Source: Pseudobutyrivibrio sp. (GTDB taxonomy: Bacteria; Bacillota; Clostridia; Lachnospirales; Lachnospiraceae). From it: a stretch of 64,000 nt of DNA. Where the stretch lies: the NCBI GenBank assembly GCA_024693775.1, contig JAILKL010000016.1:1-64000 (forward strand). Direction: 5' to 3'. The notes under the pieces are model-generated. The model worked only from the letters and a program-made list of their open reading frames with translations. It was not told the DNA's origin and ran no database searches. This document shows positions 1 through 64,000 of this stretch, piece after piece; within the stretch, counting starts at the first letter, position 1; each line of letters begins with the position of its first letter. Both the position numbers and the translations under genes were made by a program.

Positions 1-749
1 ATATCCTCTTGGCTATTTTGAAGCTTTTTCATATATTTGATTTTTTTATCGTGCTCCCTGGCAATGGAATAATTGGCCTTTATATATCCTGCTACAAAAG
101 CACTATTTAATAATGCAACTGCATTTAACCACAGAGCATAGTGAGAAAATCTTCCAGAATATGGCAATTCTGGGAAAATATAATATGCACCATATAATAG
201 GTCTAATACATAGAACAATCCAATAAGATACAGGTATATTCTTCTCCAGGAAACTGTGGTGGAAGAAAAAAGAAATGGTAAATCCTTTTTTTGAATAGCA
301 TATAGGAAGCCCATAAATAAAATATATAATAAAATATAGGTCAATTGATTTATGGCAACTATAGAGCAGAGTCTTTCTAGACAGACATATTGTAGGTAAA
401 TAGCAGCACCTAAAAAGTTTTTCTTATTTGTGTAGTAAGTGAAAAACATTCCGCCTAAGAAGACGGTGATAGAATCACCAACCATGCTTGTAGCTATGAA
501 GAAGAAGTTTGATTCATCACGAATGGAAAGTAGATTTCCAACGGAGTAATATAATTTTTCAAATACATCCTCGCCTATAATAGAAAGAAATCCGCTGGAT
601 ATCAAAAAAAGAATAATGCCATCGCGGAGAATATGCTCATTTTTTTTGCCGTATTTATTAAAAACATAGATATTGAAAACTGAAAACCATAGCCCAGCTA
701 ATAATCTTGGCCAATAATAAGAAGTTAAGTTGAAAAATTCAAGTAACAA
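1..749 (-). CDS. Multi-pass membrane protein N-terminal part, sensor-like (truncated by window edge)
   Basis: Reverse strand is open from a TTG preceded by GAGG to position 3 (GYIKANYSIAREHDKKIKYMKKLQNSQED at the edge); several hydrophobic helices followed by a coiled-coil-like start. Confidence 0.55.
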   Translation of the reverse strand, partial: MLLEFFNLTSYYWPRLLAGLWFSVFNIYVFNKYGKKNEHILRDGIILFLISSGFLSIIGEDVFEKLYYSVGNLLSIRDESNFFFIATSMVGDSITVFLGGMFFTYYTNKKNFLGAAIYLQYVCLERLCSIVAINQLTYILLYILFMGFLYAIQKKDLPFLFSSTTVSWRRIYLYLIGLFYVLDLLYGAYYIFPELPYSGRFSHYALWLNAVALLNSAFVAGYIKANYSIAREHDKKIKYMKKLQNSQED

Positions 750-979
750 TTTAAAAAACCTCAAGAAATCAAATAATTATATGTCTAGACATACCAAGGT
801 ATTTTAACATTATTTGTAATGTTTGCGAACCACGATTTTAAAAAAATGCATTTTTATACAATTTAAATGAATTTTTTAGAGTTTTTATTAGGTGTACTTA
901 ATAAAAAGTAGCCTAGTTATTGATAGTGTGGATTAAAACAATTATACTTTACCGTAAATATGTATTAGGAGATTAGGCA

Positions 980-1366
980 ATGGATAAATGTTTGAGACCT
1001 CATCATGGAATGTGCTTCCAGTTTTATGAGGGAAAGGGGTATAGCAAGGATTTTACAGATCATATGGGACGCGTAATAAAGGAAATGGAAAATGCTCCTG
1101 AACAGAAGATTACGTTGACTGTTTCTACAGATTTGGTGTGTAGCAATTGTCCTAATAATGAGGAGAATAAATGCAATTCCTTTGGACAGGTAAAACGATA
1201 TGATGAAGGAGTTTTGCAGGCCTGTGGATTAGAGGATGGCGAGTCCATATCCTATGAGAATTTTATAAAGGTAGTAAAGGAAAAGGTAATCGATACTGGA
1301 GTTCGCAAGAAAATATGTGGCGACTGTGGTTGGAATTATATATGTAGTAAAAAGGAAGCAAACTAA
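980..1366 (+). CDS. DUF1284-like cysteine-rich protein
   Basis: RPHHGMCFQFYEGKGYS motif plus CxxC pairs, typical of DUF1284. Confidence 0.8.
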   Translation: MDKCLRPHHGMCFQFYEGKGYSKDFTDHMGRVIKEMENAPEQKITLTVSTDLVCSNCPNNEENKCNSFGQVKRYDEGVLQACGLEDGESISYENFIKVVKEKVIDTGVRKKICGDCGWNYICSKKEAN

Positions 1367-1383
1367 TATAATCGGAGGGGAAA

Positions 1384-1857
1384 ATGAATAGAGTAAGACG
1401 TGCCAAGGAAAGTGACATCGATAGAATATTAGAATTATTGGTACAGGTGGACATGGTTCATCACAATGGCAGACCAGATATTTTTAAAGGCCCAGCCACA
1501 AAATATAATAGGGAAGAGTTGGAAAAGATTATTAGTGATGAATCAACTCCGGTATTTGTTTGTGTAGATGAAAATGATTATGTTTTAGGCCATGGCTTTT
1601 GTATCAAAAAACAGATTTTAAATGATTCGGTCCTAACTGATATTAAGACCTTATATATTGATGATATTTGTGTTGCAGAGGATTCTAGAGGAAAGAAGGT
1701 AGGCTCTGCACTTTATAATTATATTGTAGATTTCGCTAGAAAAAATGAGTTTTATAATGTAACTCTTAATGTGTGGTCCTGCAATCCTGGTGCTCAAAAA
1801 TTTTATGAGGCCATGGGTCTTGTTCCACAAAAGGTAGGAATGGAATTAATTTTATAG
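1384..1857 (+). CDS. GNAT family N-acetyltransferase
   Basis: DDICVAEDSRGKKVGSALYNYI acetyl-CoA binding motif; LNVWSCNPGAQKFYEAMGL. Confidence 0.9.
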   Translation: MNRVRRAKESDIDRILELLVQVDMVHHNGRPDIFKGPATKYNREELEKIISDESTPVFVCVDENDYVLGHGFCIKKQILNDSVLTDIKTLYIDDICVAEDSRGKKVGSALYNYIVDFARKNEFYNVTLNVWSCNPGAQKFYEAMGLVPQKVGMELIL

Positions 1858-1974
1858 TTTGGTACTTGAAAAAGGACAAAAATGTCAAAAAATAGTAGTA
1901 TAATGTTTTAGGGCTATTGGGAGAGACAATGGCCCTAGTTTTTTACAATTTTATAAAGAGGGAAATGATTTAAA

Positions 1975-2334
1975 ATGAAGTATTTAAGACAATTTCTTAT
2001 CATTTTAGGGGTATCGTTAATTGGTGAAATACTAAAAGCAGTTTTGCCTTTACCTATTCCTGCAAGTATCTATGGAATGGTACTTATGTTTATCCTGTTA
2101 TTAACAGGCGCGCTAAAGCTTGATCAGGTGCGTGAAACTGGCAAATTTTTAATTGAGATTATGCCAGTTATGTTTATTCCTGCCGGAGTAGGGCTTATGA
2201 CTTCTTGGAACGTGCTAGAGCCAGTGATTATTCCAGTCTCTATTATTACTGTTATTACAATATTTACTGTTATGGCAGCAACTGGTATTTCTTCACAGAT
2301 TATTATTAGACGCGGAAAGAAGGAGAATAAATAA
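1975..2334 (+). CDS. lrgA: CidA/LrgA family membrane protein
   Basis: Short hydrophobic protein (LPLPIPASIYGMVLMFILLLTGALKLDQV) overlapping an LrgB-like gene. Confidence 0.88.
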   Translation: MKYLRQFLIILGVSLIGEILKAVLPLPIPASIYGMVLMFILLLTGALKLDQVRETGKFLIEIMPVMFIPAGVGLMTSWNVLEPVIIPVSIITVITIFTVMAATGISSQIIIRRGKKENK

Positions 2335-3026
2335 TGGCTGAATTTATGCAAAGTAGCGCATACGCAGGAGTTACCATTAGTTTGATAGCATATGCTGTAG
2401 GTGCGTGGTTAAAACGAAAATTTGGATTTGGTTTTTTCAATCCATTGCTTATATCTATTGTTGTAACAATCGTTGTTTTGGTTGGCTGCAATGTTGATTA
2501 TGATACATACAACGAGGGTGCTCAGTATTTAGGATGGCTACTTACTCCAGCAACTGTAGCCCTTGCAATTCCACTATATGAGGAGCTGGAATTGTTAAAG
2601 AAAAACGCAAAGGCTGTAATCATAGGTGTATTAGCCGGCGTTCTCACTAGCCTACTTACAGTATTTGTAATGGCAAAGCTTCTTGGATTATCTCACGAGA
2701 ACTATGTAACACTTTTACCTAAGTCTATTACCACAGCTATTGGTATGGGTGTTTCAGAGGAGCTAGGAGGATATGTTACCATTACAGTTGCTGTAATAAT
2801 TATTACAGGTGTTCTTGGAAATATTCTTGGAGAATTTATTTGCAAATTATTTAGAATTCATGAGCCTATTTCAAAGGGATTAGCCCTTGGAACAGCAGCC
2901 CATGCTATTGGAACAGCAAAGGCTATGGAGCTTGGTGATGTGGAAGGTGCTATGAGTTCACTTTCAATTGCAGTAGCAGGTGTACTTACTGTAGTACTTT
3001 CATCTGTATTTGCAGGATTTATGTAA
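2334..3026 (+). CDS. lrgB: LrgB family protein
   Basis: LLPKSITTAIGMGVSEELGG and AAHAIGTAKAMELGDVEGAMSSLSIAVAG motifs. Confidence 0.92.
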   Translation: MAEFMQSSAYAGVTISLIAYAVGAWLKRKFGFGFFNPLLISIVVTIVVLVGCNVDYDTYNEGAQYLGWLLTPATVALAIPLYEELELLKKNAKAVIIGVLAGVLTSLLTVFVMAKLLGLSHENYVTLLPKSITTAIGMGVSEELGGYVTITVAVIIITGVLGNILGEFICKLFRIHEPISKGLALGTAAHAIGTAKAMELGDVEGAMSSLSIAVAGVLTVVLSSVFAGFM

Positions 3027-3060
3027 GAGATTGTTAAAAGCATTAGAGGAGAGATAATTT

Positions 3061-3615
3061 ATGAGCTCAGTAGCTATAATTTTCCCAGGTATTGGATATC
3101 ATTCAGACAAGCCACTTTTATATTATTCTAAGAAAATAGCAAAAAACAAAGGCTATGAAATAGTAGAGGTTAGCTACACTTTTAAAGAAGATTTTAATGC
3201 TATTAAATCAGATGCAGAAAAAATGCAGCAGGCCTTTGACTCAGCCTTTGAGCAGGTGGTCGCTCAGCTAAAGGATATTAATTTTGGCGAATATGAGAGA
3301 GTTATATTTGTGGGTAAAAGTATTGGCACAGCCATTGCCACAAGATACAATATGACTTATGAATTGGATGCTGACATGGTTGTGTTTACTCCTATTGAGG
3401 CAACCTTTGCATATATTAATAATTGCGAGGGATTAGTATTCCACGGCAGTGCAGATCCTTTGTGTGACACTGATATGTGCGTACAGCTTTGCGAGGAATT
3501 ATCTCTTACCTATGCTGTTATTCCTGAAGCAAACCATTCTCTTGAGACAGGAGATATTCATAATGATATTCAAAATCTTGATAGGATTATGAATATTGTG
3601 GAAAAGATGTTTTAA
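3061..3615 (+). CDS. Alpha/beta hydrolase-like protein
   Basis: VIFVGKSIGTAIA nucleophile elbow; HGSADPLCD; EANHSLE. Confidence 0.7.
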   Translation: MSSVAIIFPGIGYHSDKPLLYYSKKIAKNKGYEIVEVSYTFKEDFNAIKSDAEKMQQAFDSAFEQVVAQLKDINFGEYERVIFVGKSIGTAIATRYNMTYELDADMVVFTPIEATFAYINNCEGLVFHGSADPLCDTDMCVQLCEELSLTYAVIPEANHSLETGDIHNDIQNLDRIMNIVEKMF

Positions 3616-3623
3616 TAATAAAT

Positions 3624-3656
3624 GCGCTATTCTAATAGCTTAGAATAGCGCTTATT
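3624..3656. terminator. Bidirectional intrinsic terminator
   Basis: GCGCTATTCTAA-TAGC-TTAGAATAGCGC 12-bp perfect stem between convergent genes. Confidence 0.85.
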
Positions 3657-3657
3657 T

Positions 3658-4512
3658 TTATGCCTGATCTGGGCTATGACCACTGTTTCCATATGGTGGT
3701 ATATCATCGATAGTTTTCATGTCATCCTCATCTAATTCAAAATCAAAGATTGAAGAATTTTCTACAATTCTATCAGGGTTAACTGATTTTGGAAGAGGTA
3801 CAATGTCGTGCTGGAACTCCCATCTAAGAATAATCTGAGCAACTGATTTGCCGTATTTAGCAGCAAGCTCCTTTAATACAGGATGGTCTAAGGATTTGCC
3901 ACGACCTAATGGGCTCCAGGCCTCCACTAGAATGCCCTTAGCCTGACAGTAATCCACTGTTTCCTTCTGGAGAAAGCCAGGATTAATTTCTATTTGATCG
4001 ACTGCAGGGATAACCTCCATATCGATAATTGTATCCAAGTGATGTGTAAGGAAGTTTGAAACACCGATGGCTTTTACGCGGCCTGATTTATAGATTTCAA
4101 TCATGGCCTTCCAGGTCTCTCTATTAGTATTTTTCCAATCATCATCAAAGGCGTAGGATGCTGGCCAGTGTACCAGATATAAATCAAGATAATCAAGCTG
4201 CATTCTTTCCATAGTTTTTTCAAAGGCAGCAAGTGTCTTTTCATAGCCAAGCTCTGTTTTCCATACCTTGCTGGTGACAAAAAGATCTGAACGAGTGCAT
4301 GCACCAGTGTTAATAAAATCCCTTATGGCCTGGCCGACATATTCCTCATTTTCATAAAATGCAGCAGTATCAATGTGGCGGTAGCCTAGCTCAAGTGCTG
4401 ATTTTACAGAGTTGTATGCTTCAGCAGGGTCTTTGATTTTGTATGTTCCATAGCCGAGGCATGGAATGGATGTATTATTATTTAGCTTAATACGAGTAGT
4501 TAATGTGCTCAT
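3658..4512 (-). CDS. Aldo/keto reductase
   Basis: GYGTYKIKDP, GYRHIDTAAFYENE, LVHWP, IGVSNF, WSPLGRG motifs. Confidence 0.95.
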   Translation of the reverse strand: MSTLTTRIKLNNNTSIPCLGYGTYKIKDPAEAYNSVKSALELGYRHIDTAAFYENEEYVGQAIRDFINTGACTRSDLFVTSKVWKTELGYEKTLAAFEKTMERMQLDYLDLYLVHWPASYAFDDDWKNTNRETWKAMIEIYKSGRVKAIGVSNFLTHHLDTIIDMEVIPAVDQIEINPGFLQKETVDYCQAKGILVEAWSPLGRGKSLDHPVLKELAAKYGKSVAQIILRWEFQHDIVPLPKSVNPDRIVENSSIFDFELDEDDMKTIDDIPPYGNSGHSPDQA

Positions 4513-4641
4513 AAAATCCCCCTTTTCCTTTACTAAGGCTCATTATAGAGATTTAAGGTGCTCTTTTCAATTAAATTAAAGGTAATAATTTTATTTGAAA
4601 TAAAAATATATTAGAATAATAAATAGTGAAACTATCAGGAG

Positions 4642-4962
4642 ATGAAAAGGAGAATTATTATGGTAAAGCATATTATTTTATGGACCTTAAAGGAAGAGTA
4701 TTCAGAGTCTGAAAAGGCTGAAATAAAAAAGGGAATCAAGGAAGGTCTCGAGGGACTTGCTGGAAAGATTCCTGGAATGATTGATATCAAGGTAAATATC
4801 AATGGACTTGAGTCTTCGAATGCTGATTTAATGCTTGATTCTACATTTGAAAGTGCTGAGGCATTAAAGGGCTATTCAGTTCATCCAGATCATGTGGCTG
4901 TTGCTAATAGCAAGGTAAGACCTTATACACAGCTTAGAAGCTGTCTGGATTTTGAGGCATAG
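4642..4962 (+). CDS. Dabb (stress-responsive A/B barrel) domain protein
   Basis: MVKHIILWTLKEE... FESAEALKGYSVHPDHVAVA. Likely start at internal ATG (MVKH). Confidence 0.82.
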   Translation: MKRRIIMVKHIILWTLKEEYSESEKAEIKKGIKEGLEGLAGKIPGMIDIKVNINGLESSNADLMLDSTFESAEALKGYSVHPDHVAVANSKVRPYTQLRSCLDFEA

Positions 4963-4976
4963 AAAGCAATATAAAA

Positions 4977-5004
4977 GGATTCGGTTAAAGCCGAATCTTT
5001 TTTT
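4977..5004. terminator. Bidirectional intrinsic terminator
   Basis: GATTCGG...CCGAATC stem followed by T7; convergent genes. Confidence 0.8.
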
Positions 5005-5005
5005 A

Positions 5006-6184
5006 TTAATTTTTTTGTGAAACGCTATTTTTAGAAAGAACAATTCCTAGTGCACATATTAGAGATATGATAAAAAAGCTAGAGAGAATAATCATGGCTG
5101 TTCTTAGACCATATTGCTCCCCCATGAAACCTACTAGTGCTGTGAAAACAACACCACCGATGCCTGTAGCTGTAGTTATCATGCCAGTGGCAGTGGCCTT
5201 GTGTGCACCTGCAAACGGCATAGTGATATTTAAAACGCTAGGATAGATGGCGCCGCAGGCAAAGCCCAGTGGAATGCAAAGCAGTAGTACCTGAATGTCA
5301 GAATTTAATTGAGAAACGCCTATTGTTAGTATAGGAATGGCAATGATGGCACAAATTAAAATCCTGCGGGAATATCTTCCCAAATATCCAACTAAAATTC
5401 TAGATGGAATCATAACAATCCAGAAAATGCTAAGGGCGTATTTGCCGATAGAAGAATGTAATTCCTCTGCAAACATGGTATCAATAAAAAATGCAAATCC
5501 ATTTTCATAGCCAACATAAATGCACATGATTATGCAAAGTAAAATTATTGGAAATAGCAAAAAAGCGCCGGATAGCTTTGCAGTATCAAAGGATAGAATA
5601 TTTTGCTCTGTGGGTTCATTTTTGCTAGACAGTAGCCCTATTAATGCAAGGATACTTGTGAGAGCAATTAGCATAAAAAGTGTTCGCCAGCTAAATCCCA
5701 TATTTAAATAAGCAGAGACTATTAAAGGTGCTACGAAAGCTCCAAGGGCATACATGGAGGTTAGGAAACCAATTTTCTTTTTACAGCTGAAGGAATAAAT
5801 ATCAGCTAGGGCTGCAATGGTAATAAATTGTAGGGCGCTAGTGGTTAGTCCTAAAAAGAATACGCCTCCTGCAAAAACAACCTTTGATGAGAAAAACAAA
5901 ACTAGAAAAGCTGCAATAATTTGAATGAACAATAGTAGCTTGATGCATTTTAATTTGTCATTACGGTCGGCCCAGGCACCTAAAATAAGGGGAGCAAGCA
6001 TTGTCGCAAATAACTCTACCGATGCAAATATACCCTTAGTGGAGGTGGTCAGGTCATAGGTTTTTCCAATATCAAGTAAGCTGGCTTGATATCCACCAGC
6101 TTCAAATCCATTTATAAAAACTATTAAGAAAAAAATTATCCAAAGGTAATCCTTTTTTTCTACCTTCATACAGCCTCCCCTCAA
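5006..6184 (-). CDS. MFS transporter
   Basis: 12-TM pattern, GAWADRNDKLK loop motif. Confidence 0.88.
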   Translation of the reverse strand: MRGGCMKVEKKDYLWIIFFLIVFINGFEAGGYQASLLDIGKTYDLTTSTKGIFASVELFATMLAPLILGAWADRNDKLKCIKLLLFIQIIAAFLVLFFSSKVVFAGGVFFLGLTTSALQFITIAALADIYSFSCKKKIGFLTSMYALGAFVAPLIVSAYLNMGFSWRTLFMLIALTSILALIGLLSSKNEPTEQNILSFDTAKLSGAFLLFPIILLCIIMCIYVGYENGFAFFIDTMFAEELHSSIGKYALSIFWIVMIPSRILVGYLGRYSRRILICAIIAIPILTIGVSQLNSDIQVLLLCIPLGFACGAIYPSVLNITMPFAGAHKATATGMITTATGIGGVVFTALVGFMGEQYGLRTAMIILSSFFIISLICALGIVLSKNSVSQKN

Positions 6185-6351
6185 GCATAAATTTTATTAT
6201 CCAATTTTACATGAATAGTGTATAAATTCTGTGTTTAGAGTATTTTTTTAATAGCAATTTTTTGCGTTTAAAAGGTCAATATTTGAACGGTGTCTATATA
6301 GTTTAGTTGATAAAATTAAAAATATAATAATTCTAAATAATTGGGAGATTA

Positions 6352-9249
6352 ATGATGGTTGGGTTTGAATTATTTAAAGACGGGCATGTGGCACCTATAG
6401 TGCTAGATGATGGTGGAGTACATGGCCTTAAAAGGATGACGGGAATTTTTGCAAAGGACATTTTTAGGGTTACTGGTGAGAGCCCTCAGATATTATCAGC
6501 TATTCCTAAGGATGAAAAAAATATTATCTACATCGGAGTTTTATCTAGCAAATTAGTACCTGTTCCTGAGGCAAAGACCCTAGATGGGAAAAGGGAGTGC
6601 TTTGGAGTATATTTGCTAGATAGCAAAGTGAATAAGGGGCAGAAAATACTGGCAATTATAGGTAGCGATAAAAGAGGAGCAATCTATGGAATGTTCCATC
6701 TGTCTGAGATTCTGGGAGTCAGCCCATGGTATTATTTTGCTGATGCCATAGTGATGAAAAAAAATCAGGTGGTACTTTCAGATGATATATGTATGGTTTC
6801 AAAGGAGCCTTCCGTCAGCTATAGAGGATTTTTTATTAATGATGAGCAGCCTTGCTTTGGAAATTGGGCCAAGGAAAAATTCGGTAGCATCAATCCAGGT
6901 CCAGAGCTGTATGAAAAAATATTTGAGCTTTTGCTTAGATTAAAGGGTAATTATATTTGGCCTGCGATGTGGCGTTCTGATTTTACTCTAGATAATATAG
7001 AAAATGCTAAATTGGCAAATGAGATGGGAGTAATAGTTGGGGCATCCCATCATGAGCCATGCTGCAGATCGGGACAGGAGTTTCAGAAGCTAAGACATGA
7101 TAATCCTAAATATGGAGAGGACTGGAGCTTCTTATCTAATGCGGAGGGTATTACTGAGTTTTGGAAGGATGGCCTTATTCGAAACAAGGATTTTGAAAAT
7201 CTAATAACTATTGGTATGAGAGGTGAGAATGATTCATATCTTATGCCAGAGGATGCTACTTTAGAAGATAATATAAATGTATTAAAATCCGCAATTACGA
7301 AGCAAAAGGAGCTGATAAAAAAATATGCTCCTAGTGAACATCCTCAGCTGTTAGCTTTATATAAGGAAGTAGAAGAATATTATTACGGCGACGAAAATAC
7401 AAAGGGCCTAAAGGATTGGGAGGTTCTTGATAATGACATTATGATGCTTTGCGATGATAATTTCGCAAATGTAAGAACCTTGCCTGATGATAAGCTTAGA
7501 AAAAAGTCAGGTGGATTTGGAATGTATTATCACTTTGACTATTTCGGTGAGCCAGTGTCTTACCTTTGGATAAATTCATCACCTCTTTCTAAGGTGTGGG
7601 AGCAGATGACCATGGCCTATGATTACGGTGTTCGTGCAGCTTGGATAGTTAATGTTGGTGATATTAAAAATCAGGAATTACCACTTAGTTATTTTCTAGA
7701 TTTAGCCTATGATTTTGACAAATGGGGAACTGGTGCAATTAATAAGACTGGAGAATATACAGCTAATTGGCTTAAGAATATGGGATTTACAGAGGAATTC
7801 TCTGCTGAGGCAGCATCTCTTATCACAGAATATGTCGGTCTAAATGGAAAAAGAAGACCAGAGGCTGTCAGCCGTGATACCTATAATAGCTCAAATGAAA
7901 ATGAGGCAACAATACTACTAAATCGCATATGCGATATGCAAAATAAAGCAGAAGAGCTATATAAGGAAATAAAGGGTGACAAACTAGAGGAATGCCTTTT
8001 TCAGCTAGTATATTATCCTGTAAATGCTGTGGCTGAAATCAATAAGATGCATTTATATGCCGGCCTAAATCATCGTTATATAACACATAATATGCTAAAG
8101 GCTAACGAATATGCAGATTTGATACAGACAAGTATAAAAAGAGAGCAATATTTGACTGACCAGTATCATACTAGAAATAATGGCAAGTGGAATCATATGC
8201 AATCTGTAAATCATATAGGCTTTAGACATTGGAATGATGAGCAATGTCAGTATCCAATTAGTGAATACTATAATCCTATTAGGGCCAGCAGATTGGTGGT
8301 TTCCATTAAGAATCAAAATGACTGGACTGGAGCAAACCAGTGGACCAGACATGTATTGCATATGCCACTTTGCTTTGAGACAAATAACAGTAACGTGATT
8401 GAGGTGGCAAATGCTGGTGAGTGCCCATTAACCTATAGAATTGATTGGGATGAGGATTGGATAGAGGTTAGAAGCCTTAGAGATAATTCTCTAATAGAAA
8501 AGAATACTACATTTACTACAGCTGTTATGGATGAGCTCCTTATTAATGTGTTAAAAGAGAAGTGGAATAATAAAGACTCTAGCATGATTCGTATATACGG
8601 TATAGAATGTGAAACTGTTGCTGATGAATCAGAAAATGCTGGAAGTATTGATATGGTACAGGTACAGGTGGACGTGGATTCCTTGGAAGAAGAGGCTTTG
8701 CACAGTGACTGCTTTGTAGAATCCGAAGGCTGTATTTCCATTGAAGCTTCCCATTATTATAAGAATAATAAGGGGGCGGTAGGTCAATATAAAATCATAG
8801 AGGATTATGGTAAAATCGGTAGTGGAATAAAGGCTTATCCTCAGAACATTAGGTTTGAAAAGGACGCTAAAGCACCTTCTGCTGTATACAAGGTGTACGC
8901 AAAGGATGCGGGAAGCTATGAGGCTATGATATATACAGCACCATCCAATCCTGTGGTATATCAGGGAAAAATGGAGTTGGGACTGACAGCAAATGAGGGA
9001 CAGACTCAATACGTAAATACGATACCATCCGTGGATTATGTTCCATGGAAGAGTATGAGCTGGAGAAAAGGCGTAATGGACCAGATTCATATCTGTAATT
9101 GCAAGCTAGAATTAAATAAAGGCATCAATTATGTTACCCTGTCAGCTGTTGATCCAGCCGTTGTAGTAGAAAAAATTGTTTTATGGAATCCTAATGCTGA
9201 TATTAGAGAATCTTATTTGGGACCAGCCGAAAGCCTAAAATTTATTTAA
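6352..9249 (+). CDS. Glycoside hydrolase family 115 (xylan alpha-glucuronidase-like)
   Basis: RGFFINDEQPCFGNWAKEKFG, LLRLKGNYIWPAMW, GASHHEPCCRSGQE, MRGENDSYL; 965 aa; no evident signal peptide. Confidence 0.87.
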   Translation: MMVGFELFKDGHVAPIVLDDGGVHGLKRMTGIFAKDIFRVTGESPQILSAIPKDEKNIIYIGVLSSKLVPVPEAKTLDGKRECFGVYLLDSKVNKGQKILAIIGSDKRGAIYGMFHLSEILGVSPWYYFADAIVMKKNQVVLSDDICMVSKEPSVSYRGFFINDEQPCFGNWAKEKFGSINPGPELYEKIFELLLRLKGNYIWPAMWRSDFTLDNIENAKLANEMGVIVGASHHEPCCRSGQEFQKLRHDNPKYGEDWSFLSNAEGITEFWKDGLIRNKDFENLITIGMRGENDSYLMPEDATLEDNINVLKSAITKQKELIKKYAPSEHPQLLALYKEVEEYYYGDENTKGLKDWEVLDNDIMMLCDDNFANVRTLPDDKLRKKSGGFGMYYHFDYFGEPVSYLWINSSPLSKVWEQMTMAYDYGVRAAWIVNVGDIKNQELPLSYFLDLAYDFDKWGTGAINKTGEYTANWLKNMGFTEEFSAEAASLITEYVGLNGKRRPEAVSRDTYNSSNENEATILLNRICDMQNKAEELYKEIKGDKLEECLFQLVYYPVNAVAEINKMHLYAGLNHRYITHNMLKANEYADLIQTSIKREQYLTDQYHTRNNGKWNHMQSVNHIGFRHWNDEQCQYPISEYYNPIRASRLVVSIKNQNDWTGANQWTRHVLHMPLCFETNNSNVIEVANAGECPLTYRIDWDEDWIEVRSLRDNSLIEKNTTFTTAVMDELLINVLKEKWNNKDSSMIRIYGIECETVADESENAGSIDMVQVQVDVDSLEEEALHSDCFVESEGCISIEASHYYKNNKGAVGQYKIIEDYGKIGSGIKAYPQNIRFEKDAKAPSAVYKVYAKDAGSYEAMIYTAPSNPVVYQGKMELGLTANEGQTQYVNTIPSVDYVPWKSMSWRKGVMDQIHICNCKLELNKGINYVTLSAVDPAVVVEKIVLWNPNADIRESYLGPAESLKFI

Positions 9250-9269
9250 ATGTAAAAGGGGTATTAAAA

Positions 9270-10007
9270 ATGTTTATTGAAGATGATGGAATAAAATTAA
9301 ATGTTGTACTAGAAATGCCAAAGGGAGCACCAGAAAAATGCCCACTTTGCCTGGTATTTCATGGATTTACAGGTCATATAGAGGAGGAACATATTGTTGC
9401 AGCAGCAAGGGCATTAAATGAGGTGGGAGTAGCCACACTCAGAGTAGATTTATATGGTCATGGAAAGAGTGAAGGAGAGTTCAGAAATCATAATCTATAT
9501 AAATGGCTAAACAATATTTTGACCGTAGTTGATTATGCTAAGAAGCTGGATTTTGTAACTGAGCTATATATGTGCGGACACTCTCAGGGCGGACTTGCGG
9601 TTATGCTTGCAGCAGCTATGGAAAGGGATGTTATAAAGGCGTTGATACCTCTTTCGCCAGCCCTTGTTATTCCAGTAGGGGCCAGAGAAGGAAATCTTTT
9701 GGGCCAGCCCTTTGATCCAAACAATATTCCAGAGGAAATGGATGCTTGGAATGATAACAAGCTCAGTGGAAATTATATTAGAGTAGCCCAGTCAATTGAT
9801 GTGGATTCCGCCATTGCAAAATACAATGGCCCAGTGCTTATTGTACATGGCGATGCAGATGATGCTATTCCGGTGGAGTTTTCCATTGATGCAGCAAAGA
9901 AATACAAAAATTGTCGCCTGGAAATAATAAAAGGCGATGACCATTGCTATGGTCACCACCTTGATCAGGTGACAGATGTTATAAAGGATTTTGTAAAATC
10001 CCTTTAA
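9270..10007 (+). CDS. Alpha/beta hydrolase, cinnamoyl/feruloyl esterase-like
   Basis: LVFHGFTGH, MCGHSQGG nucleophile elbow, LIVHGDADDAIPVEFS, GDDHCYGHH. Confidence 0.72.
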   Translation: MFIEDDGIKLNVVLEMPKGAPEKCPLCLVFHGFTGHIEEEHIVAAARALNEVGVATLRVDLYGHGKSEGEFRNHNLYKWLNNILTVVDYAKKLDFVTELYMCGHSQGGLAVMLAAAMERDVIKALIPLSPALVIPVGAREGNLLGQPFDPNNIPEEMDAWNDNKLSGNYIRVAQSIDVDSAIAKYNGPVLIVHGDADDAIPVEFSIDAAKKYKNCRLEIIKGDDHCYGHHLDQVTDVIKDFVKSL

Positions 10008-10010
10008 AAT

Positions 10011-10904
10011 TTAATTAGATAAATCAAGGCATATTCTTCTGATTTCTTCGGAGAATATGCTTTCTTTTTGCCATAAAAAGGTAAAGTCATGCTTTATTTT
10101 AAAGTCTTTTAGATTTATTTCCTTTAAAATATTATTTGCTAGTTCGTTTTTTACAGCTGCTTTATATAAGAAGGAAATGCCACAGTCCATTGTCAACAGC
10201 TGAATGATGGAATGCATGTTTTCCACCTGTATATAGTGCCTAAAGTCCTCTATAGAGTAATTTTGAGTGGCAAGGCTTCGCTCAAGAATATTTCTGGTAC
10301 CAGAGCCAGGCTCTCTAATTAATAACCTTTCTTCAAATAAGTCATTAATGTTCTGGGGGCGTTTAACAAAATGATGAGTACTATTGCACACTGGAATAAA
10401 ATCTTCTGTAGAAAATCTAAGGGTTTCATATTCATTCATTGGGAAATATCCTTCTACAAGGGCAAAATCAATTTCGCCATTTTGTAAAAGCTCTAAAAGT
10501 GTCTTCGTATTTCCGTAGCGGATTTTAAAGTTTATATCTGGATTTTTTGATAAATATTTGGATATTGGATCCGCAATTACGTATTCACCTATAGTCATGG
10601 TGACGCCAAAGGAGATGGTGGCAGTATTGTCATTGGCACTAGCTAGAGCATCCATTATTTTTAACTCATCATTTTTCATTTTGTTTAGCTTGTCAAATAA
10701 AATATGTCCTGAGTCTGTGAGAGACAGCTTTTTACCATTTTGAGAAAAAAGCTTTGTATTATAGTACCCCTCTAAATACTTTATATGCTGCGATACGGCA
10801 GGCTGAGTGATGTGTAGCTCTGCAGCAGCCTTTGTGTAGCTCATGTATTTACAAACATATAAAAAGGTATCGATACGATTATCTAACATAATAAAACCAT
10901 CCAT
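10011..10904 (-). CDS. LysR family transcriptional regulator
   Basis: N-terminal HTH YTKAAAELHITQPAVSQHIKYLE; likely start at the internal MLDNRID. Confidence 0.93.
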   Translation of the reverse strand: MDGFIMLDNRIDTFLYVCKYMSYTKAAAELHITQPAVSQHIKYLEGYYNTKLFSQNGKKLSLTDSGHILFDKLNKMKNDELKIMDALASANDNTATISFGVTMTIGEYVIADPISKYLSKNPDINFKIRYGNTKTLLELLQNGEIDFALVEGYFPMNEYETLRFSTEDFIPVCNSTHHFVKRPQNINDLFEERLLIREPGSGTRNILERSLATQNYSIEDFRHYIQVENMHSIIQLLTMDCGISFLYKAAVKNELANNILKEINLKDFKIKHDFTFLWQKESIFSEEIRRICLDLSN

Positions 10905-11002
10905 AAGTAAAATTTATGGATATATTATAATATATAATTTTTATTTTGGAACGTATAAACGTATAATTGCCTTTGGAATTTAATATTGTGGAGGTAAAAA
11001 TT

Positions 11003-12028
11003 GTGGAATTTTTAAAGAAAAATGCCATTGGTATTTTGGTATGCTTCGTAATTGCGTTACCATCCTGGATGCTTGGTAAGCAATTTCCAATTATAGGAGG
11101 TGCAGTTATTGCAATTATTGCTGGTATGATTATTGCTCTCTTTTGGAATGATAAGAAGGGTGCGGATGCAGGTATAAAATTTACATCAAAATATATCCTG
11201 CAGACAGCAGTAGTTTTACTTGGCTTTGGAATGAATCTTAGCGTAGTCCTTCAAACAGGAAAGGAGTCTCTTCCTATTATTGTTTGCACAATAACAACAT
11301 CACTTGTTATTGCAGGACTACTTCATAAGGCTTTAAAGGTACAGGGAAATACAGCTATTTTAGTTGGCGTTGGTTCATCTATTTGTGGTGGCTCAGCCAT
11401 TGCAGCAACAGCGCCTGTTATCGATGCTGATGATGACGAGGTAGCCCAGGCTATTTCAGTTATTTTCTTCTTTAATGTATTAGCTGCATTATTCTTCCCA
11501 ACACTTGGAAAGTTAATTGGATTTGATACTACATCAGGAAATGCATTTGGTTTATTTGCAGGAACAGCCGTAAATGATACATCTTCAGTTACAGCAGTGG
11601 CATCTACTTGGGATAGCATGTGGAATCTTGGCACACAGACCTTGGACAAGGCTGTCACAGTAAAGCTTACACGTACACTTGCTATTATTCCTATTACACT
11701 TGTTCTTGCTATGTATAGAGCCAGAAAGGCAAAGGCAAGCGGTGAGCATGCAAATGGATTTAGCTTTAAGAGAGCATTTCCAATGTTCATAGTCTATTTC
11801 ATTATCGCATCTATAATTACTACTGTTGCAGTAAATTTTGGAGTATCAGCTGATTTATTTAATCCATTAAAGGAGCTTAGCAAGTTCTTTATTGTTATGG
11901 CTATGGCTGCCATAGGTTTAAATAGTAATATTATAAAGCTGGTAAAATCTGGTGGAAAACCAATTCTTATTGGTGCCTGCTGCTGGATTGGTATTACTCT
12001 AATGAGCTTGTTTATTCAAAGCTTATAA
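11003..12028 (+). CDS. YeiH/UPF0324 family putative sulfate/sulfite exporter
   Basis: [30 protein letters not shown] motif; GTG start after GGAGG (ORF track begins upstream at 10967). Confidence 0.88.
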
Positions 12029-12040
12029 AATCCTACTTCG

Positions 12041-12076
12041 ACCACCTGTCAGTTATTTGCTGACAGGTGGTTTTTA
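12041..12076 (+). terminator. Intrinsic terminator
   Basis: ACCACCTGTCAG...CTGACAGGTGGT 12-bp stem then T-run. Confidence 0.9.
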
Positions 12077-12116
12077 TATTACAATGAATAACAGTGTTTA
12101 TATTGGGAGAAAAAGG

Positions 12117-12830
12117 ATGTTAAGAATTGCCATAGTAGAGGATGAAAAAGAGTATCAGGCTAGTCTCATTGAGCACCTTAGTCAGTACGAATCAGAACAC
12201 AATGAAAATTTCATAGTGCGTACTTTTTATGATGGTATAGATATATTAGATGACTATACTTCAGAATATGATGTTATTTTTCTAGACATTCATATGAAAT
12301 ACCAGGATGGTATGTCAACAGCTAGAAAAATCAGAGAGCTAGACGATTCTGTGATTATTATTTTTATTACTGCCTTGGCGCAATATGCTATTGAGGGCTA
12401 CAAGGTAAATGCTTTAGATTTTATTTTAAAGCCTGTAGTTTACGATCAGCTGGAGGGCGCTATGGATAAGGTATTAAAAACCTCATCCAAATACGAGAAA
12501 AGCAAAGAAATTATTGTTTCAGATGATGGAGCCAAAAGAAAAATTTCTACAGAGGATGTCTATTATATAGAAGTAGTAGGGCATACCATTGTTATTCACA
12601 GCACCATTGGAGTATTTGAACAAAGAGGCAAGAGCTTAAAGGTCATTGCTGAGGAATTGAAAGAATACAATTTTGTACAAAGCGGCCAGTCTCAATTAAT
12701 TAATTTAAAATATGTAGATAAAATTCAGGGTGATATTATCTTTATTAATAATGAAGAAATCTTTATGAGTCGAAGCAGAAAGAAAGACTTTATTGCAGCC
12801 TTTGGTGAATATGTGGGTATGGAAATATGA
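12117..12830 (+). CDS. LytTR family response regulator
   Basis: Receiver domain (EDEKEY, FLDIHM) plus LytTR DNA-binding domain; start moved to 12117 (AAAAGG upstream) because the 12057 start lies in a terminator. Confidence 0.92.
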   Translation: MLRIAIVEDEKEYQASLIEHLSQYESEHNENFIVRTFYDGIDILDDYTSEYDVIFLDIHMKYQDGMSTARKIRELDDSVIIIFITALAQYAIEGYKVNALDFILKPVVYDQLEGAMDKVLKTSSKYEKSKEIIVSDDGAKRKISTEDVYYIEVVGHTIVIHSTIGVFEQRGKSLKVIAEELKEYNFVQSGQSQLINLKYVDKIQGDIIFINNEEIFMSRSRKKDFIAAFGEYVGMEI

Positions 12831-14122
12831 TTAAATATTTTAATTTAGGTTATTTAATAGAAATGCTTATGCCGGTGATAGGCCTATGTGCCCTTTTAGA
12901 AAAACGTAAATTTGGTGTTATTAAAGGGGCCATTAGTGTTTTTATTGGGGCAAATATAGATATCATAATAATCTATATAATGAGCTTAACTATACCATTT
13001 GAAAATGTTAGCAATAGCGTTAATGATATGAACGGCAACTATCTTTTTTTAGTATGTTGGTTTTTGATTACATGGTTATCTGTGATTACAGGTATATATT
13101 TGAGCTCAAAGGTAAAATATAAAGAGGCCATATATTTATTTGCCATAAGCTATACAATCGAGCACATTTTTTATTGTGTAAGAAAGCTAGTGAATTATCA
13201 TTTTTCAATCAGTGAATACAATCCTGTATTATATACCTTTTGTATAATCGGATCCTTTCTTACGGCGTATTTTTGGTTTTCAAAGGCTACAGTAAAAAAT
13301 GGTAAATATAAAATAGAAACCATGTCGGCCACTTGGGCTACGGTTATGATTATGGTACTAGTGTGGGGGCTTAGTATTTGGGCAGATTATTTTGAATACA
13401 CCCATATTCATGCGCTTTATGCTATACTTGCTTGTTTATTTTTGCTTATTAGTCAAAGAGCACAGCTTATTAGAGAAAATGAACGAAGCGATTTTCAAAA
13501 GAAAGAACAATTATGGAATGAGACAAAGATGCGATATCAAATGTCAAGGGATGCTATGGCTGTGGTAAACCAGCATTATCATGACATGAAGCACCAAATA
13601 AATGTCTTATCGAATATGGAAAATGACGAAAAGCGTCGCGGTATTTTATCTGAAATGGAAAACGATATCGCAATATATGATGCCGTCGTTAGAACAGGTA
13701 ATGAATATTTAGATACGGTACTTACTGAAAAGAAGCTAATATGTCATAGCAAAAATATTCAAATGAGCTGTATTGTGGATGGAAAACAGCTAGAATTTAT
13801 TGATGAGCTGGATTTATATACTCTGCTTGGTAATGCCCTTGATAATGCCATTGAAGCAAATGAAAAAATAATCGATAATACTAAACGTTGGATTTCAGTT
13901 CAGATTCAAAATAAAAAGGGAATAGTACTAGTGGAAATCGTTAATCCATATCAAAACTCTCTTAAATATAAGGGTGATGCCTTTGAAACCTCAAAGGAGG
14001 ACAAGCTAAGTCATGGCTATGGCATTAGCAGTATCAAAAATATAGTAGAAAAATATAGTGGGCAATTGATTATCAAAACTGAGAATAGCAAGTTTTTACT
14101 CAGAATAATTTTTAATAATTAA
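12827..14122 (+). CDS. GHKL domain sensor histidine kinase
   Basis: N-terminal TM helices, HYHDMKHQINVL H-box, LGNALDNAIEAN N-box. Confidence 0.92.
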   Translation: MIKYFNLGYLIEMLMPVIGLCALLEKRKFGVIKGAISVFIGANIDIIIIYIMSLTIPFENVSNSVNDMNGNYLFLVCWFLITWLSVITGIYLSSKVKYKEAIYLFAISYTIEHIFYCVRKLVNYHFSISEYNPVLYTFCIIGSFLTAYFWFSKATVKNGKYKIETMSATWATVMIMVLVWGLSIWADYFEYTHIHALYAILACLFLLISQRAQLIRENERSDFQKKEQLWNETKMRYQMSRDAMAVVNQHYHDMKHQINVLSNMENDEKRRGILSEMENDIAIYDAVVRTGNEYLDTVLTEKKLICHSKNIQMSCIVDGKQLEFIDELDLYTLLGNALDNAIEANEKIIDNTKRWISVQIQNKKGIVLVEIVNPYQNSLKYKGDAFETSKEDKLSHGYGISSIKNIVEKYSGQLIIKTENSKFLLRIIFNN

Positions 14123-14140
14123 CCAAATATGTCACAAAAT

Positions 14141-14171
14141 ATGCAGGCTAGGACAAAGCCTGCATTTTTTT
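14141..14171 (+). terminator. Intrinsic terminator
   Basis: ATGCAGGCT...AGCCTGCAT then T7. Confidence 0.88.
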
Positions 14172-14226
14172 GTTTGAAAATGCTACTTTTTACTTAGCAA
14201 TTATTTTATATAAAAGGAGAAGTAGT

Positions 14227-17200
14227 ATGAGTAAGGTGAGAAAGATAGTGGGAACTACTATTCGCTCAATTTTTATTATTATTCTAGTAGTAATAATAGC
14301 GGCAATTAGTTCTATTTTACCCGACTATGCCAGAATGGCTGATAATATGGTTGGTGGTATTAATAACAAAATAGATAATTCTGATGTGGATACAGCTGGT
14401 CTTGATTTGGAATATAACAAGCCGGATTATGACACAGAATCTATCAAAACTGCTGAGGCTGATTTACATCAACGTATAGCAGATGAGGGAACAATTCTCT
14501 TAAAAAATGATGATAATGTTTTACCTAAAACAGCAGAGGATACATTTAGTTTCTTTAGTGTAAACTCTGCAACAGTATCTGCCAACGACAGCATGATGGG
14601 TGGCAGAAATCTTGAAGCTATTTTTGATAATGCTTCAGTATCTTTAAACAAAACACTTTTCAATTTCTATAAAGAAAAATCAGCGGAGTATGGACTTGGA
14701 GCAGGTTCTATTTCCTATGGTGATGCTGAAGATTTCAGTATTAATGAGGTGCCACTAAAAGAGCTTGAAAGCAATTCAGAGGTTATGGATTCTATCAAGG
14801 GCACTGTTCCAGTATATTTCCTTAAAAGAGTAGCTGGAGAAGGAAGAGATATGCCTCGTTCTATGTACAATCATGCTGACAATGAAGAAGATCAGGCAAA
14901 AACATATCTTGAGCCAGATAGTACAGAGCTAGAAATTATCAAGTACTTAAATGATAATTTTGATGATGTTATTTTAGTAGCAAATTCAAATGCTGCACTT
15001 GATTTAGATTTCCTTAAGGATTATCCAAATGTAAAGGCAGTTATTTCTGCCACAGCAATTGAGTCATTACCATATATATTAACAGGTCAGGTTAATCCAT
15101 CAGGTAGAACAGTTGATACCTTTGCAGCAGACCCTGTAAATTCTCCAGCAGCAATGAACTTTGGTGATTATCAGTATTCTGATGCAGATGGAAATCTTAC
15201 AAAATATAATTATGTAACCTACGAAGAAGGTATTTATGTAGGGTACAAATATTATGAAACCAGATATGAGGATGCTGTCCTAGGACAGGGAAATGCTGGT
15301 GACTACGATTATAATAACGAAGTAGTTTATCCATTTGGCTATGGAATGTCCTACACCACTTTTGATTGGTCAGATATGACTACTACATGGAATGGTGACG
15401 ATTGTACAGTAACAGTAAATGTTACAAATAGTGGTGATTATGCTGGAAAGGATGTTGTAGAGCTATATGCTCAGAGTCCTTATACACAGTATGATATTGA
15501 AAATGGTGTTGAGAAGCCAGCAGTGCAGCTAGTGGCTTATGAAAAGACAAATGAGCTTGCGCCTGGTGAGTCTCAGGAGGTTGCTCTTACATTTAACAAA
15601 TCACAATTAAAGGCTTACGATGCAAATGGAGCAAAGACATATATTTTTGACGCTGGAGATTATTACATCACAGCAGCAAAAAATGCTCATGCAGCTGTAA
15701 ATAATATTTTAACTGCAAAGGGTGTTGATAGTAGCTCATTGCTAGAGAGCAGTGGAATGAGCTACGAGGCTAATGCAGATTTTGTATCAATGTACACTCC
15801 AGAAAATACAGAGGTGGATACAACTACATATGCAAAGGATAGTTATTCAGGAGTTGATGTAACAAATCAGCTTGACGCTGCAAAGGGCGATGCAAAATAT
15901 TTAACAAGAAATGATTGGGTAGGAACATTCCCAACACATGATGGAGTACCTAGTGCACAGATTAGTACATGGGGCAATGAAATCAATGGAGATGATGGAG
16001 CTTCATATACATATACAAAGGAAGCATCACAGGATTTAATTGATAAACTAGATAGCTTTGATTCTAATACAGATATTGACCCTGAATCTTTGGCAGATAC
16101 AGAAATTGTTTATGGAAAAGACAATGGACTTACTCTTATTGATATGAGAGGTCTTGATTATGATGATCCAAAGTGGGATGATCTTTTAGATGAGCTTACA
16201 GCTGATGAAATCTACAAGGCAGTTGGTATTAGTGGATATGGTATTGAGTATATTGATTCTGTAGAAAAGCCATTTAACATTGATGCTGATACAGCAGCAG
16301 GTCTTATTTTTGGTGGAACTAGTGCAATGTTTCCTAATTCTATGACACTTGCTCAATCTTGGAACAAGGAATTGGCATTAGAGTTTGGAACAATGATTGG
16401 TAACGAAGGATTACTTGGAGGAGCAGACGGATGGTACGCTCCATCAATGAATATTCATCGTACACCATTCTCTGGTAGAAACGGAGAGTACTATTCAGAG
16501 GATGCATTCCTTTCAGGAACAGTAGGTTCAAATGCAGTATATGGTGCAGCTTCAAAGGGTATGTACACATATATCAAGCATTTCGCATTTAATGATCAGG
16601 AAGATCACCGTGGTGATAGAGATGGACAATTTAGTGTAGCTACATGGCTTAATGAGCAGAGTGCTCGTGAGATTTACTTACTTCCATTTGAAATGTGCAT
16701 GAAGGTGGGTGATGTTACATTAAATTATGTTGAAAAGCAGGATGATGGTACATACAAGAATGCTTCAAGAGATATTAGAGCATCTCAGGCAGTAATGACC
16801 TCCTTCAATAGAGTTGGCGCTACCTGGACTGGTGGAGATTACAATCTCATTACAGGAATTCTTAGAAATGAATGGGCATTCAATGGATTAGTTTTAACAG
16901 ATAATGCAAATACTGGCGTATTCATGGACGGCTATCAAATGACAGAGGCGGGCTCAGATATCAAGCTTACATCAGTAGCAGCTTCAGCAAGATATGATTT
17001 TGATAAAAATGATCCAGCTACATATTATTATGCAAGACAGGCAATGCATCACATGCTTTATGTGGTTGCAAACTCAAAGGCTATGAACAACGCTATGCCT
17101 GGAAGTCATTTTGAGAATGGACTTAGAACTACTCAATTATTAAGTAGAGTAGTAGTTACAGTTTGTGTTTTACTTATTTTATTGAATATCTATAGAATAT

Positions 17201-17295
17201 TTAGACTGTTTAAGCCTACAGAAAAAAAGCTTGCAAAGCTACAGGCAAAGGCAGAGAAAAAAGCAGCAAAAAAGGCAGCAAAACTTAATAAATAA
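14227..17295 (+). CDS. Membrane-anchored GH3 family beta-glucosidase-like, reversed domain order
   Basis: N-terminal TM; ILLKNDDNVLP (GH3 C-domain) early, FnIII-like VTNSGDYAGKDVVELYAQ, then GH3 N-domain (WYAPSMNIHRTPFSGRNGEYYSED, FNGLVLTDNANTG); C-terminal TM. Start 14227 has AAAGGAG. Confidence 0.9.
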   Translation: MSKVRKIVGTTIRSIFIIILVVIIAAISSILPDYARMADNMVGGINNKIDNSDVDTAGLDLEYNKPDYDTESIKTAEADLHQRIADEGTILLKNDDNVLPKTAEDTFSFFSVNSATVSANDSMMGGRNLEAIFDNASVSLNKTLFNFYKEKSAEYGLGAGSISYGDAEDFSINEVPLKELESNSEVMDSIKGTVPVYFLKRVAGEGRDMPRSMYNHADNEEDQAKTYLEPDSTELEIIKYLNDNFDDVILVANSNAALDLDFLKDYPNVKAVISATAIESLPYILTGQVNPSGRTVDTFAADPVNSPAAMNFGDYQYSDADGNLTKYNYVTYEEGIYVGYKYYETRYEDAVLGQGNAGDYDYNNEVVYPFGYGMSYTTFDWSDMTTTWNGDDCTVTVNVTNSGDYAGKDVVELYAQSPYTQYDIENGVEKPAVQLVAYEKTNELAPGESQEVALTFNKSQLKAYDANGAKTYIFDAGDYYITAAKNAHAAVNNILTAKGVDSSSLLESSGMSYEANADFVSMYTPENTEVDTTTYAKDSYSGVDVTNQLDAAKGDAKYLTRNDWVGTFPTHDGVPSAQISTWGNEINGDDGASYTYTKEASQDLIDKLDSFDSNTDIDPESLADTEIVYGKDNGLTLIDMRGLDYDDPKWDDLLDELTADEIYKAVGISGYGIEYIDSVEKPFNIDADTAAGLIFGGTSAMFPNSMTLAQSWNKELALEFGTMIGNEGLLGGADGWYAPSMNIHRTPFSGRNGEYYSEDAFLSGTVGSNAVYGAASKGMYTYIKHFAFNDQEDHRGDRDGQFSVATWLNEQSAREIYLLPFEMCMKVGDVTLNYVEKQDDGTYKNASRDIRASQAVMTSFNRVGATWTGGDYNLITGILRNEWAFNGLVLTDNANTGVFMDGYQMTEAGSDIKLTSVAASARYDFDKNDPATYYYARQAMHHMLYVVANSKAMNNAMPGSHFENGLRTTQLLSRVVVTVCVLLILLNIYRIFRLFKPTEKKLAKLQAKAEKKAAKKAAKLNK

Positions 17296-17445
17296 CCCGT
17301 AATAAAAATTTAGTTGTTTTAAATCAACTTTTTGTTTATGGAGATAGGATCCCTGGTGTTTTAAAATAATAATCAAGGTATGACAAATTTTTAACAATGT
17401 TTCTGGCGTGTAAATATTGTTGAAAAGTAAAAGGAGGATTATTAA

Positions 17446-19437
17446 ATGAAATACCAGGGACTTTTTGAGCCTATCAAGATTGGTAAGCTTGAAATTAAGA
17501 ACCGCTATGCAATGGCTCCTATGGGACCTTTAGGTCTTGGAGATTGCGAGGGCGGATGGAATGACAGAGGAATTGATTACTATACAAGACGTGCACAAGG
17601 TGGCATTGGCCTTATTATTACAGGTGTAACATTTTCTGATACAGAGGTTGAAAAGCCTTCATTCCCTAATACACCAAACTCAACATACAATCCAGTTCAG
17701 TTCGTAAGAACTAGCCGTGAGATGACAGAGCGTGTTCATGCATACGGCTCAAAGATTTTCTTACAGATGAGCGGCGGATTTGGTCGTGTTACAATCCCTA
17801 CAAACTTAGGTGAGTTCCCACCAGTATCTGCATCAGCAGTACCTCACAGATGGTTAGACAAGACATGTCGTCCACTTACAGTCGAGGAGATTCACGGTAT
17901 TGTAGAAAGCTTTGGTAAGGGCGCGTACAATGCAAAGCGTGCAGGCTTTGACGGTGTAGAGATTCATGCTGTACATGAGGGATATCTTATTGATCAGTTT
18001 GCGATTTCTTTCTTTAACCAGAGAAATGATGAGTACGGCGGAAGCTTAGAGAATAGACTTAGATTTGCAAAGGAAATCCGTGAGGAAATTGCAAGAACTT
18101 GTGGATGGGACTTCCCAGTAGCAATGAGATTTTCTCTTAAGTCTATGATTAAGGACTTTAGAGAGGGTGCTCTTCCAGGAGAAGAATTCGAGGAGAAGGG
18201 CCGTGATATCGAAGAGGGTATCGAGGCAGCAAAGCTTCTTGAAAAATATGGTTACGATGCACTAGACGTAGATGCAGGAACATATGATGCATGGTGGTGG
18301 AATCACCCACCAATGTATATGGAAAAGGCTCCATACAAAGAGTTCGCAAAGATTACAAAGGAAAATGTAAATATTCCTGTAATCATGGCAGGTCGTGTGG
18401 ACAATCCAGATACAGCAATTGATTGTTTAAATAATGATATCTGCGATATGATTTCACTTGGTCGTCCAACACTTGCAGATCCTGATATTGTTAACAAGAT
18501 TCGCAGAGACAAGCTCAGCCAGATTCGTCCATGTATAAGCTGTCAGGAAGGCTGCATGGGTCGTATTCAGACATATTCACTTATCAACTGTGCAGTAAAC
18601 CCACAGGCAGGTAAGGAAAGATTAAACCAGTACAATCCAATCACTAAGAAGAAAAAGGTTCTTGTTGTTGGTGGCGGTGTTGCTGGTTGTGAGGCAGCAA
18701 GAGTTCTTGCAGAAAGAGGACATGAGCCAGTATTATTCGAGGCTACAGGTCGTCTTGGTGGAAATCTTATCCCTGGTGGTGCACCAGCATTCAAGGAGGA
18801 TGACATCGCCCTTGCTAAATGGTATGAGGATGAGATGGCTCGTCTTAATGTAGAGCTTCACCTTAATACAAAGGCAACAGAAAAAGAGATTCTTGATTCT
18901 CAGTATGATGCTGTTATCCTTGCAACAGGTTCACGTCCAAAGATGTTCTCACTTGGTGATGACGAAAAGGTTTACTCAGCAGAGCAGGTACTTCTCGGTG
19001 AGAAGGAAACAGGTGACAATGTAGTAGTTGTCGGTGGTGGACTCGTAGGCTGCGAGCTTGCTCTTGATCTTGCTCAGAAGGGTAAGAAGGTAACAATCGT
19101 AGAGGCACTTGAGAAGCTTATGGCTGTTAACGGACCTCTTTGCTCAGCAAACAAGGAGATGCTTGAAAAGCTCATTCCATTTAATGGAATTGATGTTGTT
19201 ACAGGCGCTCGCGTTACAGGATTTAACAATGGTGTTCTTTCTGCAACAGTAGGAGAGGATACTAAAGAACTTAACGCTGATAGCGTAGTTCTTTGCGTTG
19301 GTTATGCTAGTGAAAATACTCTCTACAACCAGTACAAGAATGATGTTGACGAGATTTACTTACTTGGTGATGCTAGACAGGTATCAAATATTATGTATGG
19401 TATCTGGGATGCATTCGAGGTAGCAAACCACATTTAA
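17446..19437 (+). CDS. NADH:flavin oxidoreductase / FAD-dependent oxidoreductase (2,4-dienoyl-CoA reductase/OYE family)
   Basis: OYE-type barrel (NRYAMAPMGP, DGVEIHAVHEGYLIDQF), Fe-S CISCQEGCMGR, VLVVGGGVAGCEAA Rossmann motif. Confidence 0.94.
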   Translation: MKYQGLFEPIKIGKLEIKNRYAMAPMGPLGLGDCEGGWNDRGIDYYTRRAQGGIGLIITGVTFSDTEVEKPSFPNTPNSTYNPVQFVRTSREMTERVHAYGSKIFLQMSGGFGRVTIPTNLGEFPPVSASAVPHRWLDKTCRPLTVEEIHGIVESFGKGAYNAKRAGFDGVEIHAVHEGYLIDQFAISFFNQRNDEYGGSLENRLRFAKEIREEIARTCGWDFPVAMRFSLKSMIKDFREGALPGEEFEEKGRDIEEGIEAAKLLEKYGYDALDVDAGTYDAWWWNHPPMYMEKAPYKEFAKITKENVNIPVIMAGRVDNPDTAIDCLNNDICDMISLGRPTLADPDIVNKIRRDKLSQIRPCISCQEGCMGRIQTYSLINCAVNPQAGKERLNQYNPITKKKKVLVVGGGVAGCEAARVLAERGHEPVLFEATGRLGGNLIPGGAPAFKEDDIALAKWYEDEMARLNVELHLNTKATEKEILDSQYDAVILATGSRPKMFSLGDDEKVYSAEQVLLGEKETGDNVVVVGGGLVGCELALDLAQKGKKVTIVEALEKLMAVNGPLCSANKEMLEKLIPFNGIDVVTGARVTGFNNGVLSATVGEDTKELNADSVVLCVGYASENTLYNQYKNDVDEIYLLGDARQVSNIMYGIWDAFEVANHI

Positions 19438-19468
19438 TTAACCAATTTCCTAAAAAGTTAGAATAAAA

Positions 19469-19507
19469 GTAATACATATAAAAACCCCTACAACTAATAT
19501 GTATTAC
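19469..19507. repeat. 11-bp perfect inverted repeat GTAATACATAT-N17-ATATGTATTAC
   Basis: Read directly; lies between the oxidoreductase and lysR. Confidence 0.8.
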
Positions 19508-19519
19508 GTCCCCCCTTTT

Positions 19520-19561
19520 AAAGCTCTAGTCTATCGATTATTGATGGACTAGAGCTTTTAT
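19520..19561 (+). terminator. Hairpin/terminator
   Basis: AAAGCTCTAGTC...GACTAGAGCTTT 12-bp stem. Confidence 0.7.
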
Positions 19562-19567
19562 ATTACA

Positions 19568-20434
19568 ATGAGTCACATGAATACGAGAAATTTTAAATGT
19601 TTTCAAATAGTATATGAAGAAAGAAATTTGCAGGTGGCAGCCAGCAAATTATTTTTGTCGCCCCAAGGTCTTAGCAAAATTATAAAAAGCATTGAGGATG
19701 AGTGTGGCACACCTCTTTTTATTAGAACAAAGGAGGGCTTTGTTCCTACTGAAAGCGGAAAGCTATTTTATGAAAAGTCAAAAATCATTATTAGAGATAT
19801 TAATGATATGTTTTCTGCTATTGAGGCTGTAAATGACAAGGATAAAAGATTTAAAATGGGATTTGCAGCAGGAACCCTAAGAGCCTTAGATATACATAAA
19901 ATCCACAGCTTTATGAGGGACAATCCTCAAATACTTGCCAGCTGGTACGAGTGTGACAATGATCGGGTGCTAAAGCAGGTGATAAATGATGAAATAAGCT
20001 TTGGGTTCCTTGTGGGAAAGCCTAATGTTAATAATGTAATTTCTAAATTGGTGAGATCCGTTGAGATGGTGGTTTATGTCCATAAGGGGCACAGATTTTG
20101 GAATGTTGAGGAAATAGATATTAGTGATTTGAAGGATGAGGCCATTATATCCATGAATGAAAAATATCATATTTTCCACGATATTTTGAATGCATGTCAT
20201 CTAAATGGATTTATGCCCAATATTGTTGCTAGGGTTTCAGAGGGTTATTCCATCTATCAGCTGGTTAGAGATAAGGTAGGAATAGGTATAAGTCCGAGGT
20301 TTTTTGATGATTGTGATGACGTAAAAGCGATACGTATAAAGGATGCATATACCTGGGATGTATATGGGATTTATAGGTCTGATACACTAGATTATGAGTT
20401 GTGTGAAAAAATGATACAAGATATAGAAAAATAG
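19568..20434 (+). CDS. LysR family transcriptional regulator
   Basis: HTH QVAASKLFLSPQGLSKIIKSIEDECGTPLFIRTKEGFVPTESG; start may be 19577. Confidence 0.9.
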   Translation: MSHMNTRNFKCFQIVYEERNLQVAASKLFLSPQGLSKIIKSIEDECGTPLFIRTKEGFVPTESGKLFYEKSKIIIRDINDMFSAIEAVNDKDKRFKMGFAAGTLRALDIHKIHSFMRDNPQILASWYECDNDRVLKQVINDEISFGFLVGKPNVNNVISKLVRSVEMVVYVHKGHRFWNVEEIDISDLKDEAIISMNEKYHIFHDILNACHLNGFMPNIVARVSEGYSIYQLVRDKVGIGISPRFFDDCDDVKAIRIKDAYTWDVYGIYRSDTLDYELCEKMIQDIEK

Positions 20435-20564
20435 AATTATAGTATAAAGTGTTATATTGATTGTAAACACCTATTTGTTAATAACTAAATTCGCTACAAA
20501 AGTTGAATGGTGTCTAAAATTAGTACACGATTTACTCACATTTGAGAATAGTACCACGAAAATG

Positions 20565-20597
20565 ACAACTAGCCGTTGCTAGTTGTTATTTTTTTTG
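20565..20597 (+). terminator. Intrinsic terminator
   Basis: ACAACTAGC-CGTT-GCTAGTTGT then T-run. Confidence 0.9.
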
Positions 20598-20696
20598 TTA
20601 AAATGCAGACTTTCTGTAACAAAATTGTAACATTTTGAAATTATTTAAGGAATTAAAGGTGTATTGCCTAAACAGATAAGAAAGGATTTGAAGAAC

Positions 20697-21437
20697 ATGA
20701 AAGAATTTAGTTTAAAGAACATTCGATTTAACAATTCGGCCTGTAGTCTGCTTATTATCACAATACTTTTATTAACATTATTTTATCATTGCTATATAAA
20801 GAGCTATGCTCAACCAATTGAAATGGAGAATGCAGCAGCTGAAAATGTATCATATTCAGGAAATATTTTTGAAAGTGTAAAACCTTCCATCGAGCGTTCT
20901 AATGCAATAGTTGTAAAGTCGATGGAGGAAATAAAAGAGAAAATGTCTATCGAAAAAACAGTTTATGATGTCCCTGAGACATTTGTTAACCCTGAAAGCG
21001 GTAAGACTGTAAAATATAAGGGTGGAAAAACAATTGAACGCACTCAAAAGATTACTTATGGCGAGCTTGGATATATAAATGAGTTAGCAGAGCCTGATGA
21101 AGATGGCTTTATGAAGCTAGATGACAGATATTTAATTGCCATTGGTAGTAGATTTAACGCAGAGCCAGGTCAGTATATTGATGTTGTTCTAGAAAATGGT
21201 GTGGTTATCAACTGCATTATGGGTGACGCAAAGGCTGACGTGGATACAGATGCAACAAATACTTTTACCTATAAATCTAGATGCTGTAGTGAGTTTATTG
21301 TAGATAAATATTCAATCAGATCAGATATTTACAAGAGAGGTAATGCATCCTTAAAGGATGACTCATGGGATTCACCTGTAGTAAATATTGTTGTGTATGA
21401 TAAATTTTATGAGGCATCTGAAATAGAGACTGTTTAA
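20697..21437 (+). CDS. Membrane-anchored extracytoplasmic protein with a C-terminal 3D/double-psi barrel-like domain
   Basis: N-terminal TM helix; RYLIAIGSRFNAEPGQYIDVVLENGVVINCIMGDAKADVDT pattern. Start at internal ATG 20697. Confidence 0.55.
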   Translation: MKEFSLKNIRFNNSACSLLIITILLLTLFYHCYIKSYAQPIEMENAAAENVSYSGNIFESVKPSIERSNAIVVKSMEEIKEKMSIEKTVYDVPETFVNPESGKTVKYKGGKTIERTQKITYGELGYINELAEPDEDGFMKLDDRYLIAIGSRFNAEPGQYIDVVLENGVVINCIMGDAKADVDTDATNTFTYKSRCCSEFIVDKYSIRSDIYKRGNASLKDDSWDSPVVNIVVYDKFYEASEIETV

Positions 21438-21524
21438 TAGAATCATTGACTACTGTTATGTTTATGTTAAAATCTTTAGCAGATTAAAGTGAATTCACAG
21501 GATAAAGGAATAGTGGGGCAAAAC

Positions 21525-23951
21525 ATGACAAGACAGGATTTTAGACAGCTATTAGAAAAAAGAATTGTTTTTTTAGATGGGGCAACTGGTACCGAGCTTC
21601 AAAAGGCAGGTATGCCAGCTGGGGTATGTCCAGAAAAGTGGATTATAGATAATCCCGAGGCTATTCAAAAATTGCAGAAGGCATATTTTGAAGCAGGCTC
21701 TGATATTGTGCTGGCACCTACATTTACAGCATCTCGTATAAAGCTGGCAGAGTATGGGCTAGAAGACAATCTAGTGGAGATGAATAGACAGCTCGTGAGA
21801 CTCAGCCGTCAGGTGGCAGGAGATAAAGGACTTGTTGCAGCAGATATTTCTATGACAGGAAAACAGCTTTATCCACTTGGCGATTTGATGTTTGAGGATT
21901 TAGTTGATTGCTATAAGGAACAGGTAGAGGCTATTTTACTTGAGGGCGTAGATTTATTTGTTGTTGAGACAATGATGAGCTTGCAGGAATGCCGTGCAGC
22001 CGTGCTTGCCATAAAAGAAACCTGTGATTTGCCTATAGTGGTTTCCCTAACCTTTAATCCGGATGGAAAAACACTATATGGCACAGCACCGGATACAGCC
22101 ATGATTGTACTAGAGTCTATGGGCGTAGACTGTGTAGGCATGAATTGCAGTACAGGACCAGAAGCTATGCTTCCACTTGTAAAGCAAATGAAAGCGGTGG
22201 CAAATATCCCTATTATTGTAAAGCCAAATGCTGGATTGCCAGAGCTTGATAATGGTAAGACTGTTTACAAAATGGGACCAGAGGATTTTGCCAATGCCTG
22301 TGAAGAATTATACGAGGCTGGTGGCTCTTTATTTGGTGGATGCTGTGGCTCTACACCAGCTCATATCAGTGCTCTTGTTAAGAGATTAAAGGATAAAAAG
22401 CAGCATACATTTGAGTATAAGCCACTGAGAGTGGTTACCTCAGAGCGAATGAATACCTGGATTGATTTGGATGGACCGTTTATGGTAATTGGAGAGAGAA
22501 TCAATCCTACAGGTAAAAAGAAATTCCAGGAAACCTTAAAAAATGGTTCACTGTCTATGGTGGTGGATTTTGCCAGAGAGCAGGAGGAAAAGGGCGCTCA
22601 TATTCTTGATGTAAATATGGGCATGAATGGCATTGATGAAAAGCATATGATGCTTGAAAGTATCTACGAGGTTACCTCATCAGTGGATTTGCCATTATGT
22701 CTTGATACTAGCCATGTGGATGTAATGGAAGCCGCTCTTAGAATATATCCAGGACGTGCTCTTATTAATTCTATTTCTGCAGAAGAAGAAAAAATGGAGC
22801 CATTGCTGGCGCTAGCAAAAAAATATGGAGCTATGTTTATTACATTGCCACTGTCTGGAGCAGGGCTACCTAAAGACATAAATGAGAAAAAAGAACATAT
22901 CAATACTGTCCTTGCAGCAGCGAAAAAAGCAGGACTTCACAAGGAAGATGCTGTTGTGGATGTATTGGTACAGACTGTGGGGGCTGAGGGAACAGCAGCA
23001 TTACAGTGTTTTGAAACAATAGAATATTGTAAATACGAATTAGGCTTGCCTACAGTTTGTGGCTTGTCAAACATTTCCTTTGGTATGCCAAACCGTCAAT
23101 TCGTAAATACGACATATCTGACAATAGCAGTCAGCAAGGGATTGACTATGGCAATTGCAAACCCTAATCAGGAAATGCTAATGTATTGTGCCATAGCAGC
23201 AGATACCTTGATGAATAAAGCTGGTGCGTTGGAAAAATATTCTTCACTCCCAGTAGTGGAGACAAAGGCGCCTGCAGCAAAAACTGCCTCTGTACAGGGT
23301 GGATTAACAGTAGCAAATGCCAGTGATGGAGTAGGTCCTATTGCTGAATGTGTTATTAAAGGGAAAAAGGATCAAATCGTAATAGAGATAAATAAAATGC
23401 TAGAATCTGGTGTAGATCCTCAGGTAATCATAGAGGAGCACCTTATCAAGGGCATTAACATAGTGGGAGAGCTCTATGATAAAAAGAAATACTTTTTACC
23501 ACAGCTGATTGCTGGGGCCAATGCTATGGAAACAGGCATGAAGGTGATAGAGCCGCTTTTGGCATCTGAGGATGGAGAAAGCAAGGCTACAATTGTCATT
23601 GCCACAGTGCAGGGCGATATTCATGATATTGGAAAAAATCTGGTGGCACTAATGCTAAAGAATTATGGGTTTAATGTAATTGATTTGGGAAAGGATGTGC
23701 CAACAGAAACTATTATTGATAAAGCAATCGAGGTGGATGCTGATATAATAGGATTATCTGCGCTAATGACCACAACTATGATGAGAATGGATGATGTGGT
23801 AAAATTAGCTAAGGAAAAAGGCTGCAGAGCACAAATAATAATAGGTGGAGCCTGCATAAATGAATCCTTCAAGGATGAAATTCATGCAGATGGATATTCT
23901 GCCGATGCAGCCGAATGCGTCAAATTAGTTCAAAATTTGATGAAAAGATAG
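21525..23951 (+). CDS. metH: B12-dependent methionine synthase, homocysteine/pterin/B12 domains, no reactivation domain
   Basis: FLDGATGTELQKAG, GGCCGSTPAHI, GERINPTGKKKF, DVNMG, GDIHDIGKNLVALMLKNYGF B12-binding motif. Confidence 0.93.
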   Translation: MTRQDFRQLLEKRIVFLDGATGTELQKAGMPAGVCPEKWIIDNPEAIQKLQKAYFEAGSDIVLAPTFTASRIKLAEYGLEDNLVEMNRQLVRLSRQVAGDKGLVAADISMTGKQLYPLGDLMFEDLVDCYKEQVEAILLEGVDLFVVETMMSLQECRAAVLAIKETCDLPIVVSLTFNPDGKTLYGTAPDTAMIVLESMGVDCVGMNCSTGPEAMLPLVKQMKAVANIPIIVKPNAGLPELDNGKTVYKMGPEDFANACEELYEAGGSLFGGCCGSTPAHISALVKRLKDKKQHTFEYKPLRVVTSERMNTWIDLDGPFMVIGERINPTGKKKFQETLKNGSLSMVVDFAREQEEKGAHILDVNMGMNGIDEKHMMLESIYEVTSSVDLPLCLDTSHVDVMEAALRIYPGRALINSISAEEEKMEPLLALAKKYGAMFITLPLSGAGLPKDINEKKEHINTVLAAAKKAGLHKEDAVVDVLVQTVGAEGTAALQCFETIEYCKYELGLPTVCGLSNISFGMPNRQFVNTTYLTIAVSKGLTMAIANPNQEMLMYCAIAADTLMNKAGALEKYSSLPVVETKAPAAKTASVQGGLTVANASDGVGPIAECVIKGKKDQIVIEINKMLESGVDPQVIIEEHLIKGINIVGELYDKKKYFLPQLIAGANAMETGMKVIEPLLASEDGESKATIVIATVQGDIHDIGKNLVALMLKNYGFNVIDLGKDVPTETIIDKAIEVDADIIGLSALMTTTMMRMDDVVKLAKEKGCRAQIIIGGACINESFKDEIHADGYSADAAECVKLVQNLMKR

Positions 23952-23965
23952 TATTTAGGAGATTT

Positions 23966-25009
23966 ATGGAAGAACAGAAGCACAAGAGAAGAGTTCATTA
24001 CTCTGGAAAATATCCAAAGAAATTTGAAGAAAAATACAAGGAGCACAATCCAGAAAAATATAAGGACACTATTGAACACGTTATAAAAAAGGGCTCTACA
24101 CCAGCAGGAATGCATATTTCCATTATGGTGCAGGAGATACTTGATTTTCTTCAAATTCAGCCAGGGCAGCAGGGATTAGATTGTACACTAGGCTATGGCG
24201 GACATACTAGAAAAATGTTAGAAAAGCTTGAAAAGCAAGGCTGTATCTATGGACTAGATGTGGATCCGATAGAATCTGCAAAGACAGTTGAGAGGTTGAG
24301 AAATGCCGGGTATGGTGAGGACAATTTCCAGTTTCGATTAATAAACTTTGCCAACATAGATAAGGTGGCAGAGGAAGCAGGAAAATTTGATTTCGTTTTA
24401 GCTGATTTGGGAGTGTCATCTATGCAGATTGACAATCCTGAAAGAGGATTTTCTTACAAGATAGATGGACCTCTTGATTTACGTTTGGATCCTGAGCATG
24501 GGGAGAGTGCAGCAGAGCGTCTTCACAACATTACTGAGGAAGAATTCGTAGGTATGATGATAGAAAACTCTGATGAGCCATATGCCGAGGAGATAGCACA
24601 CAAGGTATTTACCCTTATGTCAAAGGAAAATCCTATGGACACCACTACAGCTCTTAGAGAGGCGATTGCCGAAGCACTTTGGAAGGTTCCAAAGGATGAA
24701 AAGGAAAAGGCTATTAAAAAAAGCTGCGCCAGAGTGTTCCAGGCACTTCGTATAGACGTTAATAGTGAGTTTGAAGTTTTGTATTCATTCCTTGAAAAAT
24801 TACCTACTGTACTTAAGCCAGGCGGAAGAGCAGCTATACTTACCTTCCACTCAGGGGAGGATAGACTTGTGAAAAAGTCATTTAAGGAATTGGCTAGAGA
24901 AGGAGTATATTCTGAAGTTTCATCTGATGTAATCAGACCATCAGCGGAAGAATGCAGAATTAATCCTAGAAGTAAGTCCACAAAAATGAGATGGGCAATC
25001 AAAAGCTAA
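23966..25009 (+). CDS. rsmH: 16S rRNA (cytosine(1402)-N4)-methyltransferase family protein
   Basis: DCTLGYGGHTRKMLEKL, DLGVSSMQIDNPERGFSY, LTFHSGEDRLVK; long N-terminal extension; start 23966 after AGGAG. Confidence 0.9.
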   Translation: MEEQKHKRRVHYSGKYPKKFEEKYKEHNPEKYKDTIEHVIKKGSTPAGMHISIMVQEILDFLQIQPGQQGLDCTLGYGGHTRKMLEKLEKQGCIYGLDVDPIESAKTVERLRNAGYGEDNFQFRLINFANIDKVAEEAGKFDFVLADLGVSSMQIDNPERGFSYKIDGPLDLRLDPEHGESAAERLHNITEEEFVGMMIENSDEPYAEEIAHKVFTLMSKENPMDTTTALREAIAEALWKVPKDEKEKAIKKSCARVFQALRIDVNSEFEVLYSFLEKLPTVLKPGGRAAILTFHSGEDRLVKKSFKELAREGVYSEVSSDVIRPSAEECRINPRSKSTKMRWAIKS

Positions 25010-25079
25010 TTATTGTATATGCGATAAAATCTGCAAATTTGACATAAATTAAAAAGTATTGCGAATTTAATCATTTTGG

Positions 25080-25108
25080 TTGACATTCAACTGGTTGAAT
25101 GTTATATT
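25080..25108 (+). promoter_or_regulatory. Sigma-A-type promoter of the tRNA operon
   Basis: TTGACA-17 bp-TATATT directly upstream of the tRNAs. Confidence 0.85.
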
Positions 25109-25146
25109 TACGTAGTCGCTTGAAGCGGAGAACCGCTACAAGCTCT

Positions 25147-25219
25147 GGGATCTTAGCTCAGCTGGGAGAGCATCTGCCTTACAAGCAGAGGGTCACAGGT
25201 TCGAGCCCTGTAGGTCCCA
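25147..25219 (+). tRNA. tRNA-Val (anticodon TAC)
   Basis: 73-nt cloverleaf; anticodon loop CTTACAA; GGTTCGAGCC T-arm; acceptor GGGATCT/AGGTCCC. Confidence 0.93.
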
Positions 25220-25239
25220 TTTTTTTAAATAATCAATAT

Positions 25240-25313
25240 GGCGAGATAGCTCAGTTGGCTAGAGCACGCGGTTCATACCCGCGGTGTCGAGGGTTCTAAT
25301 CCCCCTCTCGCTA
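25240..25313 (+). tRNA. tRNA-Met (anticodon CAT, elongator-like)
   Basis: 74-nt cloverleaf; anticodon loop TTCATAC; acceptor GGCGAGA/TCTCGCT. Confidence 0.88.
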
Positions 25314-25330
25314 CTATAAAGAATAAAGGA

Positions 25331-25358
25331 AAGCTTAGGCATTTGCCTAAGCTTTTTA
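25331..25358 (+). terminator. Intrinsic terminator of tRNA operon
   Basis: AAGCTTAGGCA/TGCCTAAGCTT stem with T5. Confidence 0.9.
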
Positions 25359-25383
25359 TTATATATATTAATTAAACAACAAA

Positions 25384-25456
25384 GACACCGCGGGTACCGC
25401 GGTATCGAGGGGTGAGCGTGGTCCGGTGGACCACACGATTGCGAACCGACCGAGCC
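25384..25456. repeat. GC-rich palindromic element partly mirroring the tRNA-Met
   Basis: GACACCGCGGGT (25384-25395) is the exact reverse complement of 25277-25288 in the tRNA; nested palindrome GTGGTCC-GGT-GGACCAC (25418-25434). Confidence 0.65.
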
Positions 25457-25575
25457 GTATTCAATGTTGGTTTGGAATAAAAATCTGAAAATAATAAAAA
25501 AATAGTACAGTATTCATTCAACTTTAGGGTATAATTGTAGTTGGAGGCGTATAATTCACATAAAGGAGACGAACT

Positions 25576-26064
25576 ATGGATAAAAAAGTTGTCGAGTTAT
25601 TGAATGCACAGGTAAACAAAGAATTTTTTTCTGCTTATTTGTATCTAGGTATTTCCAAGTTTTTTACTCAAGAAAACCTTATGGGTTTTGCTTCATGGTA
25701 TAGAGTTCAGGCGGAGGAAGAGCAGGAGCACGCCATGAAGATTTACAATTATCTTCTTGAGCAGGACCAGGATGTTACTTTAGATCCAATCAATGCAGTT
25801 GATATTAAGCTAAAGGATGCATTGGATGCAGCAAAGGAAGCTGATAAGCATGAGCGCTATATCACAGATTCCATCAATAAGATAATGGATGCTGCAGTTG
25901 CAGCAAAGGATTATAGAACTCAGCTCTTCTTGAACTGGTTTATTTCAGAGCAGGAGGAAGAGGAGAATAATTCTAAGGAGATGATTGCTAAGATTGAAAT
26001 GGTAGGAAAGGATAAAAAGAGCCTTTATCTATTAGACAAAGAGGTTGGCGGTCGTCAGGGCTAA
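25576..26064 (+). CDS. ftnA: Ferritin
   Basis: LLNAQVNKEFFSAYLYLGISKFF, EEEQEHAMKIYNYL, FLNWFISEQEEEE. Confidence 0.95.
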   Translation: MDKKVVELLNAQVNKEFFSAYLYLGISKFFTQENLMGFASWYRVQAEEEQEHAMKIYNYLLEQDQDVTLDPINAVDIKLKDALDAAKEADKHERYITDSINKIMDAAVAAKDYRTQLFLNWFISEQEEEENNSKEMIAKIEMVGKDKKSLYLLDKEVGGRQG

Positions 26065-26079
26065 TTTTTATAGAATATA

Positions 26080-26125
26080 AAAGCTTTCGAAATGGAGATT
26101 ATTCCATATTCGAAAGCTTTTTTTA
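26080..26125. terminator. Bidirectional intrinsic terminator
   Basis: AAAGCTTTCGAA...TTCGAAAGCTTT stem, T-run. Confidence 0.9.
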
Positions 26126-26461
26126 TTATTCGTTCATGGCGTTGGTTTCATTTTTGATTTCCCAGTGAATTAAAAAGGTCAAGGCAGCACGTAAAGCTAT
26201 AATGGCTCCAAGAATACCAAGCTCTGCCCATTCTCTGACAACTACGGTACGAAGGACCTCGCCTCCTAGTTTAAATTCCAATGCTAGTGCAATACCTTGT
26301 GCTAGTTCTAGTCTTATGGTCTTATCTTTGCGAATCCATAGGATAAAGCTTTTTATTGCGGAGTACACTAAAATAGCTATTCCAAATAGCTCTAAAAGCA
26401 AGGTGGAAAACTCCACTATGTAACGTAAAACCATCTCTGCGTTTTCATATAAATTTTCCAT
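26126..26461 (-). CDS. DUF1622-like membrane protein
   Basis: 3-TM protein with LELAQGIALALEFKLGGEVLRTVV motif. Confidence 0.82.
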   Translation of the reverse strand: MENLYENAEMVLRYIVEFSTLLLELFGIAILVYSAIKSFILWIRKDKTIRLELAQGIALALEFKLGGEVLRTVVVREWAELGILGAIIALRAALTFLIHWEIKNETNAMNE

Positions 26462-26654
26462 AGGCTCCCTCCAAAGTGTTGAAATACGGTCACATTTAAA
26501 AAAATGTGAAATATGTCTGAATTCGATTGACCGCAGGTGTATTTGTCTATACTATTAGAATAGAGTAAGTGGACAGAAGGAGTCAATAACTTCATGAAGA
26601 TATTTTATTTCCTGGCAGAAATAAATCTTCATAAACTTAAGAGAGGAGGGGTTT

Positions 26655-27287
26655 ATGCGATACATATGCCAAGTATGTGGATATGTGTACGATGAGGCTA
26701 AAGAAAATGTCTCCTTTGAACAATTGCCAGATGATTGGAAGTGCCCTTTATGTAAAGCATCTAAGGATGCTTTTGCTCCAGAGGCTGCACAAAATCAGGC
26801 GCAACCGGTTAGTGTTAATTTGGAATCGGCAGATATGAAAAAGCTAACGCCAGGACAACTTTCTGCAGTTTGTTCCAATTTAGCAAGGGGCTGCGAAAAG
26901 CAGTATATGGCCAAGGAAGCCGATTTGTTCAAAGAATTAGCTGATTATTTTGAGACAATTACTCCTAAGGTTAGTGACAAAACAGTTGATGATGTTGCTA
27001 GAATTTTACAGGAGGATATTGATAATTATCCAAATGTAAGAGCTGTGTCTGATCAAAATAATGATCGAGGTGCAGCGAGAATTTGTGTATGGGGCGAAAA
27101 GGTAACCCGTATGTTAGCTTCACTAGTGAATAGATATTTAAATGAGGGTGAGGCGATGCTTGCGGATACAGAAATTTGGGTGTGCACTGTATGTGGCTTT
27201 GTTTATATTGGTGATGCACCACCAGAATTATGTCCTGTATGCAAGGTTCCTCCTTTTAAATTTGAAAAAATAGAAGGGAGGGCATAG
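26655..27287 (+). CDS. Double-rubredoxin protein with ferritin-like middle region
   Basis: N-terminal [15 protein letters not shown]...[13 protein letters not shown] rubredoxin and C-terminal [25 protein letters not shown]. Confidence 0.8.
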
Positions 27288-27290
27288 GTA

Positions 27291-28475
27291 ATGGAAAAGA
27301 AGGCCGTTAGAAATTTAAGGTTATGCACGAAAGATTGTCTTTGCCTTTATGTTTGTCCTGTGGGGGCAACGGATACTGAGGATAGCATTATAGATGTAGA
27401 AAAATGCATAGGCTGTGGAGCTTGCGCCCAAGCTTGCCCAAGCGCTGCAATTTCCATGGTGCCAACAGAATATCCACCTCAGCAGCCAAAGGCAGATGAA
27501 GTAAAGGCAATTTTGAATGATTTAGCTAAGAGTAAATCTGATGGTGAAACAATTGCAAAGGAAATAGCAGCATCTACTGATAAAGATGGTTTAAGTAGAT
27601 TGATGCAGGCTATTGCAAAATCAGAAAGACTTGTGGCGGAGGATATAGTTCGTGAAGCCGGTTTTATGTTGCCACAGAGTGGTAACAGTCACGAATTACT
27701 TAATTACCTTTTGGAAAATCCTCCTACAAAAGAATTTCCTAAGGACACAGTTAAAAAGATTTTAGAAGTAGTACCTGATAACGATAATAAAACAGTAAAA
27801 AGAAAAGGAGATCTAAACATGGCAAAGTGGAAATGTACAGTATGTGGTTATATTCATGAAGGCGATCAGCCACCAGAGGTATGTCCTGTTTGTAAGCAAC
27901 CAGCAAGCGTTTTTGAAAAGATTGAGGAGCCAAAGACAAATAATCCTTATGCAGGAACAAAGACAGAGAAAAACCTATGGGAAGCTTTTGCAGGCGAGTC
28001 TATGGCTAGAAACAAATATACATATTTTGCTTCTGTTGCTAAGAAGGCTGGATATGAGCAGATCGCTGCTTTATTCTTAAAGACAGCTGACAATGAAAAG
28101 GAGCATGCTAAGCTATGGTTCAAGGCTCTTGGAGAATTAGGAGATACAGAGGTAAATCTTCTTCACGCAGCCGAGGGTGAGAATTATGAGTGGACAGACA
28201 TGTATGACAAGATGGCAAAGGATGCTGACGAGGAAGGCTTCCATGAGCTAGCAGAGAAGTTTAGAGGCGTTGCTGCCGTTGAGAAGCTTCATGAAGAGAG
28301 ATATCGTGCACTTCTTAAGAATGTTGAGGCTATGGAGGTATTCAAGAAGAGCGGCGTTACTATGTGGGAATGCAGAAACTGCGGTCATGTAGTTATCGGT
28401 ACAGAGGCTCCTGAGATTTGCCCTGTTTGTGATCATCCACAGTCATTCTTTGAGGTACGTGCTGAGAATTATTAA
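27291..28475 (+). CDS. 4Fe-4S ferredoxin - rubrerythrin fusion
   Basis: [11 protein letters not shown] and [16 protein letters not shown] ferredoxin motifs; C-terminal rubrerythrin ([38 protein letters not shown]) and terminal rubredoxin knuckle. Confidence 0.88.
27819..28475 (+). CDS. Possible alternative product: stand-alone rubrerythrin from internal start
   Basis: In-frame ATG at 27819 preceded by AAAAGGAG with canonical spacing; product starts [25 protein letters not shown]. Confidence 0.6.
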
Positions 28476-28510
28476 TAACTAAAATTTCATTATATAGGAG
28501 CAATCAGTTG

Positions 28511-28552
28511 CACCGACCTCCATAGTTAAAGCATTGGAGGTCGGTGTTTTTT
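28511..28552 (+). terminator. Intrinsic terminator
   Basis: CACCGACCTCCA...TGGAGGTCGGTG then T6. Confidence 0.95.
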
Positions 28553-28637
28553 GATTTTTAGAAAAATCAAAGAACTTTAGTATTGTCAGTGTTATACTAT
28601 TAATTATTTATTAGATAAACACTACAAAGGAAGAATA

Positions 28638-29384
28638 ATGTTAAAGGATAAAGATATAAGGGAAGCACTGTTTGACTATTTAGAAATTGAATATGGCAAG
28701 ACTAGAATCATGGAAGAAAAGATGATCGGAAAATCTCGTGCCGATGTGATTATGGTTATAGCAGGAGCTCTTGCTGGTATAGAAATCAAATCAGACGCTG
28801 ACACATATACAAGACTAGAGGGGCAGATAAAGGATTACGACAAGTATTTTGATTATAACATTGTGGTCGTTGGAAGTAGTCATGCTATGCATATAGAGGA
28901 GCATGTTCCTGAATATTGGGGAATAGTTACAGTTGATGAGGTAGATGGAAAAGCTGATTTCTATTTTCTCAGACAGCCACTGTTAAATAAAAAAATGAAA
29001 ATAAACAGAAAGCTAGAGATTTTATGGAGACCAGAGCTGGATATTCTTCAAAAAAAGCATGGGATGCCAGCCTATAAGCAAAAAAGTAAGGCTTTTATTA
29101 GAAAGAAGATTGTTGAGTGGACAAAAACTCCTCCAACTAAAGCTGAAATTACTAGAATAAAAAGGAAAGCAAAAGCAGAAGGAATAACACCCGATATTCC
29201 AGAAACTAAAATTAATATTTGTGATTTGAATAATGATATTAGTGAATTATTATTTGAAAGAGATTATGAGAAGCTTTTGGCTGAAATAGCAGCCTTTCGT
29301 AAAGAAAAAAATCCGAAAAGAAGAGGCCCTAAAGCATCTACAAATGTTAGACGTATACGAAGACGAGAGAAAAAATCACAATAA
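28638..29384 (+). CDS. sce7726-family-like protein (possible PD-(D/E)XK-like fold)
   Basis: KSRADVIMVIAGALAGIEIKSDADTYTRLEGQIKDYDKYFDYNIVVVGSSH pattern. Confidence 0.75.
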   Translation: MLKDKDIREALFDYLEIEYGKTRIMEEKMIGKSRADVIMVIAGALAGIEIKSDADTYTRLEGQIKDYDKYFDYNIVVVGSSHAMHIEEHVPEYWGIVTVDEVDGKADFYFLRQPLLNKKMKINRKLEILWRPELDILQKKHGMPAYKQKSKAFIRKKIVEWTKTPPTKAEITRIKRKAKAEGITPDIPETKINICDLNNDISELLFERDYEKLLAEIAAFRKEKNPKRRGPKASTNVRRIRRREKKSQ

Positions 29385-29504
29385 ATATGAATAAAAATTA
29401 ATAGAAGTTGCATATAATGTATAAAATCAACTTTTAGGCTTGTTTTTTTAGATGTGTGTGCTAATATACTATGTATAAAAATACATCAGAGGGAATAAAT
29501 ATAC

Positions 29505-31016
29505 ATGAGAAAGAAAATAACACTACTATTAGCTGGTGTCATGACTGCAGCACTCCTAGCAGCTTGTGGCGGAAAGACAGCTGATAGCCAAACAAAAACG
29601 GTAGAATCAATTGATGATTTAGAAGGAGCAAAGATTGGTGTACAGCTAGGTACTACTGGTGATATCTATGCCAGCGACTATGAAGGTGATGAGGCAGGTA
29701 CCACAGTAGAGCGATACAACAAGGTTACTGATGCTATGCAGGCCCTAAAGCAGGGGAAGATTGATTGCGTCATAGCTGATGAGCAGCCAGCTATTGCTAG
29801 TGTGGAAAAAGAAGGCGGATTATTAATCCTTGATGATCCATTTGCTCTTGAAGACTATGCTATCTGTATTGCAAAGGGAAATGACGAGCTTTTGTCTCAA
29901 GTCAATACAGCAGTAGAAGAGCTAAAGGCTGATGGAACACTAGATCAGATTATAGATAATTATATTGGTGATGATACAAAGGGAACATGTCCATATGTCA
30001 CACCTGAGGGTACAACATACGAAAATGGCACTCTCGTGGTTGCAACAAATGCCACTTTCCAGCCATATGAATACTATGTAGATGGCGAAGTCGTAGGTAT
30101 TGATATGGATATGATCAAGGCTGTTGGCGACAAGCTTGGTATGGATGTTCAGATTGAGGACATGGAATTTGACGCTATCATCAACGCTGTTAATTCAGGA
30201 AAAGCAGATGTAGGTGTTGCTGGAATGACCATGACCGAGGAACGTGCAAAGTCAATCAATTTCTCTACATCATACATTACTTCAAAGCAGGTAATTGTTG
30301 TTCGCGATTCATCAGTGACGGTTGAAAAGCAGACATTCATTGATAAATTAAAGAGCAATTTCATCGATGAGCAGAGATACGCATACTTGCTTAAGGGTCT
30401 TAGAAATACATTAGTTATAGCTTTATGTGCAGTTATTATTGGTGTAATCATCGGCTTCTTAGTTGCAATAGTGCGTGTTACTTATGATAAAACAGGAAAC
30501 TGGGCTATCCTAAATGCCATCTGCAAGCTATATCTTACTATCATAAGAGGTACTCCTATGATGGTACAGCTACTGATTATCTTCTATGTAGTATTCAAAT
30601 CAGTCAGCATTTCAAAGGTTGCGGTAGCTATTATTGCATTTGCTATTAACTCAGGTGCTTATGTGGCTGAAATTATGCGTGGTGGAATCATGTCCATTGA
30701 TGATGGACAGATGGAGGCAGGCCGAAGCCTTGGACTTTCATACGGTGAGACAATGAAATCAATCATTCTTCCACAGGCTATCAAAAATGTTTTACCAGCA
30801 CTTGCAAATGAATTTATTCAGTTGGTAAAGGAAACATCTATCTGCGGTTATATCGGACTTATTGATTTGACTCGTGGAGGTGATATCATTCGAAGCCAGA
30901 CATACGAAGCATTAATACCACTTCTTGCAGTTGCTATTATTTATCTTATTATCGTACAGGCACTTACTGTTCTTGTAGGAAAATGGGAAAAGAGTTTACG
31001 AAAGGCCGAGGCATAG
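29505..31016 (+). CDS. Amino-acid ABC transporter lipoprotein SBP fused to permease (SBP apparently circularly permuted)
   Basis: Lipobox LLAAC; DLEGAKIGVQLGTTGD... before LVVATNATFQPYEYY...; then His/Glu/Gln-type permease (IIRGTPMMVQLLI, GAYVAEIMRGGI). Confidence 0.92.
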   Translation: MRKKITLLLAGVMTAALLAACGGKTADSQTKTVESIDDLEGAKIGVQLGTTGDIYASDYEGDEAGTTVERYNKVTDAMQALKQGKIDCVIADEQPAIASVEKEGGLLILDDPFALEDYAICIAKGNDELLSQVNTAVEELKADGTLDQIIDNYIGDDTKGTCPYVTPEGTTYENGTLVVATNATFQPYEYYVDGEVVGIDMDMIKAVGDKLGMDVQIEDMEFDAIINAVNSGKADVGVAGMTMTEERAKSINFSTSYITSKQVIVVRDSSVTVEKQTFIDKLKSNFIDEQRYAYLLKGLRNTLVIALCAVIIGVIIGFLVAIVRVTYDKTGNWAILNAICKLYLTIIRGTPMMVQLLIIFYVVFKSVSISKVAVAIIAFAINSGAYVAEIMRGGIMSIDDGQMEAGRSLGLSYGETMKSIILPQAIKNVLPALANEFIQLVKETSICGYIGLIDLTRGGDIIRSQTYEALIPLLAVAIIYLIIVQALTVLVGKWEKSLRKAEA

Positions 31017-31027
31017 GGAGATAGAAC

Positions 31028-31762
31028 ATGAGCGAAGTTTTAATCAAAGTTGATAATTTATCAAAAGCATACGGGGACAATCTTGTCCTTAGCAATGTAA
31101 ATATGACAATTGAAAAGGGAGAGGTTATTGCCATTATCGGACCTTCTGGATGTGGTAAATCCACATTCATTCGTACTCTCAATCAGTTGGAAAATGTTAC
31201 AGGTGGAAATATTTATGTAGATGGTGAGGATATTACTGCAAAGGGCGTGGATATCAACAAAATCAGAAGCCGTGTAGGTATGGTATTCCAGCACTTTAAT
31301 CTTTTCCCTCATTTGAGCATAAAGCAAAATCTTACACTTGCTCCTGTAAAGCTAGGGCTTATGAGCCAAAAGGAGGCTGACGAAAAGGCAAAGGAGCTTC
31401 TTGCAAGAGTCGGTCTAGCTGATAAGGAAAATGCGTATCCAGACAATCTTTCTGGTGGACAAAAGCAGCGTATCGCCATTGCACGTACACTTGCCATGAA
31501 TCCAGAGGTAATTCTGTTTGATGAGCCTACATCTGCTCTTGATCCAGAAATGGTAGGAGAGGTTTTAGGTCTTATGAAGGAGCTTGCTGATGATGGAATG
31601 ACAATGGTAGTAGTTACTCATGAGATGGGATTTGCAAGGGAAGTGGCTGATAGAGTAATGTTCTTTGACGAGAAGGGCATCAAGGAAGAGGGCACTCCAG
31701 AGGATATCTTTGATTATCCACAGAGCCAAAGATTAAAGGATTTCTTATCAAAGGTTTTATAG
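31028..31762 (+). CDS. Amino-acid ABC transporter ATP-binding protein
   Basis: Walker [25 protein letters not shown], Walker [15 protein letters not shown]. Confidence 0.96.
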
Positions 31763-31862
31763 TAATTAAACCTAAAATTAATTAAAAATATTTTCTAGAA
31801 ATATTTGTTAAAATTATATTGCATTCAATAGGTAATGCACATATAATACAAAAAAACAAAAA

Positions 31863-31958
31863 TGCAGAGTAGACTGTAAAGCGTTAAGTGCTAGGTGAAC
31901 AGGGAGTTGTCACTTGGACGAAGGTAATTCCGCGGTTTTATGGTCGCATCCCGCTGCT
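31863..31958 (+). ncRNA. THF riboswitch
   Basis: Conserved blocks AGAGTAGA, GCGTTAAGTG, GGTGAACAGGGA, GGACGAA, CCGCGGT, GCATCCCGCT, upstream of folT. Confidence 0.92.
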
Positions 31959-31976
31959 ACATAGCGATGTGTATTC

Positions 31977-32026
31977 ATACACCTCCGTTGTAGACAAAAG
32001 GAACTGCAAATGGAGGTGTATTTTTT
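31977..32026 (+). promoter_or_regulatory. Riboswitch expression platform: hairpin sequestering folT SD, followed by U-run
   Basis: ATACACCTCC (31977-31986) pairs perfectly with GGAGGTGTAT (32012-32021), then T run, then ATG 32027. Confidence 0.82.
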
Positions 32027-32563
32027 ATGAACAAATTATCTAACACTAAGACACTTACTATTGCAGCCATGCTGACAGCCATCGGCATAGTTCTTGGCTT
32101 GTACAAGCTACCTATTTCTCAGCTGATTGAGATTAGGTTTTCATCCCTGCCACTTTCTGTGGCTGGCATGATGCTTGGCCCATGGATTGCAGGTGTAGTA
32201 GGAGCATTAATTGATATCGGTGGATTTTTGGTATATCCAACTGGTGCTTTCTTCCCAGGCTTTACACTTAGTGCAGTATTATCAGGTATTGTCTTTGGAA
32301 TTATGCTCCACGACAAGAAAATAACTATCGCCAGAGTGTTTATAACAGAGCTTATTATCACAGTCTTTATAAACCTATTATTAAACTCTTTCTGGCTGGA
32401 TCTAATGTATTTTTCAGTAGATGGCCACGTTACAATACAAAGCTATTTTGCTGCTATTAGTACTAGATTTCCAAAGGAAGCAATTATGCTTTTTGTAAAT
32501 ACAGCAATGCTTTATGCATTATTAAAGGCATTCAAGAGTATTAAAATAGGAGCTAGAGCATAA
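32027..32563 (+). CDS. folT: Folate ECF transporter S component
   Basis: ECF S-component TM pattern plus THF riboswitch and downstream folC. Confidence 0.9.
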   Translation: MNKLSNTKTLTIAAMLTAIGIVLGLYKLPISQLIEIRFSSLPLSVAGMMLGPWIAGVVGALIDIGGFLVYPTGAFFPGFTLSAVLSGIVFGIMLHDKKITIARVFITELIITVFINLLLNSFWLDLMYFSVDGHVTIQSYFAAISTRFPKEAIMLFVNTAMLYALLKAFKSIKIGARA

Positions 32564-32567
32564 GAAA

Positions 32568-33863
32568 ATGATTATGTATTCCTATGACCAGGCAATAGAA
32601 TTTTTTCAAAATATGCCACGGTTCATACCACCTAAAAATATAGAGGGACAAACAGTAAACAGGTTTTCATTGGTTGCCGAACTTGCCCTGCTAGAACAGC
32701 TTAATAATCCACAAAATGATTTGAAATATATTCATGTGGCAGGGACAAATGGAAAAGGCTCTACTGTAGGATATATTGCTTCTATTACAGAAGCAGCAGG
32801 CATAAAAACAGGTAGATTTACTTCACCATTTTTGCATACCTACAACGAAATGTTTATGGTAGATGGCAAAATGATTTCAAATGAGACCTTCGCTAGATTG
32901 TTCTCAATTGTAAAGCCATATTATGACAAGCTCACAAAGGAAAATATCTTTCCAAGTGAATACGAAATCCTTATTTCTATGGCGTTTTTGTATTTTAAAG
33001 AAATGGAATGCCAGCTTGTAGTTTTAGAGGTGGCCATGGGAGGTAGAGTGGATGTAACAAACGTTATACCATCGCCTATGGTTACAGTATTTACACCTAT
33101 TAGTTATGACCATATGTCTATACTTGGCCATACACTTTCTGAGATTGCCACAGAAAAGGCTGGCATAATAAAATCAGGTACAGTCGTTGTTACAGCATCC
33201 CAGGAGCCTGAGGTTAAAAATGTGTTAGAAGCATTTTCAAGCAAAAATGGCGTGGGTATAGTCTTTGCTGGCAAGGCTAAAGCTACCGATTTTGATTTAT
33301 CTGGACAGAGCTTTAGCTATGAAGGTAGAAAATACTTTACTAGTATGCTAGGAAATTACCAGATTGAAAATGCAGCCGTGGCCTTAAAGGTGGCTGAGGT
33401 GCTCAATGATTTAGGCTATAGTATTTCTCCAGAAAATATGTTGCAGGGCATAAGTAATATGAGGTGGTTTGGACGATTTACATTACTTAGTAATGATCCA
33501 CCAGTGATTATTGATGGAGGTCACAATCGTCAGGGTGCCAGGGTTCTTAGAGAATCATTAGAAAAATATTTTCCTAATACTGAGATTACATTTGTCTTGG
33601 GAATACTAGAGGACAAGGAAATAGATATAATGCTAGCAGAGCTTATGCCTATTGCAAAAAGGGTATATACCATAGCGGTTCCTAGTCCTAGAACAATGCA
33701 GCCTGAAAAGCTGGCTGAATTGATTCGTAATTACGAAGTGGAAGCAATTGCTATAAAGAACAAATTTGACTTGAAAGAAATATATAACGACTCCCAGTGT
33801 ATTTGTATAGCAGGTTCCCTTTATTTAATAGATAAGTTTACTAATCAAATAAAGATTTGTTGA
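32568..33863 (+). CDS. folC: Folylpolyglutamate synthase/dihydrofolate synthase
   Basis: HVAGTNGKGSTVGYI, GGRVDVTNVI, DGGHNRQGARVL. Confidence 0.95.
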   Translation: MIMYSYDQAIEFFQNMPRFIPPKNIEGQTVNRFSLVAELALLEQLNNPQNDLKYIHVAGTNGKGSTVGYIASITEAAGIKTGRFTSPFLHTYNEMFMVDGKMISNETFARLFSIVKPYYDKLTKENIFPSEYEILISMAFLYFKEMECQLVVLEVAMGGRVDVTNVIPSPMVTVFTPISYDHMSILGHTLSEIATEKAGIIKSGTVVVTASQEPEVKNVLEAFSSKNGVGIVFAGKAKATDFDLSGQSFSYEGRKYFTSMLGNYQIENAAVALKVAEVLNDLGYSISPENMLQGISNMRWFGRFTLLSNDPPVIIDGGHNRQGARVLRESLEKYFPNTEITFVLGILEDKEIDIMLAELMPIAKRVYTIAVPSPRTMQPEKLAELIRNYEVEAIAIKNKFDLKEIYNDSQCICIAGSLYLIDKFTNQIKIC

Positions 33864-33868
33864 AAAAC

Positions 33869-33919
33869 ATCCCCTTTAGAATTATCCTAATTACTAGGTA
33901 ATACAAAGGGGATTTTTTT
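33869..33919 (+). terminator. Intrinsic terminator
   Basis: ATCCCCTTT...AAAGGGGAT then T7. Confidence 0.85.
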
Positions 33920-33934
33920 ATAGGATGGTGAATT

Positions 33935-34522
33935 ATGGACGATAGATTAAAAAAGCAAATGGAGTTTGCCTTAGAAATAGATAAAGAAAAAAATATATTT
34001 AGACAGACTCATTTATCAAATCATGGACGAAATGAAAATGACGCAGAGCATGCCTGGCACATGAGCATTATGGCGTATCTGCTAAGAGAATATTCAAACG
34101 AAGAAATAGACATTGCCAAGGTAATGCTAATGTGTCTGATTCACGACATAGTAGAAATAGAGGCTGGGGATACCTATGCCTATGATGAAGAGGGCAAGAA
34201 AACTCAAAAGGCCAGAGAGGATGCAGCAAAGGAAAAAATATTTTCTATACTTCCAGAGGATCAGAAAAATGAATTGATTAGCTTGTTTGATGAGTTTGAA
34301 GAGTATGAGTCTGCAGAGTCGAAGTTTGCTCATGCTATGGACAATTTACAGCCTCTCATGTTAAATAATAGTAATGGCGGAGCTGACTGGAGGGAGCATG
34401 GAGTATGCGCTTCTCAGGTTTATGGACGCCAGAGCAAGACCCAAAAGGGCTCTAAAAAGCTTTATGAGCTTACAGATGCCATTATTTTGGATAATATCAA
34501 AAAGGGTAATATTAAAGAGTAA
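33935..34522 (+). CDS. HD domain protein (YfbR/HDDC2-like)
   Basis: RNENDAEHAWHMSIMAYLL and LIHDIVEIEAGD. Confidence 0.88.
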   Translation: MDDRLKKQMEFALEIDKEKNIFRQTHLSNHGRNENDAEHAWHMSIMAYLLREYSNEEIDIAKVMLMCLIHDIVEIEAGDTYAYDEEGKKTQKAREDAAKEKIFSILPEDQKNELISLFDEFEEYESAESKFAHAMDNLQPLMLNNSNGGADWREHGVCASQVYGRQSKTQKGSKKLYELTDAIILDNIKKGNIKE

Positions 34523-34534
34523 AGGAATTAAGAT

Positions 34535-35605
34535 ATGTCAAAGGCATTAATAGCAATGAGCGGTGGCGTGGATAGTAGCGTTGCTGCACTTTTAATGAAG
34601 GATAAAGGATATGATTGCATAGGCTGTACTATGAAATTGTATGCAAATGAAACTATAAATGTATGTGATTCGCATACCTGCTGTTCACTCGATGATGTGG
34701 AGGATGCAAAGGCAGTGGCTAGAAAACTAGAGATGCCTCATCATACATTTAATTTTCAGGACAAGTTCAAAGAGAATGTCATTGATAAATTTGTAGCCTG
34801 CTACGAAAAGGGGCGCACACCAAATCCATGCATAGAGTGCAACAAGACAATGAAATTTAATGAGCTATATCAGCGCGCCCAGATTTTAGGCTGCGACAAG
34901 GTGGTTACAGGTCATTATGCACGTATTCGTCAGGTGGAAAACGGCTACCAGCTTTTAAAGGGGCTTGATTCAGGAAAGGATCAGTCCTATGTTTTGTATT
35001 CAATGACACAAAACGAGCTGGCACACACTGATTTTCCTCTTGGTGAGCTCACAAAGGACCAGGTTAGAAAGGTAGCAGAAGAAAACGATTTTATAAATGC
35101 AAACAAGCCTGATAGCCAGGATATTTGCTTTGTGCCAGATGGAGACTATGTATCTGCTCTTAAAAGATTTTCTGGAAGGAACTATGAGCCAGGAGATTTT
35201 GTGGACATGGAAGGAAATGTTTTAGGCAGACACAAGGGAATAGTTGGCTATACAATTGGCCAGCGAAAGGGACTTGGAATATCTGCAGCTCATCCTCTTT
35301 ACGTTGTAAAGCTTGATGTGGAAAATAATCGAGTGGTACTTGGCACCAATGATGATTTGTTTTCTAGAGATGTGGATGTGGAAGATATCAACTGGATCGG
35401 ACCAGATGAGCTTCCAAAGGAGTTTAGATGTAAGGCAAAGGTGCGCTATAGAATGACAGAGCAGCCATGTACTGTTAAAAGAGTTGGGAAAAATGGTGCG
35501 CATATTGTATTTGACGAACCACAGAGAGCCATTACACCAGGTCAGTCCGCAGTATTTTATGATGAGGATATTGTACTTGGTGGAGGCATAATAACTCTGC
35601 TATAA
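34535..35605 (+). CDS. mnmA: tRNA 2-thiouridine(34) synthase
   Basis: AMSGGVDSSVAALL, TPNPCIECNKTMKF, DSQDICFVPDGDY. Confidence 0.97.
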   Translation: MSKALIAMSGGVDSSVAALLMKDKGYDCIGCTMKLYANETINVCDSHTCCSLDDVEDAKAVARKLEMPHHTFNFQDKFKENVIDKFVACYEKGRTPNPCIECNKTMKFNELYQRAQILGCDKVVTGHYARIRQVENGYQLLKGLDSGKDQSYVLYSMTQNELAHTDFPLGELTKDQVRKVAEENDFINANKPDSQDICFVPDGDYVSALKRFSGRNYEPGDFVDMEGNVLGRHKGIVGYTIGQRKGLGISAAHPLYVVKLDVENNRVVLGTNDDLFSRDVDVEDINWIGPDELPKEFRCKAKVRYRMTEQPCTVKRVGKNGAHIVFDEPQRAITPGQSAVFYDEDIVLGGGIITLL

Positions 35606-35715
35606 ATTTAATTGATAACGAACTATAATTTTTGTCTATTAGTTGTTACTGAATAAAACGTGTTATAGTAACAGCAAGTTAAGAGATACGAATTTTTTAA
35701 GAAAGGAGCAAGACA

Positions 35716-35835
35716 ATGAGAATATCTAATAGCTTAACTACAATGATGTGCATGTGCATGTGTCGAATGCTATACTCCCAGGCAGATAATGGTCTAGGGT
35801 GCATGGCTACTTGTCTTGCGCCTGTTAGAAATTGA
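35716..35835 (+). CDS. Putative Met/Cys-rich leader peptide of metNIQ attenuator
   Basis: AAAGGAG 7 nt before ATG; 39 codons MRISNSLTTMMCMCMCRMLYSQADNGLGCMATCLAPVRN, then TGA; absent from ORF track because of length. Confidence 0.78.
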   Translation: MRISNSLTTMMCMCMCRMLYSQADNGLGCMATCLAPVRN

Positions 35836-35859
35836 TTCGTATATACGAAGAGATTTAAG

Positions 35860-35895
35860 CCACTGCCTGGGAGTAAAATCCGGCAGTGGTTTTTT
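35860..35895 (+). terminator. Leader terminator of putative attenuator
   Basis: CCACTGCC (35860-35867)/GGCAGTGG (35882-35889) then T6; competing 13-bp pairing with 35773-35785. Confidence 0.88.
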
Positions 35896-35926
35896 ATTGC
35901 AAAAAATAGATAAAGAGGATTATAGA

Positions 35927-36721
35927 ATGCATGAAATAGAAGTTAAAAACTTATCAAAAAGCTTTATAGAAAAAGACATTCGTGTAGATGCGCTAAGCAA
36001 CATCAACCTAACAGTTGAAAAGAGTGACATCTACGGAATCATAGGAATGTCCGGAGCTGGTAAAAGTACACTGATTCGATGTTTTAATTATTTAGAGAGA
36101 CCTACATCAGGTCAGGTAATAATTAATGGCAAGGAATTGGGACAGCTAAATGAAAATGAATTGAGAGCTGAGCGTACAAAAATTGCTATGATTTTCCAGC
36201 ATTTCAATTTGCTACAACAGAAGAATGTAATAGATAACGTGATTTTTCCATTAACAATTCAGGGGGTAAAGAAATCTGAGGCACGTGCAAAAGCCTTTGA
36301 GCTTTTAGCAACAGTGGGACTAGAGGAAAAGGCAAATGCATATCCTTCACAGTTATCAGGAGGTCAGCAGCAAAGAGTAGCTATCGCAAGAGCGTTGGCA
36401 TCAAATCCTAGAATTTTGCTTTGCGACGAGGCCACCAGCGCACTGGATCCTCAGACTACAGCGTCTATTCTTTCACTGTTAAAAAGAATCAATAAGGAGA
36501 CAGGTATTACCATTGTTCTTATTACTCATCAAATGTCAGTGGTAAAGGCTATTTGTAATAAGGTAGCTGTTTTAGAAGCGGGAGAGTTAGTTGAATCAGG
36601 AAATATTGAAGATGTTAATTTACCTGAAGATAAATATTTTTGGATAGATGGGGACAGCCATCTCAAAAAAAGAAAAGATCAAGTAAACAATAGAAAGGAG
36701 GTAGCTGATTATGTGGGATAG
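35927..36721 (+). CDS. metN: Methionine ABC transporter ATP-binding protein
   Basis: GMSGAGKSTLIRC, LSGGQQQRVAIARAL, LCDEATSALDPQTT; start 35927 (MHEIEVKNL), upstream ORF extension is leader RNA. Confidence 0.94.
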   Translation: MHEIEVKNLSKSFIEKDIRVDALSNINLTVEKSDIYGIIGMSGAGKSTLIRCFNYLERPTSGQVIINGKELGQLNENELRAERTKIAMIFQHFNLLQQKNVIDNVIFPLTIQGVKKSEARAKAFELLATVGLEEKANAYPSQLSGGQQQRVAIARALASNPRILLCDEATSALDPQTTASILSLLKRINKETGITIVLITHQMSVVKAICNKVAVLEAGELVESGNIEDVNLPEDKYFWIDGDSHLKKRKDQVNNRKEVADYVG

Positions 36722-37376
36722 TACAACAATAAACATGATTTTAGAGGGAATACTTCAGACCATATATATGACAGTGACCTCTACAGTTTTAGGATACCTA
36801 CTAGGACTTCCAATGGGAGTTTTACTTACTATATCAGATAAAAATGGGTTAAAGCCTAATCCATTTTTATACAAAGTTTTGGATGCAATATCAAACATTG
36901 TTCGTTCAATACCATTTTTAATCCTCTTAATCCTATTAATTCCATTCACGCGACAAATAGTAGGACAGTCATATGGTAGTACAGCGACAATAGTGCCACT
37001 TATAATTTGCTCGGCGCCATACATAGCAAGAATGGTGGAGGCATCCTTAAAAGAAGTGGACCCTGGTGTAATTGAAGCAGCCAAGGCAATGGGTGCTGGC
37101 AATACTCAAATTGTTTTCAAGGTATTGTTAGTTGAGGCTAGAACATCACTTGTAACAAACGCAACAATAGCTCTCGGCAGTGTCTTGGGATATTCAGCTA
37201 TGGCAGGTACAGTAGGTGGTGGCGGATTAGGAGATATAGCCGTTCGCTACGGATATTACAGATATCAGACAGATATCATGCTTGTCACAGTAGTTTTACT
37301 CATAGTGCTTTTCCAGATTTTCCAAAATTCTGGAATGGCAGTGGCAAAGAAATTAGATCATACAAAGAAGTCATAA
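36711..37376 (+). CDS. metI: Methionine ABC transporter permease
   Basis: NIVRSIPFLILLI, PYIARMVEASLKEVDPGVIEAAKAMGA, AMAGTVGGGGLGDIAVRYGY. Confidence 0.96.
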   Translation: MWDSTTINMILEGILQTIYMTVTSTVLGYLLGLPMGVLLTISDKNGLKPNPFLYKVLDAISNIVRSIPFLILLILLIPFTRQIVGQSYGSTATIVPLIICSAPYIARMVEASLKEVDPGVIEAAKAMGAGNTQIVFKVLLVEARTSLVTNATIALGSVLGYSAMAGTVGGGGLGDIAVRYGYYRYQTDIMLVTVVLLIVLFQIFQNSGMAVAKKLDHTKKS

Positions 37377-37417
37377 AAATACAAATATATTAAAAGCTAA
37401 ATTAAGGAGGCAAACAC

Positions 37418-38263
37418 ATGAAAAAGAGAGTATTATCATTAGTTTTAGGAACAGCAGTTGCAGCATCAGCATTGGTAGGCTGCGGAGCATCATCAAAGGC
37501 TGAGGGCACAGCAGCTGCTTCAGCTTCAACAAATACAACAATAAAGGTGGCGGCTTCTGCTACACCACATGCAGAAATTTTAGAGCAGGCAGCCCCTATC
37601 TTAGAGGAGCAGGGCTATACACTTGAGGTAACAGTATTTGATGATTATGTACAGCCAAATCTTGTTGTAGATTCAGGAGAATTTGATGCTAACTATTTCC
37701 AGCATATTCCATATCTTGAAAGCTTCAATGAGGAGCAGGGTACAGATCTTGTAGATGCAGGTGGAATTCACTATGAGCCATTTGGTATTTATCCTGGAAC
37801 AAAGTCTACTTTAGACCAGGTGGCAGAGGGTGATGTTATTGCAATTCCAAACGATACAACAAACGAGGCAAGAGCTCTACTTTTATTGCAGGACAATGGA
37901 CTTTTAACCTTGAAGGAGGGTGCTGGTCTTACAGCTACAATCAACGACATTGAGGAAAATCCATACTCACTATCATTCCAGGAGCTTGAGGCAGCACAGA
38001 TTGCCAGAGTAAAGGACGAGGTAGCCTTTGTAGTATTAAATGGTAACTATGCACTTGAGGCAGGATTTTCAGTGGCAAAGGATTCAATTGCTTTTGAGGC
38101 AGCAGATTCAGAGGCTGCACAGACATACGTAAATGTTATTGCAGTTAAAAATGGAAATGAAAACAATCCTGAAATCAAGGCCTTAGTTGAAGCATTAAAG
38201 TCTGATGAGGTAAAGGAATATATCACAAACACATATGATGGTGCAGTCGTAGCATTTGAATAA
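37418..38263 (+). CDS. metQ: MetQ/NlpA family methionine-binding lipoprotein
   Basis: Lipobox LVGCG; ATPHAEILEQ; FDANYFQHIPYLESFN. Confidence 0.95.
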   Translation: MKKRVLSLVLGTAVAASALVGCGASSKAEGTAAASASTNTTIKVAASATPHAEILEQAAPILEEQGYTLEVTVFDDYVQPNLVVDSGEFDANYFQHIPYLESFNEEQGTDLVDAGGIHYEPFGIYPGTKSTLDQVAEGDVIAIPNDTTNEARALLLLQDNGLLTLKEGAGLTATINDIEENPYSLSFQELEAAQIARVKDEVAFVVLNGNYALEAGFSVAKDSIAFEAADSEAAQTYVNVIAVKNGNENNPEIKALVEALKSDEVKEYITNTYDGAVVAFE

Positions 38264-38280
38264 AGAATAATAACTCCTCC

Positions 38281-38312
38281 GGGGCTTACATATTTGTAGG
38301 CCTCTTTTTTTA
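38281..38312 (+). terminator. Intrinsic terminator
   Basis: GGGGCTTACA/TGTAGGCCTC stem (two wobbles) then T7. Confidence 0.75.
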
Positions 38313-38368
38313 TGCCAATTATAGCTATTATTGAGAAAAAATTTCGATAAGACGGTTAGTCATTTAAA

Positions 38369-38428
38369 ACCTATTGAATTAGTAGGTAAAAGGTGATAAG
38401 GTCAATTACATACTAAGTTAGTAGGTAA
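38369..38428 (+). promoter_or_regulatory. Two operator-like sites upstream of iscS
   Basis: ACCTATTGAATTAGTAGGTAA and ATACTAAGTTAGTAGGTAA share TTAGTAGGTAA; TACTAA-G-TTAGTA is a perfect palindrome. Confidence 0.65.
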
Positions 38429-38468
38429 TAACTTGGTATGAAAAATATTATTAAGGAAGGCAATTGTT

Positions 38469-39674
38469 ATGTTTATTTATGCAGATAATGCAGCAACTAC
38501 TCCTACAAGCAAGAAGGTTGTAGAAGCTATGCTGCCATATTTTACAGATGTATATGGAAATCCATCCAGTCTTTACTCAGTAGGACAAAAGGCAAAGGAG
38601 GTATTAGAGGAATCTAGAGAGAAAATCGCACAGATTCTCGGTGCCAGCCCAAAGGAAATATATTTTACATCAGGAGGAAGTGAGGCTGACAATCAGGCTA
38701 TTATTTCTGCAGCTCGCATAGGAGAAAGAAATGGCAAGAAGCATATTGTCTCTACAGCATTCGAGCACCACGCAGTATTACATACCTTAGATGCACTAAA
38801 GAAGGAGGGCTTTGAGGTCACTCTTGTGGATGTTCATGAAAATGGTGTGGTTGACCCTCAGGAGATTAGAGATGCCATTCGCGAGGATACAGCTCTTGTA
38901 ACAGTAATGTATGTAAACAACGAGATTGGCACAATTCAGCCTATAAAGGAAATTGGCGAAATCTGTAAGGAGAAGAATGTAATTTTCCACACTGATGCAG
39001 TCCAGGCTGTAAGCCATATTCATATAAATGTGAAAGAGCAAAATATTGATATGCTTTCTATTTCTGCTCATAAGTTCCACGGTCCAAAGGGAGTGGGAGT
39101 TTTATATGCTAAAAAGGGAATTGCTCTTACCAATGTTATAAATGGTGGTGCTCAGGAGAGAGGAAAGCGCGCGGGTACAGAAAATCTTGCTGGCATCGTG
39201 GGAATGACTGTAGCCTTGGAGGATGCAGTAAAAAATATAGATTGTGTCAATGAAAGACTAAAAGGTCTTCAGGATAAATTAATCGAGGGACTTTCAAATA
39301 TTCCATACTCTCAGCTAAATGGTGATAGAGAAAAGAGAATTACCTCTAATGTAAGCTTTTGCTTTGAGGGAATAGAAGGTGAGTCACTGCTTCTGTTACT
39401 AGATGACAAGGGAATCGCTGTTTCCTCTGGATCAGCATGTACCTCTGGTTCACTAGATCCTAGCCATGTATTGCTGGCAATTGGTCGTCCACATGAGGTG
39501 GCCCATGGTTCACTTAGATTATCACTTGCCGAGGATATCACCGAAGAGGAAGTTGATTATATTATTTCAGCAGTGGCTGATGTGGTGGAGTACTTGAGAG
39601 GCTTTTCACCATTCTGGGGAGACCTCATTACAGGTAAAAGACCACATATTTTTGAAGAGCATACAGTAGCGTAG
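38469..39674 (+). CDS. iscS: Cysteine desulfurase (IscS/NifS family)
   Basis: YADNAATTPTSKKV, SAHKFHGPKGVGVLY, SSGSACTSG. Confidence 0.96.
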   Translation: MFIYADNAATTPTSKKVVEAMLPYFTDVYGNPSSLYSVGQKAKEVLEESREKIAQILGASPKEIYFTSGGSEADNQAIISAARIGERNGKKHIVSTAFEHHAVLHTLDALKKEGFEVTLVDVHENGVVDPQEIRDAIREDTALVTVMYVNNEIGTIQPIKEIGEICKEKNVIFHTDAVQAVSHIHINVKEQNIDMLSISAHKFHGPKGVGVLYAKKGIALTNVINGGAQERGKRAGTENLAGIVGMTVALEDAVKNIDCVNERLKGLQDKLIEGLSNIPYSQLNGDREKRITSNVSFCFEGIEGESLLLLLDDKGIAVSSGSACTSGSLDPSHVLLAIGRPHEVAHGSLRLSLAEDITEEEVDYIISAVADVVEYLRGFSPFWGDLITGKRPHIFEEHTVA

Positions 39675-39684
39675 GAGGTAAATT

Positions 39685-40062
39685 ATGGCATTATATAGTG
39701 AAAAGGTAATGGACCATTTTAGAAATCCAAGAAATGTTGGAGTAATCGAGGATGCAGATGGAGTAGGAGAAGTAGGAAATCCAGTCTGCGGAGATATTAT
39801 GAAAATATATTTGAAGGTTGATGACAATGAGGTCATTGAGGACGTAAAGTTTGAAACCTTCGGCTGTGGCAGTGCAATTGCCTCTAGCTCAATGGCCACT
39901 GAGCTCATTATGGGCAAGCCAATTACAGAGGCATTACAGCTCACAAACAAGGCAGTAACAGAAGCCTTAGATGGATTGCCTGCACACAAGCTTCACTGCT
40001 CAGTTCTTGCTGAGGAAGCAATCAAGTCTGCAGTGGATGATTATTATAAGAATAATAAGTAA
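39685..40062 (+). CDS. iscU: Fe-S cluster scaffold protein (IscU/NifU N-terminal)
   Basis: MDHFRNPRNVG, GNPVCGDIMKIYL, FGCGSAIASSS, KLHCSVLAEEAI. Confidence 0.96.
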   Translation: MALYSEKVMDHFRNPRNVGVIEDADGVGEVGNPVCGDIMKIYLKVDDNEVIEDVKFETFGCGSAIASSSMATELIMGKPITEALQLTNKAVTEALDGLPAHKLHCSVLAEEAIKSAVDDYYKNNK

Positions 40063-40068
40063 ATTTGC

Positions 40069-40120
40069 AATCCCCTTTTAAAATCAGTAGAATAGAAAAA
40101 GACTGAATTAAAAGGGGATT
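40069..40120 (+). promoter_or_regulatory. SD-sequestering hairpin in front of the NhaC-like gene
   Basis: AATCCCCTTTTAA (40069-40081) perfectly complementary to TTAAAAGGGGATT (40108-40120); inner TCAGT/ACTGA; GGGG 8 nt before ATG 40126. Confidence 0.78.
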
Positions 40121-40125
40121 TAATT

Positions 40126-41439
40126 ATGATAAACAATAGTGATCATCCAAAGGCTAATCCCAAAGCCCTTTTACCAATAGCACTATTTTTGATTTTATAT
40201 TTAGGCAACGGAATATATTTTCAATATATTGCACCTATAGAGGGCCAGATGGGATTTTATGTAGTATCAGTTGTATTGTCATTTACAATAGCACTGATAT
40301 TTGCGTTCATACAAAACAAAGGAAAAACCTTCGAGGAAAAGATACATATTTGTGCTGAGGGTATTGGTGATGACAACATTGTCACCATGCTATTTATTTT
40401 TATATTAGCAGGTGCCTTTAGTGGTGTTGCCGGAGAGGCCGGAGGAGCATCCAGCACAGCTAATATGCTTTTAAGCGTACTTCCTAGTAGATTTGCCATG
40501 CCAGGCCTATTTATAATTGCCTGTCTTATTTCCATGGCCATGGGTACTAGTGTGGGTACCATTACAGTTCTTGCACCTATTGCCTGTGCGGTTTCAGAAA
40601 ATGGTGGCCTTAGTCTTCCATTTTGTGTAGGTGTGGTTGTTGGTGGTGCCATGTTTGGCGACAATCTATCCTTCATTTCGGATACTACAATTGCAGCTAC
40701 AAAGACTCAGGGCATTAGCATGAGAGACAAGTTTGACGCCAATCTAAAGATTGCACTTCCATCTGCAATTATTACCATGATAATTCTTATCGTATATGCG
40801 ATACAAAGCGGTGGGGCTGATATTGGAACCTTTGATTTTAATATTTTCCAGGCGCTACCATATTTTATAGTTTTGCTTTTGTCGGTGCTTAGCGTAAATG
40901 TATTTATTGTACTTCTTCTTGGATGTCTTATGTTTATCGGAGTGGGAATGTTTACAGGCTCTCTTACCTATGTATCTGGTCTATCTTCCATGGGAGAGGG
41001 TATAGCCAGCATGTTTGAGACTATGATTGTTACCATATTAGTGGCATCAGTTGCATCTTTAATTAGAGAGTATGGTGGATTTGAGGCGATTCTTTCTCTG
41101 ATTAGAGAAAAGGCCGGAAATAAAAAAGGAGGAATGCTTGGTATCGCATTCCTTACAATGTTTATGGATGTGGCCACTGCAAACAATACAGTAGCCATTG
41201 TTATAGCAGCACCAATTGCAAAACAGATAAGCGAAGAATACAACGTAGAACCAAAGAAAACAGCATCACTATTAGATACCTGCTCTTGTATTATGCAAGG
41301 AATCATACCTTATGGTGCCCAGCTTCTAGTTGCTTCAAATATAGCAAAGATAGCCAGCTTTTCATTGATTCCATTTTTGATATATCCATTCGTCTTACTA
41401 TTCTTTGTTGTTGGAATGATTTTAAAAGAAAATAATTAA
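40126..41439 (+). CDS. Na+/H+ antiporter NhaC family protein
   Basis: GDNLSFISDTTIAATKTQG motif, 10+ TM. Confidence 0.85.
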   Translation: MINNSDHPKANPKALLPIALFLILYLGNGIYFQYIAPIEGQMGFYVVSVVLSFTIALIFAFIQNKGKTFEEKIHICAEGIGDDNIVTMLFIFILAGAFSGVAGEAGGASSTANMLLSVLPSRFAMPGLFIIACLISMAMGTSVGTITVLAPIACAVSENGGLSLPFCVGVVVGGAMFGDNLSFISDTTIAATKTQGISMRDKFDANLKIALPSAIITMIILIVYAIQSGGADIGTFDFNIFQALPYFIVLLLSVLSVNVFIVLLLGCLMFIGVGMFTGSLTYVSGLSSMGEGIASMFETMIVTILVASVASLIREYGGFEAILSLIREKAGNKKGGMLGIAFLTMFMDVATANNTVAIVIAAPIAKQISEEYNVEPKKTASLLDTCSCIMQGIIPYGAQLLVASNIAKIASFSLIPFLIYPFVLLFFVVGMILKENN

Positions 41440-41843
41440 GAGTTAACCAAATCAGAAAGCTTTTTATTGAAAAAGAAATCTTTCTCTAGCTCATAAAATT
41501 CTGTCCACATTGGAAGTGTCTTGCATACTTCCTCTCGTGGGCATTTTTTTGCGTCTTTTGCAAGACAGGCTACAGGTGCAATGCTGCCTTCTAAAAGCTC
41601 AATGATTTGCCCAACAGAATATTCCTCAGGTGATTTTGTAAGCTTATAGCCGCCGCCCTTTCCACTGACACCGGCAATCAATTTGCCACGGACTAGATCC
41701 TTTACGATAATCTCCAAATATTTTTTGGAAATATCCTGTCTTTCGGCAATATCCTTAAGTGGAACATATTCATCAGGATTTTGCTGAGCTAAATCAATCA
41801 TGACGCGTAAAGCATATCGTCCTTTTGTACTAAACATACGCAA
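41436..41843 (-). CDS. Rrf2 family transcriptional regulator (IscR-like, 3 Cys)
   Basis: FSTKGRYALRVMIDLA, SGKGGGYKLTKSPEEYSVGQIIELLEG; Cys triplet CLAKDAKKCPREEVC. Confidence 0.93.
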   Translation of the reverse strand: MRMFSTKGRYALRVMIDLAQQNPDEYVPLKDIAERQDISKKYLEIIVKDLVRGKLIAGVSGKGGGYKLTKSPEEYSVGQIIELLEGSIAPVACLAKDAKKCPREEVCKTLPMWTEFYELEKDFFFNKKLSDLVNS

Positions 41844-41915
41844 TTTCCTTTCATTACATCTAATAACCCTACTATATCATAGGTAAATAGCTATATCAAT
41901 TTTTGGGATAATGAA

Positions 41916-41966
41916 TTGACAAATATGTAAGGTTAAAATTATGATATAACCTAGTAAGTTAGTGTG
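41916..41966 (+). promoter_or_regulatory. Promoter with operator-like site at +1 region
   Basis: TTGACA-18-TATGAT followed immediately by AACCTAGTAAGTTAGTG (reverse strand CACTAACTTACTAGGTT resembles the iscS sites). Confidence 0.6.
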
Positions 41967-41995
41967 TTAAATGCAGTATATGCGAGGGAGAGAGC

Positions 41996-42952
41996 ATGAC
42001 TATTCAACAGGTTATTTATGCATTGACAATAGAGGAATGTGGCTCCATGAATAAGGCAGCAGAAAAGCTTTATATCGTGCAGCCTACTCTGACAAGTGCT
42101 ATTCAGGAATTGGAAAATGAAATAGGAATTAGCATTTTTATGCGTACCAACAAGGGTGTTATTGTGACACCGGAGGGTGAGGAATTCCTAAATGATATTC
42201 GAGGCTTTTATCGTCAATACGATACTGTAATGCAAAAGTATAGCGGTGAGGGACATTATAAAAGAAAGTTTGGTGTTTCCACACAGCATTACACCTTTGC
42301 TGTCAGAGCATTTGTAGATACAGCTAGACAGTATGATATGAACGATTTCGATTTTGCTATTCGAGAGACTACCACCATGGATATCATCAAGGATGTTAGT
42401 ACCCTAAAAAGCGAGATAGGAATTCTTTATATTAATGAGCTCAACAAAAAGGGCTTGAATCGTTTGTTCACAGAGCATGGATTAGTTTTTCATCCATTGA
42501 TTAAATGTAGGGCCTTTGTTTATCTATGGCATGAGCATCCGTTGGCACATATGGAATCCATCGGCATTGAGGATTTGCAGGATTACCCATGTATGTTCTT
42601 TGAACAAAGGGATAATGGAGAATATTTGGCTGAGGAAATCCTTAGCGAGAATTTTTATCCTAAGAAAATGAGAGTAACAGATCGTTCTACAATGTTAAAT
42701 ATGGTTAGAGCGTTAAATGGCTATACCCTTTGCTCTGGAATTGTTTGGGGTGATTTAAATGGAGATGGATATATAGTAGTTCCTTTTAGAGAGGATGCTG
42801 AAAATCCAAACAGTGTTATGGAGATTGGATATGTGACCAAAAAGAATACTGTTATGAGCCAGATTGGAAAGAAGTTTTTAGAGGAAATAGATGCTGCATT
42901 GGAGCAGATAGATAAGTCAGTAATATATGAAGATAATTCTTCGAATCAATAA
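41996..42952 (+). CDS. LysR family transcriptional regulator (cysteine-gene associated)
   Basis: HTH SMNKAAEKLYIVQPTLTSAIQELENEIGISIFMRTNKGV; adjacent to cysK. Confidence 0.92.
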   Translation: MTIQQVIYALTIEECGSMNKAAEKLYIVQPTLTSAIQELENEIGISIFMRTNKGVIVTPEGEEFLNDIRGFYRQYDTVMQKYSGEGHYKRKFGVSTQHYTFAVRAFVDTARQYDMNDFDFAIRETTTMDIIKDVSTLKSEIGILYINELNKKGLNRLFTEHGLVFHPLIKCRAFVYLWHEHPLAHMESIGIEDLQDYPCMFFEQRDNGEYLAEEILSENFYPKKMRVTDRSTMLNMVRALNGYTLCSGIVWGDLNGDGYIVVPFREDAENPNSVMEIGYVTKKNTVMSQIGKKFLEEIDAALEQIDKSVIYEDNSSNQ

Positions 42953-43009
42953 TGGCAGCTGAGAAAAAATAGTCTTATACTAAATAAAGAAAAAGTATGG
43001 AGGTATATC

Positions 43010-43942
43010 ATGGGACATATTTATAAGAGTGCAAGTGAATTAATTGGTAATACACCTTTAGTTGAGGTTTCTAATATCGAAAAGGAAATGGGATTAGAAG
43101 CTAGAGTTTTAGTAAAGCTAGAGTATCTAAATCCAGCAGGCTCGGTAAAGGATAGAGCAGCTTTATTTATGATAAAGGATGCTGAGGAGCAGGGCAGATT
43201 ACAGCCAGGAGGAACAATTATTGAGCCTACCTCTGGAAATACAGGTATTGGTCTTGCATCAATAGCTGCAGCAAAGGGCTACAGAGCTATTTTGACTATG
43301 CCAGAGACTATGTCAGTGGAGCGTAGAAACATTTTAAAGGCTTATGGTGCCGAAATTGTTCTTACAGAAGGAGCAAAGGGAATGCAGGGAGCCATCGACA
43401 AGGCTGAAGAGCTGGCTAAGGAGATTCCTGGAAGCATTATCGCAGGTCAGTTTGATAATCCTGCCAACGCCAGGGCTCATGTTGAGACTACAGGTCCAGA
43501 AATCTGGGAGGACACTGATGGCCAGGTGGATATTTTTGTCGCAGGTGTTGGATCAGGCGGCACAATCACTGGTGTAGGCGAATATCTAAAATCTAAAAAT
43601 AAGGACATTAAGATTGTTGCACTTGAGCCAAAGGATTCACCTCTTCTTGCAGGTGGAAAGGCAGGTGCTCACACAATCCAGGGAATTGGAGCAAACTTTA
43701 TTCCTTCATTATTAAATACAGAGATTTATGATGAGGTTTATGAGGCCAATGGAGATGATGCCTTTGCCACAGCAAAGCTTCTTGCAAAGAAAGAAGGTAT
43801 TTCTGTTGGAATTTCATCTGGAGCAGCACTATGTGCAGCTATTGAATTGGCTAAAATGCCAGAGAACAAAGGTAAGACTATTGTGGCTTTATTACCAGAT
43901 TCGGGAGACAGATACTATTCTACAGCCTTATTTACTGAATAA
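43010..43942 (+). CDS. cysK: Cysteine synthase A
   Basis: LEYLNPAGSVKDRAAL PLP lysine, EPTSGNTGIGLA, SSGAALCAA. Confidence 0.96.
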   Translation: MGHIYKSASELIGNTPLVEVSNIEKEMGLEARVLVKLEYLNPAGSVKDRAALFMIKDAEEQGRLQPGGTIIEPTSGNTGIGLASIAAAKGYRAILTMPETMSVERRNILKAYGAEIVLTEGAKGMQGAIDKAEELAKEIPGSIIAGQFDNPANARAHVETTGPEIWEDTDGQVDIFVAGVGSGGTITGVGEYLKSKNKDIKIVALEPKDSPLLAGGKAGAHTIQGIGANFIPSLLNTEIYDEVYEANGDDAFATAKLLAKKEGISVGISSGAALCAAIELAKMPENKGKTIVALLPDSGDRYYSTALFTE

Positions 43943-44092
43943 AGCGTTATATTTAATAATATATTTAACTTTATACTCAAAAAAATACAATTTTAATGTT
44001 TCAATGTAAAATAAAAGGTTGTATAATGCTTTTGTTTTTTGACAATTGGGGATTATTCAATAAGGTTTTTTAGATTTTACAAGGATGTTTAA

Positions 44093-45280
44093 ATGAAAGA
44101 TTTTGTTTTTTCTGATTACGTCATGGCTATGGATAACCATGAGATTCAGGCATTTTATCAGCCACAATATGATGCTACCACAGGAAAGCGCTTAAGTGCA
44201 GAGGCATTGGCTAGATGGATTAAAAAGGACGGGACTATAGTTTCTCCCGATAATTTTATTCCAGAGCTGGAAAAGACTCAGGACATTAACAAGCTTGATT
44301 GGTTTATAGCAGAGGAAGTATGCAAGACCCTAAAGGAAATGGGGGATTATGCAATTCCTATAGCTGTTAATTTTTCCAGATGGCACGTAAAAGAAAAGGA
44401 TTTTACAAACCGTTTAATAAAGCTTTTAAATGACTATGGCATCAGCAAGGATTTATTTGTGGTAGAGATCACTGAGTCAGCCATGGCTATTGAACAGGAT
44501 AATATCATACGATGGGCCACTTCCTTAAGAGACGCTGGAATTAAGATTGCCATAGATGATTTTGGTAGTGGATTGTCATCTCTTCAGTTTGTGTCAGAGA
44601 TGCCTATTGATTCTTTAAAAATTGACAAGTCCTTACTAAAGGATAACTGCCAGGATGACAAGCATCGCATAGCATTAGAAAGCGTTTTCTATTTTGCAAA
44701 CAGAATGAAAATAGAGACTATTGCTGAGGGCATAGAGACAAACGAACAATTAAAATTTGTTCAGACCTGCAGCTGTAGAAAGGTACAAGGCTATCTTTTT
44801 GCAAAGCCTATGGACAAGGATACTTTTATGACACTATGTCAGGTAGAGAAGAATGATTATGTTTTTGATGAGGACATTTTAAAGCTACAGTCACCTACCA
44901 GTGCAGTATTTCTTTTAATAGATGCTATTTATCAGTGCTTTCCGCTCATTATTTTTGCTAATCTGTCAAAGAATAGCTATTATATGATGACCTATGATAA
45001 TTTTACGGAAACTAGCTGCTCGGCAGCAGGTATATTTGATGAATTATTAGAGCACGGCAGCCAGACAATGGAGGATGGGTACAAAGAAGAATTCCTTAAA
45101 AATTTTTCAAGACAAAGTCTGCTAAAGGCATATGAAAATGGTGAAAAATGCGTTTCAATGATGACCCGTCAGGTGGGAAATGACGGAGTTCATAGAACTG
45201 TTGAGATTCATGATTATTTTGTAAAGAGTCCTTCTAGCAAAGATATTCTTGTAATTTGTTTTAACAGAAATATAGATTAA
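44093..45280 (+). CDS. EAL domain c-di-GMP phosphodiesterase with C-terminal PAS-like region
   Basis: EALARW, VEITESA, IDDFGSGLSSLQ, IDKSLL; about 130 aa C-terminal extension. Confidence 0.92.
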   Translation: MKDFVFSDYVMAMDNHEIQAFYQPQYDATTGKRLSAEALARWIKKDGTIVSPDNFIPELEKTQDINKLDWFIAEEVCKTLKEMGDYAIPIAVNFSRWHVKEKDFTNRLIKLLNDYGISKDLFVVEITESAMAIEQDNIIRWATSLRDAGIKIAIDDFGSGLSSLQFVSEMPIDSLKIDKSLLKDNCQDDKHRIALESVFYFANRMKIETIAEGIETNEQLKFVQTCSCRKVQGYLFAKPMDKDTFMTLCQVEKNDYVFDEDILKLQSPTSAVFLLIDAIYQCFPLIIFANLSKNSYYMMTYDNFTETSCSAAGIFDELLEHGSQTMEDGYKEEFLKNFSRQSLLKAYENGEKCVSMMTRQVGNDGVHRTVEIHDYFVKSPSSKDILVICFNRNID

Positions 45281-45284
45281 TTTT

Positions 45285-45331
45285 AGAAGCAGAATCGGTG
45301 CAACTTGCCATTCTGCTTCTTTTATTTTTTT
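45285..45331 (+). terminator. Intrinsic terminator
   Basis: AGAAGCAGAAT...ATTCTGCTTCT then T-rich. Confidence 0.85.
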
Positions 45332-45377
45332 TATATTGGATTATAATAGAAAAGAACAATTTTTAGGAGATACAATA

Positions 45378-46547
45378 ATGGAATCAACATTAAGACGTAC
45401 ATGGGCTGAGGTAAATCTAGATGCCATTGCTCATAACTATAAAACAATAAAAGAAAAAATTGGTGAAAATACAAAGTTTTTAGGTGTGGTAAAGGCTGAT
45501 GCCTATGGCCACGGAAGTATCCAGGTGAGCAAGCTTTTACAGGAGCTTGGAGCTGATTATTTGGCAGTTAGTAGTGCGGATGAGGCTTTGGAGCTTCGTG
45601 TAAATGGAATTACTATGCCTATTCTTATATTAGGACATACTCCAAAGGAGCAGGTTGGCAGACTTATTGAATATGATATTACTCAGGCTATTACCTGCAA
45701 GGCAAAGGCTGATGAATACAATGCAGAGGCTATTAAGTGCGGCGGAGTATTAAAGGTACATATTAAAGTTGATACAGGTATGTCAAGACTTGGATATCTA
45801 TGCGATAACAAAAATTTTGATACAGGTGTTGAAGGCATTTCTGAGGCATGTGCACTTCCTGGATTAAATGCTGAGGGTATCTTTACTCATTTTGCAGTTT
45901 CAGATGAGCCAGGTGATGAGTGCCTCAAATATACTAAACATCAGTTTGACCTTTTTAAGAGAGTAATTGCAGCAGTGGAGGAGAAGATGGGACATAAATT
46001 TGCCATCCATCACTGTGCAAATACAGGAGCTGTTGCTAGATTCCCAGAGACATATTTAGATATGGTTCGTCCAGGTTTATTACTTTATGGATATGGTGAG
46101 TATGCAAAGGAAATGGGTCTTAGACCTGCTATGACCTTAAAGACCACAGTCAGCACTATCAAGATTTATCCTGAGGGAACAGCCATTAGCTATGGCGGTA
46201 TTTTTGTCACAGACAAGACTACACGCATCGGTGTTTTACCTTATGGATATGCAGATGGATTCTTTAGAAGCCTTTCAAACAAATGCAGCCTTATGACTAA
46301 AGGTGGCCCAGCAAAGCTTAGAGGCAAGATTTGCATGGATATGTGCATGATTGATATTACAGATATGCCTTCTGTAGATGTGGGCAGTGAAGTAGAAATC
46401 TTTGGTGAAAACAATTCCATTGACGAGCTTTCAGCTATTGCTGAGACAATACCTTATGAGCTTACCTGTGCTGTTAGCAAGAGAGTACCTCGTTTGTATT
46501 TCAGAAACGGTGAAGTAGTTGAAAAAGAGCTTATGCTTAGATTTTAG
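45378..46547 (+). CDS. alr: Alanine racemase
   Basis: RTWAEVNLDAIAHNYK, VVKADAYGHGS, RLGYLCD; start 45378 after TAGGAG. Confidence 0.96.
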   Translation: MESTLRRTWAEVNLDAIAHNYKTIKEKIGENTKFLGVVKADAYGHGSIQVSKLLQELGADYLAVSSADEALELRVNGITMPILILGHTPKEQVGRLIEYDITQAITCKAKADEYNAEAIKCGGVLKVHIKVDTGMSRLGYLCDNKNFDTGVEGISEACALPGLNAEGIFTHFAVSDEPGDECLKYTKHQFDLFKRVIAAVEEKMGHKFAIHHCANTGAVARFPETYLDMVRPGLLLYGYGEYAKEMGLRPAMTLKTTVSTIKIYPEGTAISYGGIFVTDKTTRIGVLPYGYADGFFRSLSNKCSLMTKGGPAKLRGKICMDMCMIDITDMPSVDVGSEVEIFGENNSIDELSAIAETIPYELTCAVSKRVPRLYFRNGEVVEKELMLRF

Positions 46548-46560
46548 ATTTTGACAAAAT

Positions 46561-46597
46561 AAGACCTGGTTTGCAATGCAAGCCAGGTCTTGTTTTT
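46561..46597. terminator. Bidirectional intrinsic terminator
   Basis: AAGACCTGG...CCAGGTCTT stem between convergent genes. Confidence 0.85.
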
Positions 46598-46598
46598 A

Positions 46599-47999
46599 TT
46601 ATAATGTGCTGCCACCACCAGTCATATTCTTGTCTGTAGTGATATAAGCGTATGGTGTAACATATTTTGCATCAAAATCATCGATTGACTCATAACCGAA
46701 TATTTCGTATGGGCCACTAGTTAGGATGTCAGATGAGTATTCAAAGTAATCCTGACAGAATACATGGGAATCGTCATCATAAACAGCAACGCCATCTGGG
46801 TTTACAACCACATCCTCAAATACTACATGATTGGTGCAGGTGATTTCTTCTGAGTTGCCATCTAAGTCTACGATTTTAACAGTAACATCATAGAATAGAT
46901 AAACAAGATTGCCCTCAGCTCTTTCGCCAAAGGTCTGCACATACATGCCCTTATAATCTCTGCTTACAGAGGATGTGCTAGGTGCCCAATACTGTTCCTG
47001 TAATTTGAGATCAGCCTCGGCATCCTTTTTCATTTCCTCTAAGCTGTCAGAATTGATTTCTACGCAAGTAGATGCATAGTGACCAAGGCCTTCAACTGGA
47101 TAAGTCTTTTCTGTCTCAGTAGGAATCATGCCAAAGTTTTCAGCACAGTAGGTGGTGAAATCTGGAGCATCGTAGCTGTATCCATTGTAGTCAAAGGTAA
47201 CAGTTATAGAATCGCCCTCGTCTAGGCTTGAATTCTGAGATGCAGTGAAATCACATTTTTTGTAAATGTCTCTTTCGTTGACAATTTCAATATCACAGGT
47301 ACCTTTGCCAGGAAGACCATTAAATACTACCTTTATATCATCGAAAGGAGAGAATGATTCAACCTCTGTAAGTCCTTCAACCTTTAATTTCTGATCAGAG
47401 GCTTTTACGATAATGCCGTATTCATCCTTGATGTAATCGGTGTCAATTGTCCAGGTAAGATTAAGCTCCTCATCGTTTGTAAGAGCTTCTGTCTTGTCGA
47501 TTTCGTACTGTACATGACCGTCGAGCTTGCGCTTTGCATATTCTACTTCGCTAGATTTTGAAGAAGATGAGCTCATCTTTGAATCATTGTAAATAGTTTC
47601 CCAGGCCTCGTCATCAATGGTCATGGTAAGAGTTCCAACAGTATCATAGCCCTCATAAGTGAATGTGAGATAATCGTCTAAATTCACTGTCTTTGCACTA
47701 AAGAAAAGTTTGTACACAGTGAATCCGCCAACAGCCAATAAAAGAATTATAAGTATAGTAATAATGATAGGTAAAATTTTTTTCTTAGGCTTTTGTGGAG
47801 TCTGATTGTACATCTGATTTTGATTTGGGGCAAAGCTTGTCTGGTTTTGTGTAGGAGCAGGTGTTGGAATATCCTCAGCCATTGGATTTCCTGTAGCAGG
47901 TTGCTCAACTACGTTAGATGGTGCTTCGATTGGTGCGCCACAGTTTGTGCAAAATCGTGTACCATCGATTAATTGGTTTCCGCATTTTTTACAAAACAT
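46599..47999 (-). CDS. Zinc-ribbon membrane protein with large extracytoplasmic region
   Basis: MFCKKCGNQLIDGTRFCTNCGAPIE zinc ribbon; one TM helix (KKILPIIITILIILLLAVGGFTVYKLFF). Confidence 0.8.
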   Translation of the reverse strand: MFCKKCGNQLIDGTRFCTNCGAPIEAPSNVVEQPATGNPMAEDIPTPAPTQNQTSFAPNQNQMYNQTPQKPKKKILPIIITILIILLLAVGGFTVYKLFFSAKTVNLDDYLTFTYEGYDTVGTLTMTIDDEAWETIYNDSKMSSSSSKSSEVEYAKRKLDGHVQYEIDKTEALTNDEELNLTWTIDTDYIKDEYGIIVKASDQKLKVEGLTEVESFSPFDDIKVVFNGLPGKGTCDIEIVNERDIYKKCDFTASQNSSLDEGDSITVTFDYNGYSYDAPDFTTYCAENFGMIPTETEKTYPVEGLGHYASTCVEINSDSLEEMKKDAEADLKLQEQYWAPSTSSVSRDYKGMYVQTFGERAEGNLVYLFYDVTVKIVDLDGNSEEITCTNHVVFEDVVVNPDGVAVYDDDSHVFCQDYFEYSSDILTSGPYEIFGYESIDDFDAKYVTPYAYITTDKNMTGGGSTL

Positions 48000-48123
48000 A
48001 ATTTTTTCCCTTCTTTACGTATTTTTCAACGAAACTATTGTCCCATATTCCCTCCCGAGACGCAAGAGAATTCATGAAAATTTTTAATAAAAAGTAGTAA
48101 ATTAATACGAAAAAAGCTCCGAT

Positions 48124-48663
48124 TTATATCGGAGCTGATTCTTTCTGTGCCTTTAAAATTCTAAATACACCAATGATACTGGTGATAAATGAAAAGATAT
48201 CAAAGAACAATACAGGCCAGTTTGCAAGGTTGAAATCATATAATCCAAAGCAAATGGTACTGCCTATACAACCTAGTTTAATGATTAAATCATTTTTTGA
48301 GCTAAGTGAAAGTGTAATCATGGTAGCTGCGGCAAATGGGAGCCAATCAATAGGTGTATTGTTTGTAGTTATAAATGTAAATACAGCCTGGAAAGCGATG
48401 AAAAATACCTTTAAATAATTGTTGAGATTCCATTTTAAGCAAATGAGATTTCTAAGTAAGCTAACTAAATTGGAAACAACAGCAGCGATTCCGCCTAAGC
48501 AGGCATAGGATATAGAAAACAAAATAAGCTGTAGGTTTTGGGTCCAAAGAATGGCTTTTTTGGTTTTAAGCCAGCCGATGATTACCATCAAAATACATGC
48601 TAACAGTGAAAAAATACGACCAATAGTTATGATGCTCATAAAACTACTCCTTTGATATATCAT
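48124..48663 (-). CDS. YgjV-like inner membrane protein
   Basis: Polytopic protein; LQLILFSISYACLGGIAAVVSNLVSLLRNLICLK pattern. Confidence 0.7.
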   Translation of the reverse strand: MIYQRSSFMSIITIGRIFSLLACILMVIIGWLKTKKAILWTQNLQLILFSISYACLGGIAAVVSNLVSLLRNLICLKWNLNNYLKVFFIAFQAVFTFITTNNTPIDWLPFAAATMITLSLSSKNDLIIKLGCIGSTICFGLYDFNLANWPVLFFDIFSFITSIIGVFRILKAQKESAPI

Positions 48664-48791
48664 TATTAAAAGAAGATTTTATAATACAGTTTCTAATATG
48701 TAAAGAAAGTTTTCAAAATAAAACAGCAAATTCACTTCTTTAAACTGCTAAAGAGTGTTAATATATTATAAATCAAAATTGAGGAGGAACT

Positions 48792-49259
48792 ATGGGTAAG
48801 ATATTTAAGTTTAACAAAGACGTAGATACTGATCAGATTATCGCCTCTCAGTACCTACTATTTCCAACAATAGATGAAATGAAAGCGCACACCTTTGAGT
48901 CTCTAAATTCAGACTTTGCTTCACTAGTAAAGCCGGGAGATTTTGTGGTGGCGGACGAAAATTTTGGCTGTGGTTCCTCGAGAGAGCAGGCACCTAGTGT
49001 GCTTAAGGCTTTGGGAGTAAAGGCAGTAATAGCAAAATCCTTTGCACGTATTTTTTATCGCAATTCTATTAATATAGGAATGCCGGTTATCGTCAGCAAG
49101 GAATTATATGACTCTGTTTCTGAGGGCGATGAGATGGAATTAGATCTAAAGCAGGGAATAATTACAGTAGGTGAAAAGACATTTCAGTGCACAAAGCTAC
49201 CAGCTAAAATGCAGGAGATTTTAGATCAGGGTGGTTTGATTGCATCGCTTAATAACTAG
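48792..49259 (+). CDS. 3-isopropylmalate dehydratase/homoaconitase family small subunit (copy 1)
   Basis: DVDTDQIIASQYL, ENFGCGSSREQAP. Confidence 0.9.
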   Translation: MGKIFKFNKDVDTDQIIASQYLLFPTIDEMKAHTFESLNSDFASLVKPGDFVVADENFGCGSSREQAPSVLKALGVKAVIAKSFARIFYRNSINIGMPVIVSKELYDSVSEGDEMELDLKQGIITVGEKTFQCTKLPAKMQEILDQGGLIASLNN

Positions 49260-49277
49260 ACAAAAGGAGTAGATATA

Positions 49278-50528
49278 ATGGGAATGACAATGGCTGAAAA
49301 AATAATCGCAGCTGCAGCAGGGGTGGAATCAACTAGAGCTGGCGATATTGAAACTGTTACCTTGGATAGGCTTATGAGTAATGACGGAACTACTCATTTG
49401 ACTATTGATATGTATAACAATCTGAAAAATCCTCATATTGAGGATGTGAGTAAGCTGGTATGGATTATTGATCACAACATTCCAGCAGACAGTCCAAAGA
49501 CTGCAGCTTCTCACAAGAAAATGAGAAACTTTGCCAAAGAGCACGGAATCAAGTTTTATGAGGGAGAGGGTGTTTGCCATCAGATAATGATGGAAAATCA
49601 TGTGAGACCAGGTGAATTAATATTTGGTGCAGATTCCCATACCTGCGCATACGGTGCATTAGGTGCCTTTGGAACAGGTGTTGGCTGTACAGATTATTTA
49701 TATGCTATGGTTACAGGTACGTCATGGCTTTTAGTTCCTGAGACCATTCGCTTTAATCTCAAGGGAAAGCTTAGAGAGGGTGTTTATGCCAGAGATTTGA
49801 TTCTTACTATTATAGGAAGAATCTCTGCAAATGGAGCCAACTATAAGGCAATGGAATTTGTAGGAGAGGGCATGGCAGGTCTTTCTATGGCAGATAGAAT
49901 TTCTATCTGCAATCTGTGTGTAGAGGCAGGTGCCAAAACAGCTCTTATGGAAGTGGACGATGTGGCCATGGCGTATTTAAAGGAGCATGGACGAGAGCCA
50001 AAGCATATATTCAAATCAGATGAGGATGCGGTTTTTTCTCAGGTGTATGATATTGATTTGTCAGAGATAAATCCAATCGTTGCAAAGCCTCATTTTGTGG
50101 ATAATATTGTGGATGCCAGCGAGTGTCAGGATGTGAAAATCGACGAGGCCTTTTTAGGATCATGCAACAATGGTCGAATAGAGGATTTGCGAGTAGGCGC
50201 TTCTGTTATAAAGGGAAAGCATGTGGCTGATGGTGTTAGATTTTTGGTGGTACCTGCTTCTAGAGCTGTGTACAACCAGGCACTTAAGGAAGGTATTCTA
50301 GATACCTTTATGGAGGCTGGTGCCATGGTTATGAATCCTAACTGTTCTGTATGCTGGGGTGCCTGCCAGGGCGTTATAGGAGAGGGTGAGACTCTTATTT
50401 CCACAGGAACCAGAAATTTCAAGGGCCGTGCAGGTCACAAGGATTCCTTTGTATATTTAGCTAGTGCTGCAACAGTTACAGCCTCTGCTATTACAGGAAA
50501 AATCACTACAGCAGATAAGGTTATTTAG
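49278..50528 (+). CDS. 3-isopropylmalate dehydratase/homoaconitase family large subunit (copy 1)
   Basis: GADSHTCAYGALGAFGTGVG, LGSCNNGRIEDLR, NPNCSVCWGACQG cluster ligands. Confidence 0.9.
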   Translation: MGMTMAEKIIAAAAGVESTRAGDIETVTLDRLMSNDGTTHLTIDMYNNLKNPHIEDVSKLVWIIDHNIPADSPKTAASHKKMRNFAKEHGIKFYEGEGVCHQIMMENHVRPGELIFGADSHTCAYGALGAFGTGVGCTDYLYAMVTGTSWLLVPETIRFNLKGKLREGVYARDLILTIIGRISANGANYKAMEFVGEGMAGLSMADRISICNLCVEAGAKTALMEVDDVAMAYLKEHGREPKHIFKSDEDAVFSQVYDIDLSEINPIVAKPHFVDNIVDASECQDVKIDEAFLGSCNNGRIEDLRVGASVIKGKHVADGVRFLVVPASRAVYNQALKEGILDTFMEAGAMVMNPNCSVCWGACQGVIGEGETLISTGTRNFKGRAGHKDSFVYLASAATVTASAITGKITTADKVI

Positions 50529-50537
50529 GAGGGGGAT

Positions 50538-51032
50538 ATGAGCGATAGCTTTACAGCCAAGATTTGGGTTCTTGGAGATGATATAGATACAGATATTATT
50601 CTACCAACAGAATATTTAGCAATGAAAACTGTTCAGGATATGAAGCCGTATGCCTTTTCGCCACTTCGCCCTGAATTGGCAGAAAAGATAAAGCCAGGAG
50701 ATATGATAGTTGCCGGTAAAAACTTTGGATGTGGCTCCTCTAGAGAGCAGGCACCAGAGGTGGTAAAGGCCCTTGGAGTATCCTGTGTTGTGGCTAAATC
50801 CTATGCTAGAATTTTCTTTAGAAATGCTATAAATAATGGTCTGCTATTAATCGAAAATCAGGATCTATACGATGAGGTAAAGGAAGGAGATGTGGCTACA
50901 GTCACACCTGGCAAATCCATCGAGGTAAATGGAAAAACCTATGAGATTGCCTCACTACCAGATAATTTAATGGACATCTTAAATGCTGGCGGCCTGGTTC
51001 AGGCAATGAGAAAGAAAAATGGTTTAGATTAA
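50538..51032 (+). CDS. 3-isopropylmalate dehydratase/homoaconitase family small subunit (copy 2)
   Basis: DDIDTDIILPTEYL, KNFGCGSSREQAPEVVKALG. Confidence 0.9.
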   Translation: MSDSFTAKIWVLGDDIDTDIILPTEYLAMKTVQDMKPYAFSPLRPELAEKIKPGDMIVAGKNFGCGSSREQAPEVVKALGVSCVVAKSYARIFFRNAINNGLLLIENQDLYDEVKEGDVATVTPGKSIEVNGKTYEIASLPDNLMDILNAGGLVQAMRKKNGLD

Positions 51033-51037
51033 TATGG

Positions 51038-52291
51038 TTGGAGTTTAATATGGGACAGACTTTAATAGAAAAAATAATTAGTAAAAACGTTGGGCATCCT
51101 GTAAAGGCAGGAGATATTGTAACAGTAAATGTGGACTATTGCATGATCGATGATATTATGGTTCCCTTTGCAGTTCAAAAATTTGAGGAAATGGGCTTTG
51201 ACAAGGTGTGGGACCCTGACAAGGTTGTGCTGATTTACGATCACTTTTTGCCAGCCACACAGGTAGATGATTCACGTCATTTTAGAGTGGGAGATGAATT
51301 TGCTAGAAAATATGACATTAAAAATGTTCATAGAACAGATGGAATCTGTCATCAGCTTATGACAGAGGCAGGCTACGTAAAGCCAGGACATATTGCCTTT
51401 GGAACAGACAGTCATACTGTTACCTATGGATGTGTAGGCGCTTTTTCTACAGGTATCGGATATACGGAGATGGCAGGTATTCTTGGTACAGGCCAGCTTT
51501 GGGTAAAGGTTCCAGAAACCATTAAAATAGAAATCGATGGTACACTTCCTGGTAATGTTACCTCAAAGGACATTATTTTAAAAATAATTGGCGATTTGAC
51601 TGCATCAGGAGCCACATATCAATCAATCGAGTTTACAGGTAGCACAGTGGAGGCTATGAGTGTGGCCAGCAGAATGACCATGTCGAATATGGCTGTGGAG
51701 GCTGGTGCAAAATGCGGACTCTTTGTACCTGATGATAAAACCTGCGATTATTGTAAGATTGATTATTCAGATGAGGTAAAGGAATTGGTGCCAGATAACG
51801 ATGCTTCGTATAGTCGAATCATCAGACTGAGGGCTGAGGATATGGTCCCTGTAATGGCATGTCCATCGCTGGTTGATAATATTCATCCTGTGTCAGAGTT
51901 GGCTGGAATTAAAGTAGACCAGGTATTTTTAGGCTCTTGTACAAATGGTAGATTAGAGGATTTAAGAACAGCTGCTACTATTTTAAAGGGCAAAAAGGTG
52001 GCACCTTTTGTAAAGCTTATTGTGACACCTGCCAGTAGAAAGATATATAGAGAGGCCCTTGCAGATGGCACACTAGAAATACTATCTGATGCTGGAGCCA
52101 TTATTACCACGCCAGGTTGTGGCTTGTGCTGTGGACGAGGCGGTGGAATATTGTCTGATGATGAGGTGGTAGTGGCCACAAACAATAGAAATTTCTTAGG
52201 TAGAATGGGTACCAGCAAGGTACAGATATATCTGGCTAGTCCAGCTACAGCAGCAGCTACTGCAGTGGCAGGAGTTATTACAGAGGCATAA
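51038..52291 (+). CDS. 3-isopropylmalate dehydratase/homoaconitase family large subunit (copy 2)
   Basis: GTDSHTVTYGCVGAFSTGIG, LGSCTNGRLEDLR, TPGCGLCCGRGGG; start may be 51050 (MGQTLIEK). Confidence 0.9.
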   Translation: MEFNMGQTLIEKIISKNVGHPVKAGDIVTVNVDYCMIDDIMVPFAVQKFEEMGFDKVWDPDKVVLIYDHFLPATQVDDSRHFRVGDEFARKYDIKNVHRTDGICHQLMTEAGYVKPGHIAFGTDSHTVTYGCVGAFSTGIGYTEMAGILGTGQLWVKVPETIKIEIDGTLPGNVTSKDIILKIIGDLTASGATYQSIEFTGSTVEAMSVASRMTMSNMAVEAGAKCGLFVPDDKTCDYCKIDYSDEVKELVPDNDASYSRIIRLRAEDMVPVMACPSLVDNIHPVSELAGIKVDQVFLGSCTNGRLEDLRTAATILKGKKVAPFVKLIVTPASRKIYREALADGTLEILSDAGAIITTPGCGLCCGRGGGILSDDEVVVATNNRNFLGRMGTSKVQIYLASPATAAATAVAGVITEA

Positions 52292-52323
52292 AAAATGGCT
52301 TCCGAGATTACTCGGAGGCCATA
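52292..52323. terminator. Bidirectional terminator overlapping minus-strand stop codon
   Basis: ATGGCTTCCGAG-ATTA-CTCGGAGGCCAT; A5 on the left, TTTTTT on the right. Confidence 0.8.
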
Positions 52324-53243
52324 AATTTTTTGATTTCTGGTTCGTTGAGATTTTCACCGATGACGATAAATACCTGCTGTCCCACAGGAAGAGTATCAAT
52401 GTCTAGCTCGGCTCTAGTGGCATTGACCTGATACCAGGTGTCGTCTTGATTGAAAAAGCCCTTTACTCTAAGAACCTTTCCGTATTTTTCATTGGCCATA
52501 AGCTCCTTTATTTTAGCGCCTATGGTTTCTTTATTCATTGGAAGCTCTAAAAAGTACACGGTCTTGTATTCACTATCATCAGTTCCCATCTTTTTAACAT
52601 AGGAGCTAAGTGAATATCCTGATGAGGACATTTTATCGAAATCTTCCTTTGTAAAATCGTTCCAATCCTTGTCGAGAATAATGGAATCCATATCCTTTTT
52701 TAGCTGTGCAGCCTCAGCAGCTCTTTTTAAATGAGCCTTTGTGGCATCTATATGGGCCTGGTCTGTAAGCTGTGAACGACTCAAAACTATGATACCTGCA
52801 TTGGCAATCTGTGAGGCTAGGTAGAAATCTGAATCACTGGAAAGATTTTCATCTAATCTGGCATCAACAATTGCTATAACATTTCCTATTTCGTACCATC
52901 TATCAAGAGGATCATCTCTAAGTGAATCAAAAAATTCATCCACATCAAAAATTCCTGATGGCTCTATGATTACTCTGTCATACCCACTCATCCCCATGGA
53001 AATGAGCTTTGTTTTAAATCTGCGTCTGTGACAATCAGCATCGCATCCACCAGCAACCATTTCAAGCTCGCAGTTTTCACCACGCAATTCATTAAGTAGA
53101 AGCATATCTACATTTATAGCGCCGTAGTCATTTTCTAGTATGCCTACACGCTGACCCTGATCCATAAAATATCTGGCATATTTTTTTAGAAAAGTGGTTT
53201 TACCGCTTCCCAAAAAACCTGTAATCAAATCTACTTTAATCAT
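52308..53243 (-). CDS. CobW/G3E family GTP-binding protein (divergent)
   Basis: Walker A GFLGSGKTTFLKKY; VIIEPSGIFDVDEFF; non-canonical GGCDADCHRRR. Confidence 0.85.
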   Translation of the reverse strand: MIKVDLITGFLGSGKTTFLKKYARYFMDQGQRVGILENDYGAINVDMLLLNELRGENCELEMVAGGCDADCHRRRFKTKLISMGMSGYDRVIIEPSGIFDVDEFFDSLRDDPLDRWYEIGNVIAIVDARLDENLSSDSDFYLASQIANAGIIVLSRSQLTDQAHIDATKAHLKRAAEAAQLKKDMDSIILDKDWNDFTKEDFDKMSSSGYSLSSYVKKMGTDDSEYKTVYFLELPMNKETIGAKIKELMANEKYGKVLRVKGFFNQDDTWYQVNATRAELDIDTLPVGQQVFIVIGENLNEPEIKKFMASE

Positions 53244-53445
53244 GATTCCTCCTTGCTTTATGACTATAATTTTTACACAATTTTTTGGTATTATGCAACC
53301 ATTACTTAAGATGTGATTATTGGTTGAAAATCATATATTAAATAGTCTAAGCTATTGCATAAATATTTATTTTCAGTTATATTTTGAAAGTTATCCCATT
53401 TTGTTGGGAGATATATAAGTTTAAATCATAAGGAGTATTTTATAA

Positions 53446-54372
53446 ATGGGTATTGTTGTTTTAGGCGCAGTTTTTATTGATATTAAAGGTCATTCTACAA
53501 ACAGCTACATTCCAGCAGGTAGAAATGTAGGTACTGTTGAGGAAGTACACGGTGGTGTTAGTAGAAACGTAGTAGAGGATATTGCAAATGTAGAGCTTAG
53601 ACCAACATTTGTCAGCTTAGTAGACGAAAGCGGTATCGGTACAGGTGTATTAGAAAAGCTTAACAATCACAAGGTGGATACAAGCTTTGTTCGTAGAACA
53701 CCTGATGGAATGGGAAAATGGCTTGCTGTATTTGATAATCATGGCGATGTTGTTGCTTCTATTTCAAAGAGACCAGATCTTTCTGTTATTAATGATATTT
53801 TAGATGAGCAGGGCGATGAGATTTTTGAAAATGCTGATAGTATTGCCTTAGAAATTGATATGGAAAAGGATACTATCAAAAGAGTGTTTAAATATGCTGA
53901 GAAGTATAACCTAAAGGTTTATGCAGCAGTTTCTAATATGAGTATCGCAGTTGAAAGAAGAGATTTCCTTAAGAATGTAGAGTGCTTTGTATGTAACCAG
54001 CAGGAAGCAGGCATTTTATTTATGGATGATTATTCAAATAGAACACCTGAGGAAATGGAAGACATTCTTACAAAGAAAATCCAGGGTGCTCAGATTCAAA
54101 AGATGATCGTTACATTAGGTGGCCAGGGTGCTGTCTATGCTGACATCAATGGAAATCACGGATTTGTTCCAGCTAGAAAGGTAGACGTAAAGGATACTAC
54201 AGGTGCTGGTGATTCATTCTTCGCAGGCGTGACAATTGGTCTTACCTATGGAAAGACATTAGCAGAGTCTTGTGAAATTGGTTCTACACTTGCAGCTTCT
54301 GTTATTTGTACATCAGACAATGTATGTCCTAGATTTTTACCTAGCGAGTTTGGACTTAATATTCAAGAGTAG
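53446..54372 (+). CDS. PfkB family carbohydrate kinase
   Basis: GGVSRNVVEDIANV, DTTGAGDSFFAGVTIGL. Confidence 0.93.
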   Translation: MGIVVLGAVFIDIKGHSTNSYIPAGRNVGTVEEVHGGVSRNVVEDIANVELRPTFVSLVDESGIGTGVLEKLNNHKVDTSFVRRTPDGMGKWLAVFDNHGDVVASISKRPDLSVINDILDEQGDEIFENADSIALEIDMEKDTIKRVFKYAEKYNLKVYAAVSNMSIAVERRDFLKNVECFVCNQQEAGILFMDDYSNRTPEEMEDILTKKIQGAQIQKMIVTLGGQGAVYADINGNHGFVPARKVDVKDTTGAGDSFFAGVTIGLTYGKTLAESCEIGSTLAASVICTSDNVCPRFLPSEFGLNIQE

Positions 54373-54395
54373 ACACTTCTATAGGAGTAGGAGTT

Positions 54396-56069
54396 ATGGA
54401 TTGGGGATTGTTTAGAAGGGTAGTGGCCTTCGCTTATGCTTTTACTATCTTTATTTTCATTGGATTAGGCTTTAGCTATTCCAATGAAATGGGTAGTGAT
54501 TATTGTGAAAATACAATTATTTATAATAAAGGATGGAAGATTGATGATAGAATAATCACTTTTCCATATGGGGATGATGAGGTTTTTACCATATCTAATG
54601 AGCTGCCTTTAGTCTTTGGAGATCAATTGCTAATTATTAGGGCATACTATGAGGATTTTGAAGCCGAGATTGATGGCAAAATTATTGGAGAAGACAGAGT
54701 GAATACTCTCTTTGGTAATGAAACATTAATAGGTAACAAAGAAATTTGGATTCCATTACAGCGAGAGTATACTGGCAAAACAATAAATATAAAAATAAAA
54801 ATGCAAAAATCCTTGTATGGGGCAGAGATTACGGATGCCCTTATCACAACAAGGTCTGCCTATGCAGTTGCTTCTCTTAAAGCAAATATTCCTTCTTTAA
54901 TTCTGTTTATTTTTCTTTCAGTATCAGGAATTATAGAGCTATGCATATCTAGTTATTTTATTCTAAAGCATACAACAGTTCTTCGAAAGCTAAGCTTTGA
55001 GGCTTTATTTTATGCTGGAATCTTTTCTATTATTTCCGCCCAATGGATTATAAATGAAACAAGGATACCTTTTATTGCGTTTGGTCATATAGTGGGCTTT
55101 TCTGTACTGACGGTTGTTTCATTTTTACTAATGCCACTAATGTTTTTGGAATTATCGCGAGCTATGTTTTATAGAGTTAGTAAAGTAGATAATACCATTG
55201 ATTTTATTTTGGCAATGACTGTACTTATTTCCATTAGCTTATGTGTGCAGGGAACAATTGATTGGGGAGACCTTGTGTATGTGGCTCATGCGCTTGATTT
55301 TATAGTCATGATTTTAGTGGGCTATTATTCTGGTGTTAGAATTAAAAATGAGAAAGAAATTACTACAAAAACCATTATTGCTATAGGAAATGGCCTTTTT
55401 ATTGTGATAGCAGGAATAGGTTTGATTCATTATATAATTAATATAAATTCTAACTACACACTGATTATTATTTTAGATTTGCTTATGTATATTAGTATTC
55501 AGATTGGATTGATATATCGCAGAATTGGTCTGAAGGTAAAGGAAGAAAAGGAATTTGAATTAGCAAAGATATATGCTTTTACAGATGAATTAACAGGTCT
55601 TACAAATAGAAGATTCTTCTACAATAAAATGGAAGAATATGAAAAACGAGAGCTTCCAGGTGATCTTATTATCATTGAAATAGATGTGAATAGATTAAAG
55701 TTTTACAATGATAATATGGGCCATGAGGCTGGTGATGAACTTTTAAAGGGAACAGCAGATTGTATGCGCAGAGCTTTTGGAAATTGTAGAGATGCCACAA
55801 TTAGCAGAATGGGTGGTGATGAGTTTTCAATTAGTTTGCTTACCACAAAAGCCGATTTGGAACGAAGAATAATAGATTTTAGAAATTATTTGTATAATTG
55901 GAATGGAAAATATATAAATGGAATTAGTGTTGCATTAGGTTATGCAACTGTCAGAGAAAATCCAGGATTATCGATAAATGACATATCAAAGATTGCTGAC
56001 GAAAATATGTATGAAGATAAGCGTCTCTTTTATGAAAATTCAGAATTTGAAAGACGAGGTTATCGTTGA
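54396..56069 (+). CDS. Membrane diguanylate cyclase (multi-TM sensor + GGDEF)
   Basis: Multiple TM helices; DELTGLTNRRFF, SRMGGDEFSISL. Confidence 0.92.
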   Translation: MDWGLFRRVVAFAYAFTIFIFIGLGFSYSNEMGSDYCENTIIYNKGWKIDDRIITFPYGDDEVFTISNELPLVFGDQLLIIRAYYEDFEAEIDGKIIGEDRVNTLFGNETLIGNKEIWIPLQREYTGKTINIKIKMQKSLYGAEITDALITTRSAYAVASLKANIPSLILFIFLSVSGIIELCISSYFILKHTTVLRKLSFEALFYAGIFSIISAQWIINETRIPFIAFGHIVGFSVLTVVSFLLMPLMFLELSRAMFYRVSKVDNTIDFILAMTVLISISLCVQGTIDWGDLVYVAHALDFIVMILVGYYSGVRIKNEKEITTKTIIAIGNGLFIVIAGIGLIHYIININSNYTLIIILDLLMYISIQIGLIYRRIGLKVKEEKEFELAKIYAFTDELTGLTNRRFFYNKMEEYEKRELPGDLIIIEIDVNRLKFYNDNMGHEAGDELLKGTADCMRRAFGNCRDATISRMGGDEFSISLLTTKADLERRIIDFRNYLYNWNGKYINGISVALGYATVRENPGLSINDISKIADENMYEDKRLFYENSEFERRGYR

Positions 56070-56150
56070 AATTTTATCCTGGTATGATAAAATTGAATAA
56101 GACTTACAGGTTACGTGTGTGAGAATAAATTAGGACGGCATTGAATTTTG

Positions 56151-56324
56151 ATGACAGAAGTAGACACTAATAGATATAGGCAGATGTATTTCGATTTTGA
56201 CGGATGCATCAAACAAGAAACCTATGTTTTTCACAGAGAGATGACTCCAGAGGAGCAGGAGCATTACAACAATCTAGTCGCTGATTCAAATCAGATGACC
56301 ATATTTGATTTCATTGAAGAATAG
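56151..56324 (+). CDS. 57-aa small protein ending QMTIFDFIEE
   Basis: Manual translation MTEVDTNRYRQMYFDFDGCIKQETYVFHREMTPEEQEHYNNLVADSNQMTIFDFIEE; terminator directly follows the stop; weak SD. Confidence 0.6.
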   Translation: MTEVDTNRYRQMYFDFDGCIKQETYVFHREMTPEEQEHYNNLVADSNQMTIFDFIEE

Positions 56325-56367
56325 AATCCAGAATTGATTCCGAGGAATTGGTTCTGGATTTTTTTTA
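56325..56367 (+). terminator. Intrinsic terminator
   Basis: AATCCAGAA...TTCTGGATT then T8. Confidence 0.92.
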
Positions 56368-56439
56368 GCATAGTGTACCCGGTTCTGTTATGTTAGAATT
56401 ATAGAAGTTTGTAACTGTTAATTAGTATGGAGAGTAATT

Positions 56440-57054
56440 ATGAAAATAACTGAATCTAGTGTGGTAAATTTTACTGAGGCATTAGCATCAAAGACATCTG
56501 TGCCAGGTGGTGGTGGAGCCAGTGCTCTGGTGGCCAGCATAGGTATAGCTTTGGGCGATATGGTAGGTGAATTTACTGTAGGAAAGAAAAAATATGCAAA
56601 GGTTGAGCCTGAGATAAGGGAGCTTATGTTAAAGGCGCAGGATTTGCGAGTAGAGCTATTGGAATGTGTGGAAAAGGATGCTATATCCTTTGAACCTCTT
56701 TCAAAAGCATACGGACTTCCAAAGGATGCTCCAAACAGAGATGAAATAATGGAAACATGTCTAAGGGATGCGGCAACAGTTCCATTTGAAATAATGCAAT
56801 TGGCAGCAAAGGCAATAAAGCTTCAAAAGGAGTTTGCTGAAAAGGGTTCTGTAATCATGATTTCTGATGCAGCCACAGGAGCTGCACTTTTAGAAGGTGC
56901 GCTTAAGGGGGCAGCTGTAAATGTCTTTGTTAATACCAAATTAATGAAGGACAGACAGTATGCAGAAGAGCTAAATTCAAGAGTAAATGAATTATTAAAT
57001 CAGAATATAACTTTAGCAAATGAAATATACGACAGTGTAGTGGCTAGAATTTAG
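56440..57054 (+). CDS. fchA: Cyclodeaminase/cyclohydrolase family protein (methenyl-THF cyclohydrolase)
   Basis: SKTSVPGGGGASALVASIGIALGDMVGEFTVGKKKY. Confidence 0.92.
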   Translation: MKITESSVVNFTEALASKTSVPGGGGASALVASIGIALGDMVGEFTVGKKKYAKVEPEIRELMLKAQDLRVELLECVEKDAISFEPLSKAYGLPKDAPNRDEIMETCLRDAATVPFEIMQLAAKAIKLQKEFAEKGSVIMISDAATGAALLEGALKGAAVNVFVNTKLMKDRQYAEELNSRVNELLNQNITLANEIYDSVVARI

Positions 57055-57062
57055 GAGGAACC

Positions 57063-57920
57063 ATGGCAAACATTTTAAAAGGAAAAGCGGTTACAGATTC
57101 AATTAATGAAAAGCTTATAAATGATGTAAATATATTAAAGGATAAGGGGATAGTTCCCACTCTTGCAATTCTTAGGGTAGGCGAGAGACCGGATGATTTG
57201 TCCTACGAAAGAGGAGCTCTAAAAAGATGTGAGCTTCTTGGAGTGCAGGCAAAGACTGTTGTCCTTCCATTAGATGTATCAGAAAAGGATTTTTTTGATA
57301 CACTCAATAAATTAAATGAAGATATAACAATTCACGGAATTCTGATGTTTAGGCCATTGCCAAAGCATATTGATTCGGAAAAGGCCAGACAGATGCTTGC
57401 GGCAGCAAAGGATGTGGACGGCTGTACAGATTTGTCACTTGCAGGAGTATTTACCAACACAGATTTGGGCTTTGCTCCATGCACAGCTGAGGCAGCCATG
57501 GAAATTCTTCATCACTACAATATTCCTATAGAAGGAAAAAGGTGTGTAGTTATAGGTAGATCTCTTGTTATAGGTCGACCTGTTTCTATGATGCTTATGC
57601 ATGAAAATGGCACAGTTACCACTTGTCACACTAGAACAAGGAATGTGGCTTCCATCACAAAGGAAGCAGACATTGTTATTGTGGCATCAGGTCAGATGGA
57701 CTCTGTAGGAGCTGAGTATTTCAGAGCCGGTCAGACAGTCATTGACGTAGGTATAGGCTGGAACGAAGAAAAACAAAAGCTATGTGGCGATGTAAAATTT
57801 GACGAGGTTGAGCCAATAGTTGAAAATATTACTCCTGTACCTGGAGGTGTAGGAGGTGTCACTACAAGCATTCTTTTAAAGCATGTAGTAGAATCGGCAA
57901 AAAAGATTGGAAAGCATTAA
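57063..57920 (+). CDS. folD: Bifunctional methylene-THF dehydrogenase/methenyl-THF cyclohydrolase
   Basis: GILMFRPLPKHID, KDVDGCTD, VVIGRSLVIGRPVSMMLM, PVPGGVGGVTTSIL. Confidence 0.95.
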   Translation: MANILKGKAVTDSINEKLINDVNILKDKGIVPTLAILRVGERPDDLSYERGALKRCELLGVQAKTVVLPLDVSEKDFFDTLNKLNEDITIHGILMFRPLPKHIDSEKARQMLAAAKDVDGCTDLSLAGVFTNTDLGFAPCTAEAAMEILHHYNIPIEGKRCVVIGRSLVIGRPVSMMLMHENGTVTTCHTRTRNVASITKEADIVIVASGQMDSVGAEYFRAGQTVIDVGIGWNEEKQKLCGDVKFDEVEPIVENITPVPGGVGGVTTSILLKHVVESAKKIGKH

Positions 57921-59860
57921 TGATAAGTTACGAGGAATTTAAAAGTAGATTTAATTTAAGATTAGATACCCAGCAGGATGAGGCTGTAAAGCATGTGAAT
58001 GGACCACAGCTGATATTGGCAGTCCCAGGCTCAGGCAAGACCACAGTTTTGGTTAGTAGACTAGGATATATGGTTTATGGTATGGATATAGATCCTAAAT
58101 CTATTCTGACAGTTACCTATACAGTGGCGGCTACTGCAGATATGAAGCGTAGATTCGAAAGCTTCTTTGGAGCAGAGTACGCATCTGATCTTGAGTTTAG
58201 AACCATTAATGGAATTTCTCAAAAGGTATTAACTTATTATGGAATATGTACGGGAAAGAAGCCTTTTGCTGTGGCGGATAGAGAAATAGGTTCCATTATT
58301 AGAGAGGCCTTTCGAAAGGTCAATAATGATTTTCCTACTGATAATGATGTTTCTAATATCCAAACAGCTATAGGCTATGCCAAAAACATGTGTCTTACAG
58401 AGGCGCAGATTAAAAAGCAAAAGGTAGACGTTTCTAATTTCTTTGAAATATATACAATCTATAATCATATTTTACGAGAGCGTTCACTTATAGATTACGA
58501 TGATCAAATGGTATATGCTCTAAAGATTTTAAAGAGTGTCCCTGATGTTTTGAAATATTTCCAAAATACCTATAAATATATTCTTGTGGACGAGGCCCAG
58601 GATACCTCAAAAATTCAGCATGAGATTATTGGATTGCTGGCAAAGAAAAGCAAGAATATTTTTATGGTAGGTGATGAGGACCAGAGTATTTATGGATTTA
58701 GAGCAGCCTATCCTAAGGCACTAATGGATTTTTCAAAGAATTACAAGGGTGCTGAGATTCATTTGCTGGAGACTAATTATCGCAGTGGCAAGGACATTGT
58801 GGCGGCTGCAGCCATCACCATTTCCAAAAACACAAATCGATATGAGAAGGTCTTAAAGGCACATAGAGAAATCAGCGGCAAGGTGTCTAGACTTGATACC
58901 AATTCTCGCAGAAATCAATACAAATATGTTGCTAAGCAGGCCATTGAATACCCTGAAAAAATCGCTGTGCTTTATAGAAATAATGAGAGCGCCCTTCCAC
59001 TTATTGATATGCTAGAGCGCTATGGGGTGGAATATAGGCTTAAAAATAACGACGCAACCTTCTTTTCACATCCTGTTATAAATGATATTAGAGACTTTTC
59101 TCGTCTTGCGGACAATCCTTTGGACGACGAGGCCTTTATGCGCATTTATTACAAAATGAATGCTGGCATTAGCAAGGTGGCAGCTCAGGGGGCTATATAT
59201 AACTGTGGTAGCGATGGTATATTAGATTATCTTAGTAAGATGGATTCCTTGAGCGTCGGAGTCAAAAAGAGATGTCAAAGTCTGATTTCTAGCTTTGCCA
59301 TGCTAAAAAAGGAAGATGCTTCTGTGGCCTTAGATAGAATAGTTAATAAAATGGGCTATGGAAAATTCATGGAAAGCCGTAGCATGGATTCAGGCAAAAT
59401 CGATATTCTTAAAATGTTAGCTGATCAGGTGAGAAATTTAGATGAGCTTTTTGATAGGATGGATATTTTGCAGGAAATTATGGCAAATGGAAATAAAAAC
59501 TATGATGCCAAGGTCATCCTTTCCACTATCCATTCGGCAAAGGGTTTGGAATTCGACAGAGTGTATATGCTTGACATGGTAGAAAATGTTTTACCAAGCG
59601 TAAAAAAGCCAGGACGCTATGCCTCAAAGGAAGAAATCGAAGCCTACGAGGAAGAGCGCAGACTATATTATGTTGCTATGACTAGAGCCAAAGAGGAATT
59701 ATACATTTTTACATTTGATTATGATTCCACCAGTCAGTTTTCTAAGGAATTGTTTGATATGAAGCGTCCTAAAGATGCAATCGTAGGGGTAAATTATAGT
59801 ACAAAAACAAAGGGCCCCCTTTTGAAAACAAACTATGGAAAAGCTAGACCGGCAACTTAA
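57920..59860 (+). CDS. UvrD/PcrA-like ATP-dependent DNA helicase
   Basis: AVPGSGKTTVLVSRL, YILVDEAQDTSKIQ, GDEDQSIYGFRAA, TIHSAKGLEFDRVY, VAMTRAKEELYI. Confidence 0.94.
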   Translation: MISYEEFKSRFNLRLDTQQDEAVKHVNGPQLILAVPGSGKTTVLVSRLGYMVYGMDIDPKSILTVTYTVAATADMKRRFESFFGAEYASDLEFRTINGISQKVLTYYGICTGKKPFAVADREIGSIIREAFRKVNNDFPTDNDVSNIQTAIGYAKNMCLTEAQIKKQKVDVSNFFEIYTIYNHILRERSLIDYDDQMVYALKILKSVPDVLKYFQNTYKYILVDEAQDTSKIQHEIIGLLAKKSKNIFMVGDEDQSIYGFRAAYPKALMDFSKNYKGAEIHLLETNYRSGKDIVAAAAITISKNTNRYEKVLKAHREISGKVSRLDTNSRRNQYKYVAKQAIEYPEKIAVLYRNNESALPLIDMLERYGVEYRLKNNDATFFSHPVINDIRDFSRLADNPLDDEAFMRIYYKMNAGISKVAAQGAIYNCGSDGILDYLSKMDSLSVGVKKRCQSLISSFAMLKKEDASVALDRIVNKMGYGKFMESRSMDSGKIDILKMLADQVRNLDELFDRMDILQEIMANGNKNYDAKVILSTIHSAKGLEFDRVYMLDMVENVLPSVKKPGRYASKEEIEAYEEERRLYYVAMTRAKEELYIFTFDYDSTSQFSKELFDMKRPKDAIVGVNYSTKTKGPLLKTNYGKARPAT

Positions 59861-59906
59861 GAATAGTTATAATAATTATTAGATAATTTAAGGGGAGAAA
59901 TGGATT

Positions 59907-60581
59907 ATGACTATTGAACAATTAAAAGCGGGACAAGAAGTTACTTTAGAGGTGATAATTGGAGACTCTTCATTTGAAATAAAGACAGATGTGGTTGGCA
60001 CAAATGCTGGAACAGGAGCACTTGTAAAACCATATATTTATAATGGTCAAGTGGTGGATTTTACAAAGGGTTCACCAAAGAGCTTGTCATTTTCGCTTCA
60101 TTGTATAGATTCTAAAACTAAGGGTAGAGTTGTTTGGAAAAATGTATCTGTAAACTTAGTTAAATTTAAAAATGTGGATTATTATGTAATCGATACAAAG
60201 GCCTTTGGATCTATTGCTGCCTCTTCAGAGCGTAGAGAGGATACCAGGGTTATGGTAAATAATGATGGAATGGTTATTATGGAAGAGGGCAATAGCTTTA
60301 GAGCTTCTGTTATAGACATTAGTGATAGTGGCATTTCATTCATTGCCAGTGATAGATCTATTACTATTGGAGACAAGATCACGGTTGAATATAGTGATGT
60401 TGCCCACGGCTCTGATTTTATGCTGAGCATTGAGTGCAAGATTGTTAGAGTAGAAGCAAACAATCGTGGAATACTATACGCTGGAAAGATTCAAAACAAG
60501 GATAAAAAGCTTCTAGCATATCTATGCTTTAAGGGAATGGATGTAAAGGTAGAAGAAAAAACAAAGGAAAATCGATTTTAA
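59907..60581 (+). CDS. PilZ domain protein (putative c-di-GMP receptor)
   Basis: RREDTRVMV and DISDSGISFIAS motifs. Confidence 0.88.
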   Translation: MTIEQLKAGQEVTLEVIIGDSSFEIKTDVVGTNAGTGALVKPYIYNGQVVDFTKGSPKSLSFSLHCIDSKTKGRVVWKNVSVNLVKFKNVDYYVIDTKAFGSIAASSERREDTRVMVNNDGMVIMEEGNSFRASVIDISDSGISFIASDRSITIGDKITVEYSDVAHGSDFMLSIECKIVRVEANNRGILYAGKIQNKDKKLLAYLCFKGMDVKVEEKTKENRF

Positions 60582-60588
60582 TAGCTTT

Positions 60589-60613
60589 GCCTGACTTTTT
60601 GTCAGGCTTTTTT
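60589..60613 (+). terminator. Intrinsic terminator
   Basis: GCCTGAC-TTTTT-GTCAGGC then T6. Confidence 0.88.
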
Positions 60614-60626
60614 AAAAGGGGGAACT

Positions 60627-61439
60627 ATGGGAGATGAAAAGCTAAAGCAAGAGCTTTTATATATAGTAAAAATTTCTTCAAAATATGATTTTCATAATAA
60701 GGATGTGGTGGAGAATATTCTTCGAATGGAAAACGAAAGACAGATTCTCACCTCAGTGTTTGGCAAGAGATTCAAAGCTAGAATTTTTGATATTGCCTAC
60801 GACCAGGAGCATGATGGAAAATGTATTATCTGCGGAAATATAGCTAATGAGACAGGGACAGTATGCAACGATTGCATAGAAAAAATCAGTGGTAGTCCAT
60901 ATGCAAAAAGTGTTCTTAAATCTGATGAAGTGGTAGAAAAGTCCTCTATATTTAAGAGCAAGGTATGGCCTATTTTAAGCAAATTTATCCTGGCATGTCT
61001 TGTGCTTGTTTTAATTATTCAGCTGGCGATTCTTGGAATGTGGTTGTCTATACCTACTAGAAATCCAAAGGTGGACCCATATATTTCCAAAAATGAACTG
61101 GTGGCTGTAAATGATTCTGGAGAAGCATTGGAGCAGGTACTTCTAGATTATCCAAAAGATCAAGGGTATTCTGTTTCATTTATTAGATTGGATCAGGATT
61201 ATGTTGGAAGATTTAATAATCCTGTAGGAGAGTCATCCTCTGAAATAGAAGAGGCGTTAACAGACGAGGAAAGGTATGACTACTTTTTCCAGGAGCCTGT
61301 TTATGTTTTTCATGTTACATATTCAGAAAAGTATGCTGTAAAGGTAGGCGTTGTCGAGGTAAATGCCGATGGAAAAATATTGGTAGAGGGTCAATTTAAT
61401 GACGGAAGGGATACACATAGTTTTTACAGAATAAGATAG
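60627..61439 (+). CDS. Hypothetical protein, N-terminal zinc-ribbon-like, one TM, extracytoplasmic C-terminal region
   Basis: CIICGNIANETGTVCNDC knuckle; FILACLVLVLIIQLAILGMWL TM. Confidence 0.7.
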   Translation: MGDEKLKQELLYIVKISSKYDFHNKDVVENILRMENERQILTSVFGKRFKARIFDIAYDQEHDGKCIICGNIANETGTVCNDCIEKISGSPYAKSVLKSDEVVEKSSIFKSKVWPILSKFILACLVLVLIIQLAILGMWLSIPTRNPKVDPYISKNELVAVNDSGEALEQVLLDYPKDQGYSVSFIRLDQDYVGRFNNPVGESSSEIEEALTDEERYDYFFQEPVYVFHVTYSEKYAVKVGVVEVNADGKILVEGQFNDGRDTHSFYRIR

Positions 61440-61545
61440 ATAATTATCATTGTAAAAACACATTGCGGTCATACTTTTTTGCTAATATCTAAAACAGCTT
61501 CTGATGAGGAAGTGGAGTTTTAGGTTTTTAGAGGTAGTATTTTTT

Positions 61546-62004
61546 ATGAAGCTTAGACCGGATGAAGAAATTGCACTAGGACGTATACTTGCACCAATTA
61601 AAAATGATGAGAGAACACTTAGAATGAAAAATTTCATTCAGCATGGAAAGATTACAACCTATGATCATGTGGAAAGTGTTACTGTATTAAGCTATTGGCT
61701 AAACAAAAGATTGCACTTGGGTGCAGATGAAAGAGTATTAAGCATAGGTGCTTTTTTACATGATTATTATCTATACGATTGGCACAGCACCGATGGTGGA
61801 AATGGATTGCATGGATTCTCACACTCAAGTACAGCAATGAAAAATGCTGTGGAGCATTTTGGTGTTGGAAAGAAGACTCAAAATGTTATTTCTTCTCATA
61901 TGTGGCCTTTGACAATTACTAAAATTCCTAGGTGCAGAGAGGCTTGGATAGTCTGCTTGGCTGACAAGTTTGTATCCACCAGGGAAACCATATTTTGCCG
62001 TTGA
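61546..62004 (+). CDS. HD domain protein
   Basis: YDHVESVTVLSYWL, SIGAFLHDYYLYDWH; start 61546 after GAGG. Confidence 0.85.
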   Translation: MKLRPDEEIALGRILAPIKNDERTLRMKNFIQHGKITTYDHVESVTVLSYWLNKRLHLGADERVLSIGAFLHDYYLYDWHSTDGGNGLHGFSHSSTAMKNAVEHFGVGKKTQNVISSHMWPLTITKIPRCREAWIVCLADKFVSTRETIFCR

Positions 62005-62009
62005 TTTTT

Positions 62010-62044
62010 AAGACAATGCATACACTTGCATTGTCTTTTTTTTA
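62010..62044 (+). terminator. Intrinsic terminator
   Basis: AAGACAATGCA...TGCATTGTCTT then T-run. Confidence 0.9.
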
Positions 62045-62113
62045 ATGATATAACTGTATTATCAATACTAGAACAGTTATTACAGATTCTGGGAGAATGA
62101 AAGGAAAAATGTT

Positions 62114-63310
62114 ATGAAGAAAAAAGTGATAGCCATAGTTGTGGCTGCTATTCTTGTGGTGGGAGTAGTGGTTACAGTCAAGTCTGGCGTACTAAAAAAG
62201 GCTGGTGGCAGCAGTGATGATTCGGCTGAAATCTACGTTATGTCACTTTCTGACATCATGGGGGCAAGCAGCAGCTACTCATCTGATGTTTTTATGGGAG
62301 TTGTTGAGGGACAGGAGACAACAGGTATCACAAAAAGCTCGGAGCGTGAATTAAATGAGGTTTTTGTGGCTGAGGGAGATACCGTTACTGTTGGTACACC
62401 TTTGTTCTCTTATAAAACAGATACATTGGAGTCCGACAATGTAGACCTGGGCTTTGATATTGAAGGCTATAAGCTTACTCTTGATGATTATAATAGACAG
62501 CTTACAAAAGCACAGGAGGAGCTGGCTAAAATAAAGGGCACTACAGATAAAGAAAAAGAACAAATCGAAGAATATAATAATGAGATTAATAAGCTAAATT
62601 CTGACATAGCAATCACTAATAATTCTATCGATAAGGCAAATGCTAAAATCGAGGAAAATAATAAGAAGATTGCTAGTTCTGTAGTTAATTCTACTGTGGA
62701 TGGTATTATTACAAAAATAGCTGATGACAACAATCCATATTCTTCAGATGGTATGTTTATTACTATTCTGGCATCAAAGGAAATGAGAGTAAAGGGTCAA
62801 ATTAATGAGCAAAATGTCTGGTCCATCAATGTAGATGAGCCTGTTACACTGCGCTCACGTGTGGACGAGACTCAGACCTGGACTGGTACAATCACAAAGA
62901 TTGATACAGAGTCAAAGCAGGATGATAGCTCTGATATGTATAGTAGTGGCGATTCCTCTGATGCTACCTCTACAAAATATCCATTTTATATCACCTTAGA
63001 TAATAGCGATGGTCTTATGATGGGACAGCATTTATATATAGAGCTTGGTATGACAGATGCCCCAGAAATGGATTTTTCAGATGGCACATATTTATATGAT
63101 TACTACATTGCCTATGACGAGGAGGGCAATCCATTTGTTTGGGTTGATAACAAGGGAAAGCTTGCAAAGCAGCCTATAGAGCTTGGAGATTATTATGAAG
63201 AGCAAATGGTTTATGCTGTTACAGGTATTGAATCAGATACTATGATTGCATATCCAATGGAAGATTATACAGAAGGCATGAAGACTGTAAGTGGATATGA
63301 GGGTGAATAG
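62114..63310 (+). CDS. HlyD/MacA-like periplasmic adaptor-type protein
   Basis: N-terminal TM, biotinyl-lipoyl-like VFVAEGDTVTVGTPLFSY, coiled coil, VDGIITKIADDNNP. Confidence 0.85.
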   Translation: MKKKVIAIVVAAILVVGVVVTVKSGVLKKAGGSSDDSAEIYVMSLSDIMGASSSYSSDVFMGVVEGQETTGITKSSERELNEVFVAEGDTVTVGTPLFSYKTDTLESDNVDLGFDIEGYKLTLDDYNRQLTKAQEELAKIKGTTDKEKEQIEEYNNEINKLNSDIAITNNSIDKANAKIEENNKKIASSVVNSTVDGIITKIADDNNPYSSDGMFITILASKEMRVKGQINEQNVWSINVDEPVTLRSRVDETQTWTGTITKIDTESKQDDSSDMYSSGDSSDATSTKYPFYITLDNSDGLMMGQHLYIELGMTDAPEMDFSDGTYLYDYYIAYDEEGNPFVWVDNKGKLAKQPIELGDYYEEQMVYAVTGIESDTMIAYPMEDYTEGMKTVSGYEGE

Positions 63311-63312
63311 TT

Positions 63313-64000
63313 ATGATAGTTAAATTAGAGCATATATATAAGGAATACGGTGAAAAGGGTACCGATACATCTGTGCCAGCTCTAAGCGATGTTAGCTTGA
63401 TTGTTAACGAGGGAGAATATGTGGCCATAATGGGGCCTTCCGGCTCAGGAAAAAGTACTCTTATGAATGTAATCGGATGTTTAGATAAGCCCACATCAGG
63501 GGATTATTATTTCGAGGACAAGGATGTTCTTAGATTAAAGGATAGACAGCTGTCTGACCTTAGACTTCATTCTATAGGATTTGTTTTCCAAAGCTTTCAT
63601 TTGATGAATGAAGAAAATGCATTAGAAAATGTAGCATTGCCACTTAGCTATGCAGGAGTTCCTAAAAAGGAGCGCGAAAGAAGAGCCACAGAGGCACTGA
63701 CAAAAGTGGGCCTGGCAGATAGAGTAAAGTTTAGACCAGATCAATTATCCGGAGGCCAAAAGCAAAGAGTGGCAATTGCCAGAGCCATAGTCAACAATCC
63801 AAAGGTTCTTCTTGCAGATGAGCCTACAGGTGCCTTGGATTCTAAATCCGGAGCAGCCATTATGGATTTGTTTAAAAAGCTAAATGATGAGGGCACCACG
63901 ATTATCATGATTACCCATGATCAGGGAATTGCATCTCATGCTAAAACAACCTATAGAATTGTAGATGGTCAGCTATATGATGGATTAGAGCAGGAGGTAG
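63313..64000 (+). CDS. MacB-like ABC transporter ATP-binding protein (truncated at window end)
   Basis: Reading frame from ATG 63313 open to the edge: MIVKLEHIYKEYGEKGTDTSVPALSDVSL..., Walker [29 protein letters not shown]. Confidence 0.92.
   Translation, partial: MIVKLEHIYKEYGEKGTDTSVPALSDVSLIVNEGEYVAIMGPSGSGKSTLMNVIGCLDKPTSGDYYFEDKDVLRLKDRQLSDLRLHSIGFVFQSFHLMNEENALENVALPLSYAGVPKKERERRATEALTKVGLADRVKFRPDQLSGGQKQRVAIARAIVNNPKVLLADEPTGALDSKSGAAIMDLFKKLNDEGTTIIMITHDQGIASHAKTTYRIVDGQLYDGLEQEV

Follow-up and report, generated by a model that had tools for sequence, protein, structure and literature searches.

A hairpin over the nhaC ribosome-binding site of Pseudobutyrivibrio, threaded by a conserved promoter: possible insulation from iscSU read-through

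The analysis of the window, that is, the whole 64,000-nucleotide stretch of DNA under study from the rumen bacterium Pseudobutyrivibrio sp., showed that the Shine–Dalgarno (SD) sequence of an NhaC-family transporter gene (nhaC) lies within the 3' arm of a perfect 13-bp hairpin. A conserved sigma-A-like promoter, overlooked in the initial annotation of this region, is threaded through the same hairpin. Computation directly showed the hairpin and the conserved promoter-like elements, as well as the order of these parts and their recurrence in relatives. We give about an even chance to the explanation that the hairpin insulates nhaC translationally from iscSU read-through, in the manner of the late genes of phage T4. 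Polymerase passing iscU, which no terminator separates from nhaC, would make a transcript with both arms, and the hairpin on this read-through transcript would close before the AUG is made and hide the SD, so that the iscSU message would yield little transporter. The gene's own promoter spans the 5' arm and the loop; because its predicted start is downstream of that arm, its transcript would be without the arm and could be translated. Expression of nhaC would then follow its own promoter and not iscSU, and the transporter would probably be made only from that promoter. The existence of both transcripts, their start positions and their differing translation are what we infer from this arrangement. 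As the hairpin holds a conserved promoter, it can be given a simpler role than the switch or coupling proposed in the initial annotation.

Gene neighbourhood and structure of the hairpin

The genes follow in the order iscS (38469), iscU (39685), the NhaC-family transporter gene (40126) and a convergent gene of an Rrf2 regulator (41436–41843). The iscU/nifU-type Fe–S scaffold gene (39685–40062, + strand; PF01592 and TIGR03419) is upstream of and co-directional with nhaC (40126–41439, + strand), which encodes 437 amino acids and was assigned to its family by profile matches (PF03553). The match to the NhaC profile TIGR00931 reached only 84 bits, far under the equivalog cut-off of 370, and therefore the substrate is not fixed as that of NhaC. 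The 3' end of iscU in the window (40040–40062) is without the C-terminal tail of about 20 residues (..DNNGIEYDPADFPEEHDCEACH..) that was found in nearly all members of the genus.

The comparison set consisted of 29 genomes of the genus, whose GTDB-named relatives are Pseudobutyrivibrio. The nhaC gene, with 84–100% identity, was present in 11 of them and directly followed iscSU in 10. Since four genomes (G027, G011, G019 and G015) have the Rrf2 gene just after iscU with no nhaC between, nhaC can be regarded as an optional guest at the iscU site. In G009, the nhaC gene (L113, G009:C1:1057945-1059235) is split across two reading frames and is possibly a pseudogene or the product of a sequencing error.

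The 5' arm of the hairpin, AATCCCCTTTTAA (40069–40081), is 100% complementary over 13 nt to the 3' arm, TTAAAAGGGGATT (40108–40120), with a 26-nt loop between them; both arms are on the + strand and pair in the predicted fold. The 3' arm contains the SD AAAAGGGG (40110–40117), 8 nt before ATG 40126, and the best pairing of the site with the anti-SD is −7.8 kcal/mol, for AAAGGGGA. An inner 5-bp stem with its loop (40084–40106), TCAGT at 40084–40088 against ACTGA at 40102–40106, lengthens the main stem in the predicted fold, where a 2/1 internal loop separates the 13 outer pairs from these 5 and a 13-nt loop closes the hairpin; the hairpin alone amounts to −19.6 kcal/mol. The 5' arm begins 6 nt after the iscU stop codon (40060–40062). 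The initial annotation agreed with this on the arms, the SD, the inner stem and the distance from the iscU stop. On the long transcript, the computed probability that the SD is unpaired was 0.001.

The folding of positions 40040–40160 (121 nt) gave −24.2 kcal/mol (z = −3.4), and 1 of 200 shuffles was as good. The duplex between the ribosome-site region and the upstream 56–57 nt was significant under two definitions (p = 0.001 or 0.003), with dinucleotide shuffles of the upstream part as the control. The window contains two perfect inverted repeats of 13 bp with a loop no longer than 40 nt; 20 shuffled windows contain none. The pair CCCCTTTT...AAAAGGGG has a single occurrence in the whole genome, and a mobile or repeated element was rejected because the inverted repeat is found once in this genome.

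A stem at this place could also belong to the 3' end of the iscSU mRNA, either as an intrinsic terminator of weak or partial effect or as a protecting or cut stem, its overlap with the ribosome-binding site being incidental. The lack of any other terminator between iscU and nhaC favours such an element. Moreover, several members of the genus without nhaC carry a hairpin and a T-run after iscU, and in five members (L138, L139, L140, L142 and L143, near 1501–1551) mreB is separated from flagellar genes by a similar CCCCTTTT...AAAAGGGG hairpin, which lies in a different context and is not homologous to the nhaC hairpin. Intergenic stem-loops and processing sites are also reported for operons of Clostridium cellulolyticum (PMC4423207). 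The hairpin likewise resembles an intrinsic (rho-independent) terminator in its strong, G+C-containing stem and its intergenic position. It differs from one in that its 3' arm is the SD itself and, as the initial annotation had noted, in that no strong U-run follows: the tail ATTTAATTATG scored 3.0 vs. 5.6 for the nearby terminator at 38281–38304, making it a poor terminator. The terminator scan did not report it, although the 8-nt loop limit of the scan would exclude this hairpin anyway. Among the 10 loci with nhaC after iscU, none has a hairpin with a T-run in the gap. In relatives, the arms end in CTATTTAATG and a T-run is missing; the 3' arm falls on the ribosome site in every case. A 3' end element is, in our estimate, unlikely, though partial termination may still occur in the window.

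The predicted promoter within the hairpin

The comparison of the gaps between iscU and nhaC revealed two conserved islands, of which the upstream one reads TTTGCMA, 17–18 nt and TANAAT. In the window, the predicted −35 element is TTGCAA (40065–40070, + strand) and the predicted −10 element is TAGAAT (40088–40093, + strand), with a 17-nt spacer; the latter falls within the inner stem and loop. The pattern TTGC-17/18-TANAAT was present in 10 of 10 iscU–nhaC loci, G009 and G022 reading TTGCAT. As inferred from the −10 position, transcription would start at about 40100 (± 3 nt), and the mRNA borne by this promoter would have a 5' leader (40100–40125, + strand) without the 5' arm of the hairpin. 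Across the relatives, the leaders measured 26–33 nt from the predicted start to the AUG.

Between the iscU stop and the promoter island lie 4 to 34 nt, depending on the locus, and the place of the promoter is fixed relative to nhaC, not to the iscU stop. The same holds where the gene lies elsewhere: TTGACT-17-TAAAAT stands at the same place in a locus with nhaC behind a MATE-type gene (L031), and TTGAAG-17-TACAAT in a locus with nhaC behind a tRNA array (L038). TANAAT was thus found at the homologous place in 12 of 12 loci, and the promoter is common to the 12 nhaC loci of this Pseudobutyrivibrio clade. Because they are kept with nhaC at these other sites, there is good evidence that the conserved elements are a putative sigma-A-type promoter belonging to nhaC.

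The initial annotation read the hairpin as a translational switch, opened by a ribosome terminating on iscU or by temperature, ions or pH. Its core, a hairpin sequestering the SD, stood and recurs in relatives; the triggers found little support. The position of the 5' arm, so close behind the iscU stop in the window, speaks for coupling. The terminating ribosome, judged by its footprint size, presumably reaches roughly 40072–40073, but blocking up to there left the SD 99.6–99.8% paired in the model, and only blocking to 40075–40077 freed part of it. In relatives, the 5' arm lies 27–59 nt after the iscU stop, which is beyond the reach of the ribosome. The SD stayed over 99% paired at every temperature up to 60 °C, its unpaired probability being 0.0011 at 37 °C, 0.0017 at 42 °C and 0.0096 at 60 °C in the model. 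Like RNA thermometers (FourU, ROSE) and riboswitches, the element sequesters the SD in a 5' hairpin. Unlike the thermometers, it has a perfect stem of 13 bp, which in the model stays closed at physiological temperature, and, unlike in FourU, its UUUU is opposite AAAA and not the SD core. Unlike riboswitches, it has no aptamer-like domain, and the Rfam scan gave nothing above threshold and one sub-threshold chance match to a snoRNA; the transporter's TIGR00931 score, being below the cut-off, gives no support to an ion or pH switch. Coupling to iscU or a condition-dependent switch is accordingly very improbable.

Recurrence in relatives and computed masking

In 8 of the 10 other loci without a terminator before nhaC, a hairpin masks the ribosome site, with arms that differ from those in the window. 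In the window and in every relative with a hairpin, the 5' arm is upstream of the predicted start. Six relatives share the complementary islands AATAGTTTC, overlapping the −10 element, and GAAACTATT, just after the SD, which are separated by variable loops of 16–22 nt. In G008, AATAGTTCC and GGAAGCTATT pair with a bulge in a shifted version of the relatives' hairpin, while L031 has a 17-bp stem, made of 11 + 6 bp around a bulge, that reaches the SD (p = 0.0014). In the window, AATAGTTTC has been lost and the arms are new, the 5' arm being placed earlier, across the −35 element and the spacer. In L038, where a tRNA array and a strong terminator precede nhaC, no hairpin was found (p = 0.69). Most hairpins of the relatives are A–T rich and reached individual p values of 0.006–0.04 (0.34 in G008), which cannot be multiplied, as the relatives within the clade are not independent.

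Covariation counting on a joint alignment was set aside, as MAFFT misaligned L031. The alignment columns do not correspond because the arms occupy different places in the window and in the relatives, and the six relatives with identical arms offer nothing to count as covariation. Judged from these sequences, the architecture is conserved and the sequence has turned over, which is not classical column-by-column covariation. A survey of 80 nhaC orthologues found no family-wide hairpin: significant ribosome-site hairpins were concentrated in this clade and the rest looked random. The hairpin is therefore a feature of one clade.

The inverted repeat could also be a DNA operator, through which a transcription factor, e.g., the product of the Rrf2 or LysR genes that adjoin nhaC in the window, would act on the nhaC promoter. 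The arms flank or overlap the −35 and −10 elements and the predicted start, and AATAGTTTC and GAAACTATT are invariant in six relatives. However, a protein site would be expected to keep its sequence and spacing, which a hairpin need not. Arm sequence and position are wholly different between the window and the relatives, the spacing (16–22 nt in the relatives and 26 nt in the window) does not follow whole helical turns, and L031 retains pairing through an altered, bulged stem. This makes an operator quite unlikely.

The masking of the ribosome site was expressed as its opening cost (computed free energy) on the read-through transcript minus that on the promoter transcript. In the window, these costs were 18.0 and 6.8 kcal/mol, and the masking of 11.2 kcal/mol ranked first among 52 ORFs, for which the median was 0.8 and of which 6 reached 4 kcal/mol. 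This background, drawn from the window only, comprised the 52 ORFs with a Shine–Dalgarno sequence, each of which was given the same 28-nt leader. Masking was 4.1–7.0 kcal/mol in L031 and in seven relatives with nhaC after iscU, with an opening cost on the promoter transcript of 1.4–2.6 kcal/mol in these eight, while the difference behind the strong terminator in L038 was 0.2 kcal/mol. Moving the start anywhere from −3 to +2 nt had little effect, except in L031, where the gain drops to about 3 at −3.

Some results count against insulation. G009 and G022, which are nearly identical upstream, are almost without masking (0.6–0.7 kcal/mol). Moreover, the ribosome site is not free on the window's promoter transcript, where possible pairing of the SD (GGGATT) with AATCCC of the coding region brings the opening cost to 6.8 kcal/mol.

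The absence of a significant hairpin in G009 and G022, and the few found among other Lachnospiraceae nhaC orthologues, would suit mere chance, i.e., an A–T rich promoter and ribosome site that happen to be complementary. The significance in the window (p = 0.001–0.003), the lack of such repeats in shuffled windows and masking of at least 4 kcal/mol in 8 of the 10 other co-directional clade loci vs. 6 of 52 window ORFs argue against it and leave chance highly improbable.

Known systems and other hairpins of the window

Translational control by a hairpin that a promoter skips is known from phages. Ribosome sites hidden by hairpins are described for I-TevI, I-TevII, I-TevIII and segB of T4 and for mobE of phage Aeh1, and sequestration also occurs in T4 soc and e; in I-TevI, only early transcripts fold into the structure, which the late promoter skips (PMC2988022). 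As predicted for nhaC, the site in T4 late genes and Aeh1 mobE is sequestered on long upstream transcripts, and the transcript of the promoter just upstream of the gene is too short to form the structure. There, however, the control belongs to a phage programme of early-to-late promoters and was shown experimentally for some genes, whereas the present case is a prediction for a transporter gene on a chromosome, whose promoter is sigma-A-like and which has no homology to these systems. The transposase genes of IS10 and IS50 have a fold-back protection against read-through from outside. Here too, entering transcripts fold over the ribosome site and the own-promoter transcript does not; their device guards against transposition, unlike in this ordinary gene pair. 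A literature search of partial coverage, and hence of weak evidential value, found no chromosomal example of control by a promoter that skips a hairpin.

The hairpin persists while its 5' arm shifts in sequence and position, between the spacer in the window and the −10 region in the relatives and L031, and the hairpin is lost behind a strong terminator, a contrast that rests on one locus (L038). We suggest only tentatively, and with some doubt, that a read-through insulator on the promoter of a chromosomal gene has been kept by selection. Were this a general pattern, many translational insulators may take the place of inter-operon terminators in Firmicute genomes. Insulation of nhaC would in itself show that a device familiar mainly from phage T4 and transposons also keeps neighbouring chromosomal operons apart, and genes seen to be co-transcribed by RNA-seq would then not have to be co-expressed. 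The arrangement is ordinary in principle and a good testable example.

Of the window's two perfect 13-bp inverted repeats, the other (26079–26121) lies in the gap between genes ending at 26064 (+) and 26126 (−) and is probably a bidirectional terminator. A second hairpin hiding a ribosome site, CCTCCTTTT...GAAGGGAGG (27235–27293), precedes the gene at 27291, whose masking of 9.4 kcal/mol ranked second of the 52 window ORFs. As its 5' arm is within the 3' end of the preceding frame, true translational coupling to that frame is plausible there. A strong hairpin, ACACCTCC...GGAGGTGT (31980–32029), is followed by ATTTTTT and then directly by an ATG (32027); it may be an attenuator or terminator right at the start codon, or the start codon may be misplaced.
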